Assembly (NCBI RefSeq): GCF_024298965.1
Contig: NZ_CP085193.1
Span: 3,534,001-3,598,000, forward strand
Length of the DNA: 64,000 bases
Direction: 5' to 3'
DNA from: Streptomyces rapamycinicus NRRL 5491
GTDB taxonomy: Bacteria > Actinomycetota > Actinomycetes > Streptomycetales > Streptomycetaceae
The notes under the pieces were generated by a model. The model made no database searches, was not told the origin of the DNA, and was given only the letters and a program-made list of their open reading frames with translations. A program made the translations under genes and the position numbers. Shown in pieces: positions 1 to 64,000 of the stretch; position 1 is the stretch's first letter, and the number at the start of each line of letters is the position of its first letter.

Positions 1-85
1 TTGGGAAAGGATGCAGGGTCGGTCATGTTCCGTCCGGTGCCTGGGGTACTCGCGGCCCCCGGAGAAGAAGTGGAAGAGTCGACGT

Positions 86-2230
86 ATGCAGGTCTGGCCG
101 GGACAGGCTTATCCCCTTGGCGCCACCTACGACGGCGCCGGAACCAACTTCGCGGTGTTCTCCGAGGCCGCTGTCCGCATCGAGCTGTGCCTCCTGCACG
201 ACGACGGCTCGGAGACGGCGGTCGAGCTGCGGGAGTCCGACGCGTTCGTGCGCCACGCCTATCTGCCGGGGATCATGCCGGGGCAGCGCTACGGCTTCCG
301 GGCCCATGGCCCGTACGAACCGGAACTCGGCCACCGCTGCAATTCCGCCAAGCTCCTGCTGGATCCGTACGCCAAGGCGATCAGCGGGCGGATCGACTGG
401 GGCGAGGAGGTCTACGGCTACCACTTCGGGCGGCCCGACAAGCGCAATGACCTCGACTCCGCCCCGCACACCATGGCGTCGGTCGTGGTCAATCCGTACT
501 TCGACTGGGGCGACGACCGTCCGCCGCGCACCGACTACCACCGCATGGTCATCTACGAGGCGCATGTCAAGGGGCTGACCATGCGCCATCCCCGGCTGCC
601 GGAGGAGCTGCGCGGGACCTACGCGGCGCTCGCCCATCCGGCGATCATCGAACACCTGACCGAGCTGGGCGTGACCACGCTGGAACTGATGCCCGTACAC
701 CAGTTCGTCCACGACCACCGGCTGACCGACGAGGGGCTGACCAACTACTGGGGCTACAACACCATCGGCTTCTTCGCCCCGCACAACGCCTACGCCTCCT
801 GGGGCGACCGGGGCCAGCAGGTGCTGGAGTTCAAATCGGCCGTCCGGGCGCTGCACCAGGCGGGCATCGAGGTCATCCTGGACGTGGTCTACAACCACAC
901 GGCCGAGGGCAACCACCTGGGCCCCACGCTCTCCTTCCGGGGCCTGGACAACGCCTCGTACTACCGGCTGACCGAGGACCGCCGGTACTACATGGACACC
1001 ACCGGCACCGGGAACTCCCTGCTGATGCGGTCCCCGCACGTGCTCCAGCTGATCATGGACTCGCTGCGCTACTGGGTGACCGAGATGCATGTGGACGGCT
1101 TCCGCTTCGATCTGGCGGCGACGCTGGCCCGGCAGTTCCACGAGGTGGACCGGCTGTCGTCGTTCTTCGACCTGGTCCAGCAGGATCCGGTGGTGAGCCA
1201 GGTGAAGCTGATCGCCGAGCCCTGGGACGTCGGCGAGGGCGGCTATCAGGTCGGCAACTTCCCGCCCCTGTGGACCGAATGGAACGGCAAGTTCCGGGAT
1301 ACCGTGCGGGACCTGTGGCGCGGTGAGCCGAGGACGCTGGCCGAGTTCGCCTCCCGGCTGACCGGCTCCTCCGACCTCTACCAGGGCGACGGGCGGCGCC
1401 CGCTGGCCTCGGTCAACTTCGTCACCTGCCATGACGGCTTCACCCTGCGCGACCTGGTGAGCTACGACGAGAAGCACAACGAGGCCAACGGCGAGTCCAA
1501 CCAGGACGGCGAGAGCTACAACCGGTCCTGGAACTGCGGCGTCGAGGGCGAGACCGACGACCCGGCGGTGCGGACGCTGCGCCAGCGCCAGATGCGCAAC
1601 TTCATCGCCACCCTGATGCTCTCCCAGGGCGTGCCGATGCTCAGCCACGGCGATGAGTTCGGCCGCACCCAGGGCGGCAACAACAACGCGTACTGCCAGG
1701 ACAACGAGGTGTCCTGGGTGCGCTGGCCGGATCACGCCAAGGGGCAGGACGGCGAGGGGGAGGACCGCTCGGCGCTGGAACTGCTGCGCTTCGCCCGCTC
1801 ACTGGTGTGGCTGCGCCGCGACCACCCCGTCTTCCGGCGCCGCCGCTTTTTCCACGGACGGCCGGTGGAGGGCACCCATGACGAGCTGTCGGACATCGCC
1901 TGGTTCACCCATGAGGGAGAGGAGATGACCCCGCGCGACTGGCAGGCGGCGCACGCCAAGTCCCTCGCGGTCTTCCTCAACGGCAGCGCGATCTCCGAAC
2001 CGGGGGCGCGCGGTGAACGGATCACCGACGACTCGTTCCTGCTGCTGTTCAACGCCCACCACGAGCCACTGGACTTCGTCGTGCCCATCGACCACGGCAA
2101 GCAGTGGCAGCTCATCGTGGACACGGCGGTACCGGAGGGCGTGGAGCCGGGCAGCGGCTCGAAAGTGGCGGCGGGCGACCGCCTGACCCTGGTGGACCGC
2201 AGCCTGATGGTGCTGCAACGGCCGGCCTAG
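86..2230 (+). CDS. glgX: Glycogen debranching enzyme GlgX/TreX
   Basis: Cytoplasmic GH13 isoamylase-type debranching enzyme that hydrolyses alpha-1,6 branches of glycogen. It supplies linear maltodextrins to TreY/TreZ. The 714-residue product has an N-terminal CBM48-like beta domain (about 1-140: Y-P-L-G-A-T-Y-D-G-A-G-T-N-F), then the GH13 barrel. Visible barrel motifs are DVVYNHT, GFRFDLA (nucleophile Asp about 342), IAEPWD (acid/base Glu about 378) and CHDGFTLRDL (Asp about 450). I chose ATG 86 because the family N-terminus begins with this V-W-P-G-x-x-Y-P-L-G stretch and a purine-rich GGAAGAG lies upstream; an in-frame ATG at 11 would add 25 unrelated residues. Convergent with the phosphatase gene, 14 bp away. 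Confidence 0.95.
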   Translation: MQVWPGQAYPLGATYDGAGTNFAVFSEAAVRIELCLLHDDGSETAVELRESDAFVRHAYLPGIMPGQRYGFRAHGPYEPELGHRCNSAKLLLDPYAKAISGRIDWGEEVYGYHFGRPDKRNDLDSAPHTMASVVVNPYFDWGDDRPPRTDYHRMVIYEAHVKGLTMRHPRLPEELRGTYAALAHPAIIEHLTELGVTTLELMPVHQFVHDHRLTDEGLTNYWGYNTIGFFAPHNAYASWGDRGQQVLEFKSAVRALHQAGIEVILDVVYNHTAEGNHLGPTLSFRGLDNASYYRLTEDRRYYMDTTGTGNSLLMRSPHVLQLIMDSLRYWVTEMHVDGFRFDLAATLARQFHEVDRLSSFFDLVQQDPVVSQVKLIAEPWDVGEGGYQVGNFPPLWTEWNGKFRDTVRDLWRGEPRTLAEFASRLTGSSDLYQGDGRRPLASVNFVTCHDGFTLRDLVSYDEKHNEANGESNQDGESYNRSWNCGVEGETDDPAVRTLRQRQMRNFIATLMLSQGVPMLSHGDEFGRTQGGNNNAYCQDNEVSWVRWPDHAKGQDGEGEDRSALELLRFARSLVWLRRDHPVFRRRRFFHGRPVEGTHDELSDIAWFTHEGEEMTPRDWQAAHAKSLAVFLNGSAISEPGARGERITDDSFLLLFNAHHEPLDFVVPIDHGKQWQLIVDTAVPEGVEPGSGSKVAAGDRLTLVDRSLMVLQRPA

Positions 2231-2244
2231 GGGCTGGTGTCCGC

Positions 2245-3219
2245 TTATAGGTCCGGGGCCCGCCTGGGCCGAGGGGCGCGGCCGGCGGTCTGCGCGAGCC
2301 GCGAGGGCAGTATCACCGCGGCGTACCAGACCAGGGCCACGCACACGAACCCCGTCGCCCCGGAGGTCAGTGACCGTGTGAGGGAGTCGTCCCGTGCGCC
2401 GCAGACGAGGGCGAGGGCCGCCGACAGAGCCAGGACGACGGCGGGCAGCGCACGGGGGATCGGCATGACATCTGGTGCGGCGGCGCGCGGCAGCAGCGGC
2501 ACCAGCCAGGTCGCGAGGGCGGAGCAGGTGCAGGCGATCAGGGTGGCCCCGAGCACGTCGCTGGGCCGGTGGCCGCCCATGGTGGCGGAGACGGAGGCGG
2601 TGCAGGCGAGCCACAGCACACCGATCGCGGCGACGTAGGGGCGGATGCGGGGAGCGACGACGAGGACGGCGGCGAGGGTCAGCGCGGCGGGGACGGTCGC
2701 GTGCCCGCTGGGGAAGCCCTGGAATACGAGATTCTCGGGGGCGTTCACCAGGTCGGGGCGGGGCAGGACCTTGTGAAGCACCTCGCCGCCCCCGGCGGTG
2801 AGAACGACGATCGCGAGCGCCGCGCACCCCCGCCACCAGTACCGTCCCACCAGGGCGAGGACCACGAGGACGGCCAGACCCACCATCAGAGTGGGCTCGG
2901 CGCTCTGTCCCATCGGCGGCATAGGCGTCGAGTCCAACTCCGATCCCGACAAGGGGTAGAACCACGCATCCAGCGAGCCGGCCTCCGAACTGTTGAAGAT
3001 CCCGTTCTCGGCCCGCTGTCCGACCGGGGTGTAGACGGCGAACAGGTACATCGCCAGGAGTCCAAGGGCGTACAGCAGAGGCGGCATCCACGGCCGTTTT
3101 GTACTCGAAGGGCCGGATACGTTTGTACTCGAAGGGCCGGATACGGCGCGGACTTCCGGGGTCTGGCCGGAGGTGTCCGGGCGGTGTGCGGGCAGGGTCG
3201 AGCCGTCGTGTTGAGTCAT
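2245..3219 (-). CDS. PAP2-superfamily membrane phosphatase
   Basis: Multi-spanning lipid or pyrophosphate phosphatase of the type-2 phosphatidic acid phosphatase family (324 aa). The three family signatures are present: K-V-L-P-R-P, F-P-S-G-H-A and a G-G-H-R-P-S-D block carrying the catalytic His and its Asp. About seven hydrophobic segments follow a hydrophilic N-terminus of about 45 residues. The start at 3219 is preceded by GAAGGAAAG at good spacing. The N-terminal region holds a perfect 24-bp tandem duplication (3098-3145) that repeats an S-G-P-S-S-T motif. It lies 41 bp downstream of the membrane-protein gene and on the same strand, so it probably belongs to the PadR-headed operon. Its substrate cannot be read from the sequence. 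Confidence 0.85.
   Translation of the reverse strand: MTQHDGSTLPAHRPDTSGQTPEVRAVSGPSSTNVSGPSSTKRPWMPPLLYALGLLAMYLFAVYTPVGQRAENGIFNSSEAGSLDAWFYPLSGSELDSTPMPPMGQSAEPTLMVGLAVLVVLALVGRYWWRGCAALAIVVLTAGGGEVLHKVLPRPDLVNAPENLVFQGFPSGHATVPAALTLAAVLVVAPRIRPYVAAIGVLWLACTASVSATMGGHRPSDVLGATLIACTCSALATWLVPLLPRAAAPDVMPIPRALPAVVLALSAALALVCGARDDSLTRSLTSGATGFVCVALVWYAAVILPSRLAQTAGRAPRPRRAPDL
3098..3145. repeat. 24-bp perfect tandem duplication in PAP2 gene
   Basis: Two exact copies of a 24-bp unit (3098-3121 and 3122-3145) lie in the 5' part of the phosphatase gene. Each adds eight residues in frame to the cytoplasmic or extracytoplasmic N-terminal tail. Confidence 0.9.
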
Positions 3220-3260
3220 CGCTTTCCTTCTTCGTGTGCCTCGTGCCCGGTGCTGGTCCG

Positions 3261-4220
3261 CTATCCGGCGAGCGAATGGTCCTGCCTGCGCTGAGCGGCG
3301 ATCGCCAGAGCCGGAAGAGGTGCGATCAGGAGGACGAGGACCACCAGCGTCGGCAGGGAATTCATGAACCCGTCCGGCCGGGCGACGATCGCCTGCGTAC
3401 GGATGAACGCGACGGCCGCGACGGGAATCAGCCACCGGCGGTCGCCGGTGGCGGCCGTCGCCGCCCACGCGGCGATCAACGCGGCGACTTCGAGGGTGAA
3501 CAGGCCGCGCTGGAAGGCCGGACTGACAGCGGTCAGCTGGAGGCTCCCGGCCACGAACATGGCGAGCACCACGGGCACCAGCCAGCGGAACGAATGACGC
3601 CGCAGCCGGCCAGTACGACAGACCGCCAGCACGGCGCACGCGATGCACAGCGTCACCGACAGCGCCAGGTCATGGGCCGTGATCGGGGAGCCCAGCCCGT
3701 AATAGCCCAGCCCGTACTTGCCTTCGTGGCCGAAGAGGGTGGAGCTGCGGAAAGTGGCACCGGCGTAGACCATCGCCGCCGCGGCCGGCAGCGCGATCCA
3801 CGCCTTGCCGCGCCCCAGGGCGACCAGGCAGACCAGCGGCAGCAGCCCGTAGGGCAGCAGCCGCGTCTTCGTACCGGGCCCTTCCGCCCACGGGTACCAG
3901 CCGGAGAAGTGGAACGCGATGGCCTGCTGGCCGGGATCGATGTGCAGGGTCCAGTGCCATACGTCCTGGAGGTACGGCACGAGTGCCAACACGGCGAGGG
4001 CGAGGGCCGCCAGATGAACGCCGTCCAGCCACCACGGCCGTGCCGTGTCGTCCACGACGGCACGGGCGCGGGCCCCCAACCCGCCGCGCACCAACGGCAC
4101 GATCTCCCGTGGCGGAGGCCAGGCGCGGCCGGGATACGCCTCGGCCAGACAGGCCAGCAACTCGTCTCCCTGCCGGGAACGGTAGGACGCGGGGTAGGCC
4201 GCGAGCAGGAGACGGTTCAT
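3261..4220 (-). CDS. Integral membrane protein, PadR-operon partner
   Basis: Protein of 319 residues that I do not recognise by family. It starts with a basic segment (M-N-R-L-L-L-A-A-Y-P-A-S-Y-R-x-R-Q-G-D-E-L) typical of actinobacterial membrane proteins translated with a PadR regulator, then a cytosolic stretch of about 65 residues, then about seven hydrophobic segments. Its ATG overlaps the stop of the padR-like gene by 4 bp (ATGA), so translational coupling is likely, and it is followed after 41 bp by the PAP2 gene. The arrangement regulator / membrane protein suggests that PadR controls a membrane function such as stress response or transport; the exact role is unknown. Confidence 0.75.
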   Translation of the reverse strand: MNRLLLAAYPASYRSRQGDELLACLAEAYPGRAWPPPREIVPLVRGGLGARARAVVDDTARPWWLDGVHLAALALAVLALVPYLQDVWHWTLHIDPGQQAIAFHFSGWYPWAEGPGTKTRLLPYGLLPLVCLVALGRGKAWIALPAAAAMVYAGATFRSSTLFGHEGKYGLGYYGLGSPITAHDLALSVTLCIACAVLAVCRTGRLRRHSFRWLVPVVLAMFVAGSLQLTAVSPAFQRGLFTLEVAALIAAWAATAATGDRRWLIPVAAVAFIRTQAIVARPDGFMNSLPTLVVLVLLIAPLPALAIAAQRRQDHSLAG

Positions 4221-4558
4221 GCCTCCGCCACCCCACGATTCCGTGAGCGTCCGATGACGAAAGCCGCCGCCTGCTGCATCCGCAGCGCCTCCTGGCCGAG
4301 CAACTCGGTGCCGTCCTCGGTCAGCCGGTAGTACCGCCGCGCCCGCCCGTCCACCATCTCCTCGTGGTCGGCGGCCACCAGACCGGCCCGTTCCATCCGC
4401 TCCAGCGCGCCGTAGAGCGTGCCGACGGCGATCCGGAGCCGCCCGTCAGTGGCCGTCTCTGCGGCCTTGATGATGCCGTAGCCGTGCAACGGCCCGTCCA
4501 TGAGCGCGGCGAGGATGAAGAACTGCGGCTCTGTCAGAGACGGATTCTTTCGCGTCAT
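4217..4558 (-). CDS. PadR-family transcriptional regulator
   Basis: Small winged-helix regulator (113 aa) of the PadR family. The N-terminal half has the hallmark L-T-E-P-Q-F-F-I-L-A-A-L and H-G-Y-G-I motifs, followed by the G-T-L-Y-G-A-L-E-R-M-E-R-x-G-L recognition region and the wing R-R-Y-Y-R-L-T. The short C-terminal helix for dimerisation fits PadR subfamily 2. ATG 4558 is chosen because a -10 hexamer lies 8 nt before it and no ribosome site is visible, which points to a leaderless mRNA. A perfect operator-like palindrome sits just upstream, so autoregulation of this three-gene operon is expected. Confidence 0.9.
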   Translation of the reverse strand: MTRKNPSLTEPQFFILAALMDGPLHGYGIIKAAETATDGRLRIAVGTLYGALERMERAGLVAADHEEMVDGRARRYYRLTEDGTELLGQEALRMQQAAAFVIGRSRNRGVAEA

Positions 4559-4566
4559 GCATCGAG

Positions 4567-4572
4567 AATATA
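4567..4572 (-). promoter_or_regulatory. -10 element of leaderless padR promoter
   Basis: Reads TATATT on the minus strand, 8 nt before the ATG at 4558. The spacing predicts transcription starting at or within a base or two of the start codon. Confidence 0.5.
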
Positions 4573-4588
4573 TCGAGGCTCGATATAT
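4568..4588. promoter_or_regulatory. PadR-type operator palindrome
   Basis: Perfect inverted repeat with 10-bp arms (ATATATCGAG / CTCGATATAT) around one central base. It is strikingly AT-rich for this genome. It begins 10 bp upstream of the padR start and overlaps the predicted -10 element, so a bound repressor would block RNA polymerase. PadR proteins are known to bind AT-rich dyads of this kind; autorepression is inferred. Confidence 0.75.
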
Positions 4589-4759
4589 ATCCGCAAGAGG
4601 TGCCGGGCGGCCCGGGCGTCGCCCGCACTCGAGCAGCCGCTTCCCACTCCTCCAACGACCCCATCGTCCCGTTGACGCCTTCACCCCGAAGGGTCATCGA
4701 AACCCTCAGGTAGATGTCCTTTTTGTGGTGGGGCGCGTCGGGTGGGTACGTACGTTCAT

Positions 4760-7471
4760 ATGACGGCTGACCCCGGCACACCCACCGCCACCTATCGCCT
4801 CCAGCTCCAGCCCGCCTTCCCCTTCGCGGCGGCGGAGCGAGCGGTGCCGTATCTGGCCTCGCTCGGCGTCTCCCATCTGCATCTGTCCCCCGTGCTGGAG
4901 GCGGTGCCCGGCTCCACCCACGGCTATGACGTGGTGGACCACTCCGCCGTCCGGGCCGAACTGGGCGGCGAGGAGGGGCTGCGCACACTCGCCCGGACGG
5001 CGCGGGCGCACGGCCTCGGGCTGATCGTCGACATCGTGCCGAACCATATGGCCGCCCCCGCCCCCGAGCGGCTCAACGCCCCGCTGTGGGAGGTGCTGCG
5101 GGAGGGCCCGGAGTCGCCGTACGCGCGGTGGTTCGACATCGACTGGCGGGCCCACGGCGGCAAGGTGCTGCTGCCGGTGCTCGGCGGTCCGCTCGGCGAG
5201 GAGTGGAACCGGCTGCGGGTCGAGAACGGGACGCTGCGCTACTACGACCACGCCTTCCCGCTGCGTCCCGGCACCGAGGGGCTGCCGCTCGCCGAGCTGC
5301 TGGACGCCCAGTGGTACCGGCTCGGCTGGTGGCGGCTGGCCCGCACCGAGCTCAACTACCGGCGGTTCTTCACCATCTCCGAGCTGATCGCGGTGCGGGT
5401 GGAGGACCCGGAGGTGTTCGCGGCGACCCATGCCACGCTGCTGGAGCTGGTGCGGGACGGGGTCGTGGAGGGGCTGCGGATCGACCATCCGGACGGGCTC
5501 GCCGACCCGGAGGGGTATCTGCGGCGGCTGGACGGGGCGGTGCGGGCGGCGACGGGAGAGGGGGAAGGCGGAGGCGGGCGGCGAGCCGTGCCGGAGGGCG
5601 GGGGCGGCCTGGGGAACACGCCAGAAGGCGGGGGCGGGCGGCGCATCGCGCCAGAAGGCAGTGGCGAGCGGCGCATCGCGCCAGAAGGCAGTGGCGAGCG
5701 GCGCATCGCGCCAGAAGGCAGTGGCGAGCGGCGCATCGCGCCAGAAGGCAGTGGCGAGCGGCGCATCGCGCCAGAAGGCAGTGGCGAGCGGCGGATCGCG
5801 CCAGAAGGCGGCGGCCGTTGGGGCGCACCAGACGGCGACATCGGCCGGTGGACAGCGTCCGAAGGCGGCGGCGCCCGCTGGACCGTCGTCGAGAAGATCC
5901 TCGCCCGGGACGAGCGGCTGCCCGCCACCTGGCCGGTCGCCGGGACCACCGGCTATGACGCGCTGCACCACCTCGACGGGCTCTTCGTCGACCCGGACGG
6001 TCTGGAGAAGCTGACCGCCCTCTACCGCGCCTTCGCCGCTCCCCCGGCCGACCTGGGCGGCGACTGGGCCGCCACGGTCCGCCGCGCCGCCCATGAGGTG
6101 GTCACGCATGAGCTGGCCGCCGAGGTGGAACGGCTGACCCGCACCGCATCCCGCATCTGCGCGGCCGACCCCCGGCTGCGCGACCACGCGCCCTGGGCGC
6201 TGCGCACGGCGATCCGGGAGCTGCTGGTGCGGCTGCCGGTCTACCGTCCGTACGCCGCCGGGGGCGGCCCGCCCGCGACGGACGCCGACGCGGTGATGCT
6301 GCGCTCGGCGGCGGCGGGCGCCCGGGAGGCGTTCACGGTGGCGCAGGAGGCCCAGGCGGTGCGGGTGGTGCGGGACGCGGCGCTGGGCGGGCTCGGGGAC
6401 GGTCCGGACGTACGCGACTTCTGCGCCCGCTTCGCCCAGACGGCGGCCGCGCTGCGTGCCAAGTCGGTCGAGGACACCGCCTTCTACCGCTACGCCCCGC
6501 TGCTGTCGGCCGCCGAGGTGGGCGGCGATCCGGGGCGGCCGGCCGTGGCCCCGGAGGAGTTCCACGCCTTCGCGGCCCGGCTGCTGCGCGACTGGCCCGC
6601 CACCGGCACGGTGCTCTCCACGCATGACACCAAGCGCAGTGCCGACGCCCGGGCCCGGCTCGCGGCGCTCACCGAATGCCCTGGCTGGTGGGGGCGGACG
6701 GTGGAGGAGCTGGCACGCTCGGCCCCCGCTCCCGATCCCCATCTGGCCTGGACGGCCTGGCAGACCGCGCTCGCGCTGGGCCACGGGGACGCCGAACGGC
6801 TGGTCCCGGCCGTGCTCAAGGCGGTGCGCGAGGCGGGGCTGCGGACGACGTGGACGGAGCGGAACGCGGCATACGAGGCGAAGGTGACCGCCTTCCTGGA
6901 GGCCGGGCCCTGCGCGGCGGACCCGTCGGCGTGGGCCGCGATCGGCGCCGAACTCGACGGTCCGGCGCGGGCCAACGCGCTCGGCGCCGCCCTGCTCCAG
7001 CTCACCATGCCGGGCGTTCCCGACCTCTATATGGGCACCGAACACGTCTATAAGGCCCTGGTCGACCCGGACAACCGCCGCCCGCCCGAGCTGGGCGGCG
7101 AACCGGCGGACGGCCCGTCGGCCGAAAAGCTGCTGCTCACCCGGGCGGCACTGAACCTGCGCCGAGAGCATCCGGAGTGGTTCGGCCCCGGGAGTACGTA
7201 TACGCCGCTGCTCGCCTCCGGTACTTCCGCCGAGCACTGCGTGGCCTTCTTAAGGACGAACAACGACACGGACGGCACGCACGGCGGCGCCGTCACCGTG
7301 GTCACCCGGCTGTCGCGGCGGCTGGCGGAGGCGGGCGGCTGGGGCACCACCCGGCTGCCGCTGCCACCGGGCCGCTGGCGGGACCTGCTGACCGGGCGGA
7401 CCGCCGAGGGCCCGGCGGCGCTGGACGAGCTGCTGTCCCGGCTTCCGGTGGCGCTGCTGGTCCGGATCTGA
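4760..7471 (+). CDS. treY: Malto-oligosyltrehalose synthase TreY
   Basis: Intramolecular transglucosylase that converts the reducing-end alpha-1,4 bond of a maltodextrin into an alpha,alpha-1,1 bond, giving maltooligosyltrehalose for TreZ. The 903-residue protein has the N-terminal T-P-T-A-T-Y-R-L-Q-L, the DIVPNH motif (about 91-96), the G-L-R-I-D-H-P-D-G-L catalytic region (about 238-246), V-V-E-K-I-L (about 376) and late signatures S-V-E-D-T-A-F-Y and P-D-L-Y-M-G-T-E. An insertion of roughly 110 Gly/Glu/Arg-rich residues, absent from ordinary TreY, separates the two catalytic segments (about 262-375) and contains a 30-bp minisatellite. ATG 4760 matches the family N-terminus; GTG 4742 with GGTGGGG upstream is an alternative. 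Confidence 0.95.
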   Translation: MTADPGTPTATYRLQLQPAFPFAAAERAVPYLASLGVSHLHLSPVLEAVPGSTHGYDVVDHSAVRAELGGEEGLRTLARTARAHGLGLIVDIVPNHMAAPAPERLNAPLWEVLREGPESPYARWFDIDWRAHGGKVLLPVLGGPLGEEWNRLRVENGTLRYYDHAFPLRPGTEGLPLAELLDAQWYRLGWWRLARTELNYRRFFTISELIAVRVEDPEVFAATHATLLELVRDGVVEGLRIDHPDGLADPEGYLRRLDGAVRAATGEGEGGGGRRAVPEGGGGLGNTPEGGGGRRIAPEGSGERRIAPEGSGERRIAPEGSGERRIAPEGSGERRIAPEGSGERRIAPEGGGRWGAPDGDIGRWTASEGGGARWTVVEKILARDERLPATWPVAGTTGYDALHHLDGLFVDPDGLEKLTALYRAFAAPPADLGGDWAATVRRAAHEVVTHELAAEVERLTRTASRICAADPRLRDHAPWALRTAIRELLVRLPVYRPYAAGGGPPATDADAVMLRSAAAGAREAFTVAQEAQAVRVVRDAALGGLGDGPDVRDFCARFAQTAAALRAKSVEDTAFYRYAPLLSAAEVGGDPGRPAVAPEEFHAFAARLLRDWPATGTVLSTHDTKRSADARARLAALTECPGWWGRTVEELARSAPAPDPHLAWTAWQTALALGHGDAERLVPAVLKAVREAGLRTTWTERNAAYEAKVTAFLEAGPCAADPSAWAAIGAELDGPARANALGAALLQLTMPGVPDLYMGTEHVYKALVDPDNRRPPELGGEPADGPSAEKLLLTRAALNLRREHPEWFGPGSTYTPLLASGTSAEHCVAFLRTNNDTDGTHGGAVTVVTRLSRRLAEAGGWGTTRLPLPPGRWRDLLTGRTAEGPAALDELLSRLPVALLVRI
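5611..5820. repeat. 30-bp in-frame minisatellite in treY
   Basis: Five identical 30-bp units fill 5641-5790, each encoding R-I-A-P-E-G-S-G-E-R. Diverged copies flank them at 5611-5640 and 5791-5820. The unit length keeps the frame, so copy-number changes would vary only the length of a catalytic-domain loop. Confidence 0.95.
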
Positions 7472-7611
7472 CGGGCCACCGGAGCGGCCCGTCCGGGCCC
7501 ACCGGAACGGTCCGTCCACCACTCTGCCTGACGGCTCGCCAGAAAGCCTGCGGCCTTCACGTCCTGAAGCATTTACAGCTGCCCCGGGGCGCGCTACGTT
7601 CACCAAGAAAT

Positions 7612-7625
7612 TGGGAGCGCTCCCA
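7612..7625. promoter_or_regulatory. CebR-like operator
   Basis: The 14-bp palindrome TGGGAGCGCTCCCA is the consensus recognised by CebR, the LacI-family cellobiose-responsive repressor of Streptomyces. It lies 46 bp upstream of the LPMO start, placing this cellulose-active enzyme in the cello-oligosaccharide regulon. Confidence 0.85.
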
Positions 7626-7671
7626 CGCCGACGGTTCCTGACCCGTTCACGTCGAAGGGAAAGCACGCGCA

Positions 7672-8787
7672 ATGCCTCGACGATCACTGGCACTCGCCTC
7701 ATCCGCACGCCCTCCGGGCGGCTCCCGCGCGCGCAGGTCCGTACTCCTGGTCCTGCTCGCGGTCCTGCCCGCCCTGGGCCTTGTCTTCTTCTCCGGCGGC
7801 AGCGCCTCCGCACACGGCGCACCGATGGCGCCGGGCAGCCGCACCTATCTCTGCTGGAAGTACAGCCTGTCCTCGACCGGTGAGGTCAAGCCGACCAACC
7901 CGGCGTGCAAGGCCGCGTACGACAAGAGCGGTGCGACGCCGTTCTACAACTGGTTCGCGGTGCTCCGCTCGGACGGCGCGGGCCGCACCAAGGGGTTCAT
8001 CCCGGACGGCAAGCTGTGCAGCGGCGCGGCCACCGTCTATGACTTCTCCGGCTTCGACCTGGGCAGCAAGGACTGGCCGGTGACCCATCTGACGTCCGGC
8101 AAGTCGATGCAGTTCTCGTACAACGCCTGGGCCGCGCACCCGGGGTCGTTCCGCAGCTATGTCACCAAGAGCCCGATCGACCCGACCAAGCCGCTCACCT
8201 GGAACGACCTGGAGGACCAGCCGTTCAACACGGTGACGGACCCGCCGCTGTCCGGTCAGGTCGGCACGGTGGACGGCAAGTACACCTGGACGGCCAATCT
8301 GCCCTCCGGCAAGAGCGGACGCCACATCATCTACACCGTGTGGACCCGCTCGGACAGCCAGGAGACCTTCTACAGCTGCTCCGACGTGGTCTTCGACGGC
8401 GGCAACGGCGAGGTGACGGTCCCGGGCGCAAGCAGCGGTGGCGGTGGCAGCGATCCCACGGACCCGCCGGGCAACCCGCCGACGGCCTCCTGTGCCGCCA
8501 CCCAGAAGGTGACCAGCACCTGGAACGGCGGCTACCAGGCCGAGGTGACGGTCTCCAACTCCGGTGCCACGCCCATCTCCTCGTGGATGGTCGACTGGAC
8601 GGTGCCGTCCGGGCAGCGGATCGACAGCGTCTGGAACGGCAAGCTGAGCACCACCGGTTCCTCGGCATCGGTCACCAACTCCGACTGGAACGGTTCACTG
8701 GCCACCGGGGCGTCGACGACCTTCGGCTATACCGCTGGTGGCGGCTCTCCGGACACAACGGCCGCGCCGATCTGCATGGTGCACTAG
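7672..8787 (+). CDS. AA10 lytic polysaccharide monooxygenase with CBM2
   Basis: Secreted copper enzyme that cleaves crystalline polysaccharide oxidatively. The 371-residue precursor has a basic N-terminus, a hydrophobic core at about 23-41 and an A-S-A cleavage site directly before His48, which becomes the N-terminal copper ligand of the mature protein. His156 in the N-A-W-A-A-H-P-G motif is the second ligand. The sequence pattern, including paired Cys and F-Y-S-C-S-D-V-V-F, fits the cellulose-active (CelS2-like) branch rather than the chitin branch. A Gly/Ser/Pro linker (about 253-271) leads to a family-2 carbohydrate-binding module (272-371, W-N-G-G-Y-Q-A-E-V-T-V). A GAAGGGAAAG ribosome site precedes the ATG. 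Regulation by CebR is inferred from the upstream operator. Confidence 0.93.
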   Translation: MPRRSLALASSARPPGGSRARRSVLLVLLAVLPALGLVFFSGGSASAHGAPMAPGSRTYLCWKYSLSSTGEVKPTNPACKAAYDKSGATPFYNWFAVLRSDGAGRTKGFIPDGKLCSGAATVYDFSGFDLGSKDWPVTHLTSGKSMQFSYNAWAAHPGSFRSYVTKSPIDPTKPLTWNDLEDQPFNTVTDPPLSGQVGTVDGKYTWTANLPSGKSGRHIIYTVWTRSDSQETFYSCSDVVFDGGNGEVTVPGASSGGGGSDPTDPPGNPPTASCAATQKVTSTWNGGYQAEVTVSNSGATPISSWMVDWTVPSGQRIDSVWNGKLSTTGSSASVTNSDWNGSLATGASTTFGYTAGGGSPDTTAAPICMVH

Positions 8788-8860
8788 TCTGCGTCTCACA
8801 CCGGTCCACGCAGGTGCTCCGACCCGCTCATTGATCTGTCAGGTGCACCTCATCCCGCGC

Positions 8861-8902
8861 GCCGGTCTGCCGCTCCTTCCCCCTCGCGGGCGGCAGACCG
8901 GC
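8861..8902. terminator. Inverted repeat downstream of LPMO gene
   Basis: Two perfect 12-bp arms (GCCGGTCTGCCG and its complement) separated by 18 bases, 74 bp after the LPMO stop. It probably ends or stabilises the LPMO transcript; no T-run follows. Confidence 0.55.
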
Positions 8903-8922
8903 CCCGCCCGGGAAATATCGCG

Positions 8923-8952
8923 TGGACACGGAGACATCGGGGCCCCTAGAGT
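8923..8952 (+). promoter_or_regulatory. Vegetative-type promoter before leader ORF and GNAT gene
   Basis: TGGACA (8923-8928) and TAGAGT (8947-8952) are 18 bp apart, close to the primary-sigma consensus. This predicts a transcript starting near 8959 with a 5' leader of about 150 nt before the acetyltransferase start. Confidence 0.5.
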
Positions 8953-8989
8953 GCGAGCACGCCCTTGATCAAGGAAGGAGGCGAGAGCA

Positions 8990-9049
8990 ATGGACATCAC
9001 GACGTTTCCGCGCTCCCGCCCCCTGTCCACCGGGCGTACCCGCGTCTGA
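8990..9049 (+). CDS. Possible 19-residue leader peptide
   Basis: A tiny ORF (ATG 8990, TGA 9047-9049) follows an unusually strong ribosome-binding sequence, AAGGAAGGAGG, 8 nt before the start. It lies inside the predicted 5' leader of the acetyltransferase gene and ends 60 bp before that gene. The peptide is MDITTFPRSRPLSTGRTRV, rich in Arg, Thr and Ser. A small inverted repeat TGATC/GATCA follows its stop. It could be a regulatory leader ORF or a chance one; the strength of the ribosome site is the main evidence. Confidence 0.45.
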   Translation: MDITTFPRSRPLSTGRTRV

Positions 9050-9109
9050 TCACACATCGTTCGATCAGGCATCCGACCGGGAGCGCAGCACTCTCCTGGA
9101 AGGAATTCC

Positions 9110-10018
9110 ATGACCGATCTGGTCATCCGTCCCCTCACCGAGGGCGACGCCCATCTGTTCCATGACCTACAGGTCCCCTCGCTCGTCGGCCGGGGCACCC
9201 TCGGCCACACCTATGCCACCGTCGGCCAGGGCGGCGAGTACCGCCCCGACTGGACCTGGGTGGCACTGCGCGAGGGGCGGGTAGTGGCCCGCGCCGCGTG
9301 GTGGGCCGGGCCGGAGGACTCCGCGCCCGTCGCGCTGGACTGGTTCGACTTCGCCGAGGGCGAGGCCGACGCCGCCGCCGAACTGCTGCGCACCGCACCG
9401 CTGCGCACCGAGTACACCCTGCTGGCCCCGCCCGGCTGGCGCGATCAGCCCAAGGTGCGGGCCGCCGCCCAGGCCCGTATCGACGCCGCCGTGGCGGGCG
9501 GGCTCACCCCGCTGGTCGAGCGCTACCGCTATGAGTGGACGCCGGATTGCGGACTGCCCGAGCGCCCGGGGCGGCTGGAGTTCCGGCCGGAGCCCGATGA
9601 CGCGGCGATCGAGGACGCGCTGCGCCGCATCATGCCGGACACGCTCGACGCGCACGACCGGCGCGCCATCGCCCGGGGAGGTGTCGATGCCGCGGTGCGG
9701 GAGCTCATGGACATCCTCACCTGGTTCCCGTCGCCGCGCGAGTGGTGGCAGCTGGCCTGGACGCCCGGAGGGGAGCTGGTCGGCATCCAGGTGCCCGCGC
9801 GCAATCCGGGCGGGCTCTGCGTGGGCTACATAGGGGTCGTCGCCGAGCAGCGCGGCCACGGCTACGCGTACGACCTGCTCGTGGAGTGCACCCACGATCT
9901 GGTGGAGCAGGGGGCCACGAAGATCGCGGCGGCGACGGACCAGCCCAACCTCCCCATGGCCGCGCACTTCGCCAGGGCGGGGTATCCCATCACCCAGGAG
10001 CGCATCGACCTCGTCTGA
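9110..10018 (+). CDS. GNAT-family N-acetyltransferase
   Basis: Cytoplasmic acetyl-CoA-dependent acyltransferase of 302 residues. The C-terminal half contains the GNAT motif A region (V-A-E-Q-R-G-H-G-Y-A-Y-D-L-L, the acetyl-CoA pyrophosphate loop), followed by a typical A-A-A-T-D-Q-P-N-x-P-M-A-A-H-F-x-R-A-G-Y terminus. The first half (about 1-150) resembles a degenerate GNAT domain, so the protein may be a tandem-GNAT type. The ribosome site GGAAGG is well placed. Substrate unknown. It is a single gene between the LPMO and treZ genes. Confidence 0.85.
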   Translation: MTDLVIRPLTEGDAHLFHDLQVPSLVGRGTLGHTYATVGQGGEYRPDWTWVALREGRVVARAAWWAGPEDSAPVALDWFDFAEGEADAAAELLRTAPLRTEYTLLAPPGWRDQPKVRAAAQARIDAAVAGGLTPLVERYRYEWTPDCGLPERPGRLEFRPEPDDAAIEDALRRIMPDTLDAHDRRAIARGGVDAAVRELMDILTWFPSPREWWQLAWTPGGELVGIQVPARNPGGLCVGYIGVVAEQRGHGYAYDLLVECTHDLVEQGATKIAAATDQPNLPMAAHFARAGYPITQERIDLV

Positions 10019-10101
10019 CCGCTGTCGCCCTGCTGCGCCGTCGGCGCCGCGTCCCGCAGCATGGTCGAGGACCGTAGCCAGGTCGAGGTGAGGAGACGCC
10101 A

Positions 10102-11859
10102 GTGCTGTTCGAGGTGTGGGCGCCGCACGCCGAGCGGGTCGGGCTCCATGTGGACGGGCGGGACCGCCCCATGGAGCCCGACCCGGGCCGCGCCGGGTGG
10201 TGGCGGGCCGAGGCCGGGGCCGGGCCCGGCACGCGGTACGGTTTCGCGCTCGACGACGGCCCGCCGCTCCCCGATCCGCGCTCCCGCCGCCAGCCGGACG
10301 GCCCGGAGGGGCTGAGCGCGGTGGTCGACCACTCCCGCTTCCGCTGGGAGCGGGAGTGGTTCGGGCGGCCACTGCCGGGCGCGGTCCTCTACGAGCTGCA
10401 CATCGGCACCTTCACCCATGAGGGCACCTTCGACGCGGCGGCCGAACAGCTGCCGCACCTGGCCGAGTTGGGCATCACCCATGTGCAGCTGATGCCCGTC
10501 TGCCCGTTCCCCGGGACCCACGGCTGGGGTTACGACGGGGTGGCGCCCTGGGCGGTGCACGAGCCGTACGGCGGGCCGGAGGGGCTGGCGCGCTTCGTGG
10601 ACGCCGCACACGGGCACGGCCTCGGCGTGGTCCTCGATGTGGTCCACAACCATCTGGGCCCCTCCGGGAACCACCTCCCGGCCTTCGGCCCGTACTTCAC
10701 CGAAACCCACCACACCCCCTGGGGCGCGGCGGTCAACCTCGACGCGCCCGGCTCCGACGAGGTGCGCGCGTACTTCCTCGGCAGCGCGCTCGCCTGGCTG
10801 CGCGACTTCCGGCTGGACGGGCTGCGGCTGGACGCGGTGCACGCGCTGCGCGACACCCGGGCCCGGCACTTCCTGGCCGAGCTGTCGGCCGCCGTGGACG
10901 CGCTGGCCGCCCGCACCGGCCGTCCGCTGTTCCTCATCGGCGAGTCGGACCTCAACGATCCGCGCACCACCCTCCCGCGCGAGGCGGGCGGCCACGGTCT
11001 GCACGCACAGTGGAACGACGACTTCCATCACGCCCTGCACACATTCCTCACCGGTGAGCGGCAGGGCTACTACGCCGACTTCGCCGCCGAGGGGCCCGGG
11101 GCCCTGGTCAAGACGCTGATGGGCGGCTTCTTCCACGACGGCACCCATTCGGCGTTCCGGGGCCGCCGCCACGGCAGTCCGCTGAACACCCACACCACCC
11201 CCGCGCACCGGCTGCTCGGCTACGCCCAGACCCATGACCAGGTGGGCAACCGCGCGGTCGGCGACCGGCTCTCCGCCCGGCTCTCCCCCGGGCTGCTGGC
11301 CTGCGCGGCGGCCGTGGTGCTGTGCGCGCCCTTCACCCCGATGCTCTTCATGGGCGAGGAGTGGGGCGCCCGCACGCCCTGGCAGTACTTCACCGACCAC
11401 CAGGATCCGGAGCTGGCCGAGGCGGTGCGGTCCGGCCGCCGCCGGGAATTCGCCGCCCACGGCTGGGCGGCGGGGGACGTGCCCGACCCCCAGGACCCGG
11501 CCACCCGGCTGCGGTCCTGCCTCGACTGGCGGGAACCGGAGCGGGAGCCGCACCGGGCGCTGCTCGACTGGTACCGCCGGTTGATCGCGCTGCGCCGCGC
11601 CGAACCGGCCCTGACCGACCCGACCTGGTCGTACACGGGCCTGTCCTCCGGTTCGGACGGCTGCTTCAGCTTTCAGCGCGGCCCGCTGCGGGTCCTGCTC
11701 AACCCGGGCGACCGGCCGGTCAAGACCTGGCTCGGGCCCCGGACCGGCGAGGTCACCGAGGTGGTGGCCGCCTGGCGGCGGATCGAGCTGCCGGGCCCGG
11801 ACGGCATGCTGAGACTGCCGCCCGAGACCGCCGCCGTGCTGCGCTGCGGCTCACGATAG
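10102..11859 (+). CDS. treZ: Malto-oligosyltrehalose trehalohydrolase TreZ
   Basis: GH13 hydrolase releasing free trehalose from the maltooligosyltrehalose made by TreY. The 585-residue protein starts with an N-terminal beta domain (F-E-V-W-A-P-H-A-E-R-V), then the barrel with Y-E-L-H-I-G-T-F-T, DVVHNHLGP, G-L-R-L-D-A-V-H (nucleophile Asp about 244), I-G-E-S-D-L-N-D (acid/base Glu about 281) and Q-T-H-D-Q-V-G-N-R (Asp about 379), then F-M-G-E-E-W-G-A. The start is GTG 10102 with GAGGTGAGGAG upstream. The gene ends 12 bp from the convergent msrB. TreX, TreY and TreZ here are three separate transcription units within 12 kb rather than one operon. Confidence 0.95.
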   Translation: MLFEVWAPHAERVGLHVDGRDRPMEPDPGRAGWWRAEAGAGPGTRYGFALDDGPPLPDPRSRRQPDGPEGLSAVVDHSRFRWEREWFGRPLPGAVLYELHIGTFTHEGTFDAAAEQLPHLAELGITHVQLMPVCPFPGTHGWGYDGVAPWAVHEPYGGPEGLARFVDAAHGHGLGVVLDVVHNHLGPSGNHLPAFGPYFTETHHTPWGAAVNLDAPGSDEVRAYFLGSALAWLRDFRLDGLRLDAVHALRDTRARHFLAELSAAVDALAARTGRPLFLIGESDLNDPRTTLPREAGGHGLHAQWNDDFHHALHTFLTGERQGYYADFAAEGPGALVKTLMGGFFHDGTHSAFRGRRHGSPLNTHTTPAHRLLGYAQTHDQVGNRAVGDRLSARLSPGLLACAAAVVLCAPFTPMLFMGEEWGARTPWQYFTDHQDPELAEAVRSGRRREFAAHGWAAGDVPDPQDPATRLRSCLDWREPEREPHRALLDWYRRLIALRRAEPALTDPTWSYTGLSSGSDGCFSFQRGPLRVLLNPGDRPVKTWLGPRTGEVTEVVAAWRRIELPGPDGMLRLPPETAAVLRCGSR

Positions 11860-11871
11860 GGAGCGCGAGGC

Positions 11872-12279
11872 TCAGCTCTCCTCGGGGCTCAGCCGCAGCG
11901 AGATGGAGTTGATGCAGTACCGCTGGTCGGTCGGGGTGGGGTAGCCCTCGCCCGAGAAGACATGGCCGAGATGCGAACCACAGCGGGTGCACCGCACCTC
12001 GGTGCGGACCATGCCGTGCGAGCGGTCCTCGATCAGTTCGACGGCCGAGCTGTCCGCCGGGTCGTAGAACGACGGCCAGCCACAGTGGCTCTCGAACTTC
12101 GTCTCCGAGCGGAACAGCTCCGCCCCGCACGCCCGGCACGAGTAGACGCCGACCGTCTTGGAATCGGTGTACTCACCAGTGAAGGCACGCTCGGTGCCGG
12201 CCTCCCGCAGCACGTGGTACTCCTGCGGAGTCAGCTCCGCTCGCCACTGCTCCTCCGGCTTGTCGATCTCGTACGCCAT
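11872..12279 (-). CDS. msrB: Peptide-methionine (R)-S-oxide reductase
   Basis: Repairs the R-epimer of oxidised methionine in cytoplasmic proteins, using thioredoxin-type reductants. The 135-residue protein has both structural zinc CxxC pairs (Cys48/51 and Cys97/100), the E-S-H-C-G-W-P-S-F motif and the catalytic Cys122 in R-Y-C-I-N-S. The length is normal for a stand-alone MsrB. It lies 14 bp downstream of murC on the same strand and is probably cotranscribed with it. Confidence 0.96.
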
Positions 12280-12293
12280 GGGGACGGACCTCC

Positions 12294-13715
12294 TCAGTTC
12301 TCCGGGCTCTGCAGACGGGCGAGGATCTCCGGACCGAGGTCCGTCACATCGCCGGCGCCCATGGTGAGAACAAGGTCACCGGGCTTCGCCATTCCGGCGA
12401 TCAGCTCGGGCACCGCGTTCCGGTCGTGCTCGGCGGTCACATCCGCCCCGTGGCGGGCCGCGGCGTCGATGATCAGAGCGCTGGTGACGCCGGGTACCGG
12501 GTCCTCCCGGGCGGGGTAGATGTCCAGGACCACGGAGGCGTCGGCGAGCGCGAGCGCCTCGCCCATCTCGGTGCCCAGCTCCTGGGTGCGGCTGAACAGA
12601 TGCGGCTGGAAGACCACCAGCACCCGGCCCTCCCCGGCGCCGCCGCGGATCGCCTCGAGGTCCGCGGCGATCTCGGTGGGGTGGTGGGCGTAGGAGTCGA
12701 TCACCTGCACCCCGGCCGCGGTGCCCTTGAGCTGGAGCCGCCGCTTGACGCCCGTGTACGAGGCGAGGGCGGGGGCCAGTTCGGCGGCCGGGACGTCGAG
12801 GGCGGCGCCCGCGGTGAGGGCGGCCACGGCGTTGAGCGCGTAGTGGCGGCCGGGGACGGAGACGGTGAAGGTGAGCTCCGCACCGCCCAGGGACTCCGCG
12901 AGCCGGACGGTGACCTCGCTGGTCAGCCCGTGCGCCTCGATGGCCAGGACTCGCACGTCCGCGCCCGCGTCCGCGCCGTAGGTGAGCACCCGCAGGCCGT
13001 CGCGCCCGCCGACCCGGGCGGTCAGCTCACGGGCGCCGGGGTGGTCGGCGGAGACCACCAGGGTGCCGCCGGGCCGGACCCGGCCGACGAAGGTCTGATA
13101 CGACTCGTAGATCTCGTCCATCGAGGCGTAGTTGGCGTGGTGGTCGAGCTCCACATTGAGGATGATCGCCACCTCGGGCGCGTACTTGTGGAAGCTGCGG
13201 TCGCTCTCGTCGGCCTCGGCGACGAAGATCTCGCCCTCGCCGTGGAGGGCGCTGGAGCCGGGGGCGTCCAGATCGCCGCCGATGACGTACGACGGGTCCA
13301 GGCCGAGGGTGCGCAGCGAGACGGCCAGCATCGAGGTCGTGGTCGTCTTGCCGTGGGTGCCCGCGACGGCGATCGGCCGGGAGCCGTCCATCAGCGCGGC
13401 GAGCGCGTCGGAGCGGTGCACCACCGGGATGCCGCGCTCCCGCGCCGTGACCAGCTCCAGGTTGTCGTCGCGGATGGCGCTGGAGACGACGACGCTGGTG
13501 GCGTCGTCTGCGAGGTTCCCGGCGGAGTGGCCGATGTGCACCGTCGCGCCGAGCTCACGCAGCGCCCCGACGATCGGCGAGTCCTTGGTGTCGCTGCCCG
13601 AGACCCGCGCCCCGCGCATGGCGAGGACCTTCGCCACGCCCGACATCCCGGCGCCGCCGATGCCGATGAAGTGCGGTCGATCCAGCGTGTCGGAGGCGGT
13701 GCCGGCCGGTGCCAT
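12294..13715 (-). CDS. murC: UDP-N-acetylmuramate-L-alanine ligase
   Basis: ATP-dependent cytoplasmic ligase adding the first residue of the peptidoglycan stem peptide. The 473-residue protein has the N-terminal Rossmann signature [11 protein letters not shown] (16-26), the ATP-binding G-T-H-G-K-T-T-T-T loop (119-127), the E-A-D-E-S-D motif, the central D-H-H-A-N-Y region and a C-terminal D-S-Y-A-H-H-P-T-E motif. ATG 13715 has an AGGGGAG ribosome site; longer in-frame upstream starts would run through low-complexity Pro/Arg sequence. Here murC is separated from the dcw cluster, as expected for Streptomyces, and followed by msrB. Confidence 0.95.
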
Positions 13716-13822
13716 GTACGGGTCTCCCCTGGTTCGCGGTGTGTGCTGTCGGCCCGATTCTCGCACCCCCGGCGGCCCGCCCCGCCGATGGCCGGACGGG
13801 GCCGAGGTCGGGGTCGGGGCTC

Positions 13823-13900
13823 GACCGATGGCCACCGGGGCCAGGGCCGGGACCGGGACTGAGCCGATGGCCGCCCGGACCGGGGCCGGGGCCGGGGCTC
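13823..13900. repeat. GC-rich imperfect direct repeat
   Basis: Two roughly 40-bp copies, each beginning with CCGATGGCC and continuing with GGGCCGGGACCGGG-like sequence, fill the gap between murC and the next gene and reach the latter's stop codon. No promoter or RNA is evident. Confidence 0.6.
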
Positions 13901-14393
13901 AGCCGCCGGCCGAGGGCTGGTCCTCGTCCACCGCGTGCGCGAAGAGCTTCAACACCGGAACCCCCACCTTGTGGCGCGCCCGCGAGGCCCAGTCCCGGTG
14001 GAAGAACTCCTCCACGAAGTGCGGGGCGGTGAGCACGATCACCTCATCGGCCCGGGTCTCCTCCACCACCCCGCGCAGCACCTCCAGCGGACGGCGCTGG
14101 ACGACATGGCCCCGGGCCCGGCTCCCGGCCGCCTCGAGCGCCGCCACCGAGTGGGTCAGCGCCTGCTCGGCGGGGGCCAGCGCCTCCTTGCCCTCCGGCT
14201 CGTCCCCCTCCTGGGCGGCCTGTTCCAGCTCGCCGAGGGCGATGTCGTCGATCGCGCGCAGCAGCCGGTCCTTGCTGCCCCGGGGCTGCATCAGGACGAC
14301 GAAGGAGACCGGATCATCGCCGTGCAGGGTGGTGACGAATTCAACGTCGGCGGGGGTCAGGGGCTTCTCAATCATCAATACGCTCGTGAACAC
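13899..14393 (-). CDS. Conserved actinobacterial protein, Usp-like fold
   Basis: Protein of 164 residues found widely in Streptomyces. I recall database copies being labelled indole-3-glycerol-phosphate synthase, but no TrpC motif is present. It begins with a short beta/alpha unit containing F-V-V-L-M-Q-P-R-G, has a charged helical middle part rich in Glu, then A-D-E-V-I-V-L-T-A-P-H-F and V-G-V-P-V-L-K-L-F-A-H, which resemble the alternating strands of universal-stress-protein folds. GTG 14393 follows AAGGAGAAGG; ATG 14375 is an alternative. No enzymatic residues can be named and the function is unknown. Confidence 0.7.
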   Translation of the reverse strand: MFTSVLMIEKPLTPADVEFVTTLHGDDPVSFVVLMQPRGSKDRLLRAIDDIALGELEQAAQEGDEPEGKEALAPAEQALTHSVAALEAAGSRARGHVVQRRPLEVLRGVVEETRADEVIVLTAPHFVEEFFHRDWASRARHKVGVPVLKLFAHAVDEDQPSAGG

Positions 14394-14450
14394 GGCGGAT
14401 GCCCTTCTCCTTCGCGATCCCATTCGCGGGTTTACAGACGTTTTTATGAG

Positions 14451-15248
14451 TTATTGGTAAATCCGACGGTAGCGGGTGAAAAGAAACCCGGCTTCCTCCA
14501 GAACGGAAGCGAGAGTGAAGCGTTCCGGTTCCCCCAGTACGGGGCCGTTCATGATCCGCTTCGCGTCCCCCGCGGTGGCCAGGGGGGCCACCGCCAGACA
14601 CAGCTCGTCCAGCACCCCGGCCGCCGCGAACTCCGCCAGCAGCGTGGGGCCGCCCTCGGTGAGCAGCCGGGTGTTGCCGAGTTCCGCGAGCGCGGCCACG
14701 ATCGCCGCCGCGTCCACCCGCCCGGACGGCCCGGCCCCGGCGAAGACCACCTCGGCCCCCGCCGTACGGGCCGCTTCGATCCGCTCCTCCGCGGCCGTCG
14801 CGCCCGTGATCACGATCGTCGGGACCAGCGGCTCGGTGAACAGCGGCTGCGCGAAGTCCAGGTCCAGGCTCGCGCTCACGACGGCGATCGCGGGCGCGGG
14901 CGGCTGGCCGAGCGCCGCCCGCCGCTCGGCGAACGCCTCCCGGGCGCGTGCCGGGCGGTAGCCCTCGCGGCGCACGGTCTCCGCGCCCACGACGACGGCG
15001 TCGGCGAGCCCGCGCAGCACCCCGAAGATCCGCATGTCCGCGTCGGAGGACAGGGCCTTCGACCGGCCGTCGTGATGGGCCGCACCGTCCAGCGAGGACA
15101 CCATGTTGGCCCGCAGCCAGGCGCCGGAGGGGCCGTGCGGCGGCTCCGGGTACGCATAGGCGTCGGCCAGTTCGCCGAGGGCCCATTCGCGGTCCGCGGC
15201 GGGCGTTTCGGCAGGTGCGGGGACAGGCACGGGGAACAGGCGTCGCAT
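14451..15248 (-). CDS. RibD C-terminal-domain reductase (pyrimidine reductase family)
   Basis: Stand-alone NADPH-dependent reductase of the RibD-C/DHFR-like fold, 265 residues. Family features visible are A-N-M-V-S-S-L-D-G-A near residue 50, the V-V-V-G-A-E-T-V-R-R-E-G-Y segment, and L-L-T-E-G-G-P-T-L-L near the C-terminus that binds the nucleotide. Without the deaminase half of RibD it may reduce a riboflavin-like or unrelated pterin substrate; 5-amino-6-ribosylaminouracil phosphate reductase activity is possible but unproven. ATG 15248 has no strong ribosome site. The gene faces away from the ZapE-like gene. Confidence 0.85.
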   Translation of the reverse strand: MRRLFPVPVPAPAETPAADREWALGELADAYAYPEPPHGPSGAWLRANMVSSLDGAAHHDGRSKALSSDADMRIFGVLRGLADAVVVGAETVRREGYRPARAREAFAERRAALGQPPAPAIAVVSASLDLDFAQPLFTEPLVPTIVITGATAAEERIEAARTAGAEVVFAGAGPSGRVDAAAIVAALAELGNTRLLTEGGPTLLAEFAAAGVLDELCLAVAPLATAGDAKRIMNGPVLGEPERFTLASVLEEAGFLFTRYRRIYQ

Positions 15249-15301
15249 AGGCCGCAGTGTGACATGCCTCCCTCTCGGACAGTGGCCGGGTGAAGAGCGA
15301 C

Positions 15302-15307
15302 TACCCT
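15302..15307 (+). promoter_or_regulatory. -10 element of leaderless zapE promoter
   Basis: TACCCT lies 8 nt upstream of GTG 15316. No ribosome site is visible between them, so a leaderless transcript is likely. Confidence 0.4.
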
Positions 15308-15315
15308 GGACATCC

Positions 15316-16440
15316 GTGTCTGCACCAACCACCGCATCCGGCTCGGCAGGCCGCATAGCCGCCGAAGCCAACGAAGCCCCCGCAGCCCTCACCGCCCGTG
15401 CGCCGCAGGTTCCGGCGGAGCGTCTGGTCGCCGAGATGGTGCCGCCGCCCCGCTTCGCCACCGTGAGCTTCGACAACTACATCACCGACCCCGGCCAGCC
15501 CAGCCAGGCCGAGGCGGTCGAGGCGCTGAGAGCCTTCGCCGCACGGCTCGGTGACGGCGCGGACGCGAAGGGCGGGCGCCGCAGGCACTGGTTCCGCCGG
15601 GCGGCCAAGCCCGCCGCGAGCGGCGGCCCGCGCGGGATGTACCTCGACGGCGGCTACGGCGTCGGCAAAACCCATCTGCTGGCCTCCCTGTGGCACGCCA
15701 CCCCGGCCGCCCCCGAGCTGAAGGCGTTCGGCACCTTCGTGGAGCTGACGAACCTGGTCGGCGCGCTCGGCTTCCAGCAGACCGTGAAGACCCTGAGCGG
15801 GCACCGGCTGCTGTGCATCGACGAGTTCGAGCTGGACGACCCGGGCGACACCGTCCTGGTCTCCACGCTGCTGGGCAAGCTGGTCGAGGCGGGCGTGGCA
15901 CTCGCCGCGACGTCCAACACGCTGCCCGGCAAGCTGGGCGAGGGCCGGTTCGCCGCGGCCGACTTCCTGCGCGAGATACAGGGGCTGTCCGCCCGCTTCC
16001 GTACGCTGCGCATCGACGGCGAGGACTACCGCCACCGCGGTCTGCCCGCGGCCCCGGCCCCGCACTCCGACGAGACGGTCACCCGGGCCGCGCACCACGT
16101 CCCCGGCGCCTCCCTGGACGACTTCCCCGCCCTGCTTGACCACCTGTCCCGGGTGCACCCCAGCCGCTACGGCGCGATGTGCGACGGCGTCCAGGCCGTC
16201 TGCCTGACCGGGGTCGCCCCGGTGCCCGACCAGTCCACCGCGCTGCGGCTGGTGGTGCTGGCGGACCGGCTCTACGACCGCGAGGTGCCGGTGCTGGCCT
16301 CCGGGATGCCGTTCGACCGGCTCTTCAGCGAGGAAATGCTGAGCGGCGGCTACCGGAAGAAGTACTTCCGGGCGATATCCCGGCTCACCGCCCTCGCCCG
16401 CGACGCGAAGGGGCTGGCCGACGCGTCGTACGCACGCTGA
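15316..16440 (+). CDS. zapE: Cell division protein ZapE / AFG1-like ATPase
   Basis: P-loop ATPase of the AFG1/ZapE family (374 aa), linked in proteobacteria to FtsZ-ring destabilisation and in mitochondria to protein quality control. The Walker A motif is G-G-Y-G-V-G-K-T-H and Walker B is L-L-C-I-D-E-F-E-L-D-D. The sensor region A-A-T-S-N-T and the family stretch Y-R-K-K-Y-F-R-A-I-S-R-L are also present. The N-terminus is Ala/Pro-rich. GTG 15316 is favoured over an in-frame ATG at 15259 because of the -10 element just upstream. Confidence 0.9.
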   Translation: MSAPTTASGSAGRIAAEANEAPAALTARAPQVPAERLVAEMVPPPRFATVSFDNYITDPGQPSQAEAVEALRAFAARLGDGADAKGGRRRHWFRRAAKPAASGGPRGMYLDGGYGVGKTHLLASLWHATPAAPELKAFGTFVELTNLVGALGFQQTVKTLSGHRLLCIDEFELDDPGDTVLVSTLLGKLVEAGVALAATSNTLPGKLGEGRFAAADFLREIQGLSARFRTLRIDGEDYRHRGLPAAPAPHSDETVTRAAHHVPGASLDDFPALLDHLSRVHPSRYGAMCDGVQAVCLTGVAPVPDQSTALRLVVLADRLYDREVPVLASGMPFDRLFSEEMLSGGYRKKYFRAISRLTALARDAKGLADASYAR

Positions 16441-16549
16441 TCGGGATCGGACAGTTCTCGCGCATCGCTGATCGAATGGTTCCCGCGCGCCCGCGCGCGT
16501 GATACACACATCCGGTCATCTTCTCTGTCCGCCAGCAGGGAGTTACCGC

Positions 16550-17944
16550 ATGTCAGCGACACGACGTCAGCTTCTCGGCCGCACCGGCGCGCTGGGGGCC
16601 GCCATCGCCTTCACCGGCAGCGTCTCCGAGCTCTTCGCCGGAACGGCCGCGGCCGCCGAACCGGATTCCCCACCACTCGGCCGGGGTGGCTACGGCCCCC
16701 TGGTCCCCGACCCAGACGGACTGCTCGACCTCCCGGAGGGGTTCCGCTACCGGGTGCTCTCGCGCGAGGGCGACGAACTCCGCTCCGGCGAGGGCAAGGT
16801 CCCCAGCCACTGCGACGGCATGGCCGCCTTCCCGGGCCGCGCCGGCGGCCACCGCGGCCGTACGCATCTGGTCCGCAACCATGAGAACCGTCCGGACGCC
16901 GCGATCCGCGTCCCGGCCGTGAACGGCCTCACCTACGACCCGATGGGCCTGGGCGGCTGTACCGCGCTGGAGCTCGACTCCGGCAACCGCGTACTGTCCG
17001 AGCGGGTGGCCATCGCGGGCACCGCGGTCAACTGCGCGGGCGGCCCCACCCCCTGGCACACCTGGCTGACCTGCGAGGAGACCGAGGACCGGGCCGGTAC
17101 GAACGGCTACACCAAGGACCACGGCTTCATCTTCGAGGTCGACCCCCACGATCCGCGCCGCACCGGCGCCGTGCCCCTCACCGCCATGGGCCGCTTCCAG
17201 CACGAGGCCATCGCGGTCGATCCGCGCAGCGGCGTCGTCTACGAGACCGAGGACGCCTTCGAGAAGCCCTTCGGGCTCTTCTACCGCTTCCGGCCGAAGA
17301 AGCCGCTCGGCGGCATCGGCTCGCTGCGCGCGGGCGGGGAGCTACAGGCGCTGCGGGTGCCGGGGGTGCCCGATCTGTCCACCATCCAGGAGCCGGGCAC
17401 CACCTTCGACCGCGTCGAGTGGGTGGACGTCCCCGACCCGCTCGCCCGCGAAACCCCCATCCGCTTCCAGGACTTCGGCCCCGGAGGCATCACCCACGCC
17501 CAGAAGCTGGAGGGGTGCTACTGGGGCGGTACGTCGGTCTACTTCGTCTCCAGCTTCGCCAAGAGCGCGGACGGCTCGGCGGCCGACCACTTCGGCCAGA
17601 TCTGGCGCTACGACCCCGACCGGAGGCGCCTCACGCTGGTGATCGTCTTCGGCCCCGAGACGGATGTCCAGCTCCCCGGCGAGTCCCCCGACAACATCAC
17701 GCTCGCGCCCAGCGGCGGCCTGATGGTCTGCGAGGACGGCAACGGCGCACAGCATGTCTTCGGGGTGACCCGGCGCGGCGAGGTCTACGCGATGGCCCGG
17801 GGGCAGCAGAACATCGGCACCCCGGAGGAGCCGGAGTGGGGTGAGTTCGCGGGCGTCACCTTCGCGCCGGACCGCCGCACGATGTACGTGAACTGCTACA
17901 CCCCGGGCACGACGTTCGCCGTGACGGGCCCCTGGCGTCGCTAG
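16550..17944 (+). CDS. Tat-exported PhoX-like phosphatase (DUF839)
   Basis: Secreted beta-propeller protein of 464 residues related to the PhoX alkaline phosphatases. The N-terminus has a twin-arginine signal (T-R-R-Q-L-L-G-R then a hydrophobic stretch, cleavage probably near A-A-A-A). DUF839 hallmarks visible are V-R-N-H-E-N, T-W-L-T-C-E-E-T-E-D, V-Y-E-T-E-D and E-D-G-N-G near the end, which carry the Glu/Asp ligands of the Fe-Ca site in PhoX. ATG 16550 is chosen because it starts immediately before the Tat motif. No Pho box is obvious upstream, so phosphate regulation is unproven. Confidence 0.88.
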   Translation: MSATRRQLLGRTGALGAAIAFTGSVSELFAGTAAAAEPDSPPLGRGGYGPLVPDPDGLLDLPEGFRYRVLSREGDELRSGEGKVPSHCDGMAAFPGRAGGHRGRTHLVRNHENRPDAAIRVPAVNGLTYDPMGLGGCTALELDSGNRVLSERVAIAGTAVNCAGGPTPWHTWLTCEETEDRAGTNGYTKDHGFIFEVDPHDPRRTGAVPLTAMGRFQHEAIAVDPRSGVVYETEDAFEKPFGLFYRFRPKKPLGGIGSLRAGGELQALRVPGVPDLSTIQEPGTTFDRVEWVDVPDPLARETPIRFQDFGPGGITHAQKLEGCYWGGTSVYFVSSFAKSADGSAADHFGQIWRYDPDRRRLTLVIVFGPETDVQLPGESPDNITLAPSGGLMVCEDGNGAQHVFGVTRRGEVYAMARGQQNIGTPEEPEWGEFAGVTFAPDRRTMYVNCYTPGTTFAVTGPWRR

Positions 17945-17984
17945 CGCCTGTGTCCGGACAGCGCCGCCAAGCAGATCGGCAGAC

Positions 17985-18085
17985 GTTCGGCTGCGCCCCG
18001 AAGGGGCGCGGGGCTGTGTCGATATGCGGCTCCGCCGCGTGGGCGCGATCAGCCACGACCGCGCCGCAGACGATCGACGGCAGGT
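17985..18085. repeat. Streptomyces dispersed intergenic element
   Basis: The stretch with the GCGCCCCGAAGGGGCGC hairpin followed by a GATATGCGGCTCCGCCGCGT block is of a type I recall in many Streptomyces intergenic regions. A partial relative occurs at about 39002-39045. Confidence 0.5.
17993..18009. terminator. Hairpin after phoX-like gene
   Basis: GCGCCCC-GAA-GGGGCGC, a perfect 7-bp stem closed by a GAA loop, 49 bp after the stop codon and between convergent genes. Confidence 0.6.
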
Positions 18086-18106
18086 CAGGGCACTTCCAGC
18101 GAGCGC

Positions 18107-18259
18107 TCAGCCGGAGCACGCCGCGCGCTGGGCCTCCTGCCATTCGCAGACGGGGCACAGCGTCGCTCCGGGGCGCGCGGCGGGGTACTCGGTGGGCTCG
18201 CCGCACCGCACGCAGTCGGCGTACGGCGGGCCCTCGGGAAGGTCCGTACGGTCGTCCAT
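18107..18259 (-). CDS. Small zinc-ribbon-like protein
   Basis: Fifty-residue acidic protein with two CxxC pairs (C-V-R-C-G and C-P-V-C-E-W) about 18 residues apart, the layout of a single zinc ribbon. It ends in a short Gln/Ala tail with one more Cys. It begins 12 bp after the ABC permease stop on the same strand, so it probably rides on that transcript. No function is known to me; a role in zinc binding or as a partner of the ABC system is inference. Confidence 0.6.
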   Translation of the reverse strand: MDDRTDLPEGPPYADCVRCGEPTEYPAARPGATLCPVCEWQEAQRAACSG

Positions 18260-18270
18260 GACCCGCAACC

Positions 18271-18939
18271 CTACGACCGGCGGGAGCTCAGCGCGCAGGC
18301 CAGCGCGGTCGCCCCGGCGGCGGCCGCGCCGGTCAGGGCCAGGGGCAGCAGGGGCATCGGCACGGTGCCGCTGTGCGAGCCGTCGACCAGCCCCGACACG
18401 GCCGCGTTCGCGGGCGAGGCACCGGCCACCGACACCAGCAGCGCGGCGAGCAGCGTGGCCGGGATCGCCCAGCCTGGGCGGCGCAGCAGCGGCCGGTTGC
18501 ACAGCGCGCCGACGGCCGTGCCGAGCAGGGCGCAGGCGACCGCGGTGAGCAGCCCGGAGACGGTCGCCTCGGGTACGGGGATCGCGTGCAGGTGGTCCGC
18601 GGTGTACGGATCGCTGACCGCCGCGACGAACAGCGTCCCGGCGGTGCCGAGCACCAGCGCCGCGCCCAGCGCGGTCAGCACCGAGGCGAGGTGCACCCGG
18701 CCGGGCCCCACCGCCGCCGAGGCGCAGTCGCGGGCCGCGGCGGGCTCCTGGGTGACGCACACCCGCACCAGCCAGGCGGCGACGGGCAGCAGCGCGGCGG
18801 CGGCGTAGCCGAGCGAGTCGAGGATCGGCTGCCCGGTCTGCACCCCGATCCCCAGGAACGCCCCGTAGAGCAGCAGCGGCGGCAGCCAGCGGTGCGAGCG
18901 GGCCAGCAGGGCCGCCTGATAGCGCAGCAGCGCGGTCAT
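18271..18939 (-). CDS. ABC transporter membrane subunit
   Basis: Hydrophobic protein of 222 residues with about six transmembrane segments and no soluble domain. It begins R-Y-Q-A-A-L-L-A-R-S-H-R-W as in ABC-2-type permeases. Its ATG overlaps the stop of the upstream ATPase gene by 4 bp, so the two are translationally coupled and form one exporter. The substrate is unknown. A short cysteine protein gene follows. Confidence 0.8.
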   Translation of the reverse strand: MTALLRYQAALLARSHRWLPPLLLYGAFLGIGVQTGQPILDSLGYAAAALLPVAAWLVRVCVTQEPAAARDCASAAVGPGRVHLASVLTALGAALVLGTAGTLFVAAVSDPYTADHLHAIPVPEATVSGLLTAVACALLGTAVGALCNRPLLRRPGWAIPATLLAALLVSVAGASPANAAVSGLVDGSHSGTVPMPLLPLALTGAAAAGATALACALSSRRS

Positions 18940-19871
18940 GCCTTCTCCTCCGCCCCGTGGGCGGGCTCCTGGGTGTCGTTGTCTTCGAGGGTCGTCACCG
19001 CGCGGATGTGCCAGGGCGGGTCGGCGGTCAGGAGGGTGCGGAGCAAGGAATCGGAGTCGGCGGTGCCGACCTCGACCGTCAGCCGTACGCCCCGCCCCGC
19101 CGGACCGTCGGCCCCGCTCCCGTCCGCGGGCGCGGGACCGTGCTCACGCACCACCGCGCCCGCCAGCCCGGGCAGCCCGGCCCCCGGCCGTCCCTCGGCC
19201 TCCACCCGCACCCGCGGCCCGGCACCGGGCCCGTCCTGCGCCGCCGACGGCCGGACCGTGCCGTCCACCGGCTCCAGCCGGGTCTCGGCGACGCGCAGGA
19301 CGCGGTCCGGGGCCCCGGCCAGGCGGCGTGGGTCGTGGTCGACGAAGACGACCGCGCCGCCGTCGGCGACGCGCTCGGCGACCGCCGTGTCCAGCACCCG
19401 CCGTGCGGCCTGGTCGAGGCCGGTCCACGCCTCGTCCAGGACCAGCAGGCCGGGGGCGGCCAGCAGCGCCTGTGCCACGGCGACCTTCTGGCTGGTGCCC
19501 TTGGACAGTTCGGCGAGCGGGGTGCCCGCGTAGCCGTCCGCGCCGAATCGCTCCAGCCACTCCCCCGCCCCGCGCGCCGCCGCGGCCCGGGACAGCCCGT
19601 GGATCCGGCCCAGGTGGGTGAGGTAGCCGAGGGCGGAGAAGGGCAGCTCGGCCGGGAACCGCTCGGGGACGTAGGCGGTGGGCGGGCGGCCGGTGATCCG
19701 GCCCGCGCTGGGGGCGTCGATCCCGGCGAGCAGCCGCAGCAGCGTGGACTTGCCGCTGCCGTTGCGCCCCTGGACACGGGTCAGCGAACCCGGCGGCACC
19801 TCAAGATCGACGCCCCGCAGCACCCAGGGTCCGCCCAGGCCGTAGCGGCGGCCGACTCCTCGCAGTCTCAT
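18936..19871 (-). CDS. ABC transporter ATP-binding protein
   Basis: ATPase subunit of 311 residues. The Walker A motif is G-R-N-G-S-G-K-S-T (about 36-44), the ABC signature is L-S-K-G-T-S-Q-K, the Walker B is L-L-V-L-D-E-A-W-T-G-L-D and the switch His is in F-V-D-H-D. About 110 extra C-terminal residues, rich in Gly/Ala/Pro, are unrelated to the nucleotide-binding fold and may be regulatory. It is coupled to the permease by an ATGA overlap. No ribosome site stands out upstream of ATG 19871. Confidence 0.88.
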   Translation of the reverse strand: MRLRGVGRRYGLGGPWVLRGVDLEVPPGSLTRVQGRNGSGKSTLLRLLAGIDAPSAGRITGRPPTAYVPERFPAELPFSALGYLTHLGRIHGLSRAAAARGAGEWLERFGADGYAGTPLAELSKGTSQKVAVAQALLAAPGLLVLDEAWTGLDQAARRVLDTAVAERVADGGAVVFVDHDPRRLAGAPDRVLRVAETRLEPVDGTVRPSAAQDGPGAGPRVRVEAEGRPGAGLPGLAGAVVREHGPAPADGSGADGPAGRGVRLTVEVGTADSDSLLRTLLTADPPWHIRAVTTLEDNDTQEPAHGAEEKA

Positions 19872-20030
19872 GCCGGTTGAGCATAGGCGCGCCCCTCGGC
19901 ACAGGGAGGCCCTCGGCACGCGGAGGCCCCGGGTCCGGTCCGGCGGAATCGTCGCGGTCCCGCGACGCCTGGCACGGCCCCTCCGGGCACAGGCGCGAAG
20001 ATCCCGGACAGGGTCTGCCGACGGTCCTGG

Positions 20031-20036
20031 CACACT
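20031..20036 (+). promoter_or_regulatory. -10-like element before Pth2 gene
   Basis: CACACT lies 6 nt before GTG 20043 and no ribosome site intervenes, so this gene may also be leaderless. The match to the consensus is weak. Confidence 0.3.
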
Positions 20037-20042
20037 TGGCGC

Positions 20043-20909
20043 GTGACCAGCACCGACGCCGACACCGAGACCGGCACCGAGACCGGCGCCCGGACAACCG
20101 CTCACCAGGGCACCGGATCCGCCGCCCGCAGCAGCCCCTTCCGGCACGCAGAGATCGACCGGGACGCCGCGCCGCAGTTCGTCCTGCCCCTGGTGGTCCG
20201 GATCGAGAAGACCGCGCCCCCGGCCCGTACGGACGCCCTGGAGACGGCGGCGCGCGCGGTGCTGGTGCTGCTGTCGGACGAGCGGGCGACGGCCGACGAC
20301 GGCGAATGGGCCCAGGCCGTACGGGACTGGCAGGACGCCCGGATCCGCAAGGTCGTACGGCGGGCGCGCGGCGCGGAGTGGCGGCGCGCGGCCGGGCTGC
20401 CGGGCATCACGGTCACGGGCCGGGCGCCCGACCACCCATACCCGGCCGAGGGCGTAAACGGGGACGAGCACGAGGACGGGCACGGGGACGGGTCTTTGCC
20501 GACGGCCGCCGAGGTGCGGGTGTTCCCGCCGGTGCCGCTGGACGGCTGGCCCAAGGAGCTGGCCAAGCTCCAGGTCTCCGGCACCGACCTGGACGACCCC
20601 GAGCCGCCGCCCGCCCCCGACCCCACCGGTCCGGTGCTGTGGCTGAGCCCCCATGTGGAGATGTCGGCGGGCAAGGCGATGGCCCAGGCCGGGCACGGCG
20701 CCCAGCTGGCCTGGTGGGAGCTGGACGACGCGGCGCGGGCGGCCTGGCGCGAGGCCGGGTTCCCGCTGGCGGTGCGTACGGCCTCGTCCGAGCGGTGGGA
20801 CGAGCTCACCGCGAGCGGCCTGCCGGTGGTGCGCGACGCGGGGTTCACCGAGATCGCGCCGGGGTCCTGCACGGTGGTCGCGGACCACCCGGCGCTGCGG
20901 CGGCGCTGA
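20043..20909 (+). CDS. Pth2-domain peptidyl-tRNA hydrolase-like protein
   Basis: Protein of 288 residues whose C-terminal third (about 190-285) carries the archaeal/eukaryotic-type Pth2 signature M-S-A-G-K-A-M-A-Q-A-G-H-G-A, normally the site that releases stalled peptidyl-tRNA. The N-terminal region is a separate helical domain (V-L-P-L-V-V-R-I-E-K) seen in actinobacterial members, with a low-complexity acidic linker (about 140-155). It is additional to the essential bacterial Pth (not in this window), so its substrate may differ. The start is GTG. Confidence 0.8.
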   Translation: MTSTDADTETGTETGARTTAHQGTGSAARSSPFRHAEIDRDAAPQFVLPLVVRIEKTAPPARTDALETAARAVLVLLSDERATADDGEWAQAVRDWQDARIRKVVRRARGAEWRRAAGLPGITVTGRAPDHPYPAEGVNGDEHEDGHGDGSLPTAAEVRVFPPVPLDGWPKELAKLQVSGTDLDDPEPPPAPDPTGPVLWLSPHVEMSAGKAMAQAGHGAQLAWWELDDAARAAWREAGFPLAVRTASSERWDELTASGLPVVRDAGFTEIAPGSCTVVADHPALRRR

Positions 20910-20955
20910 GGCCGCCCGCGGCGCCGGGGGCCTGGAAGCCCGGGGACAGGCTCCA

Positions 20956-20988
20956 GGAGCCCAGGGCCGGACGGGGCCCCCGGGCTCC
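20956..20988. terminator. Bidirectional terminator-like hairpin
   Basis: Imperfect stem GGAGCCC...GGGCTCC with inner GGGCC/GGCCCC pairing, located between convergent genes ending at 20909 and 21007. It has no T-run, as usual in this genome. Confidence 0.5.
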
Positions 20989-21006
20989 CCTCCGCACCCG
21001 GGGGAG

Positions 21007-21918
21007 CTATCCCTTGCGGCGACGGATCGCCCGGGTGACGACCGGCGGGAGCACATCGGCGGCGAACCGCCGGACCGCGGTGGGGCGGCGCGCCGCGGGT
21101 GCGGACGCCGGTGCGGTGGACGCGGAGCGCGGCTCGGGAGCCGGGTCGCGCGGCTCATGGGCGAAGCGGGAGGTGGGCGGGGCCGGGTTCGCGGGCTTCC
21201 CCGAGAACCGCAGCACCCTGCGGCCCGCGATCTCCTGCACGCTGGTGTGCATCCCCTTGCGCCACTCCTCGTCCGCGAGCATCTCGTCCTGGATCGGCTC
21301 CGGGTCGCCCCAGGTGCCGTAGAGCTTCTGTGTGGACAGGCAGATGGGCCGCAGGCCGCGGGTGAACACCGCCTCCCAGGTCGCGGCGGCCACGCCGGGG
21401 GTGTGCTCGGAGCGGAAGTCGTCGAGGACGACGAGGCCGTCGGGCACCAGCGTGTCGTGCGCGGTGTCGATGTCGCCCGCCACGTGCTCGTATAGGTGCG
21501 AGGCGTCCACGTGGATGAAGCGGCAGGTGTCCGCGCCGACGTGGTCGGGGACGACGGAGGTGGGGCCCTGGATGACGTTCGGCAGCTCGTCCCAGAAGGC
21601 CAGGTAGTTCTGCTCGAAGGCAGTGCGGGTCAGGGTGGAGTACGACTTGCGCGCCTCCGCCGCGTTCTTCTCGTCCGGCGCCTCGGCGTCGAAGAGATCA
21701 CAGATCGTGAACCGCTCGTTCGCCCGCAGATAGGTGGCGGTGAAGATGGCGCTCTTGCCCAGGTAGGCACCCATCTCCATCAGGTCCCCGTGCTGGCCGA
21801 GGCGCTCCTGGCGGCTCAGAAAGCGGTCGAACAGCACTTGGTCGAGGCTGGGGAACCATCCCTTGACGTCATTGAGGCAGCGGGGACGCTGGGCCGCGGG
21901 GGCGGTGGTGACCGTCAT
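21007..21918 (-). CDS. Class I SAM-dependent methyltransferase (TylF/Methyltransf_24-like)
   Basis: Protein of 303 residues. The N-terminal methyltransferase core contains D-L-M-E-M-G-A-Y-L-G-K-S-A in place of the classical E-x-G-x-x-x-G-x-S loop, an acidic D-L-F-D strand and F-I-H-V-D-A-S-H-L-Y-E-H followed by V-V-L-D-D-F, which carries the Asp residues that bind the metal and catechol or sugar in MycE/TylF-type enzymes. After about 230 residues comes a Pro/Ala-rich tail ending in R-R-R-K-G, not part of the fold. A sugar or glycan O-methylation role is plausible, especially beside the nucleotide-sugar epimerase, but unproven. Confidence 0.75.
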   Translation of the reverse strand: MTVTTAPAAQRPRCLNDVKGWFPSLDQVLFDRFLSRQERLGQHGDLMEMGAYLGKSAIFTATYLRANERFTICDLFDAEAPDEKNAAEARKSYSTLTRTAFEQNYLAFWDELPNVIQGPTSVVPDHVGADTCRFIHVDASHLYEHVAGDIDTAHDTLVPDGLVVLDDFRSEHTPGVAAATWEAVFTRGLRPICLSTQKLYGTWGDPEPIQDEMLADEEWRKGMHTSVQEIAGRRVLRFSGKPANPAPPTSRFAHEPRDPAPEPRSASTAPASAPAARRPTAVRRFAADVLPPVVTRAIRRRKG

Positions 21919-21951
21919 GTGGCTCTCTGTTCGTCGATGGCGGCGGTCTTG

Positions 21952-21999
21952 AGAGACGTGTCCGGTTGAACGTGTCCGTTTGAACGTGTCCGGGAGCCC
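21952..21999. repeat. Three direct repeats GAACGTGTCCG-like
   Basis: Three copies of a 13-14-bp unit (ACGTGTCCG core followed by GTT, TTT or GGA) lie in the divergent intergenic region upstream of the methyltransferase start. The regular spacing could mark a regulator site; no known family consensus is recognised. Confidence 0.5.
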
Positions 22000-22177
22000 C
22001 AGGAAGACAGGCCTCGGGGAAGCGGGGTCCCAGGGGACGCGAGGGCGCCACGGTCGCAGTGAAAGGCAACGCGGGGCAGTCCCCCTTGTGACCATTCTGT
22101 GACCGCACCTCCTCCGGAAGGTCTTACGGAGCGGTGACGGAACGGCGCGGGGGCGGGCCCGGGCGCCCGCTCGGGCC

Positions 22178-22183
22178 TAGCGT
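22178..22183 (+). promoter_or_regulatory. -10 element of leaderless epimerase promoter
   Basis: TAGCGT, 7 nt before ATG 22191. No ribosome site lies between. Confidence 0.45.
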
Positions 22184-22190
22184 CGCCCCC

Positions 22191-23258
22191 ATGCGCGTAC
22201 TGGTCACCGGAGGTGCGGGCTTCATCGGCTCGCACATCGTCACCGCCCTCGTCGAGCACGGCCATGAGCCGGTCGTCCTCGACGCCCTACTTCCCGCGGC
22301 TCATCCGACGGCCTCCCATCCGGCTCCGCCATCCGTGGACGGGGAGTGGATCCACGCCGATGTGCGGGACCGGGAGGCGGTCCTCGCGGCGCTGCGCGGA
22401 GTGGACGCCGTATGCCACCAGGCGGCGATGGTCGGTCTCGGCAAGGACTTCGCGGACGCCCCGGCCTATGTGGGCTGCAACGACCTGGGCACGGCGGTGC
22501 TGCTCGCGGCGATGGCCGAGCGCGGGGTGCGCGAACTGGTCCTGGCCGGGTCGATGGTCGTCTACGGCGAGGGGCGCTACGACTGCCGCCGCCACGGCCG
22601 GGTCCGCCCCGGCCCGCGCGCCGAGGCGGATCTCGCGGCGGGCCGCTTCGACCCCCTCTGCCCCGAGTGCGGCACCCCGCTGCGGCCCGGTCTGGTGGGG
22701 GAGGACGCACCGGCCGATCCCCGCAATGTGTACGCGACGACGAAGCTGGCCCAGGAACACCTGGCGGCGGCGTGGGCCCGGTCGGTGGACGGCCGCGCGG
22801 TGTCGCTTCGCTACCACAATGTGTACGGGCCGGGGATGCCGCGCGACACCCCCTACGCGGGCGTCGCCTCATTCTTCCGCTCGGCCCTGGCGCGCGGCGA
22901 GGCGCCCACGGTCTTCGAGGACGGGGGCCAGCGCCGGGACTTCGTCCATGTCCGCGACGTGGCCGCCGCCAATGTCGCCGCCCTGGAAGTGGCGCCGGAG
23001 GTGGTGGCCCCGGCCGCGCTGACCGCGTACAACACCGGCAGCGACGACCCCCACACGGTGGGCGAGATGGCCACGGCCCTGGCCACGGCGTTCGGCGGCC
23101 CCGCGCCCGTGGTGACGGGCGGCTACCGGCTGGGCGACGTCCGGCACATCACCGCGTCATCGCGCCGGATCCGAGAGCAGTTGGGCTGGCGCCCGGCGGT
23201 CTCGTTCCACGAGGGCATGACCGAGTTCGCCCGCGCCCCGCAACGCGCGGGGGTGTGA
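22191..23258 (+). CDS. NAD-dependent nucleotide-sugar epimerase/dehydratase (SDR)
   Basis: Extended SDR enzyme of 355 residues acting on an NDP-sugar in the cytoplasm. The NAD-binding G-G-A-G-F-I-G-S-H sits at residues 7-15, the catalytic region has L-A-G-S-M-V-V-Y-G-E-G and the Y-A-T-T-K tetrad pair, and the C-terminus has R-R-D-F-V-H-V-R-D-V. Between the first catalytic Ser/Tyr and the Y-x-x-x-K motif is an insertion of about 50 residues with Y-D-C-R-R-H-G and C-P-E-C-G, a Cys-rich loop seen in one SDR subgroup that includes WbiB-type dTDP-L-rhamnose 4-epimerases. That specificity is suggested, not shown. ATG 22191 starts directly before the dinucleotide motif. Confidence 0.85.
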   Translation: MRVLVTGGAGFIGSHIVTALVEHGHEPVVLDALLPAAHPTASHPAPPSVDGEWIHADVRDREAVLAALRGVDAVCHQAAMVGLGKDFADAPAYVGCNDLGTAVLLAAMAERGVRELVLAGSMVVYGEGRYDCRRHGRVRPGPRAEADLAAGRFDPLCPECGTPLRPGLVGEDAPADPRNVYATTKLAQEHLAAAWARSVDGRAVSLRYHNVYGPGMPRDTPYAGVASFFRSALARGEAPTVFEDGGQRRDFVHVRDVAAANVAALEVAPEVVAPAALTAYNTGSDDPHTVGEMATALATAFGGPAPVVTGGYRLGDVRHITASSRRIREQLGWRPAVSFHEGMTEFARAPQRAGV

Positions 23259-23286
23259 GGGAGGGGTGTGAGGGGAGCGGGGCCGC

Positions 23287-24402
23287 TCAGGACGTGACGG
23301 CGGCGGGGAGGCGGACCTCGAAGCGGCAGCCGCCGTCGACGTTGCGCACCGCCGCCTGGCCGTCGTGGGCCTCGACGATGCCACGGACGATGGCCAGGCC
23401 CAGACCGGCGCCCGCCGGGGGTGTGCGGGCGTCGCTGCCGCGCCAGCCGGTGTCGAAGACGCGCGGAAGATCCTCCTCCGGGATCCCTCCGCAGCCGTCG
23501 GTGACCGACAGCACGACCGTGTCCGCGTCGCGCTCGGCGGACACCGCGACCGTGCCGTCCGCCGGGGTGCGGCGGACCGCGTTGACGAGGAGGTTCCCGA
23601 GCACACGGGTCATCTCCTTGCCGTCGACCTCCACCGGGACCGGGTCCACCCGGTCGCCGATCAACTGGACGCCCAGCTCACGGGCGAGCGGATCGACCCC
23701 GGCGAGGGCGTCGCCGACCAGGTCGTAGACGGAGATCCGGGTGGGGGCGAGGGAGAGCGCCCCGGCATGGATGCGGGAGAGCTCGAAAAGGTCGCCGACC
23801 ATCGTGTTCAGCCGCTCCACCTCGGTACGTATCCGGCGGAGGTAGCGGTCCGGATCCGGGGCCACCCCGTCCTCCAGCGCCTCGGACATCGCGCGCAGCC
23901 CCGCCAGCGGGGTGCGCAGATCGTGGGAGATCCAGGCGACCAGCTCCCGGCGGGAGGACTCCAGGGCGCGCTCACGCTCGCGGGAGGCGGCCAGCTTGGC
24001 GCTGGTGGCGGCCAGTTCACGGCCGAGCGCGGCGAGTTCGGCGGTGGCCTGGCCGTCGGGGGCGGCGAAGCTCCCGCCGTCCCCGAAGGAGCGGGCGGCG
24101 AGGGCCAGCGCGTTGCTGCGCGCCACCACCCAGCGGCCCAGCAGCAACGCGGTGGCCAGGGACACCACGGCGGCCATGGCACAGACGGTCGTGACCACCG
24201 TCAGATCGTGCGGGGACAGGAACATCGCCCAGGCGACCGCCAGCGTCCCGGTGAGCATCGCCGTGACCGCGACGGCGGCGACGACGGCGAGCGACACCGC
24301 GACCGAACGGCCGCGCACCAGCCGCAGCGCCAACGCGCCCAGCAGACCGGCCGCCGCCGCGCCGAGGAAGGCGAACACCGCCATAAGGACCACATCACGC
24401 AT
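23287..24402 (-). CDS. Sensor histidine kinase
   Basis: Membrane sensor of a two-component system, 371 residues. Two or three N-terminal transmembrane helices (about 5-27, 35-60, 70-90) leave almost no extracellular loop, so the signal is probably sensed in the membrane. Then come a HAMP-like linker, a HisKA domain with W-I-S-H-D-L-R-T-P-L (phospho-acceptor His160) and an HATPase domain with N-box V-L-G-N-L-L-V-N-A-V, G1 V-T-D-G-C-G-G-I and G2 G-A-G-L-G-L-A-I-V. Its start overlaps the response regulator's 3' end by 8 bp. Confidence 0.93.
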   Translation of the reverse strand: MRDVVLMAVFAFLGAAAAGLLGALALRLVRGRSVAVSLAVVAAVAVTAMLTGTLAVAWAMFLSPHDLTVVTTVCAMAAVVSLATALLLGRWVVARSNALALAARSFGDGGSFAAPDGQATAELAALGRELAATSAKLAASRERERALESSRRELVAWISHDLRTPLAGLRAMSEALEDGVAPDPDRYLRRIRTEVERLNTMVGDLFELSRIHAGALSLAPTRISVYDLVGDALAGVDPLARELGVQLIGDRVDPVPVEVDGKEMTRVLGNLLVNAVRRTPADGTVAVSAERDADTVVLSVTDGCGGIPEEDLPRVFDTGWRGSDARTPPAGAGLGLAIVRGIVEAHDGQAAVRNVDGGCRFEVRLPAAVTS

Positions 24403-25171
24403 CGGAGCCCGGCCCCCGTCCCTCGTCCCGCGGGGCGTCGAAGCGGTAGCCGATGCCCCATACGGTCTGGATGAGCCGGGGCGCGGCGGGATCGTCCTCG
24501 ACCTTTCCGCGCAACCGCCGCACATGGACGGTGACGGTGGACAGATCGCCGAAGTCCCAGCCCCACACCTCGCGCATCAGCTCCTCGCGGGTGAAGGCCA
24601 CCCCGGGGTGGCGCAGCAGAAAGGCCAGCAGATCGAACTCGCGCACGGTCAGGGCGAGCTCCCGGCCGTCCCGGGCGGCGCGCCGGGCCAGCGGGTCGAG
24701 GGTGATCCCGGCGCGGTGGGTCACCTCGCCCGGGTCGGGGCTCGGTCCGGGTCCGGGGCCGGAGCCGGACGAGCCCGGGGCCCGCGGACCGGCCCGGCCG
24801 CGGCGCAGCACCGACTCCACGCGCAGCACCAGCTCCCGGGGGCTGAACGGCTTGGTGACGTAATCGTCCGCGCCGATCTCGAGGCCGAGGATCCGGTCCT
24901 CCTCGTCGCCGCGCGCGGTGAGCATGATGACCGGCACCGGGCCCTCGTCCCGGAGCGCGCGGCACACCTCCAGCCCGTCCATGCCGGGCAGCATCAGGTC
25001 GAGGACGACCAGGTCCGGCCGGCGGGCGGCGGCGCGGGCGAGCGCCCCGGGGCCGTCGGCGGCCCGGTCCACGGCGAAGCCGGCCCGGCCGAGGTACCCG
25101 GCGACGACCTCGGCCACGGTCGGGTCGTCGTCGACGACGAGCACGCGGGTGGGAGAGGGGTTCTGCTGCAT
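24395..25171 (-). CDS. OmpR-family response regulator
   Basis: DNA-binding partner of the adjacent kinase, 258 residues. The receiver domain (8-122) has the acidic pair D-D-D at 14-16, the phosphorylatable Asp58 (V-V-L-D-L-M-L-P-G-M-D-G), Thr in M-L-T-A-R-G and Lys in Y-V-T-K-P-F. A Gly/Pro/Ser linker (about 127-150) leads to a winged-helix output domain ending V-W-G-I-G-Y-R-F. It is transcribed divergently from the four-gene glycosyl/methyltransferase operon, the natural candidate target. Confidence 0.93.
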   Translation of the reverse strand: MQQNPSPTRVLVVDDDPTVAEVVAGYLGRAGFAVDRAADGPGALARAAARRPDLVVLDLMLPGMDGLEVCRALRDEGPVPVIMLTARGDEEDRILGLEIGADDYVTKPFSPRELVLRVESVLRRGRAGPRAPGSSGSGPGPGPSPDPGEVTHRAGITLDPLARRAARDGRELALTVREFDLLAFLLRHPGVAFTREELMREVWGWDFGDLSTVTVHVRRLRGKVEDDPAAPRLIQTVWGIGYRFDAPRDEGRGPGSDA

Positions 25172-25282
25172 GCCCCACAGCGTGACACCGGGGGCGGCAC
25201 CAGGGGGCGCCGGGAGGCCGCTGCCTGGCCGACGTCCGTGTTTCGTAAGAACCTGAAGCCGGAAATGTCGTTTTCTCCTTCG

Positions 25283-25288
25283 TAGTGT
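25283..25288 (+). promoter_or_regulatory. -10 element of leaderless glycosyltransferase operon
   Basis: TAGTGT, 7 nt upstream of GTG 25296. The three GTG codons in frame (25287, 25290, 25296) make the third the best leaderless start. Confidence 0.4.
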
Positions 25289-25295
25289 GGTGCGG

Positions 25296-26009
25296 GTGAC
25301 GAACTCGACCACCCCCTGTGCGGACGTCGTCCTGCCGTGTCTGGACGAGGCCGCCGCCCTGCCCTGGGTGCTGGCCCGCATCCCCGACGGCTGGCGCGCC
25401 ATCGTCGTCGACAACGGCTCCACGGACGGCTCGGCCACCATCGCCCGCGCCCACGGCGCCACCGTCGTCCACGAACCCCGCCGTGGCTTCGGCGCCGCCT
25501 GCCACACCGGGCTCCTCGCCGCCGAGGCCGACATCGTGTGCTTCTGCGACTGCGACGCCTCGCTCGACCCCGGGCTGCTGACCGCCTTCGTGCGGACCGT
25601 GGCGGCGGGCGACGCCGACCTCGTGCTGGGCCGGCGACGCCCCCAGGAGCGGGGGGCCTGGCCGGTGCACGCCCGGCTCGGCAACCTCGCGCTGACCCGC
25701 ATGCTGCGCCGGCGCACCGGCCTCACGCTGGGCGACCTGGGCCCGCTGCGGGCCGCCCGGCGCGAACCGCTGCTCGCCCTCGGCCTCACCGACCGCCGCA
25801 GCGGCTACCCGCTGCAGATGGTCGTGCGAGCCGCCGACGCCGGATGGCGGATCGAGGAGCGCGCGGTGCCGTATCGGCCGCGCACCGGGAAGTCGAAGGT
25901 CACCGGCACCTGGCGGGGCACCTGGCATGCGGTGCGCGATATGCGCGCCGTGCTGCGCCAGCCGCCGGAGGCCCACGGCCTGGCCACCCCCACGAGGGCC
26001 GCGCGGTGA
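25296..26009 (+). CDS. GT2 glycosyltransferase (dolichol-phosphate-mannose-synthase-like)
   Basis: Cytoplasmic-face glycosyltransferase of 237 residues, first gene of a four-gene operon. GT-A features are V-V-L-P-C-L-D-E-A at the start, V-V-D-N-G-S-T-D-G-S in the nucleotide site, R-R-G-F-G-A-A and the metal-binding D-C-D-A-S-L. It lacks transmembrane helices. The family transfers sugar from an NDP-sugar to a polyprenyl or lipid carrier. The next gene starts inside its stop codon (GTGA overlap), so the products are made together. The donor and acceptor are unknown. Confidence 0.87.
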   Translation: MTNSTTPCADVVLPCLDEAAALPWVLARIPDGWRAIVVDNGSTDGSATIARAHGATVVHEPRRGFGAACHTGLLAAEADIVCFCDCDASLDPGLLTAFVRTVAAGDADLVLGRRRPQERGAWPVHARLGNLALTRMLRRRTGLTLGDLGPLRAARREPLLALGLTDRRSGYPLQMVVRAADAGWRIEERAVPYRPRTGKSKVTGTWRGTWHAVRDMRAVLRQPPEAHGLATPTRAAR

Positions 26010-26677
26010 ACGCCGCGCCACACGAGGGTGCCCACGCGAACGGGACGACACTGCTCATCATCGCCAAGGAGCCGGTGCCCGGACGGGTGAAGACCAGGCT
26101 CACTCCCCCGTACACCCCCGCCGAGGCCGCCCTGCTCGCCGAGGCGTCCCTCGCCGACACCCTGCACGCCGCGCTCGCCATGCCCGCCCTGCGCCGGGTG
26201 CTGGTGCTCGATGGCCGACCCGGGCCGTGGCTGCCGCCGGGATTCGAGGTGGTGGGGCAGTGTGACGGTGGTCTGGACGAACGACTCGCCGCGGCCTTCG
26301 CCGCCTGCCGGGGCGCCACCCTGCTGATCGGCATGGACACCCCGCAGGTCACCCCCGCGCTCCTCGCCCCCGCGCTCAGCCCGGGGAGTTGGCACGACTG
26401 CGACGCCTGGTTCGGCCCGGCCGCCGACGGTGGCTTCTGGGCCTTGGGCCTGGCGGAACCGGACCCCGAACTGCTGCGGGGCGTGCCGATGTCCACCGCC
26501 ACCACCGGTGCCGCCCAGCGGCGCCGGCTGACGGACGCGGGGCTGCGGGTGCGCGACCTGCCGGTGCTGCGCGACGTGGACACGGCCGAGGACGCCGTAT
26601 CGGTGGCGTCCGACGCCCCGGGCGGGCGGTTCGCCCGGACCCTCGCCCGTCTGTCGTCCCGGACCACCACCCGATGA
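26006..26677 (+). CDS. TIGR04282/DUF2064 nucleotidyl/glycosyltransferase-like protein
   Basis: GT-A-like protein of 223 residues. The signature I-I-A-K-E-P-V-P-G-R-V-K-T-R-L near the N-terminus, the G-x-D-T-P segment and the D-A-W-F-G-P-A-D-G-G-F-W block identify the family known as arsenosugar-type biosynthesis glycosyltransferase (the name comes from one context and need not apply). GTG 26006 overlaps the upstream stop, and its own stop overlaps the next start, so all three proteins are translationally coupled. Confidence 0.85.
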   Translation: MNAAPHEGAHANGTTLLIIAKEPVPGRVKTRLTPPYTPAEAALLAEASLADTLHAALAMPALRRVLVLDGRPGPWLPPGFEVVGQCDGGLDERLAAAFAACRGATLLIGMDTPQVTPALLAPALSPGSWHDCDAWFGPAADGGFWALGLAEPDPELLRGVPMSTATTGAAQRRRLTDAGLRVRDLPVLRDVDTAEDAVSVASDAPGGRFARTLARLSSRTTTR

Positions 26678-27492
26678 GCACGGCCGAGACGGTGCGCGAC
26701 GGATCGGTGCGCGAGGGGTCCGTACACGACGGATCGGTGCGCGAGGGATCCGTACACGATGTGTCTGTGCGCGATGGAGCGGTGCACGATGGAGCGGTGC
26801 ACGAGCGGACGCCCGCTCGCCGCGCGGCCGCACCCTGGCACGCCGATCCCTATGTCCGAGCGCTCCACGCGGGCCGAGGGCCGCTGTTCCTGCGCCGGGC
26901 CGACGGCTGGATGCTGCCCTTGGACGTCGAACGCTGGTGTGCGGACGCCGACGCGGCCGACCGCACCGTGCTGCGGCGCTGCCGGGGCCCGATACTCGAC
27001 ATCGGCTGCGGACCCGGCCGTCTGGTGGCCGCGCTGGCTCTGCACGGCCACCCCTGTCTGGGCATCGACGTCAGCCAGGCCGCGGTCGCCCGTACGGTCC
27101 GCGCGGGCGGGCCCGCGCTGTGCCGCTCGGTCTTCGAACCGCTGCCCGGCGAGGGACGCTGGGGCACGGCGCTGCTGATCGACGGCAATATCGGCATCGG
27201 CGGCGATCCGCGTGCCCTGCTGGCGCGCGTCGCCCAGCTCATGGCCCCCGACGGGCTGCTGATCGTGGAGGCCGCCGCGGCGGATGTGGACGAGCGGGTG
27301 CGGGTGCGGGTGGACGACGGCCGGGGCGATGTGGGAACGGCCTTCCCCTGGGCCCGCGTCGGCGTCCGGGCGCTGCTGCGGCACGCACACGCGGTGGGCT
27401 GGAGCCCGGTCGAGCAGTGGACCGCGCGGGACCGAGGCTTCGTATCGCTGCGCCGCACACCGCCCCTGCCCCGGTCCGGCACGGAGCGCTGA
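26674..27492 (+). CDS. Class I SAM-dependent methyltransferase with N-terminal pentapeptide repeats
   Basis: Protein of 272 residues. From about residue 105 the methyltransferase fold is clear: I-L-D-I-G-C-G-P-G-R-L (SAM loop), G-I-D-V-S, then L-L-I-D-G-N-I-G and L-L-I-V-E. The N-terminal tail (about 7-46) is eight copies of a V-(R/H)-(D/E)-G-(S/A) pentapeptide with no globular character, encoded by a 15-bp and higher-order 30-bp repeat. Its ATG overlaps the upstream stop. The substrate is probably the glycoconjugate made by the operon, which is inference. Confidence 0.8.
   Translation: MSTAETVRDGSVREGSVHDGSVREGSVHDVSVRDGAVHDGAVHERTPARRAAAPWHADPYVRALHAGRGPLFLRRADGWMLPLDVERWCADADAADRTVLRRCRGPILDIGCGPGRLVAALALHGHPCLGIDVSQAAVARTVRAGGPALCRSVFEPLPGEGRWGTALLIDGNIGIGGDPRALLARVAQLMAPDGLLIVEAAAADVDERVRVRVDDGRGDVGTAFPWARVGVRALLRHAHAVGWSPVEQWTARDRGFVSLRRTPPLPRSGTER
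26690..26809. repeat. 15-bp in-frame repeats in methyltransferase gene
   Basis: About eight 15-bp units of the form GTGCGCGAxGGATCC / GTACACGACGGATCG, arranged in part as 30-bp doublets. All keep the reading frame. Confidence 0.85.
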
Positions 27493-27495
27493 GCC

Positions 27496-29496
27496 GTGCC
27501 CGGATCGCCGCGCCGCCTGCTGCGGCCCGGCCGACTCGCCCGGTGGACCGGCCGGGCGCCCGATCAGGCGTCCCGGCCACACTCCGACCCGGGCCACTCC
27601 GTCCCCGGCCACTCCGTCCCGGGCCCTCGGCCATCGGCCCGCGATCGCCCCGCACCACCGCCCGACGGCGCGGACGAGCCCCGTCCACCTGAGCGCCCCA
27701 CCCCGCCCGCGCGGGTACGGACCACGGCGCCCGCGCGCCCCACCCCGCCCGCGCGGGTGCAGACCACGGCGCCCGCGCGGGCCACCCCGCCAACGCGGGG
27801 GCGGACCGCCCGCCGCTGGATCACCCCGCTCGCTCTGGCCACGCTGCTCGGCTCGCTCACCGCCGTCCTCACCCTCACCTTCCACAGGGACGACTTCCAC
27901 ACCGCGCCCGGCGCGCTGTCCCGCTGGTACGCCATCGCCTGGGCGCTGTTCGCCGCGGCCGCCTGGACCGTCCGCCGCCTGGGCGCCCGTCAGGCCGCGG
28001 TGTTCGTGCTCGTGGGCAGCGCGGCGGTCGCCGCCACGGGTCTGCTCGCCCCGCCGCGCACCAGCACCGACGCCTACCGCTACGCCTGGGACGGACGCGT
28101 GCAGGCCGCGGGCATATCTCCCTATGACCACGCGCCCGAGGACCCCGCGCTCGCTTCGCTGCGCGACCGCTGGCTCTTCCCGCAGGGCTCCGCCTGCCAT
28201 GGCCCCGACCGCGCCCCGGTCCGCCCCGCACCCGAACATCCCACGCCCGAACATCCCACGCCCGAACGCCCCACGCCCGGCGCCGTCCCGCACGCCGATC
28301 CGGAGCCCGATCACCCGCCAAGCGCCGCCGCCGAGCCGCAGTGCACGCGCCTGAACCGCCCCTCGGTCCATACGATTTATCCTCCCGCCGCAGAGGGCTA
28401 TTTCTTGCTTGTACACCGCTCGGCGCCGTCAGGTTCCACCCTCCTCCCCCTCCAGACCGGCGGCGCGCTGCTGTCCGTCGCCACCACCGCCGTGCTGCTC
28501 GTCGCGGCACGGCGCCGCCGCGATCCGCGCCTCGCGACCGCCCGCGCCGCGCTCTGGGCCTGGTGCCCGGCCGTACCGGTGGAGGCGGTGAACAACGCGC
28601 ATGTCGACGCGCTGGGGGTGCTGTTGACCGTCGCGGGCCTCGTCGTCGTCCCCCGCCGCCGCGCCCTCGGCGGGGCGCTGCTCGGCGCGGCGACCGCGGC
28701 CAAGCTGCTGCCCGCCGTGGCCCTGCCCGGCGCGCTCTCCGGCGTCCTCGCCACGGGCACCGGCGTCTTCGCCACGAGCACCGGCAGCCCCGCCTCACCG
28801 GCCAGGCGGACCCGCCGGGCCGCGGCCGTCGTGCTGCCCGCCACCGCCGCCGTCGCGCTCGGCTACCTCCCGTACGTCCTGCTCTCGCGCTCCTCCGTCC
28901 TCGGCTATCTCACCGGCTATGTGGCGGAGGAGGGCTATGAGACGGGCTCCACCGCCGCCGACGACAAGAACCGCTACGCGCTGCTGCGCCTGCTCCACCC
29001 CGACCCGGAGGCCTGGGCCCTCCCCGTGATCGCCGCCGTCCTGCTCGTGGTCGTGGTCCGGGTGCTGCTGCGCGGCGATCCCCAACGGCCCTGGGGCGGC
29101 GCGCTGGTGGTGACCGGGGCCGCGTTCCTGCTGATGACGCCCGGCTACCCCTGGTACGCACTGCTGGTGGTGGCGCTGGTGGCCCTCGACGGGCGCTGGG
29201 AGTGGCTCGGCCTGCCGCTCGCGGGAGTCGCCCAGTATGTGACGGCCCGTGCGGTGGACGACGGCGCGTGGGTCGGGACGCTGGGGTACGCGGTCGCCGC
29301 TGCGGCGGTCATGGCCGGCTGGGCCCTGCGGGCCCGACGGGCCGTTTCCGCTCCCCGGCCGAAGCGGCCGAAGCGGCCGAACCCGTCCCCGCGGCCTACG
29401 CCTCCCCACCCCGAGCCCCCGGGCGACGCCGCCACCCCCGGATCGCCGCCCGGATCACCAGCCACAGGGCCGAGGCCCCGAAGAGCACAGCGGTGA
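27496..29496 (+). CDS. GT-C polyprenyl-sugar mannosyltransferase-like membrane protein
   Basis: Large membrane protein (666 aa) with about ten hydrophobic segments after a low-complexity N-terminus of about 110 residues. Landmarks of GT-C/GT87-type enzymes are the early luminal T-D-A-Y-R-Y-x-W-D-G-R-V-Q-A-x-G-x-x-P-Y segment (acidic catalytic loop), Y-P-P-A-A-E in a later loop and P-G-Y-P-W-Y near the end. It would transfer a sugar from a polyprenyl phosphate to an extracytoplasmic acceptor. The start is GTG 27496, 3 bp after the methyltransferase stop. Pro/Thr/Arg-rich repeats in the tail and in a loop near residues 240-265 are in-frame tandem expansions. The 3' end overlaps a convergent membrane-protein gene by about 100 bp. 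Confidence 0.78.
   Translation: MPGSPRRLLRPGRLARWTGRAPDQASRPHSDPGHSVPGHSVPGPRPSARDRPAPPPDGADEPRPPERPTPPARVRTTAPARPTPPARVQTTAPARATPPTRGRTARRWITPLALATLLGSLTAVLTLTFHRDDFHTAPGALSRWYAIAWALFAAAAWTVRRLGARQAAVFVLVGSAAVAATGLLAPPRTSTDAYRYAWDGRVQAAGISPYDHAPEDPALASLRDRWLFPQGSACHGPDRAPVRPAPEHPTPEHPTPERPTPGAVPHADPEPDHPPSAAAEPQCTRLNRPSVHTIYPPAAEGYFLLVHRSAPSGSTLLPLQTGGALLSVATTAVLLVAARRRRDPRLATARAALWAWCPAVPVEAVNNAHVDALGVLLTVAGLVVVPRRRALGGALLGAATAAKLLPAVALPGALSGVLATGTGVFATSTGSPASPARRTRRAAAVVLPATAAVALGYLPYVLLSRSSVLGYLTGYVAEEGYETGSTAADDKNRYALLRLLHPDPEAWALPVIAAVLLVVVVRVLLRGDPQRPWGGALVVTGAAFLLMTPGYPWYALLVVALVALDGRWEWLGLPLAGVAQYVTARAVDDGAWVGTLGYAVAAAAVMAGWALRARRAVSAPRPKRPKRPNPSPRPTPPHPEPPGDAATPGSPPGSPATGPRPRRAQR
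27700..27805. repeat. 42-bp in-frame repeat in GT-C gene
   Basis: Two and a half 42-bp units encode T-T-A-P-A-R-P-T-P-P-A-R-V-R-like peptides in the cytoplasmic N-terminal tail. Separate 15-bp tandem repeats occur at about 27592-27622 (G-H-S-V-P) and 28228-28275 (E-H-P-T-P). Confidence 0.8.
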
Positions 29497-29962
29497 TCAG
29501 CAGCCAGCGCGGCCAGAAGACGTCGGCGCTCAGCCCGGTCGCGTTCTCATAGCGGCGCTCCTGCCGCCCGAGGATCAGCGGGAACCACACCAGCAGCAGC
29601 ACACCGGAGACGAAGGCGGGCACCCGCACATAGTTGGTCCACGCATGGTTGGTCCCCCGCGCCGGGGCCGGGAGCACGGCCGCCACCGCACGGTCGGCGA
29701 GCGCGTACAGCGGAAGCAGCACGAGGTCATGGAGGACGGCGGCGCCGACGAACCACAGCGCGATCCCGAACCAGTCGCCGCTCAGCAGCCTGAGCCCGGC
29801 GTAGCCGGTCAGCGCGAAGGAGCACAGCAGCAGCACCAGCCGCAGCGGCGACTCCCCGTCCAGCCGCCGCAGCCCAGCACGGCTCCGCCCGAGGAACCTC
29901 ACACCGTACCCCCGAAGTCCGAGGTACCTCACGCCATCCCCCCGAAGTCCGGGAATCCTCAC
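29396..29962 (-). CDS. Four-TM membrane protein downstream of Moco oxidoreductase
   Basis: Protein of up to 188 residues that I do not recognise. After a repetitive N-terminus (V-R-x-x-G-L-R-G three times) it has about four hydrophobic segments, including L-R-L-V-L-L-L-C-S-F-A-L-T-G-Y and L-L-I-T-A-V-L-F. GTG 29962 overlaps the stop of the upstream oxidoreductase (GTGA). Equivalent GTG starts at 29932 and 29902 lie in the same reading frame, one in each copy of a 30-bp repeat, so the true start is uncertain. It overlaps the 3' end of the convergent glycosyltransferase gene. It may anchor or supply electrons to the oxidoreductase. Confidence 0.65.
   Translation of the reverse strand: MRIPGLRGDGVRYLGLRGYGVRFLGRSRAGLRRLDGESPLRLVLLLCSFALTGYAGLRLLSGDWFGIALWFVGAAVLHDLVLLPLYALADRAVAAVLPAPARGTNHAWTNYVRVPAFVSGVLLLVWFPLILGRQERRYENATGLSADVFWPRWLLITAVLFGASALWLVIRAAIRGWRRRPGARGGEA
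29903..29962. repeat. 30-bp tandem repeat carrying translation starts
   Basis: On the minus strand two 30-bp units (29962-29933 and 29932-29903) each begin GTGAGG and are followed by a third partial unit from 29902. The first overlaps the TGA stop of the oxidoreductase gene, so the duplication has multiplied the start codon of the downstream gene. Confidence 0.85.
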
Positions 29963-31242
29963 GCCGTCCCCCCGAACGTCAGCCGCCCGACCCACTTGGT
30001 GTTGTGCACACCCGGGGCCCCGGGCACGATCACCCTCGCCGGATAGCCGTGGTCCGGCGACAGATCCGCGCCGTTGACCTTCAGCGCCAGCAGCGAGCGC
30101 GGGTCGCGGACCTGGTGCTCGCTCAGCACGACGCTGCGGAAGGAGCCGTGCCGCTGCACCGACTCCACCAGGACCCTGGGCGGCCGGTCGGCATGCCCCA
30201 CCAGCGCGGCGAGGTCCGCCAGCCGTACCCCCTCCCACCGCTGGTCGGCCGTGGACCACCCCTCCACGCAGGCGATGGGCAGCGCCGCGCCGTGGTTCTC
30301 CAGCCGCAGCAGCCGCTCCCGGGTGAGGACGGTCTCGTGGCCCGCCGCGCCGCGCACCACCAGCCGCCAGTCGGGCCCGATGTCGCGGGCGCGGATGCCG
30401 ACGGCCACGGTGGTCTTGTTGATCTGGAAGCCGTTCGGCCCCCGGCCCGGCTCGCGCCCGTGCGGGGCGAGCAGCGCGCTCGTGCGCAGCGGGCCGCCGA
30501 TGCTCTGACCGGCCGTCACCACCAGCAGCGCGAAGGAGCCGGTGCCGACCATGGCGAGCGCGCCCCGCCGCGACATGGTCGGCGCGGCGGGCCGCGGGCT
30601 GACCAGGCCGGTCTCGTCGGGCGGCTCCGGCCGGGTGTCGGAGGTGCGGGTGCGCAGCTCGGCCCGCAGCTCGCGGCTCCGCAGCGTCCGCACCATGAGC
30701 GGGAGCCGCAGCGCCACATGGACCACGAGGGCTCCCATGAAGATCCACGCCCCGTAGAAGTGCAGCGGGTAGAAGGAGCCGGGGAAGATGTAGTCCAGCT
30801 GGACGTTGAGCACGCCGGTGGCGAACTCGAACAGTCCCCCGCCGACCAGCAGGAGCAGCGAGAGCCGCTCCAGCGCGTGCCCCAGGGACCGCACCGGCGG
30901 CCAGGCGAACAGCTTGGGGATGACCGACCACAGCTTGGCCAGCAGCACGGGGACGAGCACGACCCCGAGCGTGACGTGCACCCCCTGGGTGACGCGGTAG
31001 AGCCAGGAGGGGTCGGTCGGCCAGGAGAAGAGGTAGAAGCCCAGCAGCCCCTTGTCCGGTGTCTTGTCGTTGACCGGGGACAGATCGGGGTTGTAGGCGG
31101 CGTACGACAGCAGTCCGGTCACGAAGAGCACGGGGATGCCGAAGAGCAGGACCAGGCCGAAGACGGACGTCAGCCAGGGGCCGCGCAGCGGGCTGCGCCA
31201 CAGGGCGCGGCGATCACGTTCGGTGCGGGGAGGGTGGCTCAT
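29959..31242 (-). CDS. Cytochrome b561-like / sulfite-oxidase-type molybdopterin oxidoreductase fusion
   Basis: Protein of 427 residues with two parts. Residues about 20-185 hold four transmembrane segments with His89, His161 and His175 suitably placed as heme ligands, as in di-heme cytochrome b. After a cytosolic Pro-rich linker, M-S-R-R-G-A-L-A-M-V-G-T-G (about 223) looks like an internal twin-arginine signal-anchor. The rest is a SUOX-type molybdopterin domain with the Mo-ligand Cys325 in I-A-C-V-E-G-W-S. The reaction is unknown; the layout resembles MsrP-MsrQ joined in one chain. Start ATG 31242. A small membrane protein is translationally coupled behind it. Confidence 0.82.
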   Translation of the reverse strand: MSHPPRTERDRRALWRSPLRGPWLTSVFGLVLLFGIPVLFVTGLLSYAAYNPDLSPVNDKTPDKGLLGFYLFSWPTDPSWLYRVTQGVHVTLGVVLVPVLLAKLWSVIPKLFAWPPVRSLGHALERLSLLLLVGGGLFEFATGVLNVQLDYIFPGSFYPLHFYGAWIFMGALVVHVALRLPLMVRTLRSRELRAELRTRTSDTRPEPPDETGLVSPRPAAPTMSRRGALAMVGTGSFALLVVTAGQSIGGPLRTSALLAPHGREPGRGPNGFQINKTTVAVGIRARDIGPDWRLVVRGAAGHETVLTRERLLRLENHGAALPIACVEGWSTADQRWEGVRLADLAALVGHADRPPRVLVESVQRHGSFRSVVLSEHQVRDPRSLLALKVNGADLSPDHGYPARVIVPGAPGVHNTKWVGRLTFGGTA

Positions 31243-31382
31243 GGCATGACCGTAGGACCGCCGCACCGCCTCCAGTCGCCTTGAGCCCATGACGAAACGG
31301 TGACGTCACGGGCCCTGGCGGGAAGATCTGACGGTCCGGTGACGGCGCGCGGCGCGGCGGCCCGGTGGCGGGCTCGGCGACG

Positions 31383-31388
31383 TAGCGT
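31383..31388 (+). promoter_or_regulatory. -10 element of leaderless membrane-protein promoter
   Basis: TAGCGT, 6 nt before GTG 31395, without a ribosome site. Confidence 0.4.
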
Positions 31389-31394
31389 GACGTC

Positions 31395-32792
31395 GTGAAG
31401 CTCCCTCTCCGCAACGGCGTCGACATCCAGCCCGTCCAGGACGACACGCGGACCGGCCGTCGCCGTGACGTGCTCGCCGCCGCTGCCGCCGTCGCGCTCT
31501 TCGCCGTCGCCGCCGTCGTCGGCACCCTGATCCAGCGGGCCGATCACTCCCTGTACGTCGACTGGGCGCCGCTGTACGCCGACTGGCTGCCCCATGTGGG
31601 CGCCGGTACGCCCCTCGCCCTGGCCGTCGCCGCGGCGGTCGTCCTCCACGGCCACCGGCTCGCGGCGCGGCTGCCGTGGCGGGGGCTGCTGGGGGCCGTC
31701 TGGGCGGCGGCCATGGCCTGGATCTGGTCGCTGGCACTGGTCGACGGATGGCGGCGCGGGGTGGCGGAGCGGCTCACGGCGCGCCATGAGTATCTGCGCG
31801 GCATCGACCGGTTCCAGGACATCGGCGCGGCCCTGCGCGGCTTCACCGGCCATATCCTGCTCACTCAGCCCGACCACTGGCCCGCCCATATCGCGGGCCA
31901 TCCGCCGGGCGCCGTGCTCACCTTCGTGGGCCTGGACCGGCTGGGCCTGGGCGGCGGCGGCTGGGCGGGGGCCTTCTGTATCACCGTGGGCGGCTCGGCG
32001 GCGGTGGCGGTCCTGGTCACGCTGCGCGCCCTGGGGCAGGAGCGGGCGGCGCGTACGGCCGCCCCGTTCCTGGTCCTGGCGCCCGGGGCGGTCTGGGTGG
32101 GCGCCTCGGCCGACGGCTACTTCGCGGCCGTCGCGGCCTGGGGGCTCGCGCTGCTGGCGCTCGCGGCGACGCGTACGGTCCGGGCGCCCGGGGCGGTCGC
32201 GCTGGGCGCCGGGCTGCTGCTGGGGCTGACGGCCTATCTCTCGTACGGGCTGACGCTGCTGGCACTGCCCGCCGCCGCCGTACTGCTGCTGGCCCGCACC
32301 GCGCGGCCACTGCCCTTCGCGCTGACCGGGGTGGCGGTGGTGGCGGGGGCGTTCACGCTGGCCGGGTTCCGGTGGTGGGAGGGGTACTCCCTGCTGGTCG
32401 AGCGCTACTACCAGGGCGTGGCCTCCGATCGCCCGTACGCGTACTGGGTCTGGGCCAATCTGGCCGTCGCGTCGGTGGTCGCCGGTCCCGCCTGTGTCGC
32501 GGGCGCGCGGCGGATGGTGTCGGCGGTGCCCGACGCCGCCCGTCGGCTGCGCCCGGGCAGGCCGGTCGGCCCGGACGGGCTCGTCGTGCTGACCTTCGCC
32601 GCGCTGCTCGCGCTCGTCGTGGCCGATCTGTCCGGGATGAGCAAGGCCGAGACGGAGCGGATCTGGCTTCCCTTCCTCGTGTGGCTGCTGCCCACCACCG
32701 CGCTGCTGCCCGTCTGTGATCGCCGCCGATGGCTCCTGGTCCAGGCCTGCCTCTCACTGCTCGTCAATCACCTGCTTTTGACCGGTTGGTGA
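31395..32792 (+). CDS. Multi-spanning membrane protein, glycosyltransferase-like
   Basis: Protein of 465 residues with about eleven hydrophobic helices. A large loop after the second or third helix contains R-F-x-D-I-G-A-x-L-R-G-F and W-P-A-H-I-A-G-H-P-P-G-A, which resembles the extracytoplasmic acidic/His loop of GT-C glycosyltransferases. I cannot name a family. GTG 31395 is preceded by a -10 element at leaderless spacing. It diverges from the oxidoreductase gene, and its position beside the GT2-GT-C operon makes a role in the same surface glycan plausible. Confidence 0.7.
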   Translation: MKLPLRNGVDIQPVQDDTRTGRRRDVLAAAAAVALFAVAAVVGTLIQRADHSLYVDWAPLYADWLPHVGAGTPLALAVAAAVVLHGHRLAARLPWRGLLGAVWAAAMAWIWSLALVDGWRRGVAERLTARHEYLRGIDRFQDIGAALRGFTGHILLTQPDHWPAHIAGHPPGAVLTFVGLDRLGLGGGGWAGAFCITVGGSAAVAVLVTLRALGQERAARTAAPFLVLAPGAVWVGASADGYFAAVAAWGLALLALAATRTVRAPGAVALGAGLLLGLTAYLSYGLTLLALPAAAVLLLARTARPLPFALTGVAVVAGAFTLAGFRWWEGYSLLVERYYQGVASDRPYAYWVWANLAVASVVAGPACVAGARRMVSAVPDAARRLRPGRPVGPDGLVVLTFAALLALVVADLSGMSKAETERIWLPFLVWLLPTTALLPVCDRRRWLLVQACLSLLVNHLLLTGW

Positions 32793-32875
32793 GGATGACC
32801 GATGTGAAGGGCACGTGATACTTCTGTGATACTGAGGGGGACGTACATCTGTACTGTTGCCAGGGGGCGGGACCC

Positions 32876-34192
32876 GTGAAGGCGCTGAAGATCGTGAAAG
32901 CGTTGAAGGCTTTAAGCGCGAGGAACGCCTATGGCGTGGCCGCGCCCATAGGCGCGCTGACGGCCGTGGCCGTCGTGGTGGCGCTGCTGATAGCCCTGAC
33001 CTCGCCGGGGGACGCGGGGGGCGCGCAGGACGGGAACCTCCCCGCGGCCGCGGCGTCCCCCAAGTCGGACCGGGTCCCCAAGGAGCCCAAGAAGGAAGAC
33101 GAGTACGCCCATTGGGACGGCAAGACCAAGGTGCTCGGGGACGGCTCGACGTCCTACACCGGACCGCAGCCGCATCAGCTCAAGCCCGAGAAGCTCAAAC
33201 CCGGTGAGAAGCCGCCTCAGTTCGTGATCTTCTCCTGGGACGGCGCGCTGGAGAACGACGACCATCTCTTCTCCCGCTTCCGCGAGGTGGCCAAGGAGAC
33301 CAACGCCACCATGACGTTCTTCCTGAGCGGCATGTATCTGCTGCCCAAGTCGAAGAGCGACCTCTATCGGCCGCCCCAGCACAAGCCGGGCTCGGCCGCC
33401 ATATCCTTCCCCACCGACGAGCACATCAGGGAGACCCTGGAGCAGTTGCGCGGGGCCTGGCTGGACGGCAATGAGATCGGCTCCCACTTCAACGGCCACT
33501 TCTGCGGCGCCAAGGGCGGGGAGGACTGGTCCACCGAGGAGTGGAAGAGCGAAACGGAGCAGGCGTATTCGTTTGTGAAGCAGTGGAAGACGAACACCGG
33601 CTTCACCGACATCAAACCGCTGCCGTTCGACTATGACGTGGAGCTGGTGGGCGGGCGCGCGCCGTGCCTGGAGGGCCAGAAGACGCTGATTCCGGCGATC
33701 AAATCCCTCGGCTGGCGCTATGACGCGAGCTCCCCGGGCGACTTCCAGCTCTGGCCGTCCAAGATCGATGGCATCTGGAACTTCCCGCTGCAGCTGGTGC
33801 CGTACCCGGAGAGCGAGAAGCAGGTCCTCTCGATGGACTTCAACTTCCTCTTCAACCAGTCCGGTGACAGCACCGAGGGCGATCCGGGGAAATACGCGGA
33901 GTGGGAGCGGCTGACCCGCCAGGGATATCTGAACGGATTCGAGCGGGTCTACAACGGCAGCCGGGCGCCGCTGTTCATCGGCAATCACTTCGAGACCTGG
34001 AACGGCGGCATCTATATGCAGGCCATCGAGGACGTGATGAGGAGCGTCTGCCGCCGCGACGGAGTGCGGTGCGTGTCGTTCAAGCAGCTCGCCGACTGGC
34101 TGGACGCCCAGGACCCGAAGGTGCTCTCGAAGCTGCGGATGCTGGACCCGGCGGAATCGCCGGACTGGTCCACGTACACCAAGACCAAGTAA
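32876..34192 (+). CDS. Membrane-anchored NodB-like polysaccharide deacetylase homologue
   Basis: Protein of 438 residues with one N-terminal signal-anchor (about 19-42) and a Pro/Lys-rich stalk. The extracytoplasmic part resembles NodB-fold deacetylases: metal Asp in F-S-W-D-G, metal His pair in G-S-H-F-N-G-H-F, a later R-A-P-C-L-E-G region and the terminal C-V-S-F-K-Q-L-A-D-W-L. The usual catalytic-base Asp of the T-F-D-D-G motif is replaced by Trp, so normal N-deacetylase chemistry is uncertain. Two TGATACT repeats lie in the 80-bp upstream gap. The start is GTG 32876. Confidence 0.75.
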   Translation: MKALKIVKALKALSARNAYGVAAPIGALTAVAVVVALLIALTSPGDAGGAQDGNLPAAAASPKSDRVPKEPKKEDEYAHWDGKTKVLGDGSTSYTGPQPHQLKPEKLKPGEKPPQFVIFSWDGALENDDHLFSRFREVAKETNATMTFFLSGMYLLPKSKSDLYRPPQHKPGSAAISFPTDEHIRETLEQLRGAWLDGNEIGSHFNGHFCGAKGGEDWSTEEWKSETEQAYSFVKQWKTNTGFTDIKPLPFDYDVELVGGRAPCLEGQKTLIPAIKSLGWRYDASSPGDFQLWPSKIDGIWNFPLQLVPYPESEKQVLSMDFNFLFNQSGDSTEGDPGKYAEWERLTRQGYLNGFERVYNGSRAPLFIGNHFETWNGGIYMQAIEDVMRSVCRRDGVRCVSFKQLADWLDAQDPKVLSKLRMLDPAESPDWSTYTKTK

Positions 34193-34258
34193 GCGGTCCC
34201 GTTGCGGGGCCCATTCCGCCGGTGCGGCTCATGCCGGGGCGGCTCATGCCGCGATAGC

Positions 34259-36313
34259 TCATTCCGCCGCCCCGTCCGTCATATAGCTCTTCCAGATGTC
34301 CATGGGGTAGGTGTCGCCCGAAGTATCGGCGCCTCCCCCGCCCATTCCCTTCAGCGGCATCAGCTCCTGCGACTTGGGGTCCACCCGGGACAGCGAGACC
34401 GCCGTCGAAAGCTTCTTGGTGTACCCGACGAACCAGGCGGAGGTGCCGTCCTGCGCCGTGCCGCCCTTACCGGCCACCTCGCCACCACCCACGGCGGCCT
34501 CGCGCGCCGAACCGTCCGGGCTCTGGACCGCGCCGCGCAGCGCGTCGTCCACCTGCGCCGCGACCGCCGCGCTGAAGGCGCGCTTGGCGCCGTCCTTGCG
34601 CAGCTCGAGCTTTTCCCCGCCGTGGGTGAGCCCGCTCACCGAGTACGGCGCGTAGTGCGTGCCTTCGGCCGCGAACGTCCCGTAGGCGCTGGCCATACGG
34701 ATCGAGCTGGGGGTCGCGGTGCCGAGCGAGAACGCTGGCACCCGCGCGCCGAAGCTGCTCGGCAGCAGCCCCGCGTCGATGGACGCCTGCCGGACCCGGT
34801 CCAGGCCGACGTCCATGCCCAGCTGGATCATCGGGGTGTTGATGGACCGCACGATCGCCTGGCGCAGCGAGACCTGCCCATAGGAGGCGTCGTCGTCATT
34901 GGTGGCCCGCACGATCTTGCCGCCGCGGTCCCAGTACGGGCCCTCGGGCGTATGCACCGCGATCTTGTTGTCGCCGTCGTAGAGCGTGGAGGGCGTCACG
35001 GGCGTCCGCGCGCCGTTGCGCTCCAGCAGGACGCCGTCGCGCAGCGCCGCGGCGTAGACGAAGGGGGTGAAGGAGGTGCCGGCCGGGACGGTGGAGGCGT
35101 TCGCGTCGTTGAATCCCTGCTCCAGATAGCCGGGGCCGCCGTACAGGGCGCGTATGGCGCCTCCCGGGGCCACCGAGGCCGCGCCTATGCGCACATGGCG
35201 GTCCTCGGGGCGCTGCTCGGGGTCGAGGTCGTCCCGGGTGTTCTTCACCGCCTTGGCGAGCGCCTGGACCTTCGGCTTCTCGAAGGTGGTGTGGATCTGA
35301 TAGCCGCCCAGGTCGAAATCGGCGTCGGATATGTCGGTGTGGGAGCTGATATACGCCTTGGCCGTCTCCACCAGATAGCCGACCTGGCCGGTGAGCCCCA
35401 CCGGCCTGGGCTGTGCCTTGGGCTCGGGGAACGTCGTATAGCGCGCCCGCTCGGACTTGGACAGCTTCCCGATGTCCACCATCCGGTCCAGCACCCACTT
35501 CCAGCGGTCGACGGCCCGCTTGTGGTTCTTCGCGCTGAGCGTCGGATCGAAGGTCCCGGCGCCCTTGAGCAGCGAGGCGAGCAACGCGCCCTCGCTCGCG
35601 TTGAGTTCCGAGACGTCCTTGCCGTAGTACGCGTACGCCGCCCGCTGAATGCCGTAACTGCCGCGCCCGAACCAGCTGGTGTTCAGATAGCGCTGGAGGA
35701 TCTCCCGCTTGCTCATCCGGTCGTCCAGCTTGATGGCCATGAACATCTCGGTGAGCTTGCGGGAGAAGGTCTGACGCTGATTCAGATAGGCGTTCTTCAC
35801 ATACTGCTGGGTGATGGTCGAGCCGCCCTGTGTCTCACCGCCCGTCACCATCCGCGTCACCGCGCGCATCAGCCCGCTCGGGGACACTCCGCTGTCGGTG
35901 TAGAAACTGGCGTTCTCGGCGGCCAGCACCGCCCACTGGACGTCGTCCGGCACCTTGTCCAGCGGCACTTCCTGCCGGTTGACCGGGCCGGTGCGGGCCA
36001 TCTCGGTGCCGTCGGCCCAGTAGTAGACGTTGTCCTGCTGGGTGGCGAAGTCGTTGAGGTTCTTCGGGATGTCGGTCTGCAGATACAGAAAGCTCAGCAG
36101 ACCGGTCAGACTGCCGAGGCAGAACAGGAACAGCAGGGATATCTGACGCCACGACGGCAGCCATCGCGTCACACCGCGCCGCCCCGCCCGGGGATAGTCC
36201 AGCCGGATCCGCGCGGCCGCCCAGCGGCGCAGCCGCATCCCCCGGCTCCTCGAGGGCGGCTTACGGCGGTGCTTGCGGTGCTTCCCCATGGCGTTGTCGC
36301 TGCTGCCCAGCAC
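34259..36313 (-). CDS. Class A penicillin-binding protein with degenerate transpeptidase site
   Basis: Bifunctional-type PBP of 684 residues: basic N-terminus, one transmembrane helix (about 58-79), a GT51 glycosyltransferase domain (catalytic Glu133 in A-A-E-N-A-S-F-Y, plus G-G-S-T-I-T-Q-Q-Y and R-E-I-L-Q-R-Y-L-N) and a transpeptidase-fold domain. In the latter the SxxK tetrad is Thr413-Ser-Phe-Thr416, SxN is intact (Ser490-Ile-Asn492) and KTG is Lys616-Gly-Gly. The nucleophile and general-base Lys of motif 1 are therefore missing. GTG 36313 follows GTGGGGGAAACAC; ATG 36289 and ATG 36370 are alternatives. It probably polymerises glycan strands and may not cross-link. Confidence 0.9.
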   Translation of the reverse strand: MLGSSDNAMGKHRKHRRKPPSRSRGMRLRRWAAARIRLDYPRAGRRGVTRWLPSWRQISLLFLFCLGSLTGLLSFLYLQTDIPKNLNDFATQQDNVYYWADGTEMARTGPVNRQEVPLDKVPDDVQWAVLAAENASFYTDSGVSPSGLMRAVTRMVTGGETQGGSTITQQYVKNAYLNQRQTFSRKLTEMFMAIKLDDRMSKREILQRYLNTSWFGRGSYGIQRAAYAYYGKDVSELNASEGALLASLLKGAGTFDPTLSAKNHKRAVDRWKWVLDRMVDIGKLSKSERARYTTFPEPKAQPRPVGLTGQVGYLVETAKAYISSHTDISDADFDLGGYQIHTTFEKPKVQALAKAVKNTRDDLDPEQRPEDRHVRIGAASVAPGGAIRALYGGPGYLEQGFNDANASTVPAGTSFTPFVYAAALRDGVLLERNGARTPVTPSTLYDGDNKIAVHTPEGPYWDRGGKIVRATNDDDASYGQVSLRQAIVRSINTPMIQLGMDVGLDRVRQASIDAGLLPSSFGARVPAFSLGTATPSSIRMASAYGTFAAEGTHYAPYSVSGLTHGGEKLELRKDGAKRAFSAAVAAQVDDALRGAVQSPDGSAREAAVGGGEVAGKGGTAQDGTSAWFVGYTKKLSTAVSLSRVDPKSQELMPLKGMGGGGADTSGDTYPMDIWKSYMTDGAAE

Positions 36314-36651
36314 GTGTTTCCCCCACGCTCGCTCCGCGCGCGGGCGCGGCACAAAGGTGTGATCTTCCATCCCCCCAGACCAGACCGATCCTATTTTCCC
36401 TTCCGAACGTCTGTCGCCACAGGGCCCTAAATTTTTGTAACAGTGACCATATTCAGGGACTCCACCCACCCGGTGACCTTTCGCACCGCCCGGCCCGCCA
36501 CCCCCGAGGGCGTCCCCGCCGTGACACTCCGAAGCTCAAATGAACCTCTGAACCATGCGGCCGGGGGGTTCGTCCTCCCTGTATGGGGTCATCACCCCGA
36601 CACGCGAGAACACACCGCGGGGGACGCGGTACGGAACGAGGAGGGGGAGCC
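36314..36651. other. Divergent intergenic region, PBP / MNIO locus
   Basis: About 340 bp upstream of both the PBP and the DUF692 genes. It includes a less GC-rich patch around 36400-36450 (TTTTTGTAACAGTGACC) that probably holds promoter elements. I see no convincing ORF, RNA gene or known operator. Confidence 0.4.
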
Positions 36652-37992
36652 ATGGTGCGCCTCGGTACCGGAATCGGCTGGCGACCGGAGATCGCCGACG
36701 ACATCGCGCGGCTGCCCGGCATCGACTGGGTGGAGGTGGTGGCGGAGAACATCTGCCCCGACCATGTGCCGGACGCGCTCCGGCGGCTGCGCGAGCGCGG
36801 GACCACGGTGGTCCCGCACGGGGTGTCGCTCGGCCTCGGGGGAGCCGAACGGCCCGACCCCGGCCGCCTCCGGGCGCTGGCCGAGCGGGCCGAGGCGCTG
36901 GGCTCGCCGCTGATCACCGAGCACATCGCGTTCGTCAGGGCCGGGGGGCCGCTGACCGCGTCACCGGTCCTCGAGGCCGGGCATCTGCTGCCGGTGCCGC
37001 GGACCCGTGACGCGCTGGACGTGCTGTGCGAGAACGTGCGCATCGCGCAGGACGCGCTGCCGGTGCCGCTCGCGGTGGAGAACATCGCGGCGCTGATCTC
37101 CTGGCCCGGCGAGGAGATGACCGAGGGCCAGTTCCTGGCCGAGCTCGTGGAGCGCACGGGGGTGCGGCTGCTCATCGACGTGGCCAATCTGCACACCAAC
37201 CACGTCAACCGGGGCGAGGACCCGGCCAAGGCGCTGGACGAGCTGCCCACGTCGGCGATCGCCTACGTCCATGTGGCGGGCGGGGTGGAACGGGACGGGG
37301 TGTGGCACGACAGCCACGCCCATCCGGTGACCCAGCCGGTGCTCGACGTGCTCGCCGAGCTGTGCGCCCGTACGACGCCGCCCGGGGTGCTGCTGGAGCG
37401 CGACGAGGACTTCCCGGCGGCCGAGGAGCTCGCGGGCGAGCTGGACGCGATCCGCGCGGTGACGGCGGCGGGGGCCGGAGCGGGAGCCGAGGACGGGGGC
37501 GGGGCCGAGGACGGGGGCGGGGCCGTCGAGGCTTCGGCGCGGGCGTCCGCCGCGCCCGGCGCTCCCGTGCCGGACGCCGTCCGGGAGCGGCTGGCGCTCG
37601 CCCAGGCCGCGCTGCTGTCCGCGCTGGTCGGCGGCACCCCACCGCCCGAGGGCTTCGACCGGCGGCGGCTGCGGGTGCAGAGCGCGGCGCTGACCGCCAA
37701 GCGGGCGTCCGTGATCGCCAAGGTGGCGCCTGAACTGCCCGAGATCCTGGGCACCGGCTACCGTCCGGCGTTCGCCCGGTACGCCGACGGCCGCGCGATG
37801 ACCGGCGGCTACCGCCGCGACGCGATGTCGTTCGCCGAACATCTGCTGGCGGACGGCCGGCCCGACGACGCGGCCGCCCGGCGCCGGCTGACGCTGTGGT
37901 GGCAGGAGCGGTCCGGGCCCGCGCCCCTGCCGTCCCATCCGGCGGCGCGGCTGGCCCGCCGGGTCCGGCTCGCGCTGAGCGGGGGGCGGTGA
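36652..37992 (+). CDS. DUF692 (MNIO) enzyme fused to a DUF2063/HvfC-like domain
   Basis: Cytoplasmic protein of 446 residues. Residues 1-268 are a DUF692 TIM barrel, the multinuclear non-heme iron family of MbnB, TglH and HvfB that oxidatively modifies cysteines in ribosomal peptides. Candidate metal ligands and conserved polar residues are visible: His56 (V-V-P-H-G-V-S-L), Glu90-His91, Glu143-Asn144, Asp176/Asn179/His181, His207, Asp220-His222-His224 and Glu249-Arg250. After an Ala/Gly linker (269-307, with an 18-bp duplication), residues 308-446 resemble the DUF2063 partner ([14 protein letters not shown]-x-x-[14 protein letters not shown]). ATG follows AGGAGGGGGAG. The Cys-tail protein gene overlaps its stop by 4 bp. 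Confidence 0.88.
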
Positions 37993-38999
37993 GCGGCATG
38001 GGCGCGATCGTGACCCTGGTCTACCTGGCGGTCGCCGTGTCGTCGGTGATGCTCATCTCCGGAACGGTCCGGGCCCGGCGCAGGGAGGTCTCGGAGCCGG
38101 TGTACGCCCGGGCACACGACCTGCTGGAGGTCGCGTTCCTGGCGGGCGGGCCGGGGCGGGTGGCGGACACCGTGATCAGCACGATGTACGCGGACGGGCG
38201 GCTGGCGATCGGCGACCCCGGCGTGGTCTCGGTACGGCAGCCGGTCGCGCGCGGCCCGGTCGAGGAGGAGCTGCTGCGGCTGTGCGCCATCTCCCCGCAC
38301 GGCGGCCTGAAGTGGCTGCGCCGGGAGCTGATGCGCAGTCCGGTGGTGCAGTCGATCGGCGACCAGCTGGCGGGGCGCGGGCTGATGGTACGGCCGGACG
38401 CCCTCCGGTTCTGGCGGGGCGTGGCGCGGACGCAGATCGGGCTGTGCGCGACGGGGGTGTTTCTGGCCGCCCTGATCAGCATCGGCTCCGTCGCCGACAG
38501 CGGGCCTCCGCTGATCTTGTTGATCGCCCCCGCGCTGTTCACCGGCTTCCTCATCGGCGGAATCTGCGCCGGTGCGGGCAAGCGCAGGCTGACCGCCACC
38601 GGGCAGCGGACGCTGGCGACGTACCGGAGGGAGTCGGGGATCGGCGTACGGCGCGCCCGGTCCGTCGGCCATCCGGCGACGGTCCCCCTGGCGGTCGTCG
38701 TCGCGCTGACCGGTGCTGCCGCCCTGACGGACGATCCGCTGCTGCGGGCCCAACTGCTGGACGCGCAAAGGGTGCCCGCCGCTTCGGGGTCGTCGACCGA
38801 CTCGGGGTCGTCGGGGCCCTCGGACTCCGGCGGCGGATCGTGGTGCGGAGGTGGAGGCGGCGGCGGAGGCGGATCCGGCTGCGGAGGCTCCTCGTGCGGC
38901 GGCTCGTCCTGCGGCGGAGGCGGCGGCGGTTCGGGCTGCGGCGGGGGCGGCGGCTGCGGTGGTGGTGGTGGGGGCGGCGGCTGCGGGGGCGGCGGCTGA
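37989..38999 (+). CDS. TIGR04222-like membrane protein with Gly/Cys-only tail
   Basis: Protein of 336 residues. An N-terminal signal-anchor (about 6-26) precedes a conserved domain with [13 protein letters not shown] and S-T-M-Y-A-D-G-R-L. Two central transmembrane helices follow (about 148-167 and 173-195). The last 52 residues are Gly, Ser, one Trp and seven Cys (286, 298, 303, 308, 317, 323, 332), ending C-G-G-G-G. GTG 37989 overlaps the MNIO stop; ATG 37998 is a second option. The tail is the obvious substrate candidate for the MNIO enzyme: thioamide/oxazolone-type or other Cys modification and copper binding are inferred from known MNIO chemistry, not shown here. Confidence 0.82.
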
Positions 39000-39001
39000 A
39001 G

Positions 39002-39375
39002 CATCGATCTGCGGCTCCGTCGCGTGGCAAGGGCTTCGCCCCAGGACCCCGGCGCTCGACGAGCCGAGTCGCCACCGCGAACACCTGCACCGGCGGGCTG
39101 ATCACGGTCGGCGCTCCCACGCGGCGGACGGCTGTGTCCAACGCCCCTGGACGGACAGCCGTGGGCGGACGCCCGCACACATCCGGGTCGTCCGGCCGGG
39201 GTCCGGGGCGGAGCCCCAGTTGAGCGAAGGGGCGGGAGGGGAGCGGCCCGCCGCGGGCGGCGCGATCCGTCGGACCCCCCTCGCGGGCCCGCACGGAGCG
39301 ATCCGCATGCGCGCGAGTCGTTCATATCGTGAAAACTGTGGCGCGGTGGTGGCCGGGTCGAGTAGAAACTCGGCC
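39002..39375. repeat. Intergenic region with dispersed hairpin element (forward copy)
   Basis: About 370 bp between the two membrane-protein genes. It holds a fragment of the GCGGCTCCGTCGCGTGG element (39008-39030), the inverted pair GGCTGTGTCCAACGCCCC / GGACAGCC near 39130-39160, and a full copy of the GGGGCGGAGCCCC hairpin element (39171-39270). No reading frame with sensible codon use is present. Confidence 0.7.
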
Positions 39376-40182
39376 ATGTTGTGGGTCCTCTTCCTGCTCG
39401 TCGCGTGGGGCGCGGCGGTCGTCAGCTGCACGCGGCTGTGCCTGGCGGCGGTGGCCGCCGCTCAGCCGATGGAGCCCGAGCCGGGGGCGGACGGGAAGGG
39501 CCTGAGCCTGTACGAGGCGGCGTTCCTGTCCGGCGGGCCGCAGCGGGTGGGGGATCTGACCCTCGTCACGATGTACCGGGAGCGGCGGCTGCTGCTCGCG
39601 CACACCGGCTGGGTCACCGTGGTGGATCCGGACGGGCGGGACGAGCTGGAGCGGGCCGTGATCAGCGCGATAGGGCCGGAGGGGCAGGCCCCGGTGCGAC
39701 CGGTGCGGGTCGCGCTCGTCACGGCCGCCCCGGTGCGGGCGCTGGGCGACCGGCTGGTGGCGGCGGGGCTCGCGGTGCCCGCCTCGGCCCGTACGAATGT
39801 GGCGGTCGCGGTGCGGCATGTGCGGGCGGCCTGCCTGCTGGTGCTGGTGACGGCGGCCGCCGCGCTGCTGCTGGTGCCGCCCGCGGACGGGCGCGGTCCG
39901 GTTGCCGCGTGGTTCGTGCTGCCGCTGCTGCTGACGGCGAGCTGTCTGCTGATCGCCCGGGTCGAGGCGCATCCGTACTCACGGTGGGCCTCCCCCGCCG
40001 GTCAGCGGCTGCTGGGCCGGATCGACGTGCCGCCGCGACGAAACCTCGCCCAACGCTCCGGCGCCGACGCGGACGGCGCTGACGACGACGGCGACCTGCT
40101 CACCGCGCTCGCCGTGCACGGCACCGCCGCCCTTCCCGACCCGGCGCTGCGCGCGGCCCTGAAGACGCATTGGGGTCATTGA
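39376..40182 (+). CDS. TIGR04222-like membrane protein paralogue without Cys tail
   Basis: Protein of 268 residues related to the gene 377 bp upstream: a signal-anchor at 1-27, then A-A-F-L-S-G-G-P-Q-R-V-G-D with V-T-M-Y-R-E-R-R-L, then two transmembrane helices. A C-terminal segment G-T-A-A-L-P-D-P-A-L-R-A-A-L corresponds to [14 protein letters not shown] in the neighbour, but the protein stops there without any Gly/Cys extension. ATG 39376 has no clear ribosome site; ATG 39307 with GGAG upstream is possible. It may be an assembly partner or a decoy of the tailed protein. Confidence 0.75.
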   Translation: MLWVLFLLVAWGAAVVSCTRLCLAAVAAAQPMEPEPGADGKGLSLYEAAFLSGGPQRVGDLTLVTMYRERRLLLAHTGWVTVVDPDGRDELERAVISAIGPEGQAPVRPVRVALVTAAPVRALGDRLVAAGLAVPASARTNVAVAVRHVRAACLLVLVTAAAALLLVPPADGRGPVAAWFVLPLLLTASCLLIARVEAHPYSRWASPAGQRLLGRIDVPPRRNLAQRSGADADGADDDGDLLTALAVHGTAALPDPALRAALKTHWGH

Positions 40183-40276
40183 CCCCGACACCGCGGCCCG
40201 GTGCTTTACATGGTCGTCCGGCGCGCCAAATATCCCTTTCATCGCGTTCATCGCGCGATGCACGAAGGGACGGCCA

Positions 40277-42136
40277 GTGAGAGCAGCAGCGCTGTACGGC
40301 ATCCTCGGGCCGCTGTCCCTGTCGCTGGCCATGAGCGCGCTGCTCGCGGCGCCCGCCACCGGCCGCCCGCTCGCCGCGCCCACCGCGCCCACCGCCCCCA
40401 CCGCCACGATCCCCGCAACGCCCACCGCGTCCACCAGGTCCACCGCGGCCCCGGCCGGTGCGGCGGGCGCGCCCTCCGCGACCCGTTCGGCCCCCGCCGC
40501 CACCGCCGCCCCCGTCGCCCCCACCTGGACCACCTGGTCCGCCCCACCCGCCTCGGCCGCCCCGGCCGCCGCCCCGCCCGGCGACGCGGCCGCGACCCGT
40601 GGCGTGGCGTTCGCCGCCCGGCGCGCGGCACAGCGCGGTACCGCCTTCCACCGCTGCCCCCGCGCCGAGGCGCTGGCCGCCCCCATCACCTGCGGAAAGG
40701 TCTCCGTACCGCTCGACTACGCCCATCCCCGCGGCAAGCACATCTCCCTCACCGTCAGCCGGATCCGGGCCACCGGCCCCAAGGCCCGGCGTCAGGGCGC
40801 GCTGATCTACAACCCCGGCGGGCCGGGCGCCTCCAGCATGGCGTTTCCCGAGTACGCGGCCGAGGACGCCTTCCGCCGGGTGGCCGCCGCCTACGACTTC
40901 GTCGGCTACGCCCCACGGGGTGTGGGCCGCTCCGCCCCGCTGTCCTGCCAGCGGCCGTCGGCCTACGCCAAGGCGCCGACCAGCTCCCCGCCCCACCCCA
41001 CCGCCGCCTTCAAACGGCGGCTGGTGGCGCGGGCGCGCGCCTACGTACGGGGCTGTGTGCGCCGCTCGGGCCGCGCGCTCGCGCACTACACCACGCTGAA
41101 CAACGCCCGCGACCTGGAAGTGCTGCGCGCCGCGCTGGGCCAGCGGCGGCTCACCTTCGTCGGCGCCTCGTACGGCACGTACTACGGGGCCGTCTACGCC
41201 ACGCTCTTCCCGGGGCGGGTGCGCCGGATGGTCTTCGACAGCGTGGTCAACCCAGCCCCCGGGCGGATCTGGTACCGCGACAACCTCGACCAGTCGCTGG
41301 CCTTCGAGCGGCGCTGGCGGGACTGGCGCCGCTGGGTCGCCCGGCACCACGCCGTCTACCACCTGGGCGCCACCGCGGACCGGGTGCTCGCCTCGTACCA
41401 CACGGCGCGGCGCCGGCTGGCGCGGAAGCCGGCGGGCGGGGTCGTCGGCACCGCGCAACTCCAGAGCGCGTTCCTGAGGACCGGCTACAACGACGCCTAC
41501 TGGGATCCTGCCGCCCGGGCGCTGGCCGCGTATCTGCGCGGCGACCCCGAGCCGCTGGCCGAACTCGCCGCGCCCGATCCGGCGGAGGCAGCCGACGACG
41601 AGAACGGCAACGCCGTCTACACCGCCGTGGAGTGCAACGACGCGCCCTGGCCGCGCGCCTGGGCCACCTGGGACCGCGACAACACCGCCCTCGCCCGCCG
41701 CGCGCCCTTCGAGACCTGGGACAACGTGGCGATGAACCTGCCGTGCGCCTTCTGGCCGCTGAAGCCCGGCCGCCCCCTCGACGTGGGGAACCTGGAGGCC
41801 GTGGGCCCCCGCCCCCGGACCGGGCGCGTCGCGCTGCCGCCGGTGCTGCTGCTGTCAGCGGAGCGGGACGCGGCCACGCCGTACACGGGGGCGAAGGAGC
41901 TGTGGCACCGGCTGCCCGGCTCCTCGCTGGTGACCGAGCGGAAGGCGGGGACGCATGGTCTGTGGGGCGGTCCGAACGACTGCGTCAACCGCCATGTGGA
42001 CACCTATCTGCTGACCGGGAAGACCCCGGGCCGGTCCGCCTTCTGCGCCCCGCGCCCGGAGCCCGCACCGCTGCCGGAACCGGCCCCGCTGCCCGAATCG
42101 GGCAAGCAACCGGCCGCGATCCCGGGGACGCCGTAG
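40277..42136 (+). CDS. Secreted alpha/beta-hydrolase, tripeptidyl aminopeptidase-like
   Basis: Exported serine peptidase-type protein of 619 residues. A signal peptide (about 1-29) is followed by an Ala/Pro/Thr-rich stretch of about 80 residues. The alpha/beta-hydrolase core has the oxyanion motif Y-N-P-G-G-P-G-A-S, the nucleophile Ser in G-A-S-Y-G-T-Y-Y-G, the Asp in S-A-E-R-D-A-A-T-P and the His in K-A-G-T-H-G-L-W. The TAP-type C-terminal domain is present, as in Streptomyces SlpD/SlpE and Tap. The start GTG 40277 follows GAAGGGACGG. Its location after the Cys-tail locus is suggestive, but a processing role is unsupported. Confidence 0.88.
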   Translation: MRAAALYGILGPLSLSLAMSALLAAPATGRPLAAPTAPTAPTATIPATPTASTRSTAAPAGAAGAPSATRSAPAATAAPVAPTWTTWSAPPASAAPAAAPPGDAAATRGVAFAARRAAQRGTAFHRCPRAEALAAPITCGKVSVPLDYAHPRGKHISLTVSRIRATGPKARRQGALIYNPGGPGASSMAFPEYAAEDAFRRVAAAYDFVGYAPRGVGRSAPLSCQRPSAYAKAPTSSPPHPTAAFKRRLVARARAYVRGCVRRSGRALAHYTTLNNARDLEVLRAALGQRRLTFVGASYGTYYGAVYATLFPGRVRRMVFDSVVNPAPGRIWYRDNLDQSLAFERRWRDWRRWVARHHAVYHLGATADRVLASYHTARRRLARKPAGGVVGTAQLQSAFLRTGYNDAYWDPAARALAAYLRGDPEPLAELAAPDPAEAADDENGNAVYTAVECNDAPWPRAWATWDRDNTALARRAPFETWDNVAMNLPCAFWPLKPGRPLDVGNLEAVGPRPRTGRVALPPVLLLSAERDAATPYTGAKELWHRLPGSSLVTERKAGTHGLWGGPNDCVNRHVDTYLLTGKTPGRSAFCAPRPEPAPLPEPAPLPESGKQPAAIPGTP

Positions 42137-42190
42137 GAGGGCGCCAGGGCCGGTACGGGACGACGTGAGGCCGTCCTGATCGCCGGATTG

Positions 42191-42365
42191 TGACGCCTGC
42201 GGCGGGCTGTTCCCCACCCCGCCCCTTCCCGAAACTGGGGCTCCGCCCCAGACCCCGGTCCGACGACCCGGATGTGCGCGGTCATCCGCCGCGTCGCAGG
42301 CGAGGAAACCGGCGTCCGAGGTCCAGGCGCGGAGCCCCTGGTGATGGGAAGGAGCGGGGAGGAAG
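42191..42365. repeat. Dispersed hairpin element (reverse copy plus partial forward copy)
   Basis: 42191-42290 is the reverse complement of the element at 39171-39270, including GGGGCTCCGCCCC and the GATGTGCGCGGTCATCCGC tail. A shorter forward relative with GGCGCGGAGCCCC follows at 42318-42365. It lies between convergent genes and may act as a terminator. Confidence 0.8.
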
Positions 42366-42392
42366 ACCCGCCGGATGCCCCGTAAGGGGGCG

Positions 42393-43109
42393 TCAGGCCA
42401 GGCCGGCGACGAGTTCGGAGACCGCCCTGCGCCGGCCGGTGTAGAACGGCACTTCCTCGCGTACGTGCCGGCGCGCCTCGGAGCCCCGCAGATGGCGCAT
42501 CAGGTCGACGATCCGGTGCAGCTCGTCCGCCTCGAAGGCCAGGATCCACTCGTAGTCGCCGAGCGAGAAGGACGCCACCGTGTTGGCGCGCACGTCGGGG
42601 TAGCCGCGGGCCATCTTGCCGTGGTCCGCGAGCATCCTGCGGCGGTCCTCGTCGGGCAGCAGGTACCAGTCGTAGGAGCGGACGAACGGGTACACGCTCA
42701 CGTACTCGCGCGCGTTCTCGTCCGCGAGGAACGCCGGGATGTGGGACTTGTTGAACTCGGCCGGGCGGTGCAGCGCCATGTTGGACCACACCGGCTCCAG
42801 GTGCCGTCCCAGCCGGGTGCGGCGGAAGAGGTTGTACGCCTCCTGGAGGGCGTCGGAGGTCTCCGAGTGCCACCAGATCATGACGTCCGCGTCGGCGCGC
42901 AGCCCGGACACGTCGTAGGTGCCGCGCACGGTGACGTCCTTGGCGGCGAGCTGGGAGAAGAGCTCCTCGACCTCGTCGGCGTAGCCGGTGCGGTCCTCCG
43001 GCAGCACATCGCGCAGCCGGAACACCGACCACAGGGTGTAGCGGATGACCTCGTTGAGGTCCTTGGCCTTCTTACCGGCGTTGGGAGTCTTCTCAGGTGC
43101 AGCAGTCAT
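42393..43109 (-). CDS. hemQ: Coproheme decarboxylase HemQ
   Basis: Last enzyme of the coproporphyrin-dependent heme pathway of Gram-positive bacteria; it oxidatively decarboxylates coproheme III to heme b. The 238-residue protein has the chlorite-dismutase-like fold with W-W-H-S-E-T, the Tyr-bearing [12 protein letters not shown] segment, proximal His region L-A-D-H-G-K-M-A-R and [14 protein letters not shown]. It starts 5 bp after hemG on the same strand and is clearly cotranscribed with it. Confidence 0.95.
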
Positions 43110-43113
43110 GGCC

Positions 43114-44649
43114 CTATTCTCGCTCTCCGGCTCCGGCGCCCGGCTCCAGGGGGCCCGCCAGGGCGCCCAGCAGCTCATCGGCCGCCTTACGGGCGCTGCC
43201 GACGCACGCGGGGATGCCCACCCCGTCGTAGAGGGCGCCGCACACCGCAAGCCCCGGCACCTTGGCGACCTCGGCGCGGATGCGGGCGACCCGGTCGAGA
43301 TGGCCCACCGGGTACTGGGGCAGTCCGCCGTCCCAGCGGTCCACGCGGCTCGCGACGGGCTTCGCCGCCAGGCCGACGGCCTCACCGAGATCGCCGAGCG
43401 ACATCCTTACCAGATCGGCGTCGTCCCGCTTCAGATCCGCCTCGTCGTCAAACCGCCCGATCGAGGTACGCAGCACGAAGAGATCGGGACCGGCGTCGCG
43501 CAGCCAGCCCCACTTGCGGCTGGAGAACGTGGCCGCCTTGATCGTCCGGCCGTCGACCGGCGGCACCAGGAAGCCGCTGCCCTCGGCGAGCGAGACCATA
43601 TCGGTGCGCCGGAAGGCCATGGTGATCAGCGCCATCGAGGCGTAGTCCACGGTGGCCAGCTCGGCGGAGGCGGCCGGGGCCCCGGCGGCCAGCAGCCGCG
43701 CGGCGGCGGGCGCGGGCACCGCCAGCACCACGGCGTCGGCCGCCACCACCGGCGGGCCGTCCGCACCGTCCACGCCGTTCGTGCCGTCCGTACCCTTCGC
43801 GCCGCCCGTACCGCCCGTACCGCCCGCACCGCCCGCGCCGTCCACCACGACCGTCCAGCCGTCGGCCGTGCGCCGCAGCTCCCGTACCGGCGCCCCGGTG
43901 CGGATCTCGCCGCCCGCGGCCCGTACGGCGTCGGCGACCGCGAGCGGCAGCCGCCCGATCCCGCCGTCGATGCCCATGAACACCGGGCCGTCCTGCCGCC
44001 GCGCGGAGCGCTCGGCCAGCTCCCGGACGCCTTCGGTCAGCGGGCGGCCGGATTGCGCCACCTCGAAGAGGGTGGGGACCGACGCGCGCATCGAGGTGCG
44101 GTACACATCGCCCGCGTACACCCCGCCCAACAGCGGTTCCACCAGCCGGTCCACGACCTCGCGGCCGAGCCGCTCCGCCAGATACCCGCCGAGCGCCACG
44201 TCCTCGCCCACCGGTGTGGGCGGCAGCTCGCGGTCGCGGGCGATCCTGGCCAGTCCCTCCTCCGAGATCACGCCGGACGCGGCCAGCGGCTCCAGATCGC
44301 CGGGGACGCCCATCACATGTCCCTTGGGCATCGGGCGCAGCCCGCCGCGCGTCCAGAGGGAGGCGGTCGCGGTCGCGGGCGGCTGCAGCCGGTCGCCGAG
44401 GCCCACGGCGCGCGCCAGCTCGACCGCCTCCGGGCGGCGGGCGAGCATCGACTCGGCGCCCAGGTCGACCGGTACGCCCTCGATCTCGCCCGAGCACAGC
44501 TTGCCGCCGAGCCGCCCCGACGCCTCCAGGACCGTCACCCGCGCCCCGCCGTCCAGCAGCCGGTGGGCCGCCGCGAGGCCCGCGATTCCGCCGCCGATGA
44601 CCACGACATGGCCGGTGCGCCCCGCCCCCGGAGTGTTCGCCGCTCTCAT
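43114..44649 (-). CDS. hemG: Coproporphyrinogen III / protoporphyrinogen oxidase
   Basis: FAD-dependent oxidase making the aromatic porphyrin before iron insertion; in actinobacteria it acts on coproporphyrinogen III (also called HemY or CgoX). The 511-residue protein has the FAD motif [42 protein letters not shown] and a C-terminal [11 protein letters not shown]. Within the substrate-domain region is an inserted collagen-like run of Gly-X-X triplets (about residues 270-297). Its ATG overlaps the pobR stop by 4 bp. Confidence 0.93.
43756..43842. repeat. 9-bp repeats encoding collagen-like Gly-X-X run in hemG
   Basis: About nine units of CCGCCCGTA/CCGTCCGCA type (minus-strand GGxACGGGC) encode [18 protein letters not shown] triplets. 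The run preserves frame and inserts about 28 residues. Confidence 0.85.
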
Positions 44650-46580
44650 GCCCCCACTCTCTCACCCGCCCCCAGGGCATGATGCGCCGAGGCCGTGGCC
44701 AGGTCGGCCTCGATACGGGCCGCGGTGGCGCGCAGTGCCGGGAGGAGTTCGCCGCGGGCGCTGTCGGCGGTGCCGCGGCCTGCGTGGGTCGCCACGTTGA
44801 GCGCGGCCACCACACGTCCGCGCGCGTCCCTCACGGGCACGGCGAGCGACCGCAGCCCCTCCTCCAGCTCCTGGTCGACCAGGGCGTGCCCCTCCGCCGC
44901 CGCGCGCTCCACGACGCGCGCCAGTTCGGCCGCGCCGGTCACGGTGTGCCGGGTCAGCGGCTCCGGCCGCACCCCGGCGAGGTGGGCGGCGCGGGCGTCG
45001 GCGTCCAGGCCCGCGAGCAGCACCCGGCCCATGGAGGTCGCGTAGGCGGGGAAGCGGGTGCCGATGGTGATGTTGACGCTCATGATGCGGACGGTGGGGA
45101 CGCGCGCGATGTAGCGGATGTCGCCGCCGTCGAGGACGGCCAGGGACGCCGACTCATGGACGGTGCGGACCAGTTCGCGCATGTGCGGCTGGGCGATGTC
45201 GGTGAAGCCGAGCTCCGCCAGGGGGGCGTAGCCGAGCTCCAGCACGCGCGGCAGCGGCCGGAAGGTCCGGCCGTCGGCCTCCGCGTACCCCAGCTCGACC
45301 AGGGTGAGCAGCGAGCGCCGGGCGGTGGCCCGCGCCAGCCCGGTGGCCTCCGCGACGGCGCTGAGCGTCATCCCCCCGCCCCGGCCGCCGCCCGGCCCGG
45401 CGCCGACGAGGCCGTACGTCATGCTCCCGGTGGCGCCGGACGCGCCGCGCGCCGCGTCCTCCACCGCGCGGGCCTCGCCCTGGCCCGGGCCCAGCGCCCC
45501 ACCGGGAGCCGCCCCACCGGGAGCCGCCCCACCGGGAGCCGCCCCGCCCAGGGCCCGCAGCACGGCCAGTCCGCGCGCGAGGGACTGCAGGAAGCCCGCT
45601 CCCAGCTCCCGCTTGGCCATCCGCGCGGGGTCCTCGCCCAGTGCCGTGCCGGAGTCCCCCGTACCCGAAGCGACCGAAACAGCTGAAACAGCCGAAGCAC
45701 CTGAAACAGCCGAAGCCCCCGAGACAGCCGAGGCAACCGAGGCAGCCAGCCGTGGCCGACGAGCCGTCAATGCCGCCTCCATCGCCGGGAGTTCCGCACC
45801 CAGCGGCCCCAGCACCGCAGCCCGCAGCGAGTCCACGTCATGGCGGCTGGTGTGGCTGACCACGTTGACCGCGCAGACGATACGGCCCGAGGCGTCCCGC
45901 ACCGGAACTGAAACCGCCACCAGGCCCGGTTCGATCAGCTGGTCGTCGATGGCCCAGCCGTCCCGGGCGGCCTCCTTGACGCGGGCCTCGAAGGCCTCGC
46001 CGGACGCGGGCCGGTGGCGGGGCGGGACGGCCGGGAACGCGGTGTCCAGGGGGTCCTCGGCGCGGCGCGCGTGCCAGGCGGCCCAGTCGGCCCCGGACCA
46101 CTCGGCGGCGAAGAGCGCGCCGGGCGAGCAGCGCTCGGCGGGGAGCAGATCGCCGATCCGGAAGGCGAGGGACATGGTGCGGCGGCGGGTGACCTGGACG
46201 ACGAAGCGCACCCCGACGCCGTCGGGGACGGCGACCGAGACCGACTCGTCGAGCCCGTCCGCGAGCCGCTCGGCGAACGGGCCGAGCGCGGCGGGCAGTC
46301 CGCTCGCGGCCAGATACGCGTTGCCCAGCTCCATCAGCCGGACCGCCAGGCCGATGTCGCGGCCGTCGAGCGTGATGTAACCGAGCTGTTCGAGCGTGCC
46401 CACGACGCGGTCGACCACGGACCGGGCGAGCCCCGTGCCGCGCACGAGATCACCGGGCCGGACGGTGGTCCGTCCCTCGTGCGCGGCCAGCCGGGTCAGC
46501 TCGCGCAGCACGGCGAGGCCGCGCTCGAGAGGCCCGACGGGGCCATTGACAGGTGGTGGCACCGGGCTGAAACTCATCAC
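44646..46580 (-). CDS. pobR: Double-IclR regulator of 4-hydroxybenzoate catabolism
   Basis: A 644-residue regulator made of two complete IclR proteins in one chain, an arrangement described for PobR of Streptomyces coelicolor, which controls pobA. Unit 1: winged HTH at about 15-75 (L-A-V-L-R-E-L; G-L-A-R-S-V-V-D-R-V-V) and effector domain to about 270. Linker of about 110 Ala/Gly/Ser residues with tandem repeats. Unit 2: HTH (L-S-A-V-A-E-A-T-G-L-A-R-A-T-A-R-R) and effector domain with I-T-I-G-T-R-F-P-A. GTG 46580 lies 7 nt after a CATAAT hexamer, so the mRNA is probably leaderless. The stop overlaps hemG. Confidence 0.9.
   Translation of the reverse strand: MMSFSPVPPPVNGPVGPLERGLAVLRELTRLAAHEGRTTVRPGDLVRGTGLARSVVDRVVGTLEQLGYITLDGRDIGLAVRLMELGNAYLAASGLPAALGPFAERLADGLDESVSVAVPDGVGVRFVVQVTRRRTMSLAFRIGDLLPAERCSPGALFAAEWSGADWAAWHARRAEDPLDTAFPAVPPRHRPASGEAFEARVKEAARDGWAIDDQLIEPGLVAVSVPVRDASGRIVCAVNVVSHTSRHDVDSLRAAVLGPLGAELPAMEAALTARRPRLAASVASAVSGASAVSGASAVSAVSVASGTGDSGTALGEDPARMAKRELGAGFLQSLARGLAVLRALGGAAPGGAAPGGAAPGGALGPGQGEARAVEDAARGASGATGSMTYGLVGAGPGGGRGGGMTLSAVAEATGLARATARRSLLTLVELGYAEADGRTFRPLPRVLELGYAPLAELGFTDIAQPHMRELVRTVHESASLAVLDGGDIRYIARVPTVRIMSVNITIGTRFPAYATSMGRVLLAGLDADARAAHLAGVRPEPLTRHTVTGAAELARVVERAAAEGHALVDQELEEGLRSLAVPVRDARGRVVAALNVATHAGRGTADSARGELLPALRATAARIEADLATASAHHALGAGERVGA
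45490..45750. repeat. In-frame repeats in pobR linker
   Basis: Three exact 15-bp units GCCCCACCGGGAGCC at about 45496-45545 encode G-A-A-P-G repeats. A second set of 12-18-bp units at about 45675-45745 encodes A-V-S-G-A-S repeats. Both lie in the linker joining the two IclR halves. Confidence 0.85.
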
Positions 46581-46686
46581 CAGCCGATTATGAACGAAGT
46601 TTCACTCAGCGAACAAGTGGCGAAGGCGAAACGGGCCGCATGGATCACCACAGCGACACGGACCACCACAGCAAGGGGACGATGTG
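46581..46686. promoter_or_regulatory. pobR-pobA divergent control region
   Basis: The 106-bp gap separates the two divergent genes and must contain the PobR operator and the pobA promoter. The stretch GAACGAAGTTTCACTCAGCGAAC (given here only by its position, 46592-46614) is less GC-rich and has a GAACGAAG/CAGCGAAC partial direct repeat. Confidence 0.5.
46587..46592 (-). promoter_or_regulatory. -10 element of leaderless pobR promoter
   Basis: CATAAT on the minus strand, 6 nt before GTG 46580. Confidence 0.5.
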
Positions 46687-47868
46687 ATGCGCACGACCGT
46701 CGGCATCATCGGCGGCGGACCCGCCGGGCTGCTGCTCGCCCGGCTGCTGCACCGCGCCGGGATCGACTGCGTGGTGCTGGAGAGCCGGGACCGGGCGTAT
46801 GTCGAGCGGCGGCAGCGGGCCGGGATCCTGGAGCAGGGCACCGTGGATGTGCTGCGGGAGTGCGGCGCCGGCGGGCGGCTGGACCGCGAGGGGCTGCCGC
46901 ACCAGGGCATCGAGCTGCGCTTCGAGGGCCGCGGCCACCGCGTGGACTTCCCCTCCGCCACCGGCGGCAAGTCGGTGATGGTCTACGCCCAGACCGAGAT
47001 CGTCAAAGATCTGATCGCGCTCCAGCTGGCGGAGCCGGGCGGTCCCCCGCTGCTGTTCGAGGCCGAGGCGCTGGCCATCGAGAAGCCGGACTCCGCCGCG
47101 CCCGTCATCCGCTTCCGCCACGAGGGCCGCGAACAGACCCTGAGCTGCGACTACGTGGCGGGCTGCGACGGCTTCCACGGCATCGCCCGGCGCGCGATCC
47201 CCGCCGAGCGGGTGCGCGCCTTCGAGCACACCTACCCCTACTCCTGGCTCGGAGTGCTGGCCGACGTGGCGCCGTCCTGCGACGAGCTGATCTACGCCCG
47301 CCACCGGCGCGGCTTCGCCCTGCACAGCATGCGCTCCGCCCATGTCTCCCGGCTCTACCTCCAGGTTCCGGGCGGCACCGACCCCGGCGACTGGTCCCAT
47401 GAGCGGATCTGGGACGAGCTGTCGGCCCGCTTCGCGCTCGACGGGGACTGGACGCTGGAGCGCGGCCCGATCACCGCCACCTCCGTCACCCCGATGCGCA
47501 GCTTCGTCCAGGAGCCGATGCGCCACGGCCGGCTCTTCCTGGCGGGCGACGCGGCGCACATCGTGCCGCCCACCGGCGCCAAGGGGCTCAACCTGGCGGT
47601 CACCGATGTGATCACGATGGCCCGGGCCCTGATCCACCACCAGGAGACCGGCTCGTCCGAGCTGCTGGACGGCTACTCGCGGACCTGTCTGCGCCGGGTC
47701 TGGCAGGCCGAGCGGTTCTCGTACTTCATGACGGACACGCTCCACCGCCGCCCGGACGAGACCCCGTTCGAGGACCGGGAGCGGATCGCGCGGCTGGAGC
47801 GGATCGCCTCCTCCCCCACCGCCTCCGCCGAGCTCGCCGAGAACTACGTCGGCCTCCCGCTGTCATGA
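46687..47868 (+). CDS. pobA: 4-hydroxybenzoate 3-monooxygenase
   Basis: FAD-dependent aromatic hydroxylase converting 4-hydroxybenzoate to protocatechuate, the entry to the beta-ketoadipate pathway. The 393-residue protein has the FAD motif I-I-G-G-G-P-A-G-L-L-L, R-A-G-I-L-E-Q-G-T with the substrate-site Arg, the D-G motif C-D-G-F-H-G-I-A-R, and the flavin-binding G-D-A-A-H-I-V-P-P-T-G-A-K-G-L-N. The length is typical. It is divergent from pobR, and the next IclR gene overlaps its stop (ATGA). An AAGGGG ribosome site precedes ATG 46687. Confidence 0.95.
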   Translation: MRTTVGIIGGGPAGLLLARLLHRAGIDCVVLESRDRAYVERRQRAGILEQGTVDVLRECGAGGRLDREGLPHQGIELRFEGRGHRVDFPSATGGKSVMVYAQTEIVKDLIALQLAEPGGPPLLFEAEALAIEKPDSAAPVIRFRHEGREQTLSCDYVAGCDGFHGIARRAIPAERVRAFEHTYPYSWLGVLADVAPSCDELIYARHRRGFALHSMRSAHVSRLYLQVPGGTDPGDWSHERIWDELSARFALDGDWTLERGPITATSVTPMRSFVQEPMRHGRLFLAGDAAHIVPPTGAKGLNLAVTDVITMARALIHHQETGSSELLDGYSRTCLRRVWQAERFSYFMTDTLHRRPDETPFEDRERIARLERIASSPTASAELAENYVGLPLS

Positions 47869-48704
47869 CCGCCTCCGGTCCCCTCATCCCCATCAGCCCG
47901 CCGGGCACCCGCGCCAGCGACGGCCGGGACGGCGGCCGCTCGGTCGCGGGCCGGATGCTGGCGGTCCTCGACGCGTTCGACGCCTCGCACCGCTCGCTGT
48001 CCCTCACCGCCCTCGCCCGGCGCGCCGGGCTGCCGCTGGCCACCGCGCACCGGCTGGTCGCCTCGCTCACCCGCTGGGGCGCCCTGGAGCGCGACGCCAC
48101 CGGGGCGTACCACATCGGGCTGCGGCTGTGGGAGGTGGCGACGCTCTCCCCGCGCGGGGTCGGGGTGCGCGAGGCGGCCCTGCCGTTCATGGAGGACCTG
48201 TACGAGGCCACCCACGAGAACGTCCAGCTCGCCGTGCGGGACGGCCTGGAGGTGGTCTATGTCGAGCTGATCTCGGGTCACTCGGCGGTCCAGGTGCGCA
48301 CCCGGGTCGGCAGCCGCTGGCCGCTGCACGCCACCGGCGTCGGTCTCGTGCTGCTCGCGTACGGGCCGCCACGGCTGTACGAGCGGGTGTGCACCCGCCC
48401 GCTGCGCCGCTACACCGAGATGACGATCCAGGACCCGCACCGGCTGCGGACCACCCTGGCCGAGGTGCGGCGCACCGGGATCGCGGTCAGCGACCGGCAG
48501 ATCACCATGGACGGGCTGTCCATCGCCGCCCCGGTGCGCGGGCCGGGCGGGGAGGTGGTGGCCGCGCTGTCGGTGGTGGTGCCGGCCGCGGAGGGGCGGG
48601 CCCCGGGGCTGATCCCGGCCGTACGGGTCGCCGCGCACGGCATCTCACGTACCCTCGCCGCCGCCCTGGGGCAAGACCCCGTCGCGGAGGCTTCCGGTCG
48701 GTGA
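47865..48704 (+). CDS. IclR-family transcriptional regulator
   Basis: Single-unit IclR regulator of 279 residues, cotranscribed with pobA through a 4-bp overlap. The HTH is at about 25-90 (L-S-L-T-A-L-A-R-R-A-G-L-P-L-A-T-A-H-R-L) and the effector domain follows with S-R-W-P-L-H-A-T-G-V-G and I-A-V-S-D-R-Q-I. It may control downstream protocatechuate or transport genes, most simply the adjacent MFS gene; this is inferred from position. Confidence 0.9.
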   Translation: MTASGPLIPISPPGTRASDGRDGGRSVAGRMLAVLDAFDASHRSLSLTALARRAGLPLATAHRLVASLTRWGALERDATGAYHIGLRLWEVATLSPRGVGVREAALPFMEDLYEATHENVQLAVRDGLEVVYVELISGHSAVQVRTRVGSRWPLHATGVGLVLLAYGPPRLYERVCTRPLRRYTEMTIQDPHRLRTTLAEVRRTGIAVSDRQITMDGLSIAAPVRGPGGEVVAALSVVVPAAEGRAPGLIPAVRVAAHGISRTLAAALGQDPVAEASGR

Positions 48705-48813
48705 AAGACCCGCCAACGCGCCTTGCCGCGCCCGATGTCCGGCCACATTCTGTGTGGCACCGGCCAAGCCGCCGAGCCGATACACGCCCAGGCCCGAGAG
48801 GGGACATGGAGAC

Positions 48814-50265
48814 ATGCCCGAAGTGACCGCAGAGCCCACCGCGCAGGGCCGGGAGGCGCCCCGCGGCGGCTGGCAGCCTTATCACACTCTGTGGGCCATG
48901 CTGCTGGGCGGCTGGCTCTTCTCGTACGCCGACCGCACCATCACCGGCCCGGTCGTCACCTGGCTGATCGAACACGACCACGGCATGCTGGGCTCCGCCA
49001 GCCATCCGCATGCGCTCGGCGGTCTGATCGGCAGCCTCTTCTTCGCGGGCTACATGCTCACCCAGTTCCCCGGCGGCTATCTCGGCGACCGCTTCGGGCA
49101 CCGCACGATGCTCGCGGTCTCGCTGCTGTGGGCGGGGGTCGCGACGCTGGCCAGCGGCATGATGAGCGGGCTGATCGCCTTCGTGGTGCTGCGGGTGCTG
49201 ACCGGGCTCGGCGAGGGCGTCTTCTACTCCAACGACCGCTCGCTGATCGCCCAGCGGACCCCGCCCGCGAAGGCCGGTCTCGGCATGGGCGTGGCCATCA
49301 CCGGGCTGTCCATCGGGCTGACGGTCGCGACCATCAGCGCGCCATACCTGATCGACTGGGGCGGGGAGGTGTTCGGCGAGGAGGACGCCTGGCGGATGCC
49401 GTTCCTGGTGCTGGGCGCCGCGACGCTCGCGTTCGGCTGGGCCACGGCGGTCTATATGCGCCGCATCGGCGGCCCGCTCAAGGCCACCGGCTCCACGCTG
49501 CGGCTGCTGGGGATCTCGGCGGTGCTGTGCGCCGCGGTCATGGCGGTCTATCTGATCGCCGACGGGGCGGGGATGCCGAGCTGGGGCGTGGCCATCCTCG
49601 AGTGCGTGCTGGCGTTCGTGCTCATCGGGGCGATCTTCGCCCGGCGCAGCAGCCGACTGGGCGCGGTCTCGCGGAACCGCAATGTGCTGCTGCTCAGCTT
49701 CGCCTTCATCGCGGTCATGTGGAATCTGTGGTTCTTCAGCTTCTGGTCGGTGTCGATCGTCGCGGACGCCGCCCACAGCTCGTTCCAGAACGCCGCCCTG
49801 GTGGCCACCTTCAACGCGGGCGCGGGCATCCTCGGCTTCCCGGCCGGGGGCATGCTCTCGGACCGGGCGAAGGCCCGGGGGTGGGGGCGGCGGCCGCTGC
49901 TGATCGCGTTCACCGTGGTCCAGGGGGTGCTGGTGCTGGTGTTCGCCGCGTATCTGCAGACCCATGAGAAGCCCTCCCTCTGGGTGATGTCCATCCTGCT
50001 CTTCGTCTCCAGCCTGTTCTTCAACGCGCTCCAGCCGATGGCACACGCGCTGCTGAACGACGTGGTGGACGCGACCGAACGCGGCGCGGCCTTCGGGCTG
50101 TTCAACCTGGTCGGGGAGATCGGCGCGGTGATCAGCCCGGCGCTCAGCGGCAGCCTCTTCGACCACTACGGCAGCTGGACGAACGCGGTCTACATCGACG
50201 GCGCGCTGATGCTCGTCAGCGCCGTGCTCTACATGCTGATCCGGGAGCAGACCTCGCGCGCTTAA
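48814..50265 (+). CDS. MFS transporter, probable organic-acid/aromatic uptake
   Basis: Twelve-helix major facilitator of 483 residues. It has the conserved G-D-R-F-G-H-R loop between helices 2 and 3 and the A-D-R-T-I segment in helix 1 seen in the anion:cation symporter family (hexuronate, phthalate and similar acids). The final helices contain F-N-L-V-G-E-I-G-A-V-I-S-P. ATG 48814 is preceded by GGAG. Beside pobA and two IclR genes, an aromatic-acid importer is the likely role. Confidence 0.85.
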   Translation: MPEVTAEPTAQGREAPRGGWQPYHTLWAMLLGGWLFSYADRTITGPVVTWLIEHDHGMLGSASHPHALGGLIGSLFFAGYMLTQFPGGYLGDRFGHRTMLAVSLLWAGVATLASGMMSGLIAFVVLRVLTGLGEGVFYSNDRSLIAQRTPPAKAGLGMGVAITGLSIGLTVATISAPYLIDWGGEVFGEEDAWRMPFLVLGAATLAFGWATAVYMRRIGGPLKATGSTLRLLGISAVLCAAVMAVYLIADGAGMPSWGVAILECVLAFVLIGAIFARRSSRLGAVSRNRNVLLLSFAFIAVMWNLWFFSFWSVSIVADAAHSSFQNAALVATFNAGAGILGFPAGGMLSDRAKARGWGRRPLLIAFTVVQGVLVLVFAAYLQTHEKPSLWVMSILLFVSSLFFNALQPMAHALLNDVVDATERGAAFGLFNLVGEIGAVISPALSGSLFDHYGSWTNAVYIDGALMLVSAVLYMLIREQTSRA

Positions 50266-50308
50266 CTTGGTGCCCTATAGCCGGACATCCAGTGGCGGAG
50301 GGGCATAC

Positions 50309-51700
50309 ATGACGGCGGCACGACGCATGGTGGTCATCGGAGGCGACGCGGCGGGCATGTCCGCCGCGTCGCGGGCGCGCAGGCTCAAGAGCCGGGGCGA
50401 GCTGGAGATCCTCGCCTTCGAACGCGGCCAGTTCACCTCGTACTCCGCCTGCGGCATCCCGTACTGGGTCGGCGGGCTGGTGAACGGCCCCGACGAACTG
50501 GTCGCCCGGACGCCCGAGACCCACCGGGGCCGCGGGATCGACGTACGGACCCACACCGAGGTCGTCGAGATCGACCTCGCCGGGCAGCGGGTCCTGGCGC
50601 GGGACCTCGATCCGCGCGGCGAGGGCGAGCAGTGGTACGGCTTCGACGACCTGGTCATCGCGACCGGCGCCCGGCCGCGCCGCCCCGGGATGCCCGGGAT
50701 CGACGCCCCCGGCGTCCACGGGGTGCAGACCCTGGACGACGGGCGGGCGCTGCTGGAGTCCCTGGAGGCCACCCCGGCCGAGCGGGCGGTGGTGATCGGC
50801 GCCGGGTACATCGGGGTGGAGATGGCCGAGGCGCTCATGCAGCGCGGCTCCCGGGTGACCGTCCTGGAACGCGGTGAGCAGCCGATGTCCACGCTCGACC
50901 CCGACATGGGACGGCTGGTGCGCGACGCGATGTCGGGGCTCGGCATCGACACCGTGACCGGCGCGGAGGTCGCCGAGGTGGTCACGGGCGAGGACGGCCG
51001 GGTGCGGGCGGTGGCCACCAAGATGAGCGAATACCCCGCCGATCTGGTGGTCCTGGGCCTCGGGGTGGCCCCGGAGACCGGGCTCGCCCAGGAGGCGGGG
51101 CTTCCGGTGGGCGAATACGGCGGGCTGCTGACCGATCAGGCCATGCGGGTGCGCGGTTACGACAACATCTGGGCGGGCGGCGACTGTGTCGAGGTCCTCG
51201 ACCTGGTCTCCGGCCGCACCCGGCACATTCCGCTGGGCACCCACGCCAACAAGCACGGGCAGGTCATCGGCTCCAATGTGGGCGGCGACTACGCGACCTT
51301 CCCCGGCGTCGTCGGCACGGCCGTCAGCAAGGTCTGCGATCTGGAGATCGCCCGCACCGGACTGCTGGAAGCCGAAGCGGCCGCCGTGGGCCTCCAGTTC
51401 GAGGCGGTCACGATCGAGGCGACCAGCCGCGCCGGGTACTACCCGGAGACCCGGCCGATGACGGTGAAGATGCTCGCCGAACGACGCACGGGACGGCTGC
51501 TCGGCACACAGATCGTCGGCCGCGAGGGCGCGGGCAAACGGGTGGACGTCGCGGCGGTCGCGCTGACCGCCGGAATGACGGTGGAACAGATGACCGCCCT
51601 GGACCTGGGCTACGCCCCGCCGTTCTCCCCGGTGTGGGACCCGGTACTGGTGGCAGCCCGCAAGGCGGCGGCGACGGTAAGGGCAACGGAACGCCGCTGA
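50309..51700 (+). CDS. FAD-dependent pyridine nucleotide-disulfide oxidoreductase (CoA-disulfide-reductase/NADH-oxidase class)
   Basis: Flavoprotein of 463 residues. The FAD motif is V-V-I-G-G-D-A-A-G-M-S-A-A (8-20) and the single redox Cys48 lies in S-A-C-G-I-P-Y-W, the hallmark of class III enzymes such as CoA-disulfide reductase and NADH oxidase. The NAD(P)H motif is V-V-I-G-A-G-Y-I-G-V-E-M-A-E-A and the second FAD motif is W-A-G-G-D-C-V-E-V. Actinomycetes lack CoA as their main thiol, so the physiological disulfide is uncertain. GGAGGGG precedes ATG 50309. It follows the MFS gene by 43 bp. Confidence 0.88.
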   Translation: MTAARRMVVIGGDAAGMSAASRARRLKSRGELEILAFERGQFTSYSACGIPYWVGGLVNGPDELVARTPETHRGRGIDVRTHTEVVEIDLAGQRVLARDLDPRGEGEQWYGFDDLVIATGARPRRPGMPGIDAPGVHGVQTLDDGRALLESLEATPAERAVVIGAGYIGVEMAEALMQRGSRVTVLERGEQPMSTLDPDMGRLVRDAMSGLGIDTVTGAEVAEVVTGEDGRVRAVATKMSEYPADLVVLGLGVAPETGLAQEAGLPVGEYGGLLTDQAMRVRGYDNIWAGGDCVEVLDLVSGRTRHIPLGTHANKHGQVIGSNVGGDYATFPGVVGTAVSKVCDLEIARTGLLEAEAAAVGLQFEAVTIEATSRAGYYPETRPMTVKMLAERRTGRLLGTQIVGREGAGKRVDVAAVALTAGMTVEQMTALDLGYAPPFSPVWDPVLVAARKAAATVRATERR

Positions 51701-51739
51701 GCACGGGGCACACCCTTACGGGTATCCGGCGGACGCCAC

Positions 51740-52152
51740 GTAGCAGGGGCTTCGCCCCGGGCCACCGGGGGTTGGGGCGAAGCCCCGGGCCCCGGTGGGG
51801 GGCAGAGCCCCGGCGGGGGTCTGGGGCGGAGTCCCCGTGAGGGCCGAGGGCGGAGCCCCCGTGACGGCCGGGAGCGGAGCCCCCGCGGGGGCCCGGGGCG
51901 AAGCCCCAGTGGGGGGTCTGGGGCGAAGCCTCGGCGGGGGCCAGGGACGAAGCCCCGGCGGGGGGTCTGGGGCGAAGCCCCGGCAGGGGTCTGGGGCGAA
52001 GCCCCGGCAGGGGTCTGGGGCGAAGCCCCGGCAGGGGTCTGGGGCGAAGCCCCGGCAGGGGTCTGGGGCGAAGCCCCGGCAGGGGTCTGGGGCGGAGCCC
52101 CAGTTGTGGGGAGGGGCGGGGAGGGGAGCAGACCGCCGCAGGCGGCGAGTCC
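51740..52152. repeat. 24-bp hairpin array plus dispersed element
   Basis: The 470-bp gap between convergent genes is filled by about fifteen hairpins of the form GGGGC-GAA/GGA-GCCCC. From 51961 the units are regular: five identical 24-bp copies GGGGTCTGGGGCGAAGCCCC plus GGCA, then a sixth with GGA that leads into a copy of the dispersed hairpin element (52084-52152). Upstream units (51747-51960) are diverged. The core GCGAAGC is a sequence known to fold into an unusually stable single-strand mini-hairpin. Confidence 0.9.
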
Positions 52153-52173
52153 CGTGGGCCCCCGCGCCGCCGC

Positions 52174-53709
52174 TCAGTGCGCGCCGTCGATGATCCGCAA
52201 CGCCCGCCGGACCCGCTCGGCCACATGGCGGGGGCAGCCCCACGCCTCGGGATCGAAGGGCGGCTCGGGCGTGTCGTACTCCCCGGGTGCGTACAGATGG
52301 TTGAGATGGGCGCCGTAAGGGTCCTCGTGGAAGCCGAAGTGACGGCGGCCCGCCAGTTCGGCCAGCACCTCCCAGGGGTGCGCGTCCCCGTGCGGGCAGG
52401 ACCCGGCCGCCGGGCCGGTCCGCACCGCGCCGAGGATCGCCCGCAGATCCCGGTGGACGGCCTCGGGCGGGGCCTCCTCGCCCGAGGTCACCGACCAGCA
52501 GGCCACCAGCAGCAGCGCCAGCCGCTCGCGCGGATCGGCCGGGCCCGCCGCGAACCGCCGCGCGGCCCACAGCCCGGCGTCCTCCGCGGCCTGCCCGTCG
52601 CGGCAGCGGAACCGCACGGCGTGGGTGAGCCGTTCGATGTCGAGGCGTCCGTCGGGGCGTAGCAGAACTTCGTCAAGGTGGGCGGTGTCCCGGCGGCCGA
52701 AGAGCCGCTCACGGCCGGTGCGCAGATGGTCCAGCGCCTCGCGGGCGATCGCGGCGAGGAAGGCCGGGCACAGCCACGCCTCCAGCGGCGCCGTCTCCAG
52801 TTCCTCCCGGTGCCAGTGGCGGTAGACGCCCCGGCCGCCGGGGCTGAGCAGATGGATGCCCACGGTGGCCTGCTCCGCGGTGTCGCGGCCGACCTCGGGG
52901 TGCTCGCCCTGACCGTGCGCGCAGGAGGCGTCGCCGAGGCCGGGCAGCACCGCTTCCAGGGCGTCGACCATGGTGTCCAGAACCCGCCGGTCGCGGATCC
53001 GGCCGCTGGCGGCGTACCAGCAGGCGGCGTGCAGGACGACCACGAGCCCGGCGCGGTGGTAGCCCAGGGGGTTGGCGACCAGGTTCCTGGCGTAGGCGGA
53101 CAGCTCCTGGGCGGGGTCCACCGCCGCGCTCGGGTAGTCCCAGACGATCGAGCGCAGATCCTCGGCGCGGCGCGCGTCGCGGACCGGGAGCCGGGGCGGG
53201 ATGCCGCCCACGCTGCCGGGGGCGATGATGTCGATGGCGACCCGCGCGTACCCGGCGATGTCGCGCGGGCACAGCCACTGCTCCTTGGTGGCGTCGTCCT
53301 CCCAGTCGGGGTCCTGGTCCTCGGCCAACCCGTTGGTGAGCAGCGGCAGATCGTCCACGAAGTGGTCGATCCGGTCGTCCAGATCGCTCTCGTACGGATG
53401 CGTCCGGTGGGCGCAGGGGGCTTCGCGCAGCCGCCGGTCGGTGGTGTGGAGGGCCTCCAGGGCCGCCGCCGCGACGTCCTTACGGGAGAACCGGCCGATG
53501 TGCGCGGCCATCATGACCAGCCCGAGCGTCCAGGCGTACGCCTCCTCGCCCGCGGGATCGGCCGCCAGCCGCCTGGCACAGTCCAGTACGACCCGGTCCG
53601 CGTCCCCGCCGTCGGTCTCGTGGAGGATGCCGTGCCAGTCGTCGACGAAGTGGACACACTCCGGCGACTCCTGCGGGGCTGACAGCGCGGTGGCGGGCAT
53701 GTCGGTCAT
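52174..53709 (-). CDS. Unknown three-module Cys/His protein
   Basis: Protein of 511 residues that I do not recognise. It is built of three related modules of about 165-175 residues. Each has a C-x-H-x4-H-P block (Cys99 in C-A-H-R-T-H-P, Cys263 in C-A-H-G-Q-G-E-H-P, Cys438 in C-P-H-G-D-A-H-P) and, about 48 residues later, a W-x-C-P block (145-148, 312-315, 490-492) followed by an amphipathic A-R-x-A-L/I-D helix. It has no signal peptide or membrane helix. The Cys/His spacing suggests metal binding. GAGGGG precedes ATG 53709; ATG 53700 is possible. Confidence 0.75.
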   Translation of the reverse strand: MTDMPATALSAPQESPECVHFVDDWHGILHETDGGDADRVVLDCARRLAADPAGEEAYAWTLGLVMMAAHIGRFSRKDVAAAALEALHTTDRRLREAPCAHRTHPYESDLDDRIDHFVDDLPLLTNGLAEDQDPDWEDDATKEQWLCPRDIAGYARVAIDIIAPGSVGGIPPRLPVRDARRAEDLRSIVWDYPSAAVDPAQELSAYARNLVANPLGYHRAGLVVVLHAACWYAASGRIRDRRVLDTMVDALEAVLPGLGDASCAHGQGEHPEVGRDTAEQATVGIHLLSPGGRGVYRHWHREELETAPLEAWLCPAFLAAIAREALDHLRTGRERLFGRRDTAHLDEVLLRPDGRLDIERLTHAVRFRCRDGQAAEDAGLWAARRFAAGPADPRERLALLLVACWSVTSGEEAPPEAVHRDLRAILGAVRTGPAAGSCPHGDAHPWEVLAELAGRRHFGFHEDPYGAHLNHLYAPGEYDTPEPPFDPEAWGCPRHVAERVRRALRIIDGAH

Positions 53710-53752
53710 GCCCCTCACGACGCCACGGGAGGCACGCGGGTTCCCGCTTGGT

Positions 53753-54859
53753 TCAGACCTTCACAGAAGGTGCGCGTGATGCGCTCTGTGTGTGCACATA
53801 CTCGACGAGTCGGGTGAGCGCGTCCGGATCGGTGCTGGGCAGCACGCCGTGGCCGAGGTTGAAGATGTGCCCCTCCAGCCCCCGGGCCGCCTCCAGCACC
53901 TCGTCCGCCTTGGCCTCGACGGCCGCACGCGGGGCGAAGAGCACGGCGGGGTCGAGATTGCCCTGGAGCGCCTTGCCGGGGCCGACCCGCCGGGCGGCCT
54001 CGTCCAGCGGCACCCGCCAGTCGACGCCGACGACGTCCGCGCCCGCCTCGCCGAGCAGCCCGAGCAACTCACCGGTGCCCACGCCGTAGTGGATGCGCGG
54101 CACGCCGTATCCGGCGACGGCGGCGAAGACCTTCGAGGACGCGGGCAGCACGCTGCGGCGGTAGTCGGCGGGGGCCAGGGCGCCCGCCCAGGAGTCGAAG
54201 AGCTGGACGGCCGACGCGCCCGCCTCGATCTGGACCTTGAGGAAGGCGGTGGCGATGTCGGCGAGCCGGTCCAGCAGCGCGGCCCAGAACGCCGGGTCGC
54301 CGTACATGAGCGCCTTGGTGTGCTCGTGGTTGCGCGAGGGGCCGCCCTCGATCAGATAGCTGGCGAGCGTGAAGGGGGCGCCCGCGAAGCCGACGAGCGG
54401 GGTCGCGCCGAGTTCGCCGACGAGCGCCCCGATGGCCTCGGTGACGTACTTCACATCGTCCGGATCGAGCGGACGCAGCCGCTCCAGATCGGCGCGGGTG
54501 CGGATCGGCCGCTCGACGACCGGTCCGACTCCGGGCTTGATGTCGAGGTCGATGCCGATGGCCATGAGCGGCACGACGATGTCGCTGTAGAAGACGGCCG
54601 CGTCCACCCGGTGGCGGCGCACCGGCTGGAGCGTGATCTCGGTGACCAGGTCGGGCCGTGTGCAGGAGTCGAGCATCGCGATGCCCTCGCGCAGCTTGCG
54701 GTACTCCGGAAGCGAGCGCCCGGCCTGCCGCATGAACCACACAGGTGTATGGGACACCGGCTCCCGGCGGCAGGCCCGCAGAAAGGCCGAATCGGCTGTG
54801 GCACCGGCCGCGGAAAGGCCGGTCTGCTGCTGACCCGGGGGCCGCTCGTTGGCGCTCAT
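53753..54859 (-). CDS. hemE: Uroporphyrinogen decarboxylase
   Basis: Removes four acetate carboxyls from uroporphyrinogen III to give coproporphyrinogen III, feeding the hemG-hemQ branch about 10 kb away. The 368-residue protein has [13 protein letters not shown] (substrate Arg), F-Y-S-D-I-V-V-P with the catalytic Asp, [15 protein letters not shown] and F-N-L-G-H-G-V. It is divergent from DUF3000. ATG 54859 matches the usual Streptomyces N-terminal extension. Confidence 0.96.
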
Positions 54860-54937
54860 GCCCCAGATTTTCGCACGGGCCGAACGAGTGACCCGCCAAC
54901 CCGGGTGTTCCTCCCCGGTTAGGGCCCTCAGTGCGCC

Positions 54938-54943
54938 TAGTCT
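54938..54943 (+). promoter_or_regulatory. -10 element of leaderless DUF3000 promoter
   Basis: TAGTCT, 7 nt before ATG 54951; no ribosome site is present. Confidence 0.45.
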
Positions 54944-54950
54944 TCCGGGC

Positions 54951-55682
54951 ATGGCAGCGGTTCAAGGACACCTCTCGAACGGTGCTGACGGCCCTGACGG
55001 CACGGACGCGGGCGGTGAGGACACTCCTCCCGCCTTCCGGCATGCCGTCACCGCGCTCCGCGGTGTGCGGGTGCGGCCCGAGGTGGAGCTCGATCCGACC
55101 CCACCCCCGCGTCGGCTCGCACCCTACTCGTACGCGCTGGAGGCGGTGGTCACCGGCGCGGCCGGCGATGACGAGGAGCTGGCCGAGGGGCGGCTGATCC
55201 TGCTGCACGACCCGGCCGGGCACGACGCCTGGCGCGGCACCTTCCGCCTCGTCACGCTGGTCCACGCGGACCTGGAGCCGGAGATCGCGGCGGATCCGCT
55301 GCTGCCCGAGGTGTGCTGGTCCTGGCTCACCGGCGCGCTGGAGGCGCGCGGGCTGCCCTACGGGGAGCCCAGCGGCACGGTCACCCGGGCGAGCTCGCAC
55401 TTCTTCGGCGCGATGGGCGAGCGGGAGCCGTCCACCCGGATCGAGATCCGCGCCTCCTGGACCCCGTCCGACCACCCGTCCCCCGAACCGGCCCACCCCG
55501 GCCCACGCCGCCCGGAGCCGACGGGAGAGGGCGCCGCCGAACGGCTGGGCGTGCCGGACACCGCGGGACACCTGGCCGCGTGGTGCGACCTCCTGTGCCA
55601 GATCGCGGGCCTGCCTCCGGCGGGGGCCACGGAGGCGGGGGTCGTCTCACTGCCGCAGCGGAGGGGCCCTCAGGCGCGCTGA
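54951..55682 (+). CDS. DUF3000 family protein
   Basis: Actinobacterial protein of 243 residues without known activity. The conserved core (about 30-165) includes [26 protein letters not shown] and W-S-W-L-T-x-A-L, followed by S-S-H-F-F-G and R-I-E-I-R-A-S-W. No catalytic motif or membrane segment can be seen. It is normally found beside hemE, as here. The -10 hexamer at 54938 predicts a leaderless mRNA. Confidence 0.85.
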
Positions 55683-55875
55683 ACTTCAGGATGTTCGGGA
55701 TGTTCGAAAAAAGGCGCTGAACTTCCGGATGTCCTGAAAAAGATCGAGCACGATCGATCAGTCGTCCTAATTGCCCGAATTGTTACTCACCAAATCGTGA
55801 TCATTCTCTAAAGCCCGGCCGCATCGGTGCCGAAGGACGTGGTGACCCGTCCCACCACTTCCCCAGGAGGACCTG
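55683..55875. repeat. AT-richer leader with direct repeat before response-regulator gene
   Basis: Two copies of a GCGCTGAACTTCxGGATGT unit (about 55676-55697 and 55715-55735) and A-runs occur here. The 55740-55815 stretch (AATTGTTACTCACC and CGTGATCATTC) is the least GC-rich of the window and probably contains the promoter of the following gene. Confidence 0.55.
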
Positions 55876-56535
55876 GTGTCTGTTCTCCTCGAGCAACCGT
55901 CCAGCCTGGTCGCCTACCGCCCGAACAAACCGACGGCCATGGTGGTCGTTGCCGACCCCCGCGTTCGTTCCACCGTCACCCGCCACCTCTGGGCCCTCGG
56001 GGTGCGCGACGTCATCGAGGCGTCGTCCATCGCGGAGGCCCGTCCCCGCATCGGGAATCCACGCGACATCTGCGTGGCCGATGTCCACCTCCCCGACGGC
56101 TCCGGCCTCACGCTGCTGTCCGAGACCCGCGCCGCGGGCTGGCCCAACGGGCTGGCCCTGTCCGCCGCCGATGACATCGGCGCCGTACGGAACGCACTGG
56201 CCGGCGGCGTCAAGGGCTATGTCGTCACCGGCACCCGCACCAACCTCGGCATCCCGGGCCGCCCCGGCGCCGCCCCGCTCGGCGCCGCCGCCCGGATGCA
56301 CCGCCGCCCGCCGGGCACCCCCGGCCACCCGGGTGGCTACCGGGAGCTGTCGGGCCGCGAGGTCGAGGTGCTGAGGCTGGTTGCGGAGGGCCAGTCCAAC
56401 AAGGCCATCGGCGTCTCGATGGGCCTGTCCGCGCTCACCGTCAAGAGTCACCTCGCCCGGATCGCCCGCAAGCTGGGCACCGGAGACCGGGCGGGAATGG
56501 TCGCGGTCGCGCTACGGACCGGAATCATCCACTGA
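55876..56535 (+). CDS. Orphan LuxR/NarL-family response regulator
   Basis: Regulator of 219 residues with a receiver-like domain (about 20-125) and a C-terminal LuxR helix-turn-helix (Y-R-E-L-S-G-R-E-V-E-V-L-R-L-V, then S-N-K-A-I-G and L-T-V-K-S-H-L-A-R-I-A). The phosphorylation-site position has V-A-D-V-H-L-P-D-G-S-G. The acidic pocket (V-A-D-P near residue 25) and the usual Lys are weak or absent, and no kinase is nearby, so it may be an atypical regulator. The GTG start has an excellent AGGAGG site at 8-nt spacing. Confidence 0.88.
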   Translation: MSVLLEQPSSLVAYRPNKPTAMVVVADPRVRSTVTRHLWALGVRDVIEASSIAEARPRIGNPRDICVADVHLPDGSGLTLLSETRAAGWPNGLALSAADDIGAVRNALAGGVKGYVVTGTRTNLGIPGRPGAAPLGAAARMHRRPPGTPGHPGGYRELSGREVEVLRLVAEGQSNKAIGVSMGLSALTVKSHLARIARKLGTGDRAGMVAVALRTGIIH

Positions 56536-56580
56536 CCCGTACCGCCCGCCCGGCCGCCACGCCGCCGCCCACCACCCCCC

Positions 56581-56614
56581 GCGCCCGTCGACGGAACGTT
56601 CCGTCGACGGGCGC
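56581..56614. terminator. 34-bp perfect palindrome
   Basis: Two 17-bp arms with no spacer (GCGCCCGTCGACGGAAC and its complement), 46 bp after the regulator stop and 36 bp before rnd. It acts most likely as a terminator or processing site, despite lacking a T-run. Confidence 0.7.
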
Positions 56615-56637
56615 CCTGCGTACTCCCCGCACACAGC

Positions 56638-56643
56638 TACCCT
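56638..56643 (+). promoter_or_regulatory. -10 element of leaderless rnd promoter
   Basis: TACCCT, 6 nt before GTG 56650. Confidence 0.4.
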
Positions 56644-56649
56644 TGACAG

Positions 56650-57927
56650 GTGACCGACGCCCAAGAGACCGCAGCAGAGACGACACTGCGAACCACCGGG
56701 GGCGCTCCTCCGGACGACCTCCCCCCGGCGCCGGTCCCCTTGCTGGAGCCGCGCGAGGGCATCCCGCCCGTCACCGCCGACGCGGACACGCTGGCCGAGG
56801 TCATCGCGACCTTCGCCGCGGGCCACGGCCCGGTGGCCGTCGATGCCGAGCGCGCCTCCGGCTACCGCTACGGACAGCGGGCCTATCTGGTCCAGCTGCG
56901 CCGGGCCGGAGCGGGGACCGCACTGATCGACCCCGTCGGCTGCCCCGACCTCTCGGGTCTGGGCGCCGCGATCGCCGACGCCGAATGGGTCCTGCACGCC
57001 GCGACCCAGGATCTGCCCTGTCTGCGGGACATAGGCATGGTCCCGGCCCGGATCTTCGACACCGAACTCGCGGGCCGGCTGGCCGGGTTCGCCCGGGTGG
57101 GGCTCGGCGCCATGGTCGAGAACATCCTCGGATACGCCCTGGAGAAGGGTCACTCCGCCGTGGACTGGTCCACCCGCCCGCTGCCCGAGCCCTGGCTGCA
57201 CTACGCCGCGCTCGACGTCGAGCTGCTGGTGGACCTGCGCAACGCGCTGGAGGACGAGCTGGAGCGGCAGGAGAAGCTGGAGTGGGCGCACCAGGAGTTC
57301 GCGGCCATCGCCGCGGCCCCGCCCGCCCCGCCGCGCAAGGACCCCTGGCGGCGTACGTCGGGGATGCACAAGGTCCGGCGGCGCCGGCAGATGGCCGTGG
57401 TGCGCGAGCTGTGGACGGCCCGGGACCGGATCGCCCAGCGCCGCGATGTCTCACCGGGCAAGGTGCTCGGCGACGCGGCCATCGTCGAGGCCGCGCTGGC
57501 CCTGCCGGGAGACGTCCGGGCGCTGACCGCGCTGAACGGTTTCGGCCACCGGATGAACCGGCGCCAGCTGGAACAGTGGCAGGCCGCGGTGGACCGGGCG
57601 CGGGCGCTGCCGGAGGCCGACCTCCCCCAGCCGGGCCAGCCGGTGGCCGGTCCGCCCCCGCCGCGGGCGTGGGCCGACAAGGACCCGGCGGCCGCGGCGC
57701 GGCTCTCCGCGGCGCGTGCGGCCGTCACCCAGCTGGCCGAACAGCTGAATCTTCCGCAGGAGAACCTGATCGCCCCGGACACCGTCCGGCGGCTGTGCTG
57801 GGAGCCGCCCGCCGAGCCGACGACGGATGCGATCGCGTCCGTTCTCGCAGGTCACGGTGCCCGCCCCTGGCAGATCGACCAGGTGACCCCGGTGCTGACA
57901 GCCGCCTTGCTGACGCCCCCCGCGTGA
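56650..57927 (+). CDS. rnd: Ribonuclease D
   Basis: DEDD-family 3'-5' exoribonuclease of stable-RNA maturation, 425 residues. The exonuclease domain (about 45-215) shows the four metal-binding acids: V-A-V-D-A-E-R (DE), H-A-A-T-Q-D-L (D) and Y-A-A-L-D-V-E-L (Y..D, DEDDy type). An HRDC domain follows (about 245-320, R-R-R-Q-M-A-V-V-R-E-L-W). The C-terminal Pro-rich and helical part is typical of actinobacterial members. The gene starts with GTG at leaderless spacing from a -10 hexamer. Confidence 0.92.
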   Translation: MTDAQETAAETTLRTTGGAPPDDLPPAPVPLLEPREGIPPVTADADTLAEVIATFAAGHGPVAVDAERASGYRYGQRAYLVQLRRAGAGTALIDPVGCPDLSGLGAAIADAEWVLHAATQDLPCLRDIGMVPARIFDTELAGRLAGFARVGLGAMVENILGYALEKGHSAVDWSTRPLPEPWLHYAALDVELLVDLRNALEDELERQEKLEWAHQEFAAIAAAPPAPPRKDPWRRTSGMHKVRRRRQMAVVRELWTARDRIAQRRDVSPGKVLGDAAIVEAALALPGDVRALTALNGFGHRMNRRQLEQWQAAVDRARALPEADLPQPGQPVAGPPPPRAWADKDPAAAARLSAARAAVTQLAEQLNLPQENLIAPDTVRRLCWEPPAEPTTDAIASVLAGHGARPWQIDQVTPVLTAALLTPPA

Positions 57928-58095
57928 TGTGACGCGCGTGGACCGGCGGCCCCGCCGCCGGTCCACGGCTGTGACCTTCAACCCTCCGGCGGTGGGGACT
58001 GGGCAGCTTGGTTACTCATAAGTAGCATGAGGGTGTGACGGCGCGCCCCCGGCGTGCCCGCAGCAGTGCCATCCCGCACCTGGAGGAGAGCCAAC

Positions 58096-59313
58096 GTGCC
58101 TCGTACCGCTAGGGACGTCGTCTTCGTCGACGGCGTCCGGACCCCATTCGGCAAGGCGGGCCCGAAGGGCATCTACCACGAGACCCGCGCCGACGACCTG
58201 GTCGTCAAGTGCATCCGGGAGCTGCTGCGCCGCAACCCGGATCTGCCGCCGGAGCGCATCGACGAGGTGGCCATCGCCGCGACGACGCAGATCGGCGACC
58301 AGGGCCTGACCATCGGCCGCACCGCGGGCATCCTGGCCGGACTGCCCCAGTCCGTCCCCGGCTACGCCATCGACCGGATGTGTGCCGGTGCGATGACGGC
58401 CGTGACCACCACCGCGGGATCCATCGCCTTCGGCGCCTACGACGCCGTGGTCGCGGGCGGTGTCGAGCACATGGGCCGCCACCCCATGGGCGAGGCGGTC
58501 GACCCCAACCCGCGCTTCGTCTCGGAGAAGCTGGTCGACGAGTCGGCCCTGTTCATGGGCATGACGGCGGAGAACCTCCACGACCGGCTGCCGCACATCT
58601 CCAAGCGGCGCGCCGACGAGTTCGCGGTGCGCAGCCAGGAGAAGGCCGCCAAGGCGTACGCCAACGGCAAGATCCAGCAGGACCTGGTGCCGATCTCGGT
58701 GCGCCGCACCTCCCCCGAGGGCGGGGAGCTGGGCTGGGGCCTGGCCACCGCCGACGAGCCGATGCGCCCGGGCACCACGCTGGAGAACCTGGCCACGCTG
58801 AAGACCCCGTTCCGCCCGCACGGCCGGGTCACCGCCGGTAACTCCGCGGGGCTCAACGACGGCGCCACCGCCTCGCTGATCGCCTCCGAGGACTTCGCCC
58901 GGGAGCTCGGCCTGCCGGTCAGGATGCGCCTGGTCTCGTTCGCCTTCGCGGGTGTCGAGCCCGAGGTGATGGGCTACGGCCCGGTCCCGGCCACCAAGAA
59001 GGCCCTGGCGAAGGCCGGTCTGTCCATCGAGGACATCGGCCTGTTCGAGATCAACGAGGCGTTCGCCGTCCAGGTCCTGTCGTTCCTGGACCACTACGGC
59101 ATCGCGGACGACGACGAGCGCGTCAACCAGTACGGTGGCGCGATCGCCTACGGCCATCCGCTGGCCTCCTCCGGTGTCCGCCTGATGACGCAGCTGGCAC
59201 GGCAGTTCGAGGAGCGCCCCGAGGTCCGCTACGGCATCACCACGATGTGCATCGGCTTCGGCATGGGTGGCACCGTGATCTGGGAGAACCCGCACTTCGA
59301 GGGGAACAAGTGA
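58096..59313 (+). CDS. fadA: Acetyl-CoA C-acyltransferase (thiolase)
   Basis: Beta-oxidation thiolase cleaving 3-ketoacyl-CoA to acetyl-CoA and a shortened acyl-CoA. The 405-residue protein has the nucleophile Cys96 in I-D-R-M-C-A-G-A-M, N-S-A-G-L-N-D-G-A, the E-I-N-E-A-F-A-V motif, the G-H-P-L-A-S-S-G His and the acid/base Cys in T-M-C-I-G-F-G-M-G. GTG 58096 follows CTGGAGGAG. The fadB start overlaps its stop by 4 bp (GTGA), giving a two-subunit beta-oxidation operon. Confidence 0.95.
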   Translation: MPRTARDVVFVDGVRTPFGKAGPKGIYHETRADDLVVKCIRELLRRNPDLPPERIDEVAIAATTQIGDQGLTIGRTAGILAGLPQSVPGYAIDRMCAGAMTAVTTTAGSIAFGAYDAVVAGGVEHMGRHPMGEAVDPNPRFVSEKLVDESALFMGMTAENLHDRLPHISKRRADEFAVRSQEKAAKAYANGKIQQDLVPISVRRTSPEGGELGWGLATADEPMRPGTTLENLATLKTPFRPHGRVTAGNSAGLNDGATASLIASEDFARELGLPVRMRLVSFAFAGVEPEVMGYGPVPATKKALAKAGLSIEDIGLFEINEAFAVQVLSFLDHYGIADDDERVNQYGGAIAYGHPLASSGVRLMTQLARQFEERPEVRYGITTMCIGFGMGGTVIWENPHFEGNK

Positions 59314-61439
59314 CCAACACCGCAGAGCTTCTCAAGGGAGCGGCAGAGCTCTTCCCGGGCGAGGTCGTGACACAGGCGCACGTCCGCCACCTCGATCTCC
59401 CCCAGGGCGCGGGCCGCTTCGCGCTCATCACGCTGGACAACGGCCTGGACCACACCAAGCCCACCACCTTCGGCCCGGCCTCGCTCGCCAACCTCAACAC
59501 GGCGATCGACCAGGTCGAGAAGGAGGCCGCGGACGGCGAGATCACCGGTGTCGGCATCACCGGCAAGCCGTTCATCTTCGCCGTCGGCGCCGACCTCAAG
59601 GGCGTGGAGCTGCTGAAGCGCCACGAGGACGCGCTGGCCATCGGCAAGGGCGGCCATGACGTCTTCAAGCGGCTGTCCGCACTCGCCGTGCCCACCTTCG
59701 CGTACTACAACGGCGCGGCCATGGGCGGCGGGGTCGAGGTCGGGCTGCACTGCGCCTACCGCACCGTCTCCGCGGCGCTGCCCGCCTTCTCGCTGCCCGA
59801 GGTGTTCCTCGGCCTGGTGCCCGGCTGGGGCGGCTGCACCCTGCTGCCGAACCTGATCGGCGCCGACCGCGCGGTCTCCGTCATCATCGAGAACTCGCTC
59901 AACCAGAACAAGCAGCTCAAGGGCGAGCAGGTCTACGAGCTCGGGATCGCCGACGCGATCTTCGAAGGCGCGGACTTCCTCGAGCAGTCGCTGATCTGGA
60001 CCGCCGCCGTCCTCAAGGGCGAGATCGAGGTCGTACGGCCCGAGATCGACCGCGGCGACGCCTGGCACGAGGCCGTGGTGCGCGGCCGCGCCATCGCCGA
60101 CGGCAAGGTGCACGGGGCGGCCCCGGCCGCCTATCGCGCGCTGGAGATCATCGACGCCGCGCGCAACGGCGACCTCGCCCTGGGCTACGAGGCCGAGGAG
60201 AAGGCGCTCGCCGACCTCATCATGGGCAGCGAGCTGCGCAGCGGCATCTACGCCTTCAACCTGGTGCAGAAGCGCGGCAAGCGCCCGGCCGGCGCGCCGG
60301 ACAAGTCGCTGGCACGCCCGGTCTCCAAGGTGGGCGTCGTGGGCGCGGGCCTGATGGCCTCGCAGCTGGCGCTGCTGTTCGCGCGGCGTCTCGAGGTGCC
60401 GGTCGTACTGACCGACATCGACCAGGCGCGGATCGACAAGGGCGTGGAGTACGTCCACGGCGAGATCGACAAGCTGCTGCTCAAGGGCCGGATCAACCAG
60501 GACAGGGCCAACCGCCTCAAGGCCGCGGTGACCGGTTCTCTCGACAAGGCCGCCGCCTTCTCCGACGCCGACTTCGTCATCGAGGCCGTCTTCGAGGAGA
60601 TGGGCGTCAAGCAGCAGGTGTTCGCCGAGGTCGAGGCGGTCGTGCCGGAGCACGCCATCCTCGCCACCAACACCTCCTCGCTGTCGGTGTCCGAGATGGC
60701 GTCCCAGCTCAAGCACCCCGAGCGGGTCGTGGGCTTCCACTTCTTCAACCCGGTCGCGATCCTGCCGCTGCTGGAGATCGTCCGCGGTGCGAAGACCGAT
60801 GACGCGTCGCTGGCCACGGCGTTCGGCGTGGCCAAGAAGCTGAAGAAGACGGCCGTCCTGGTCAAGGACGCCCCGGCGTTCGTGGTCAACCGGATCCTGA
60901 CCCGCTTCATGGGCGAGATCCAGAACGTGATCGACGAGGGCACCCCGGTGGACGTCGCCGAGCGCGCCATCGAGCCGCTGGGCCTGCCGATGTCCCCGCT
61001 GGTGCTGCTGGAGCTGGTCGGCCCGGCGATCGGCCTGCATGTCTCCGAGACCCTGCACGGCGCGTTCCCGGACCGCTTCACGGTCTCGGAGAACCTCAAG
61101 CGCGTGGTCGAGGCGGGCAAGCGCGGCTTCTACGTCCACGACTCCGGCAAGCCGGAGCTGGACCCGGAGGTCGCCGCGCTGCTCCAGCAGGGCGACACCG
61201 TACTCACCGAGGAGCAGGTGCGCGCCCGGGTGCTGGACGCGGTCGCGCAGGAAATCGGGCTGATGCTCGAAGAGGACGTCGTCGCCGAGGCGCAGGACAT
61301 CGACCTGTGCCTGATCACCGGCGCGGGCTGGCCCTTCCACCTGGGCGGCATCACGCCGTACCTGGACCGCGAGGGCGTCTCGGACCGGGTGAACGGAAAG
61401 ACGTTCCTGGCGCGGGGCGTGGCGAGCGTTCCCGCGTAG
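59310..61439 (+). CDS. fadB: Multifunctional enoyl-CoA hydratase / 3-hydroxyacyl-CoA dehydrogenase
   Basis: Alpha subunit of the beta-oxidation complex, 709 residues. The crotonase domain (about 1-300) has G-K-P-F-I-F-A-V-G-A-D-L-K-G and A-M-G-G-G-V-E-V with the oxyanion-hole Gly, and a catalytic Glu in L-P-E-V-F-L-G-L. The dehydrogenase domain starts with the NAD motif V-V-G-A-G-L-M-A-S (about 342) and has the catalytic His in V-G-F-H-F-F-N-P and the E-V-x-x-G-Asn region. The C-terminal helical domain is complete. The start is GTG 59310 with GAGGGGAAC upstream. An in-trans partner with the thiolase is expected. Confidence 0.95.
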   Translation: MTNTAELLKGAAELFPGEVVTQAHVRHLDLPQGAGRFALITLDNGLDHTKPTTFGPASLANLNTAIDQVEKEAADGEITGVGITGKPFIFAVGADLKGVELLKRHEDALAIGKGGHDVFKRLSALAVPTFAYYNGAAMGGGVEVGLHCAYRTVSAALPAFSLPEVFLGLVPGWGGCTLLPNLIGADRAVSVIIENSLNQNKQLKGEQVYELGIADAIFEGADFLEQSLIWTAAVLKGEIEVVRPEIDRGDAWHEAVVRGRAIADGKVHGAAPAAYRALEIIDAARNGDLALGYEAEEKALADLIMGSELRSGIYAFNLVQKRGKRPAGAPDKSLARPVSKVGVVGAGLMASQLALLFARRLEVPVVLTDIDQARIDKGVEYVHGEIDKLLLKGRINQDRANRLKAAVTGSLDKAAAFSDADFVIEAVFEEMGVKQQVFAEVEAVVPEHAILATNTSSLSVSEMASQLKHPERVVGFHFFNPVAILPLLEIVRGAKTDDASLATAFGVAKKLKKTAVLVKDAPAFVVNRILTRFMGEIQNVIDEGTPVDVAERAIEPLGLPMSPLVLLELVGPAIGLHVSETLHGAFPDRFTVSENLKRVVEAGKRGFYVHDSGKPELDPEVAALLQQGDTVLTEEQVRARVLDAVAQEIGLMLEEDVVAEAQDIDLCLITGAGWPFHLGGITPYLDREGVSDRVNGKTFLARGVASVPA

Positions 61440-61867
61440 CGTCGGCGGCGCATGGCGTACCCGGGTGCCGGGCGGGCGAAGGCCCGTCCGGCACTTGGGC
61501 GTTCCGGGACCCGCCCCACCGGCGCCGCCGCCCCGCCCCACCGGCGGCGGCGCCCGCGCGCCCCGGCGGAGGGCGCCCCGCCCGCACCACCCGCGCCATA
61601 CGCCGCGGCCGGAGCACCGCCCGGCGCCGAACACCCGCCACGCCTATCCGGGGCGGATCACGCCCGGTCGGGTCACGCCAGGGGCGGGGCACTCCTGACG
61701 GTCGGGTCACTCCCGGGGCGGGGCACTCCCACCGGTCGAATCACGCCAGGGCCGGGCACTCCCGCCGATCGGATCACGCCCAGGGCGGCGGGAAACCGAT
61801 CGGGTCCGCCTTCTGCGGGTGCCGGGCCGCCGCGTCGAACGGGCCCTCAGCGGCGCTGTGGCGCCGC
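61440..61867. repeat. Intergenic region with 33-34-bp tandem repeats
   Basis: About 430 bp between convergent genes, all GC-rich. The second half (about 61671-61795) has about three and a half copies of a GGTCGGGTCACGCCAGGGG-type unit ending in GGGCACTCC, each 33-34 bp and diverged by several bases. I find no credible gene; open frames here have random composition. Confidence 0.75.
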
Positions 61868-62926
61868 TCAGCCGCTTCCCACGCGGGTCCAGGCCCGGAG
61901 TGCCAGCCCGCGCTCGTCGGTCTTCTGACGGGCCACCAGGAGCTTTCCGTCCAGCGCCAGCGCGGCCAGCACCACCCGGCCCTGGGCGTCCAGCGCCAGC
62001 GCCGGGGTGTGGGCGCCCTGCTCGCCCGAGGGCGTCCACCACACCCCCGCCGCCTCGTCCTCGCAAGGGTGGGCGGCGACGGCCAGCCCACCGGCCGCGG
62101 GATCCTGGTGGGCCAGGACGGTGCAGTCGTGACCGTCCACCATGGCGCGCACCGCGGCGACCGGGCCGGTGCCCGTGGCCCCGCCCAGCGGCGCGGGGGC
62201 CGGGGCGTCCGGCCGCCAGGCCATGACCTCACCACTGCGGGCGTCACGCCAGTAGTGGGTGAGGGTGCCGGGGCTGCTCTCCACCATGGACGCCGAATCC
62301 GGCCGGGCGTCGGCGGGGACGTCCTCACCCCGCTTGGGAGCGGCGCCGGGCGTGGGCTGGTACCAGCGCAGCGCGGCGCCCTTCCCGGCCGGTGCGAGCA
62401 GTTCGAGACGGCCGTCGGCGGTCGCGGCCGCCGACATGCCGCCCAGTACGTGCGCGCCCTTCCAATCGGTCCAGCGCTCCCACGTGCCCTTGGGGTCCTG
62501 CCGCCGCGCGCTCACCCCGCCCCCGGCGTTGCGCACGAAGACGCGGAGGGCGCCGGAGGAGTCCACCGCCGCGGCCGGCGGGCCGGTCCGCTCGGCCTTG
62601 CGGGCGTCCCTAGGATGCGGGGTGCCCAGTGAGTGCCACGCCGTCAGCGGGCGGCCGGACTGGAACTGGGTGGCGTGGACGATGTCCACGTGCGCCGGTT
62701 CGCCGGCGCCGCCGCCCGGCCGGTGCCGAAGCCCCACCAGATGGGCGTAGCCCTCGGGGCTCTGAACGATGGTCAGCCCGGCCAGGCGGCCGGACACCTC
62801 GATCAACCACGGCCCCGACCACTCCGCCCCTCCGGGGCGGTCCTCGGTCCAGCGGGCGACACCGCCCGTCACCGGTGCGTAGGCCGTGAGCCTGCCGTCC
62901 TTGCCGCGGAGCAACCGCAACGCCAT
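61868..62926 (-). CDS. Unknown repeat protein, possibly beta-propeller
   Basis: Protein of 352 residues that I do not recognise. It consists of repeating strands with patterns such as G-R-L-x-x-L-A-P, A-A-V-D-S-S-G-A-L-R-V-F-V-R, A-A-T-A-D-G-R-L-E-L and A-L-D-A-Q-G-R-V-V-L-A-A-L, about 45-50 residues apart, the look of a lectin-like or tectonin-type propeller. No signal peptide is evident. The start ATG 62926 is chosen because GGGGAAGGG lies upstream; longer in-frame versions run into the divergent nuclease gene and low-complexity sequence. Confidence 0.65.
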   Translation of the reverse strand: MALRLLRGKDGRLTAYAPVTGGVARWTEDRPGGAEWSGPWLIEVSGRLAGLTIVQSPEGYAHLVGLRHRPGGGAGEPAHVDIVHATQFQSGRPLTAWHSLGTPHPRDARKAERTGPPAAAVDSSGALRVFVRNAGGGVSARRQDPKGTWERWTDWKGAHVLGGMSAAATADGRLELLAPAGKGAALRWYQPTPGAAPKRGEDVPADARPDSASMVESSPGTLTHYWRDARSGEVMAWRPDAPAPAPLGGATGTGPVAAVRAMVDGHDCTVLAHQDPAAGGLAVAAHPCEDEAAGVWWTPSGEQGAHTPALALDAQGRVVLAALALDGKLLVARQKTDERGLALRAWTRVGSG

Positions 62927-62977
62927 GGCCCGCTGCCAACCCTTCCCCGAGCCCTTCCACCTGATCGAACGATGTCC

Positions 62978-62987
62978 ATAGTAATTT
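62978..62987. promoter_or_regulatory. Overlapping divergent promoters
   Basis: ATAGTAATTT is an unusually AT-rich patch. On the plus strand TAATTT (62982-62987) is 9 nt before ATG 62997; on the minus strand TACTAT (62983-62978) can serve the unknown repeat-protein gene. Confidence 0.4.
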
Positions 62988-62996
62988 GCCTGGACT

Positions 62997-63407
62997 ATGG
63001 ATGGGGTTGTGGTCGTGGACGCCGCCAATGTGGTCGGCTCGGTTCCGGATGGCTGGTGGCGTGACCGGCGCGGCGCCGCCGAACGGCTCCGCGACCGGCT
63101 GGCCGCCCTCGCCGGGGCCGGGCTCCCCGGCCGCCCGGGCGTGCCCGGCTGGGCCACCGAACCTCCGGTGGACATCGTGATGGTGGTCGAGGGCGCGGCG
63201 CGGGGCGTCGAGCCGGTGGCAGGCGTACGGGTGGAGAGCGCGCCGGGCAGCGGCGACGACCACATCGTGGCCGTCGTGGCGGCCCGTGAGGAGGGCCGCC
63301 CCTGCCTGGTGGTGACGGCGGACCAGGGGCTGCGGGCGCGGGTCACGGCGCTGGGCGCGGAAACGACGGGCCCCCGCTCGGTCCGCCCGAACGACTCGGC
63401 GTCCTAG
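62997..63407 (+). CDS. NYN/PIN-like nuclease-domain protein
   Basis: Small predicted metal-dependent RNase of 136 residues. V-V-V-D-A-A-N-V-V-G-S gives the first catalytic Asp and Asn, then P-D-G-W-W-R-D-R, followed by a central S-G-D-D-H-I-V-A-V-V and V-V-T-A-D-Q-G-L-R, which together supply the four acidic residues of the NYN/PIN active site. A short hydrophobic core and no extra domain are seen, typical of actinobacterial stand-alone members. It is divergent from the repeat-protein gene. Confidence 0.75.
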   Translation: MDGVVVVDAANVVGSVPDGWWRDRRGAAERLRDRLAALAGAGLPGRPGVPGWATEPPVDIVMVVEGAARGVEPVAGVRVESAPGSGDDHIVAVVAAREEGRPCLVVTADQGLRARVTALGAETTGPRSVRPNDSAS

Positions 63408-63446
63408 GCCCTGGCCCTGTCAGGGCCCAGGAGATATCGGATGGAT

Positions 63447-63860
63447 CGCGCCGCCTGCGGCGGGCCGTTCCCCGCCCCTTCCCTTAACTGGGGCTCCGCC
63501 CCAGACCCCGGCCACGTCGCAGGTGCCCCGGTCGGCACCCCGGCCGGTGAACTCACCGCGGCGACGGTCCGCCCCTGTCCCCCGGCCGGACGGCCCGAAT
63601 GTACGCGGCCATCCGCCCGGTCATCCGCCGCGCCAACCTGCCGACCACGACCAGCCCACCGGTGAAGGCGTTCACGCCCTCGCCGCCACCGCGAACGGCG
63701 CGCGCCCTGGCCCCGGCGCAGTGGCCGGCCGCTCGACCACCGCTTCGCAGGCTGCGCGGTCGGGACACTGGCGCGGCGAGAGCCCGCTCCTCGCCCCGGG
63801 GTCCAGGGGCGGAGCCCCTGGTGGCGGGAAGGGGCGGGGAGGGGACAGATCCGCGGGCCC
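63447..63860. repeat. Dispersed hairpin element, reverse copy split by insertion, plus forward copy
   Basis: 63447-63520 matches the reverse element (GGGGCTCCGCCCCAG), and its GAATGTACGCGGCCATCCGC tail resumes at about 63597, so about 65 bp of other sequence interrupts it. 63785-63835 carries a forward relative with GGGGCGGAGCCCC, followed by a duplicated CAGATCCGCGGGCCC. No gene is credible in 63408-63876. Confidence 0.75.
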
Positions 63861-63876
63861 CAGATCCGCGGGCCCC

Positions 63877-64000
63877 CTACCCCGTACGCGTTCCCGCCTC
63901 GCTCACCCGGCTGTGGCGGCGCCCGTAGAGGAAGTAGACGAGGAGGCCGATGACCATCCACACCCCGAACCGCACCCAGGTCTCGGCGGGCAGATTGAGC
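63877..64000 (-). CDS. Amino-acid permease (APC family), 3' end only
   Basis: Only the last 40 codons lie in the window. The visible residues read N-L-P-A-E-T-W-V-R-F-G-V-W followed by a hydrophobic helix and a basic Y-G-R-R-H-S-R, then a short hydrophilic tail ending at TAG (63879-63877). This matches the last transmembrane helix and tail of cationic amino-acid/APC transporters of actinomycetes. The N-terminal part continues beyond 64000. Confidence 0.7.
   Translation of the reverse strand, partial: LNLPAETWVRFGVWMVIGLLVYFLYGRRHSRVSEAGTRTG

What the first reader, a model, noticed from the sequence alone, without database searches (positions are those of the whole stretch)
36652..40182. MNIO enzyme coupled to a Gly/Cys-tailed membrane protein: candidate RiPP-like or metal-handling system
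A DUF692 protein overlaps by 4 bp a membrane protein whose last 52 residues are Gly, Ser, one Trp and seven Cys. Known DUF692 enzymes (MbnB, TglH, HvfB-type) act on cysteines in short peptide substrates. Here the presumed substrate would be the cytosolic or external tail of an intact membrane protein, not a released leader peptide. The pair could make a membrane-tethered array of modified cysteines that binds copper or another soft metal. TIGR04222-like proteins with low-complexity tails have, as far as I remember, been noted near DUF692 genes, but no product is known to me.
Basis: partly seen in the sequence, partly recalled or inferred. Interest (0 to 1): 0.85.

Follow-up and report, generated by a model that had tools for sequence, protein, structure and literature searches.

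The report
Membrane-bound cysteine tail with modifying enzyme
A Streptomyces gene pair encodes an iron enzyme and a membrane protein whose glycine-cysteine tail is probably what the enzyme modifies; comparison with relatives suggests that the tail is a portable, membrane-tethered module that stays inside the cell.

Summary
The pairing is in print (PMC12452194, 2025), which proposes such tails as MNIO substrates and predicts them periplasmic. My survey adds: (1) this MNIO carries a C-terminal domain that in other actinomycete families is a separate gene beside MNIO; its best, though weak, structural matches are the MNIO partners TglI and MbnC, so enzyme and partner look fused. (2) Gly/Ser-rich TIGR04222 tails have at least 3 Cys in 53 of 54 cases beside an MNIO, 9 of 19 elsewhere. 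(3) Some MNIOs neighbour the same kind of tail on a single-helix peptide or another protein, so the tail, not TIGR04222, seems to be the coupled element. (4) Charges beside the membrane helices favour a cytosolic tail, though the window's protein has a borderline fourth segment. Against strict coupling, 30 of 95 MNIO loci show no Cys tail nearby, 17 of them one Streptomyces clade. The chemistry and a copper or soft-metal role are inference.

The parts
36652..37992 (+). MNIO (DUF692) enzyme with a C-terminal partner-like domain, 446 aa
   Evidence: PF05114 1.7e-79; Shine-Dalgarno-like AGGAGGGGG just before ATG 36652 (by eye)
36667..37461 (+). MNIO domain (residues 6-270)
   Evidence: Pfam match 6-270; H56 E143 D176 N179 H207 D220 H222 E249 D251 in 95 of 95 aligned loci, H91 in 94 of 95
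37549..37989 (+). C-terminal all-helical domain (residues 300-446), probably a fused MNIO partner of the TglI/MbnC/DUF2063 kind
37989..37992 (+). 4-bp gene overlap GTGA
37989..38999 (+). Protein A: TIGR04222 membrane protein with Gly/Ser/Cys tail, 336 aa
   Evidence: TIGR04222 122.8 bits; AlphaFold model pLDDT 78.9
37995..38081 (+). membrane helix 1 of A (residues 3-31), predicted N-out/C-in
   Evidence: model helix H3-31; Arg-rich after the helix
38121..38378 (+). middle domain of A (residues 45-130), predicted cytosolic
   Evidence: mixed alpha/beta, pLDDT block means 87-98; positive flanks
38394..38486 (+). membrane helix 2 of A (residues 136-166)
38511..38576 (+). membrane helix 3 of A (residues 175-196)
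38841..38996 (+). Gly/Ser/Cys tail, last 52 residues (G38 C7 S6 W1), beginning WCG
   Evidence: pLDDT mostly under 50
39376..40182 (+). Protein B: second TIGR04222 protein, 268 aa, no tail
   Evidence: TIGR04222 143.1 bits

Best explanation
A membrane-tethered protein-modification module. Protein A sits in the cytoplasmic membrane by three helices, N-terminus out, with its middle domain and Gly/Ser/Cys tail in the cytosol (inferred from charges and model). The MNIO, with a partner-like domain in the same chain (partner identity rests on gene linkage and a predicted fold), holds the flexible tail and oxidises several of its Cys, which mostly precede Gly or Ser (substrate status inferred from linkage and carrier swaps; nothing measured). 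By analogy with the MNIO products called captophorins or bufferins, the likeliest product is a row of 5-thiooxazoles or a similar heterocycle (inference), which would bind copper or another soft metal at the inner face of the membrane (inference). No exporter, and outside Streptomyces no peptidase-like gene, recurs among the neighbour clusters I tested, so the product probably stays attached (inference). Protein B, a paralog without tail, may be a scaffold or subunit (weak inference).
For: Linkage: of 394 class genomes, 78 hold both families, 14 MNIO only, 24 TIGR04222 only (23.8 expected with both, not corrected for ancestry); in the wider phylum sample 9 of the 10 genomes with TIGR04222 over the cut-off, of 246 searched, also hold an MNIO. 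Cys with MNIO: among Gly/Ser-rich tails 53 of 54 MNIO-adjacent against 9 of 19 others have at least 3 Cys, p=1.4e-6, at like G+C (72.4 and 72.1%). Carriers: of 95 MNIO loci, 54 have a Cys-tailed TIGR04222 protein, 9 a single-helix peptide with such a tail, 2 another protein with such a tail (the last two labels assigned by hand). The partner-like domain is found in 53 of 54, 8 of 9 and 2 of 2 of these. Its fold: TglI and MbnC are the top two of 211 aligned chains; 9 of 70 relatives match DUF2063, best E 7e-4. Topology: K+R after helix 1 exceeds K+R before it in 47 of 47 parsed Cys-tailed proteins (of 55), the reverse at helix 2 in 41 of 47, as helix 1 at helix 3 in 42 of 47; the nine single-helix peptides have 4-7 K/R in the 20 residues after the helix window and 0-1 before it. 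Model: no fourth membrane-length helix in A. Enzyme: ligand-type residues and D251 kept.
Confidence: 0.58

Rival explanations
1. The tail is modified in the cytosol and then moved across the membrane (the published topology): A is a membrane-anchored relative of bufferins with a periplasm-side tail.
For: PMC12452194 predicts periplasmic tails from AlphaFold2 models and topology; the last hydrophobic segment of the window's A scores 1.75, and 10 of 47 parsed proteins have a fourth window of 1.5 or more.
Against: No such window in 37 of 47 parsed; short helices only in the window model (H234-241, H250-260); the 40 residues after helix 3 are positive, mean net +4.8; the nine single-helix carriers have the Arg-rich side towards the tail.
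Confidence: 0.2
2. The tail is an unmodified Cys-rich metal or redox sponge; the MNIO acts on another substrate and is only a neighbour.
For: 30 of 95 MNIO loci show no Cys tail nearby, 17 of them one Streptomyces clade with intact ligands; Cys-rich tails could bind metal unaided (general knowledge).
Against: Cys content follows MNIO adjacency; different carriers beside MNIO share the tail; of 9 distant Gly/Ser tails with at least 3 Cys, 7 are in genomes that hold an MNIO.
Confidence: 0.2
3. A is a RiPP precursor in the strict sense: the modified tail is cut off and released as a small metallophore or antibiotic.
For: Characterised MNIOs work in RiPP pathways (PMC12452194; PMC12668002 abstract). 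In Streptomyces a TAP-like (tripeptidyl-aminopeptidase-like) hydrolase recurs just downstream, in 10 of the 63 loci examined and in the window.
Against: That hydrolase cluster is confined to Streptomyces loci; the other nine clusters tested are housekeeping or unknown families, none an exporter. Three further clusters of 6-8 genes and the single genes were not identified, and no cleavage motif was looked for.
Confidence: 0.12
4. The tail is neutral low-complexity drift: Gly codons (GGY) turning into Cys codons (TGY) without function.
For: Length and spacing vary (3-10 Cys per tail in 55 tails, spacings mostly 4-8).
Against: Gly/Ser-rich tails away from MNIO, in regions of like G+C (72.1 against 72.4%), carry fewer Cys (mean 2.2 against 5.2 in the last 60 residues); W-C is kept in 36 of 40 homologs.
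Confidence: 0.05

Closest known systems
TIGR04222-MNIO loci of PMC12452194 (Microb Genom 2025)
   Same: Same families, same pairing, same proposal that Cys-rich C-terminal tails are MNIO substrates; TIGR04222 following MNIO noted in over 10% of cases; partners called PME-type 2.
   Different: In what I read (abstract passages, further passages, sections 16-19) no MNIO-partner fusion and no change of carrier is described, and the tail is called periplasmic. Its supplements were not read.
Bufferins / captophorins (PMC12452194, PMC12668002)
   Same: MNIO plus DUF2063-type partner acting on many Cys; copper role proposed there.
   Different: Precursors are peptides, Sec-exported for bufferins, with PME-type 1 partners that include an RRE; here the candidate substrate is a resident membrane protein and the partner-like domain is short and fused.
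TglHI (3-thiaglutamate) and MbnBC (methanobactin)
   Same: MNIO plus partner; the fused domain ranks TglI and MbnC first.
   Different: Peptide substrates, separate partner chains, different chemistry (recalled).

Membership tests
MNIO / DUF692 (PF05114) | PF05114 match over the cut-off | tested here: met
   267.2 bits against 25
MNIO / DUF692 (PF05114) | conserved His/Asp/Glu metal ligands and catalytic Asp | tested here: met
   nine of ten positions in 95 of 95 loci, H91 in 94 of 95. That these are the ligands is recalled from the family; D251 as FonB Asp249 is inferred from the ERD motif.
MNIO / DUF692 (PF05114) | iron content and oxidation of a peptide substrate | not testable with these tools
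   needs purified enzyme
BufB or HvfB equivalogs | NCBIfam equivalog cut-off | tested here: not met
   MNIO_BufB 182.1 bits against 310; HvfB 146.7 against 360
TIGR04222 near_uncomplex | NCBIfam cut-off | tested here: met
   122.8 (A) and 143.1 (B) bits against 43
MNIO partner proteins (DUF2063 / PME-type 2) | DUF2063-like helical fold or signature | tested here: inconclusive
   [not shown]
MNIO partner proteins (DUF2063 / PME-type 2) | encoded with MNIO | tested here: met
   fused or separate in 88 of 95 MNIO loci; 5 of the 7 misses lie on one separate MNIO branch
RiPP precursor | core peptide modified, then cut from a leader | not testable with these tools
   no chemistry here; a TAP-like hydrolase recurs downstream in Streptomyces only
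Bufferin precursor | N-terminal Sec signal peptide before the Cys region | tested here: inconclusive
   three membrane helices with N-out/C-in charges; no signal-peptide predictor was run

The most novel reading that the evidence does not exclude
These MNIOs do not make peptides at all. They maintain resident proteins: a portable Gly/Ser/Cys tail, appended to at least three different carriers (three-helix TIGR04222, a single helix, a soluble-looking protein), is oxidised in place on the cytosolic face of the membrane by an enzyme with its partner, here as one chain, and works as a fixed metal-binding surface.
Probability: 0.4. Interest if true: 0.8.

Novelty: new variant of a known kind. Interest (0 to 1): 0.55.

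Why it matters
MNIOs are a large enzyme family known from released or exported peptides. If this one modifies a tail that never leaves the membrane, the family also works on resident proteins, and the module (one enzyme-partner chain plus one substrate) is a compact system in which to study substrate choice without leader or export. The predicted cytosolic side contradicts the one published prediction that I found and can be settled by a reporter experiment. The single-helix carriers of 83-119 residues are small enough to express and analyse whole.

Tried and rejected

Rows dropped: 9 PF05114 rows under 91.9 bits were left out and G092 was added (101 sites used); only rows of 43 bits or more were used (130). 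TIGR04222 counts are lower bounds, since at most 7 candidates a genome were scored there (11). 12 of 125 TIGR04222 proteins were dropped before the tail count for the reasons printed; 8 of 55 Cys-tailed proteins did not parse into three helices; 2 of 95 MNIO domains were left out of the tree. 'Adjacent' means within 3 kb of an MNIO match; a TIGR04222 protein counts if it lies in the fetched region on the MNIO's strand. One search had taken an antisense frame for L148; one search repeats the count without that error.

Full report
What is there. The finding is exact. An MNIO (DUF692) gene, 36652-37992, overlaps by 4 bp a TIGR04222 gene (protein A, 37989-38999), and a second TIGR04222 gene (protein B, 39376-40182) follows. 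PF05114 matches the enzyme at 1.7e-79 over residues 6-270; TIGR04222 matches A and B at 122.8 and 143.1 bits. The last 52 residues of A are G38 C7 S6 W1. The genome has one PF05114 match and three TIGR04222 matches, two of them here. The nearest named homologs of A are from Streptomyces such as S. asiaticus, S. javensis and S. violaceusniger, so the host is a Streptomyces.

What is already known. PMC12452194 (abstract passages, further passages and sections 16-19 read) reports the TIGR04222-MNIO association, mostly in Actinomycetota, with TIGR04222 after MNIO in more than 10% of cases. It proposes that a subset of the tails are MNIO substrates and predicts them to be periplasmic; partners are called PME-type 2. 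It also lists a 'peptidyl-tRNA hydrolase - MNIO - TIGR04222' organisation. TIGR04222 appears in one other paper of the library, seen in the listing only.

Survey. In 394 genomes of the class, PF05114 occurs in 94 and TIGR04222 above its cut-off in 106. With the rows I used, 78 genomes hold both, 14 MNIO only, 24 TIGR04222 only, where 23.8 would be expected together by chance (Fisher 8e-46, not corrected for ancestry). In 246 genomes drawn from the phylum, 10 have TIGR04222 over the cut-off, and 9 of these have an MNIO; 14 have an MNIO in all. Of 130 TIGR04222 hits in the class, 79 lie within 6 kb of an MNIO. I fetched 101 MNIO regions and 50 regions of other TIGR04222 genes.

Cys follow MNIO. 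Of 125 TIGR04222 proteins found in these regions, 113 were usable. At least 3 Cys in the last 60 residues: 53 of 74 within 3 kb of an MNIO, 11 of 39 elsewhere (p=1.9e-5). Among Gly/Ser-rich tails: 53 of 54 against 9 of 19 (p=1.4e-6). Of the 11, 8 are in genomes with an MNIO elsewhere; of the other three, G312 lies at a contig edge, so its neighbour is unknown, and two (G408, G475) do not look like Gly/Ser tails. Several proteins away from MNIO have Gly-rich tails that end in GGGGD with few or no Cys, and mean G+C of the two sets of regions is alike, 72.4 and 72.1% (100 and 50 regions), which makes Gly-codon drift an unlikely cause. The 55 adjacent Cys-tailed proteins have 305 tail Cys, 3-10 each; the next residue is Gly in 244 and Ser in 42. 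A W-C-[GAS] motif marks the MNIO-first type, which is the Streptomyces one (14 of 16), and is absent from the TIGR04222-first type (0 of 39).

The tail changes carriers. Of 95 MNIO loci, 54 have a Cys-tailed TIGR04222 protein; 9 a peptide of 83-119 residues (starts chosen by eye) made of one membrane helix, an Arg-rich stretch and a Gly/Ser/Cys tail with some His; 2 a soluble-looking protein of about 450 residues ending in such a tail (one, L175, tested: no Pfam match); 15 only a TIGR04222 protein without Cys tail; 15 none seen (the labels of the 9 and the 2 were assigned by hand). On a tree of 93 MNIO domains the single-helix label needs three changes and the soluble-looking one a single change. 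This points to the tail as the element that goes with the enzyme.

Which side of the membrane. In 47 Cys-tailed proteins that parse into three helices (of 55), mean K+R in 15 residues before/after helix 1 is 0.26/3.21 (47 of 47 in this direction), helix 2 3.13/0.57 (41 of 47), helix 3 0.81/3.64 (42 of 47). This gives N-out, middle domain in, tail in. The same pattern holds in tail-less adjacent proteins (18 parsed) and in others (13 parsed), so it is a family trait. A fourth hydrophobic window of 1.5 or more exists in 10 of 47; the window's A is one, with 1.75, but its model shows only short helices there, 234-241 and 250-260. In the nine single-helix carriers 4-7 K/R follow the helix window and 0-1 precede it; two have a Lys inside the window. 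The published periplasmic prediction is therefore doubtful for most members, though not excluded for those with a fourth segment, the window's included.

Exceptions. Seventeen Streptomyces MNIO loci in one clade (support 100/98) show no local Cys tail: 14 keep only a TIGR04222 protein without tail, 3 show none, one of them (L161) cut by a contig end. Their ligands are kept in 17 of 17. In three that I looked at (L154, L159, L164), genes that look by eye like PTH2, DUF4142 and TAP-like hydrolase flank the module in part; these families were identified in other loci. The clade is nested among Streptomyces with Cys tails, so the tail was probably lost once there or moved elsewhere in the genome. 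Seven distant Gly/Ser/Cys tails in MNIO-holding genomes would need modification in trans.

Context. From 63 loci with Cys tails I took up to two genes on each side by my own gene calling (229 genes) and grouped them. The ten clusters identified are housekeeping or unknown families: pheS/pheT with argC/argJ-type genes; PEPCK with an undecaprenyl-diphosphate-synthase family gene; in Streptomyces a chlorite dismutase (HemQ-type) family gene, TAP-like hydrolase, PTH2 and DUF4142. No exporter is among them; the TAP-like hydrolase, also next to the window's module, could be a peptidase. Three more clusters of 6-8 genes and the single genes were not identified. This looks more like a chromosomally settled cell function than a natural-product cluster (inference).

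Most likely working. The enzyme docks on the flexible tail of the membrane protein and oxidises Cys in -C-G/S- settings. 5-Thiooxazole is the best guess because related MNIO-partner systems make it and are tied to copper (PMC12668002, abstract and sections 6 and 13), though those have PME-type 1 partners. Shown here: linkage, Cys contrast, carrier swap, conserved fused domain. Inferred: modification, its chemistry, partner function, side of the membrane, metal role.

Verdict. Real; a member of an association already described, new in its architecture and in the predicted side of the membrane. Interest 0.55.

Noticed in passing
L162, L167, L168, L177, L183, L185, L186, L190, L192: Peptides of 83-119 aa beside MNIO with one membrane helix, an Arg-rich stretch and a Gly/Ser/Cys tail with some His, outside TIGR04222; possibly the published adjamnio-V group, which could not be checked.
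   Followed up: partly
L166 and L175: MNIO-adjacent proteins of about 450 aa that end in the same kind of Cys tail; no Pfam match for L175, soluble-looking by eye.
   Followed up: partly
17 Streptomyces loci, e.g. L154, L159, L164: MNIO with the fused domain but no local Cys tail; a TIGR04222 protein without tail is kept in 14.
   Followed up: partly
L230 (own genome C1:8028067): A third TIGR04222 protein with a Gly/His-rich tail and one Cys near the end; single-Cys tails also in L217 and L242.
   Followed up: no
L228 (G277): A TIGR04222 Cys tail runs in frame into a piece resembling the partner-like domain; a fusion or a frame error.
   Followed up: no
[not shown]
   Followed up: no
window 40277-42136 (+): Gene downstream of B falls in a cluster of TAP-like (tripeptidyl-aminopeptidase-like) hydrolases found beside the module in 10 Streptomyces loci; a candidate peptidase for the tail.
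   Followed up: partly
window 42393-44649 (-): Read by eye as HemQ-like and protoporphyrinogen-oxidase-like genes; a chlorite dismutase (HemQ-type) family gene recurs near the module in 11 loci.
   Followed up: partly
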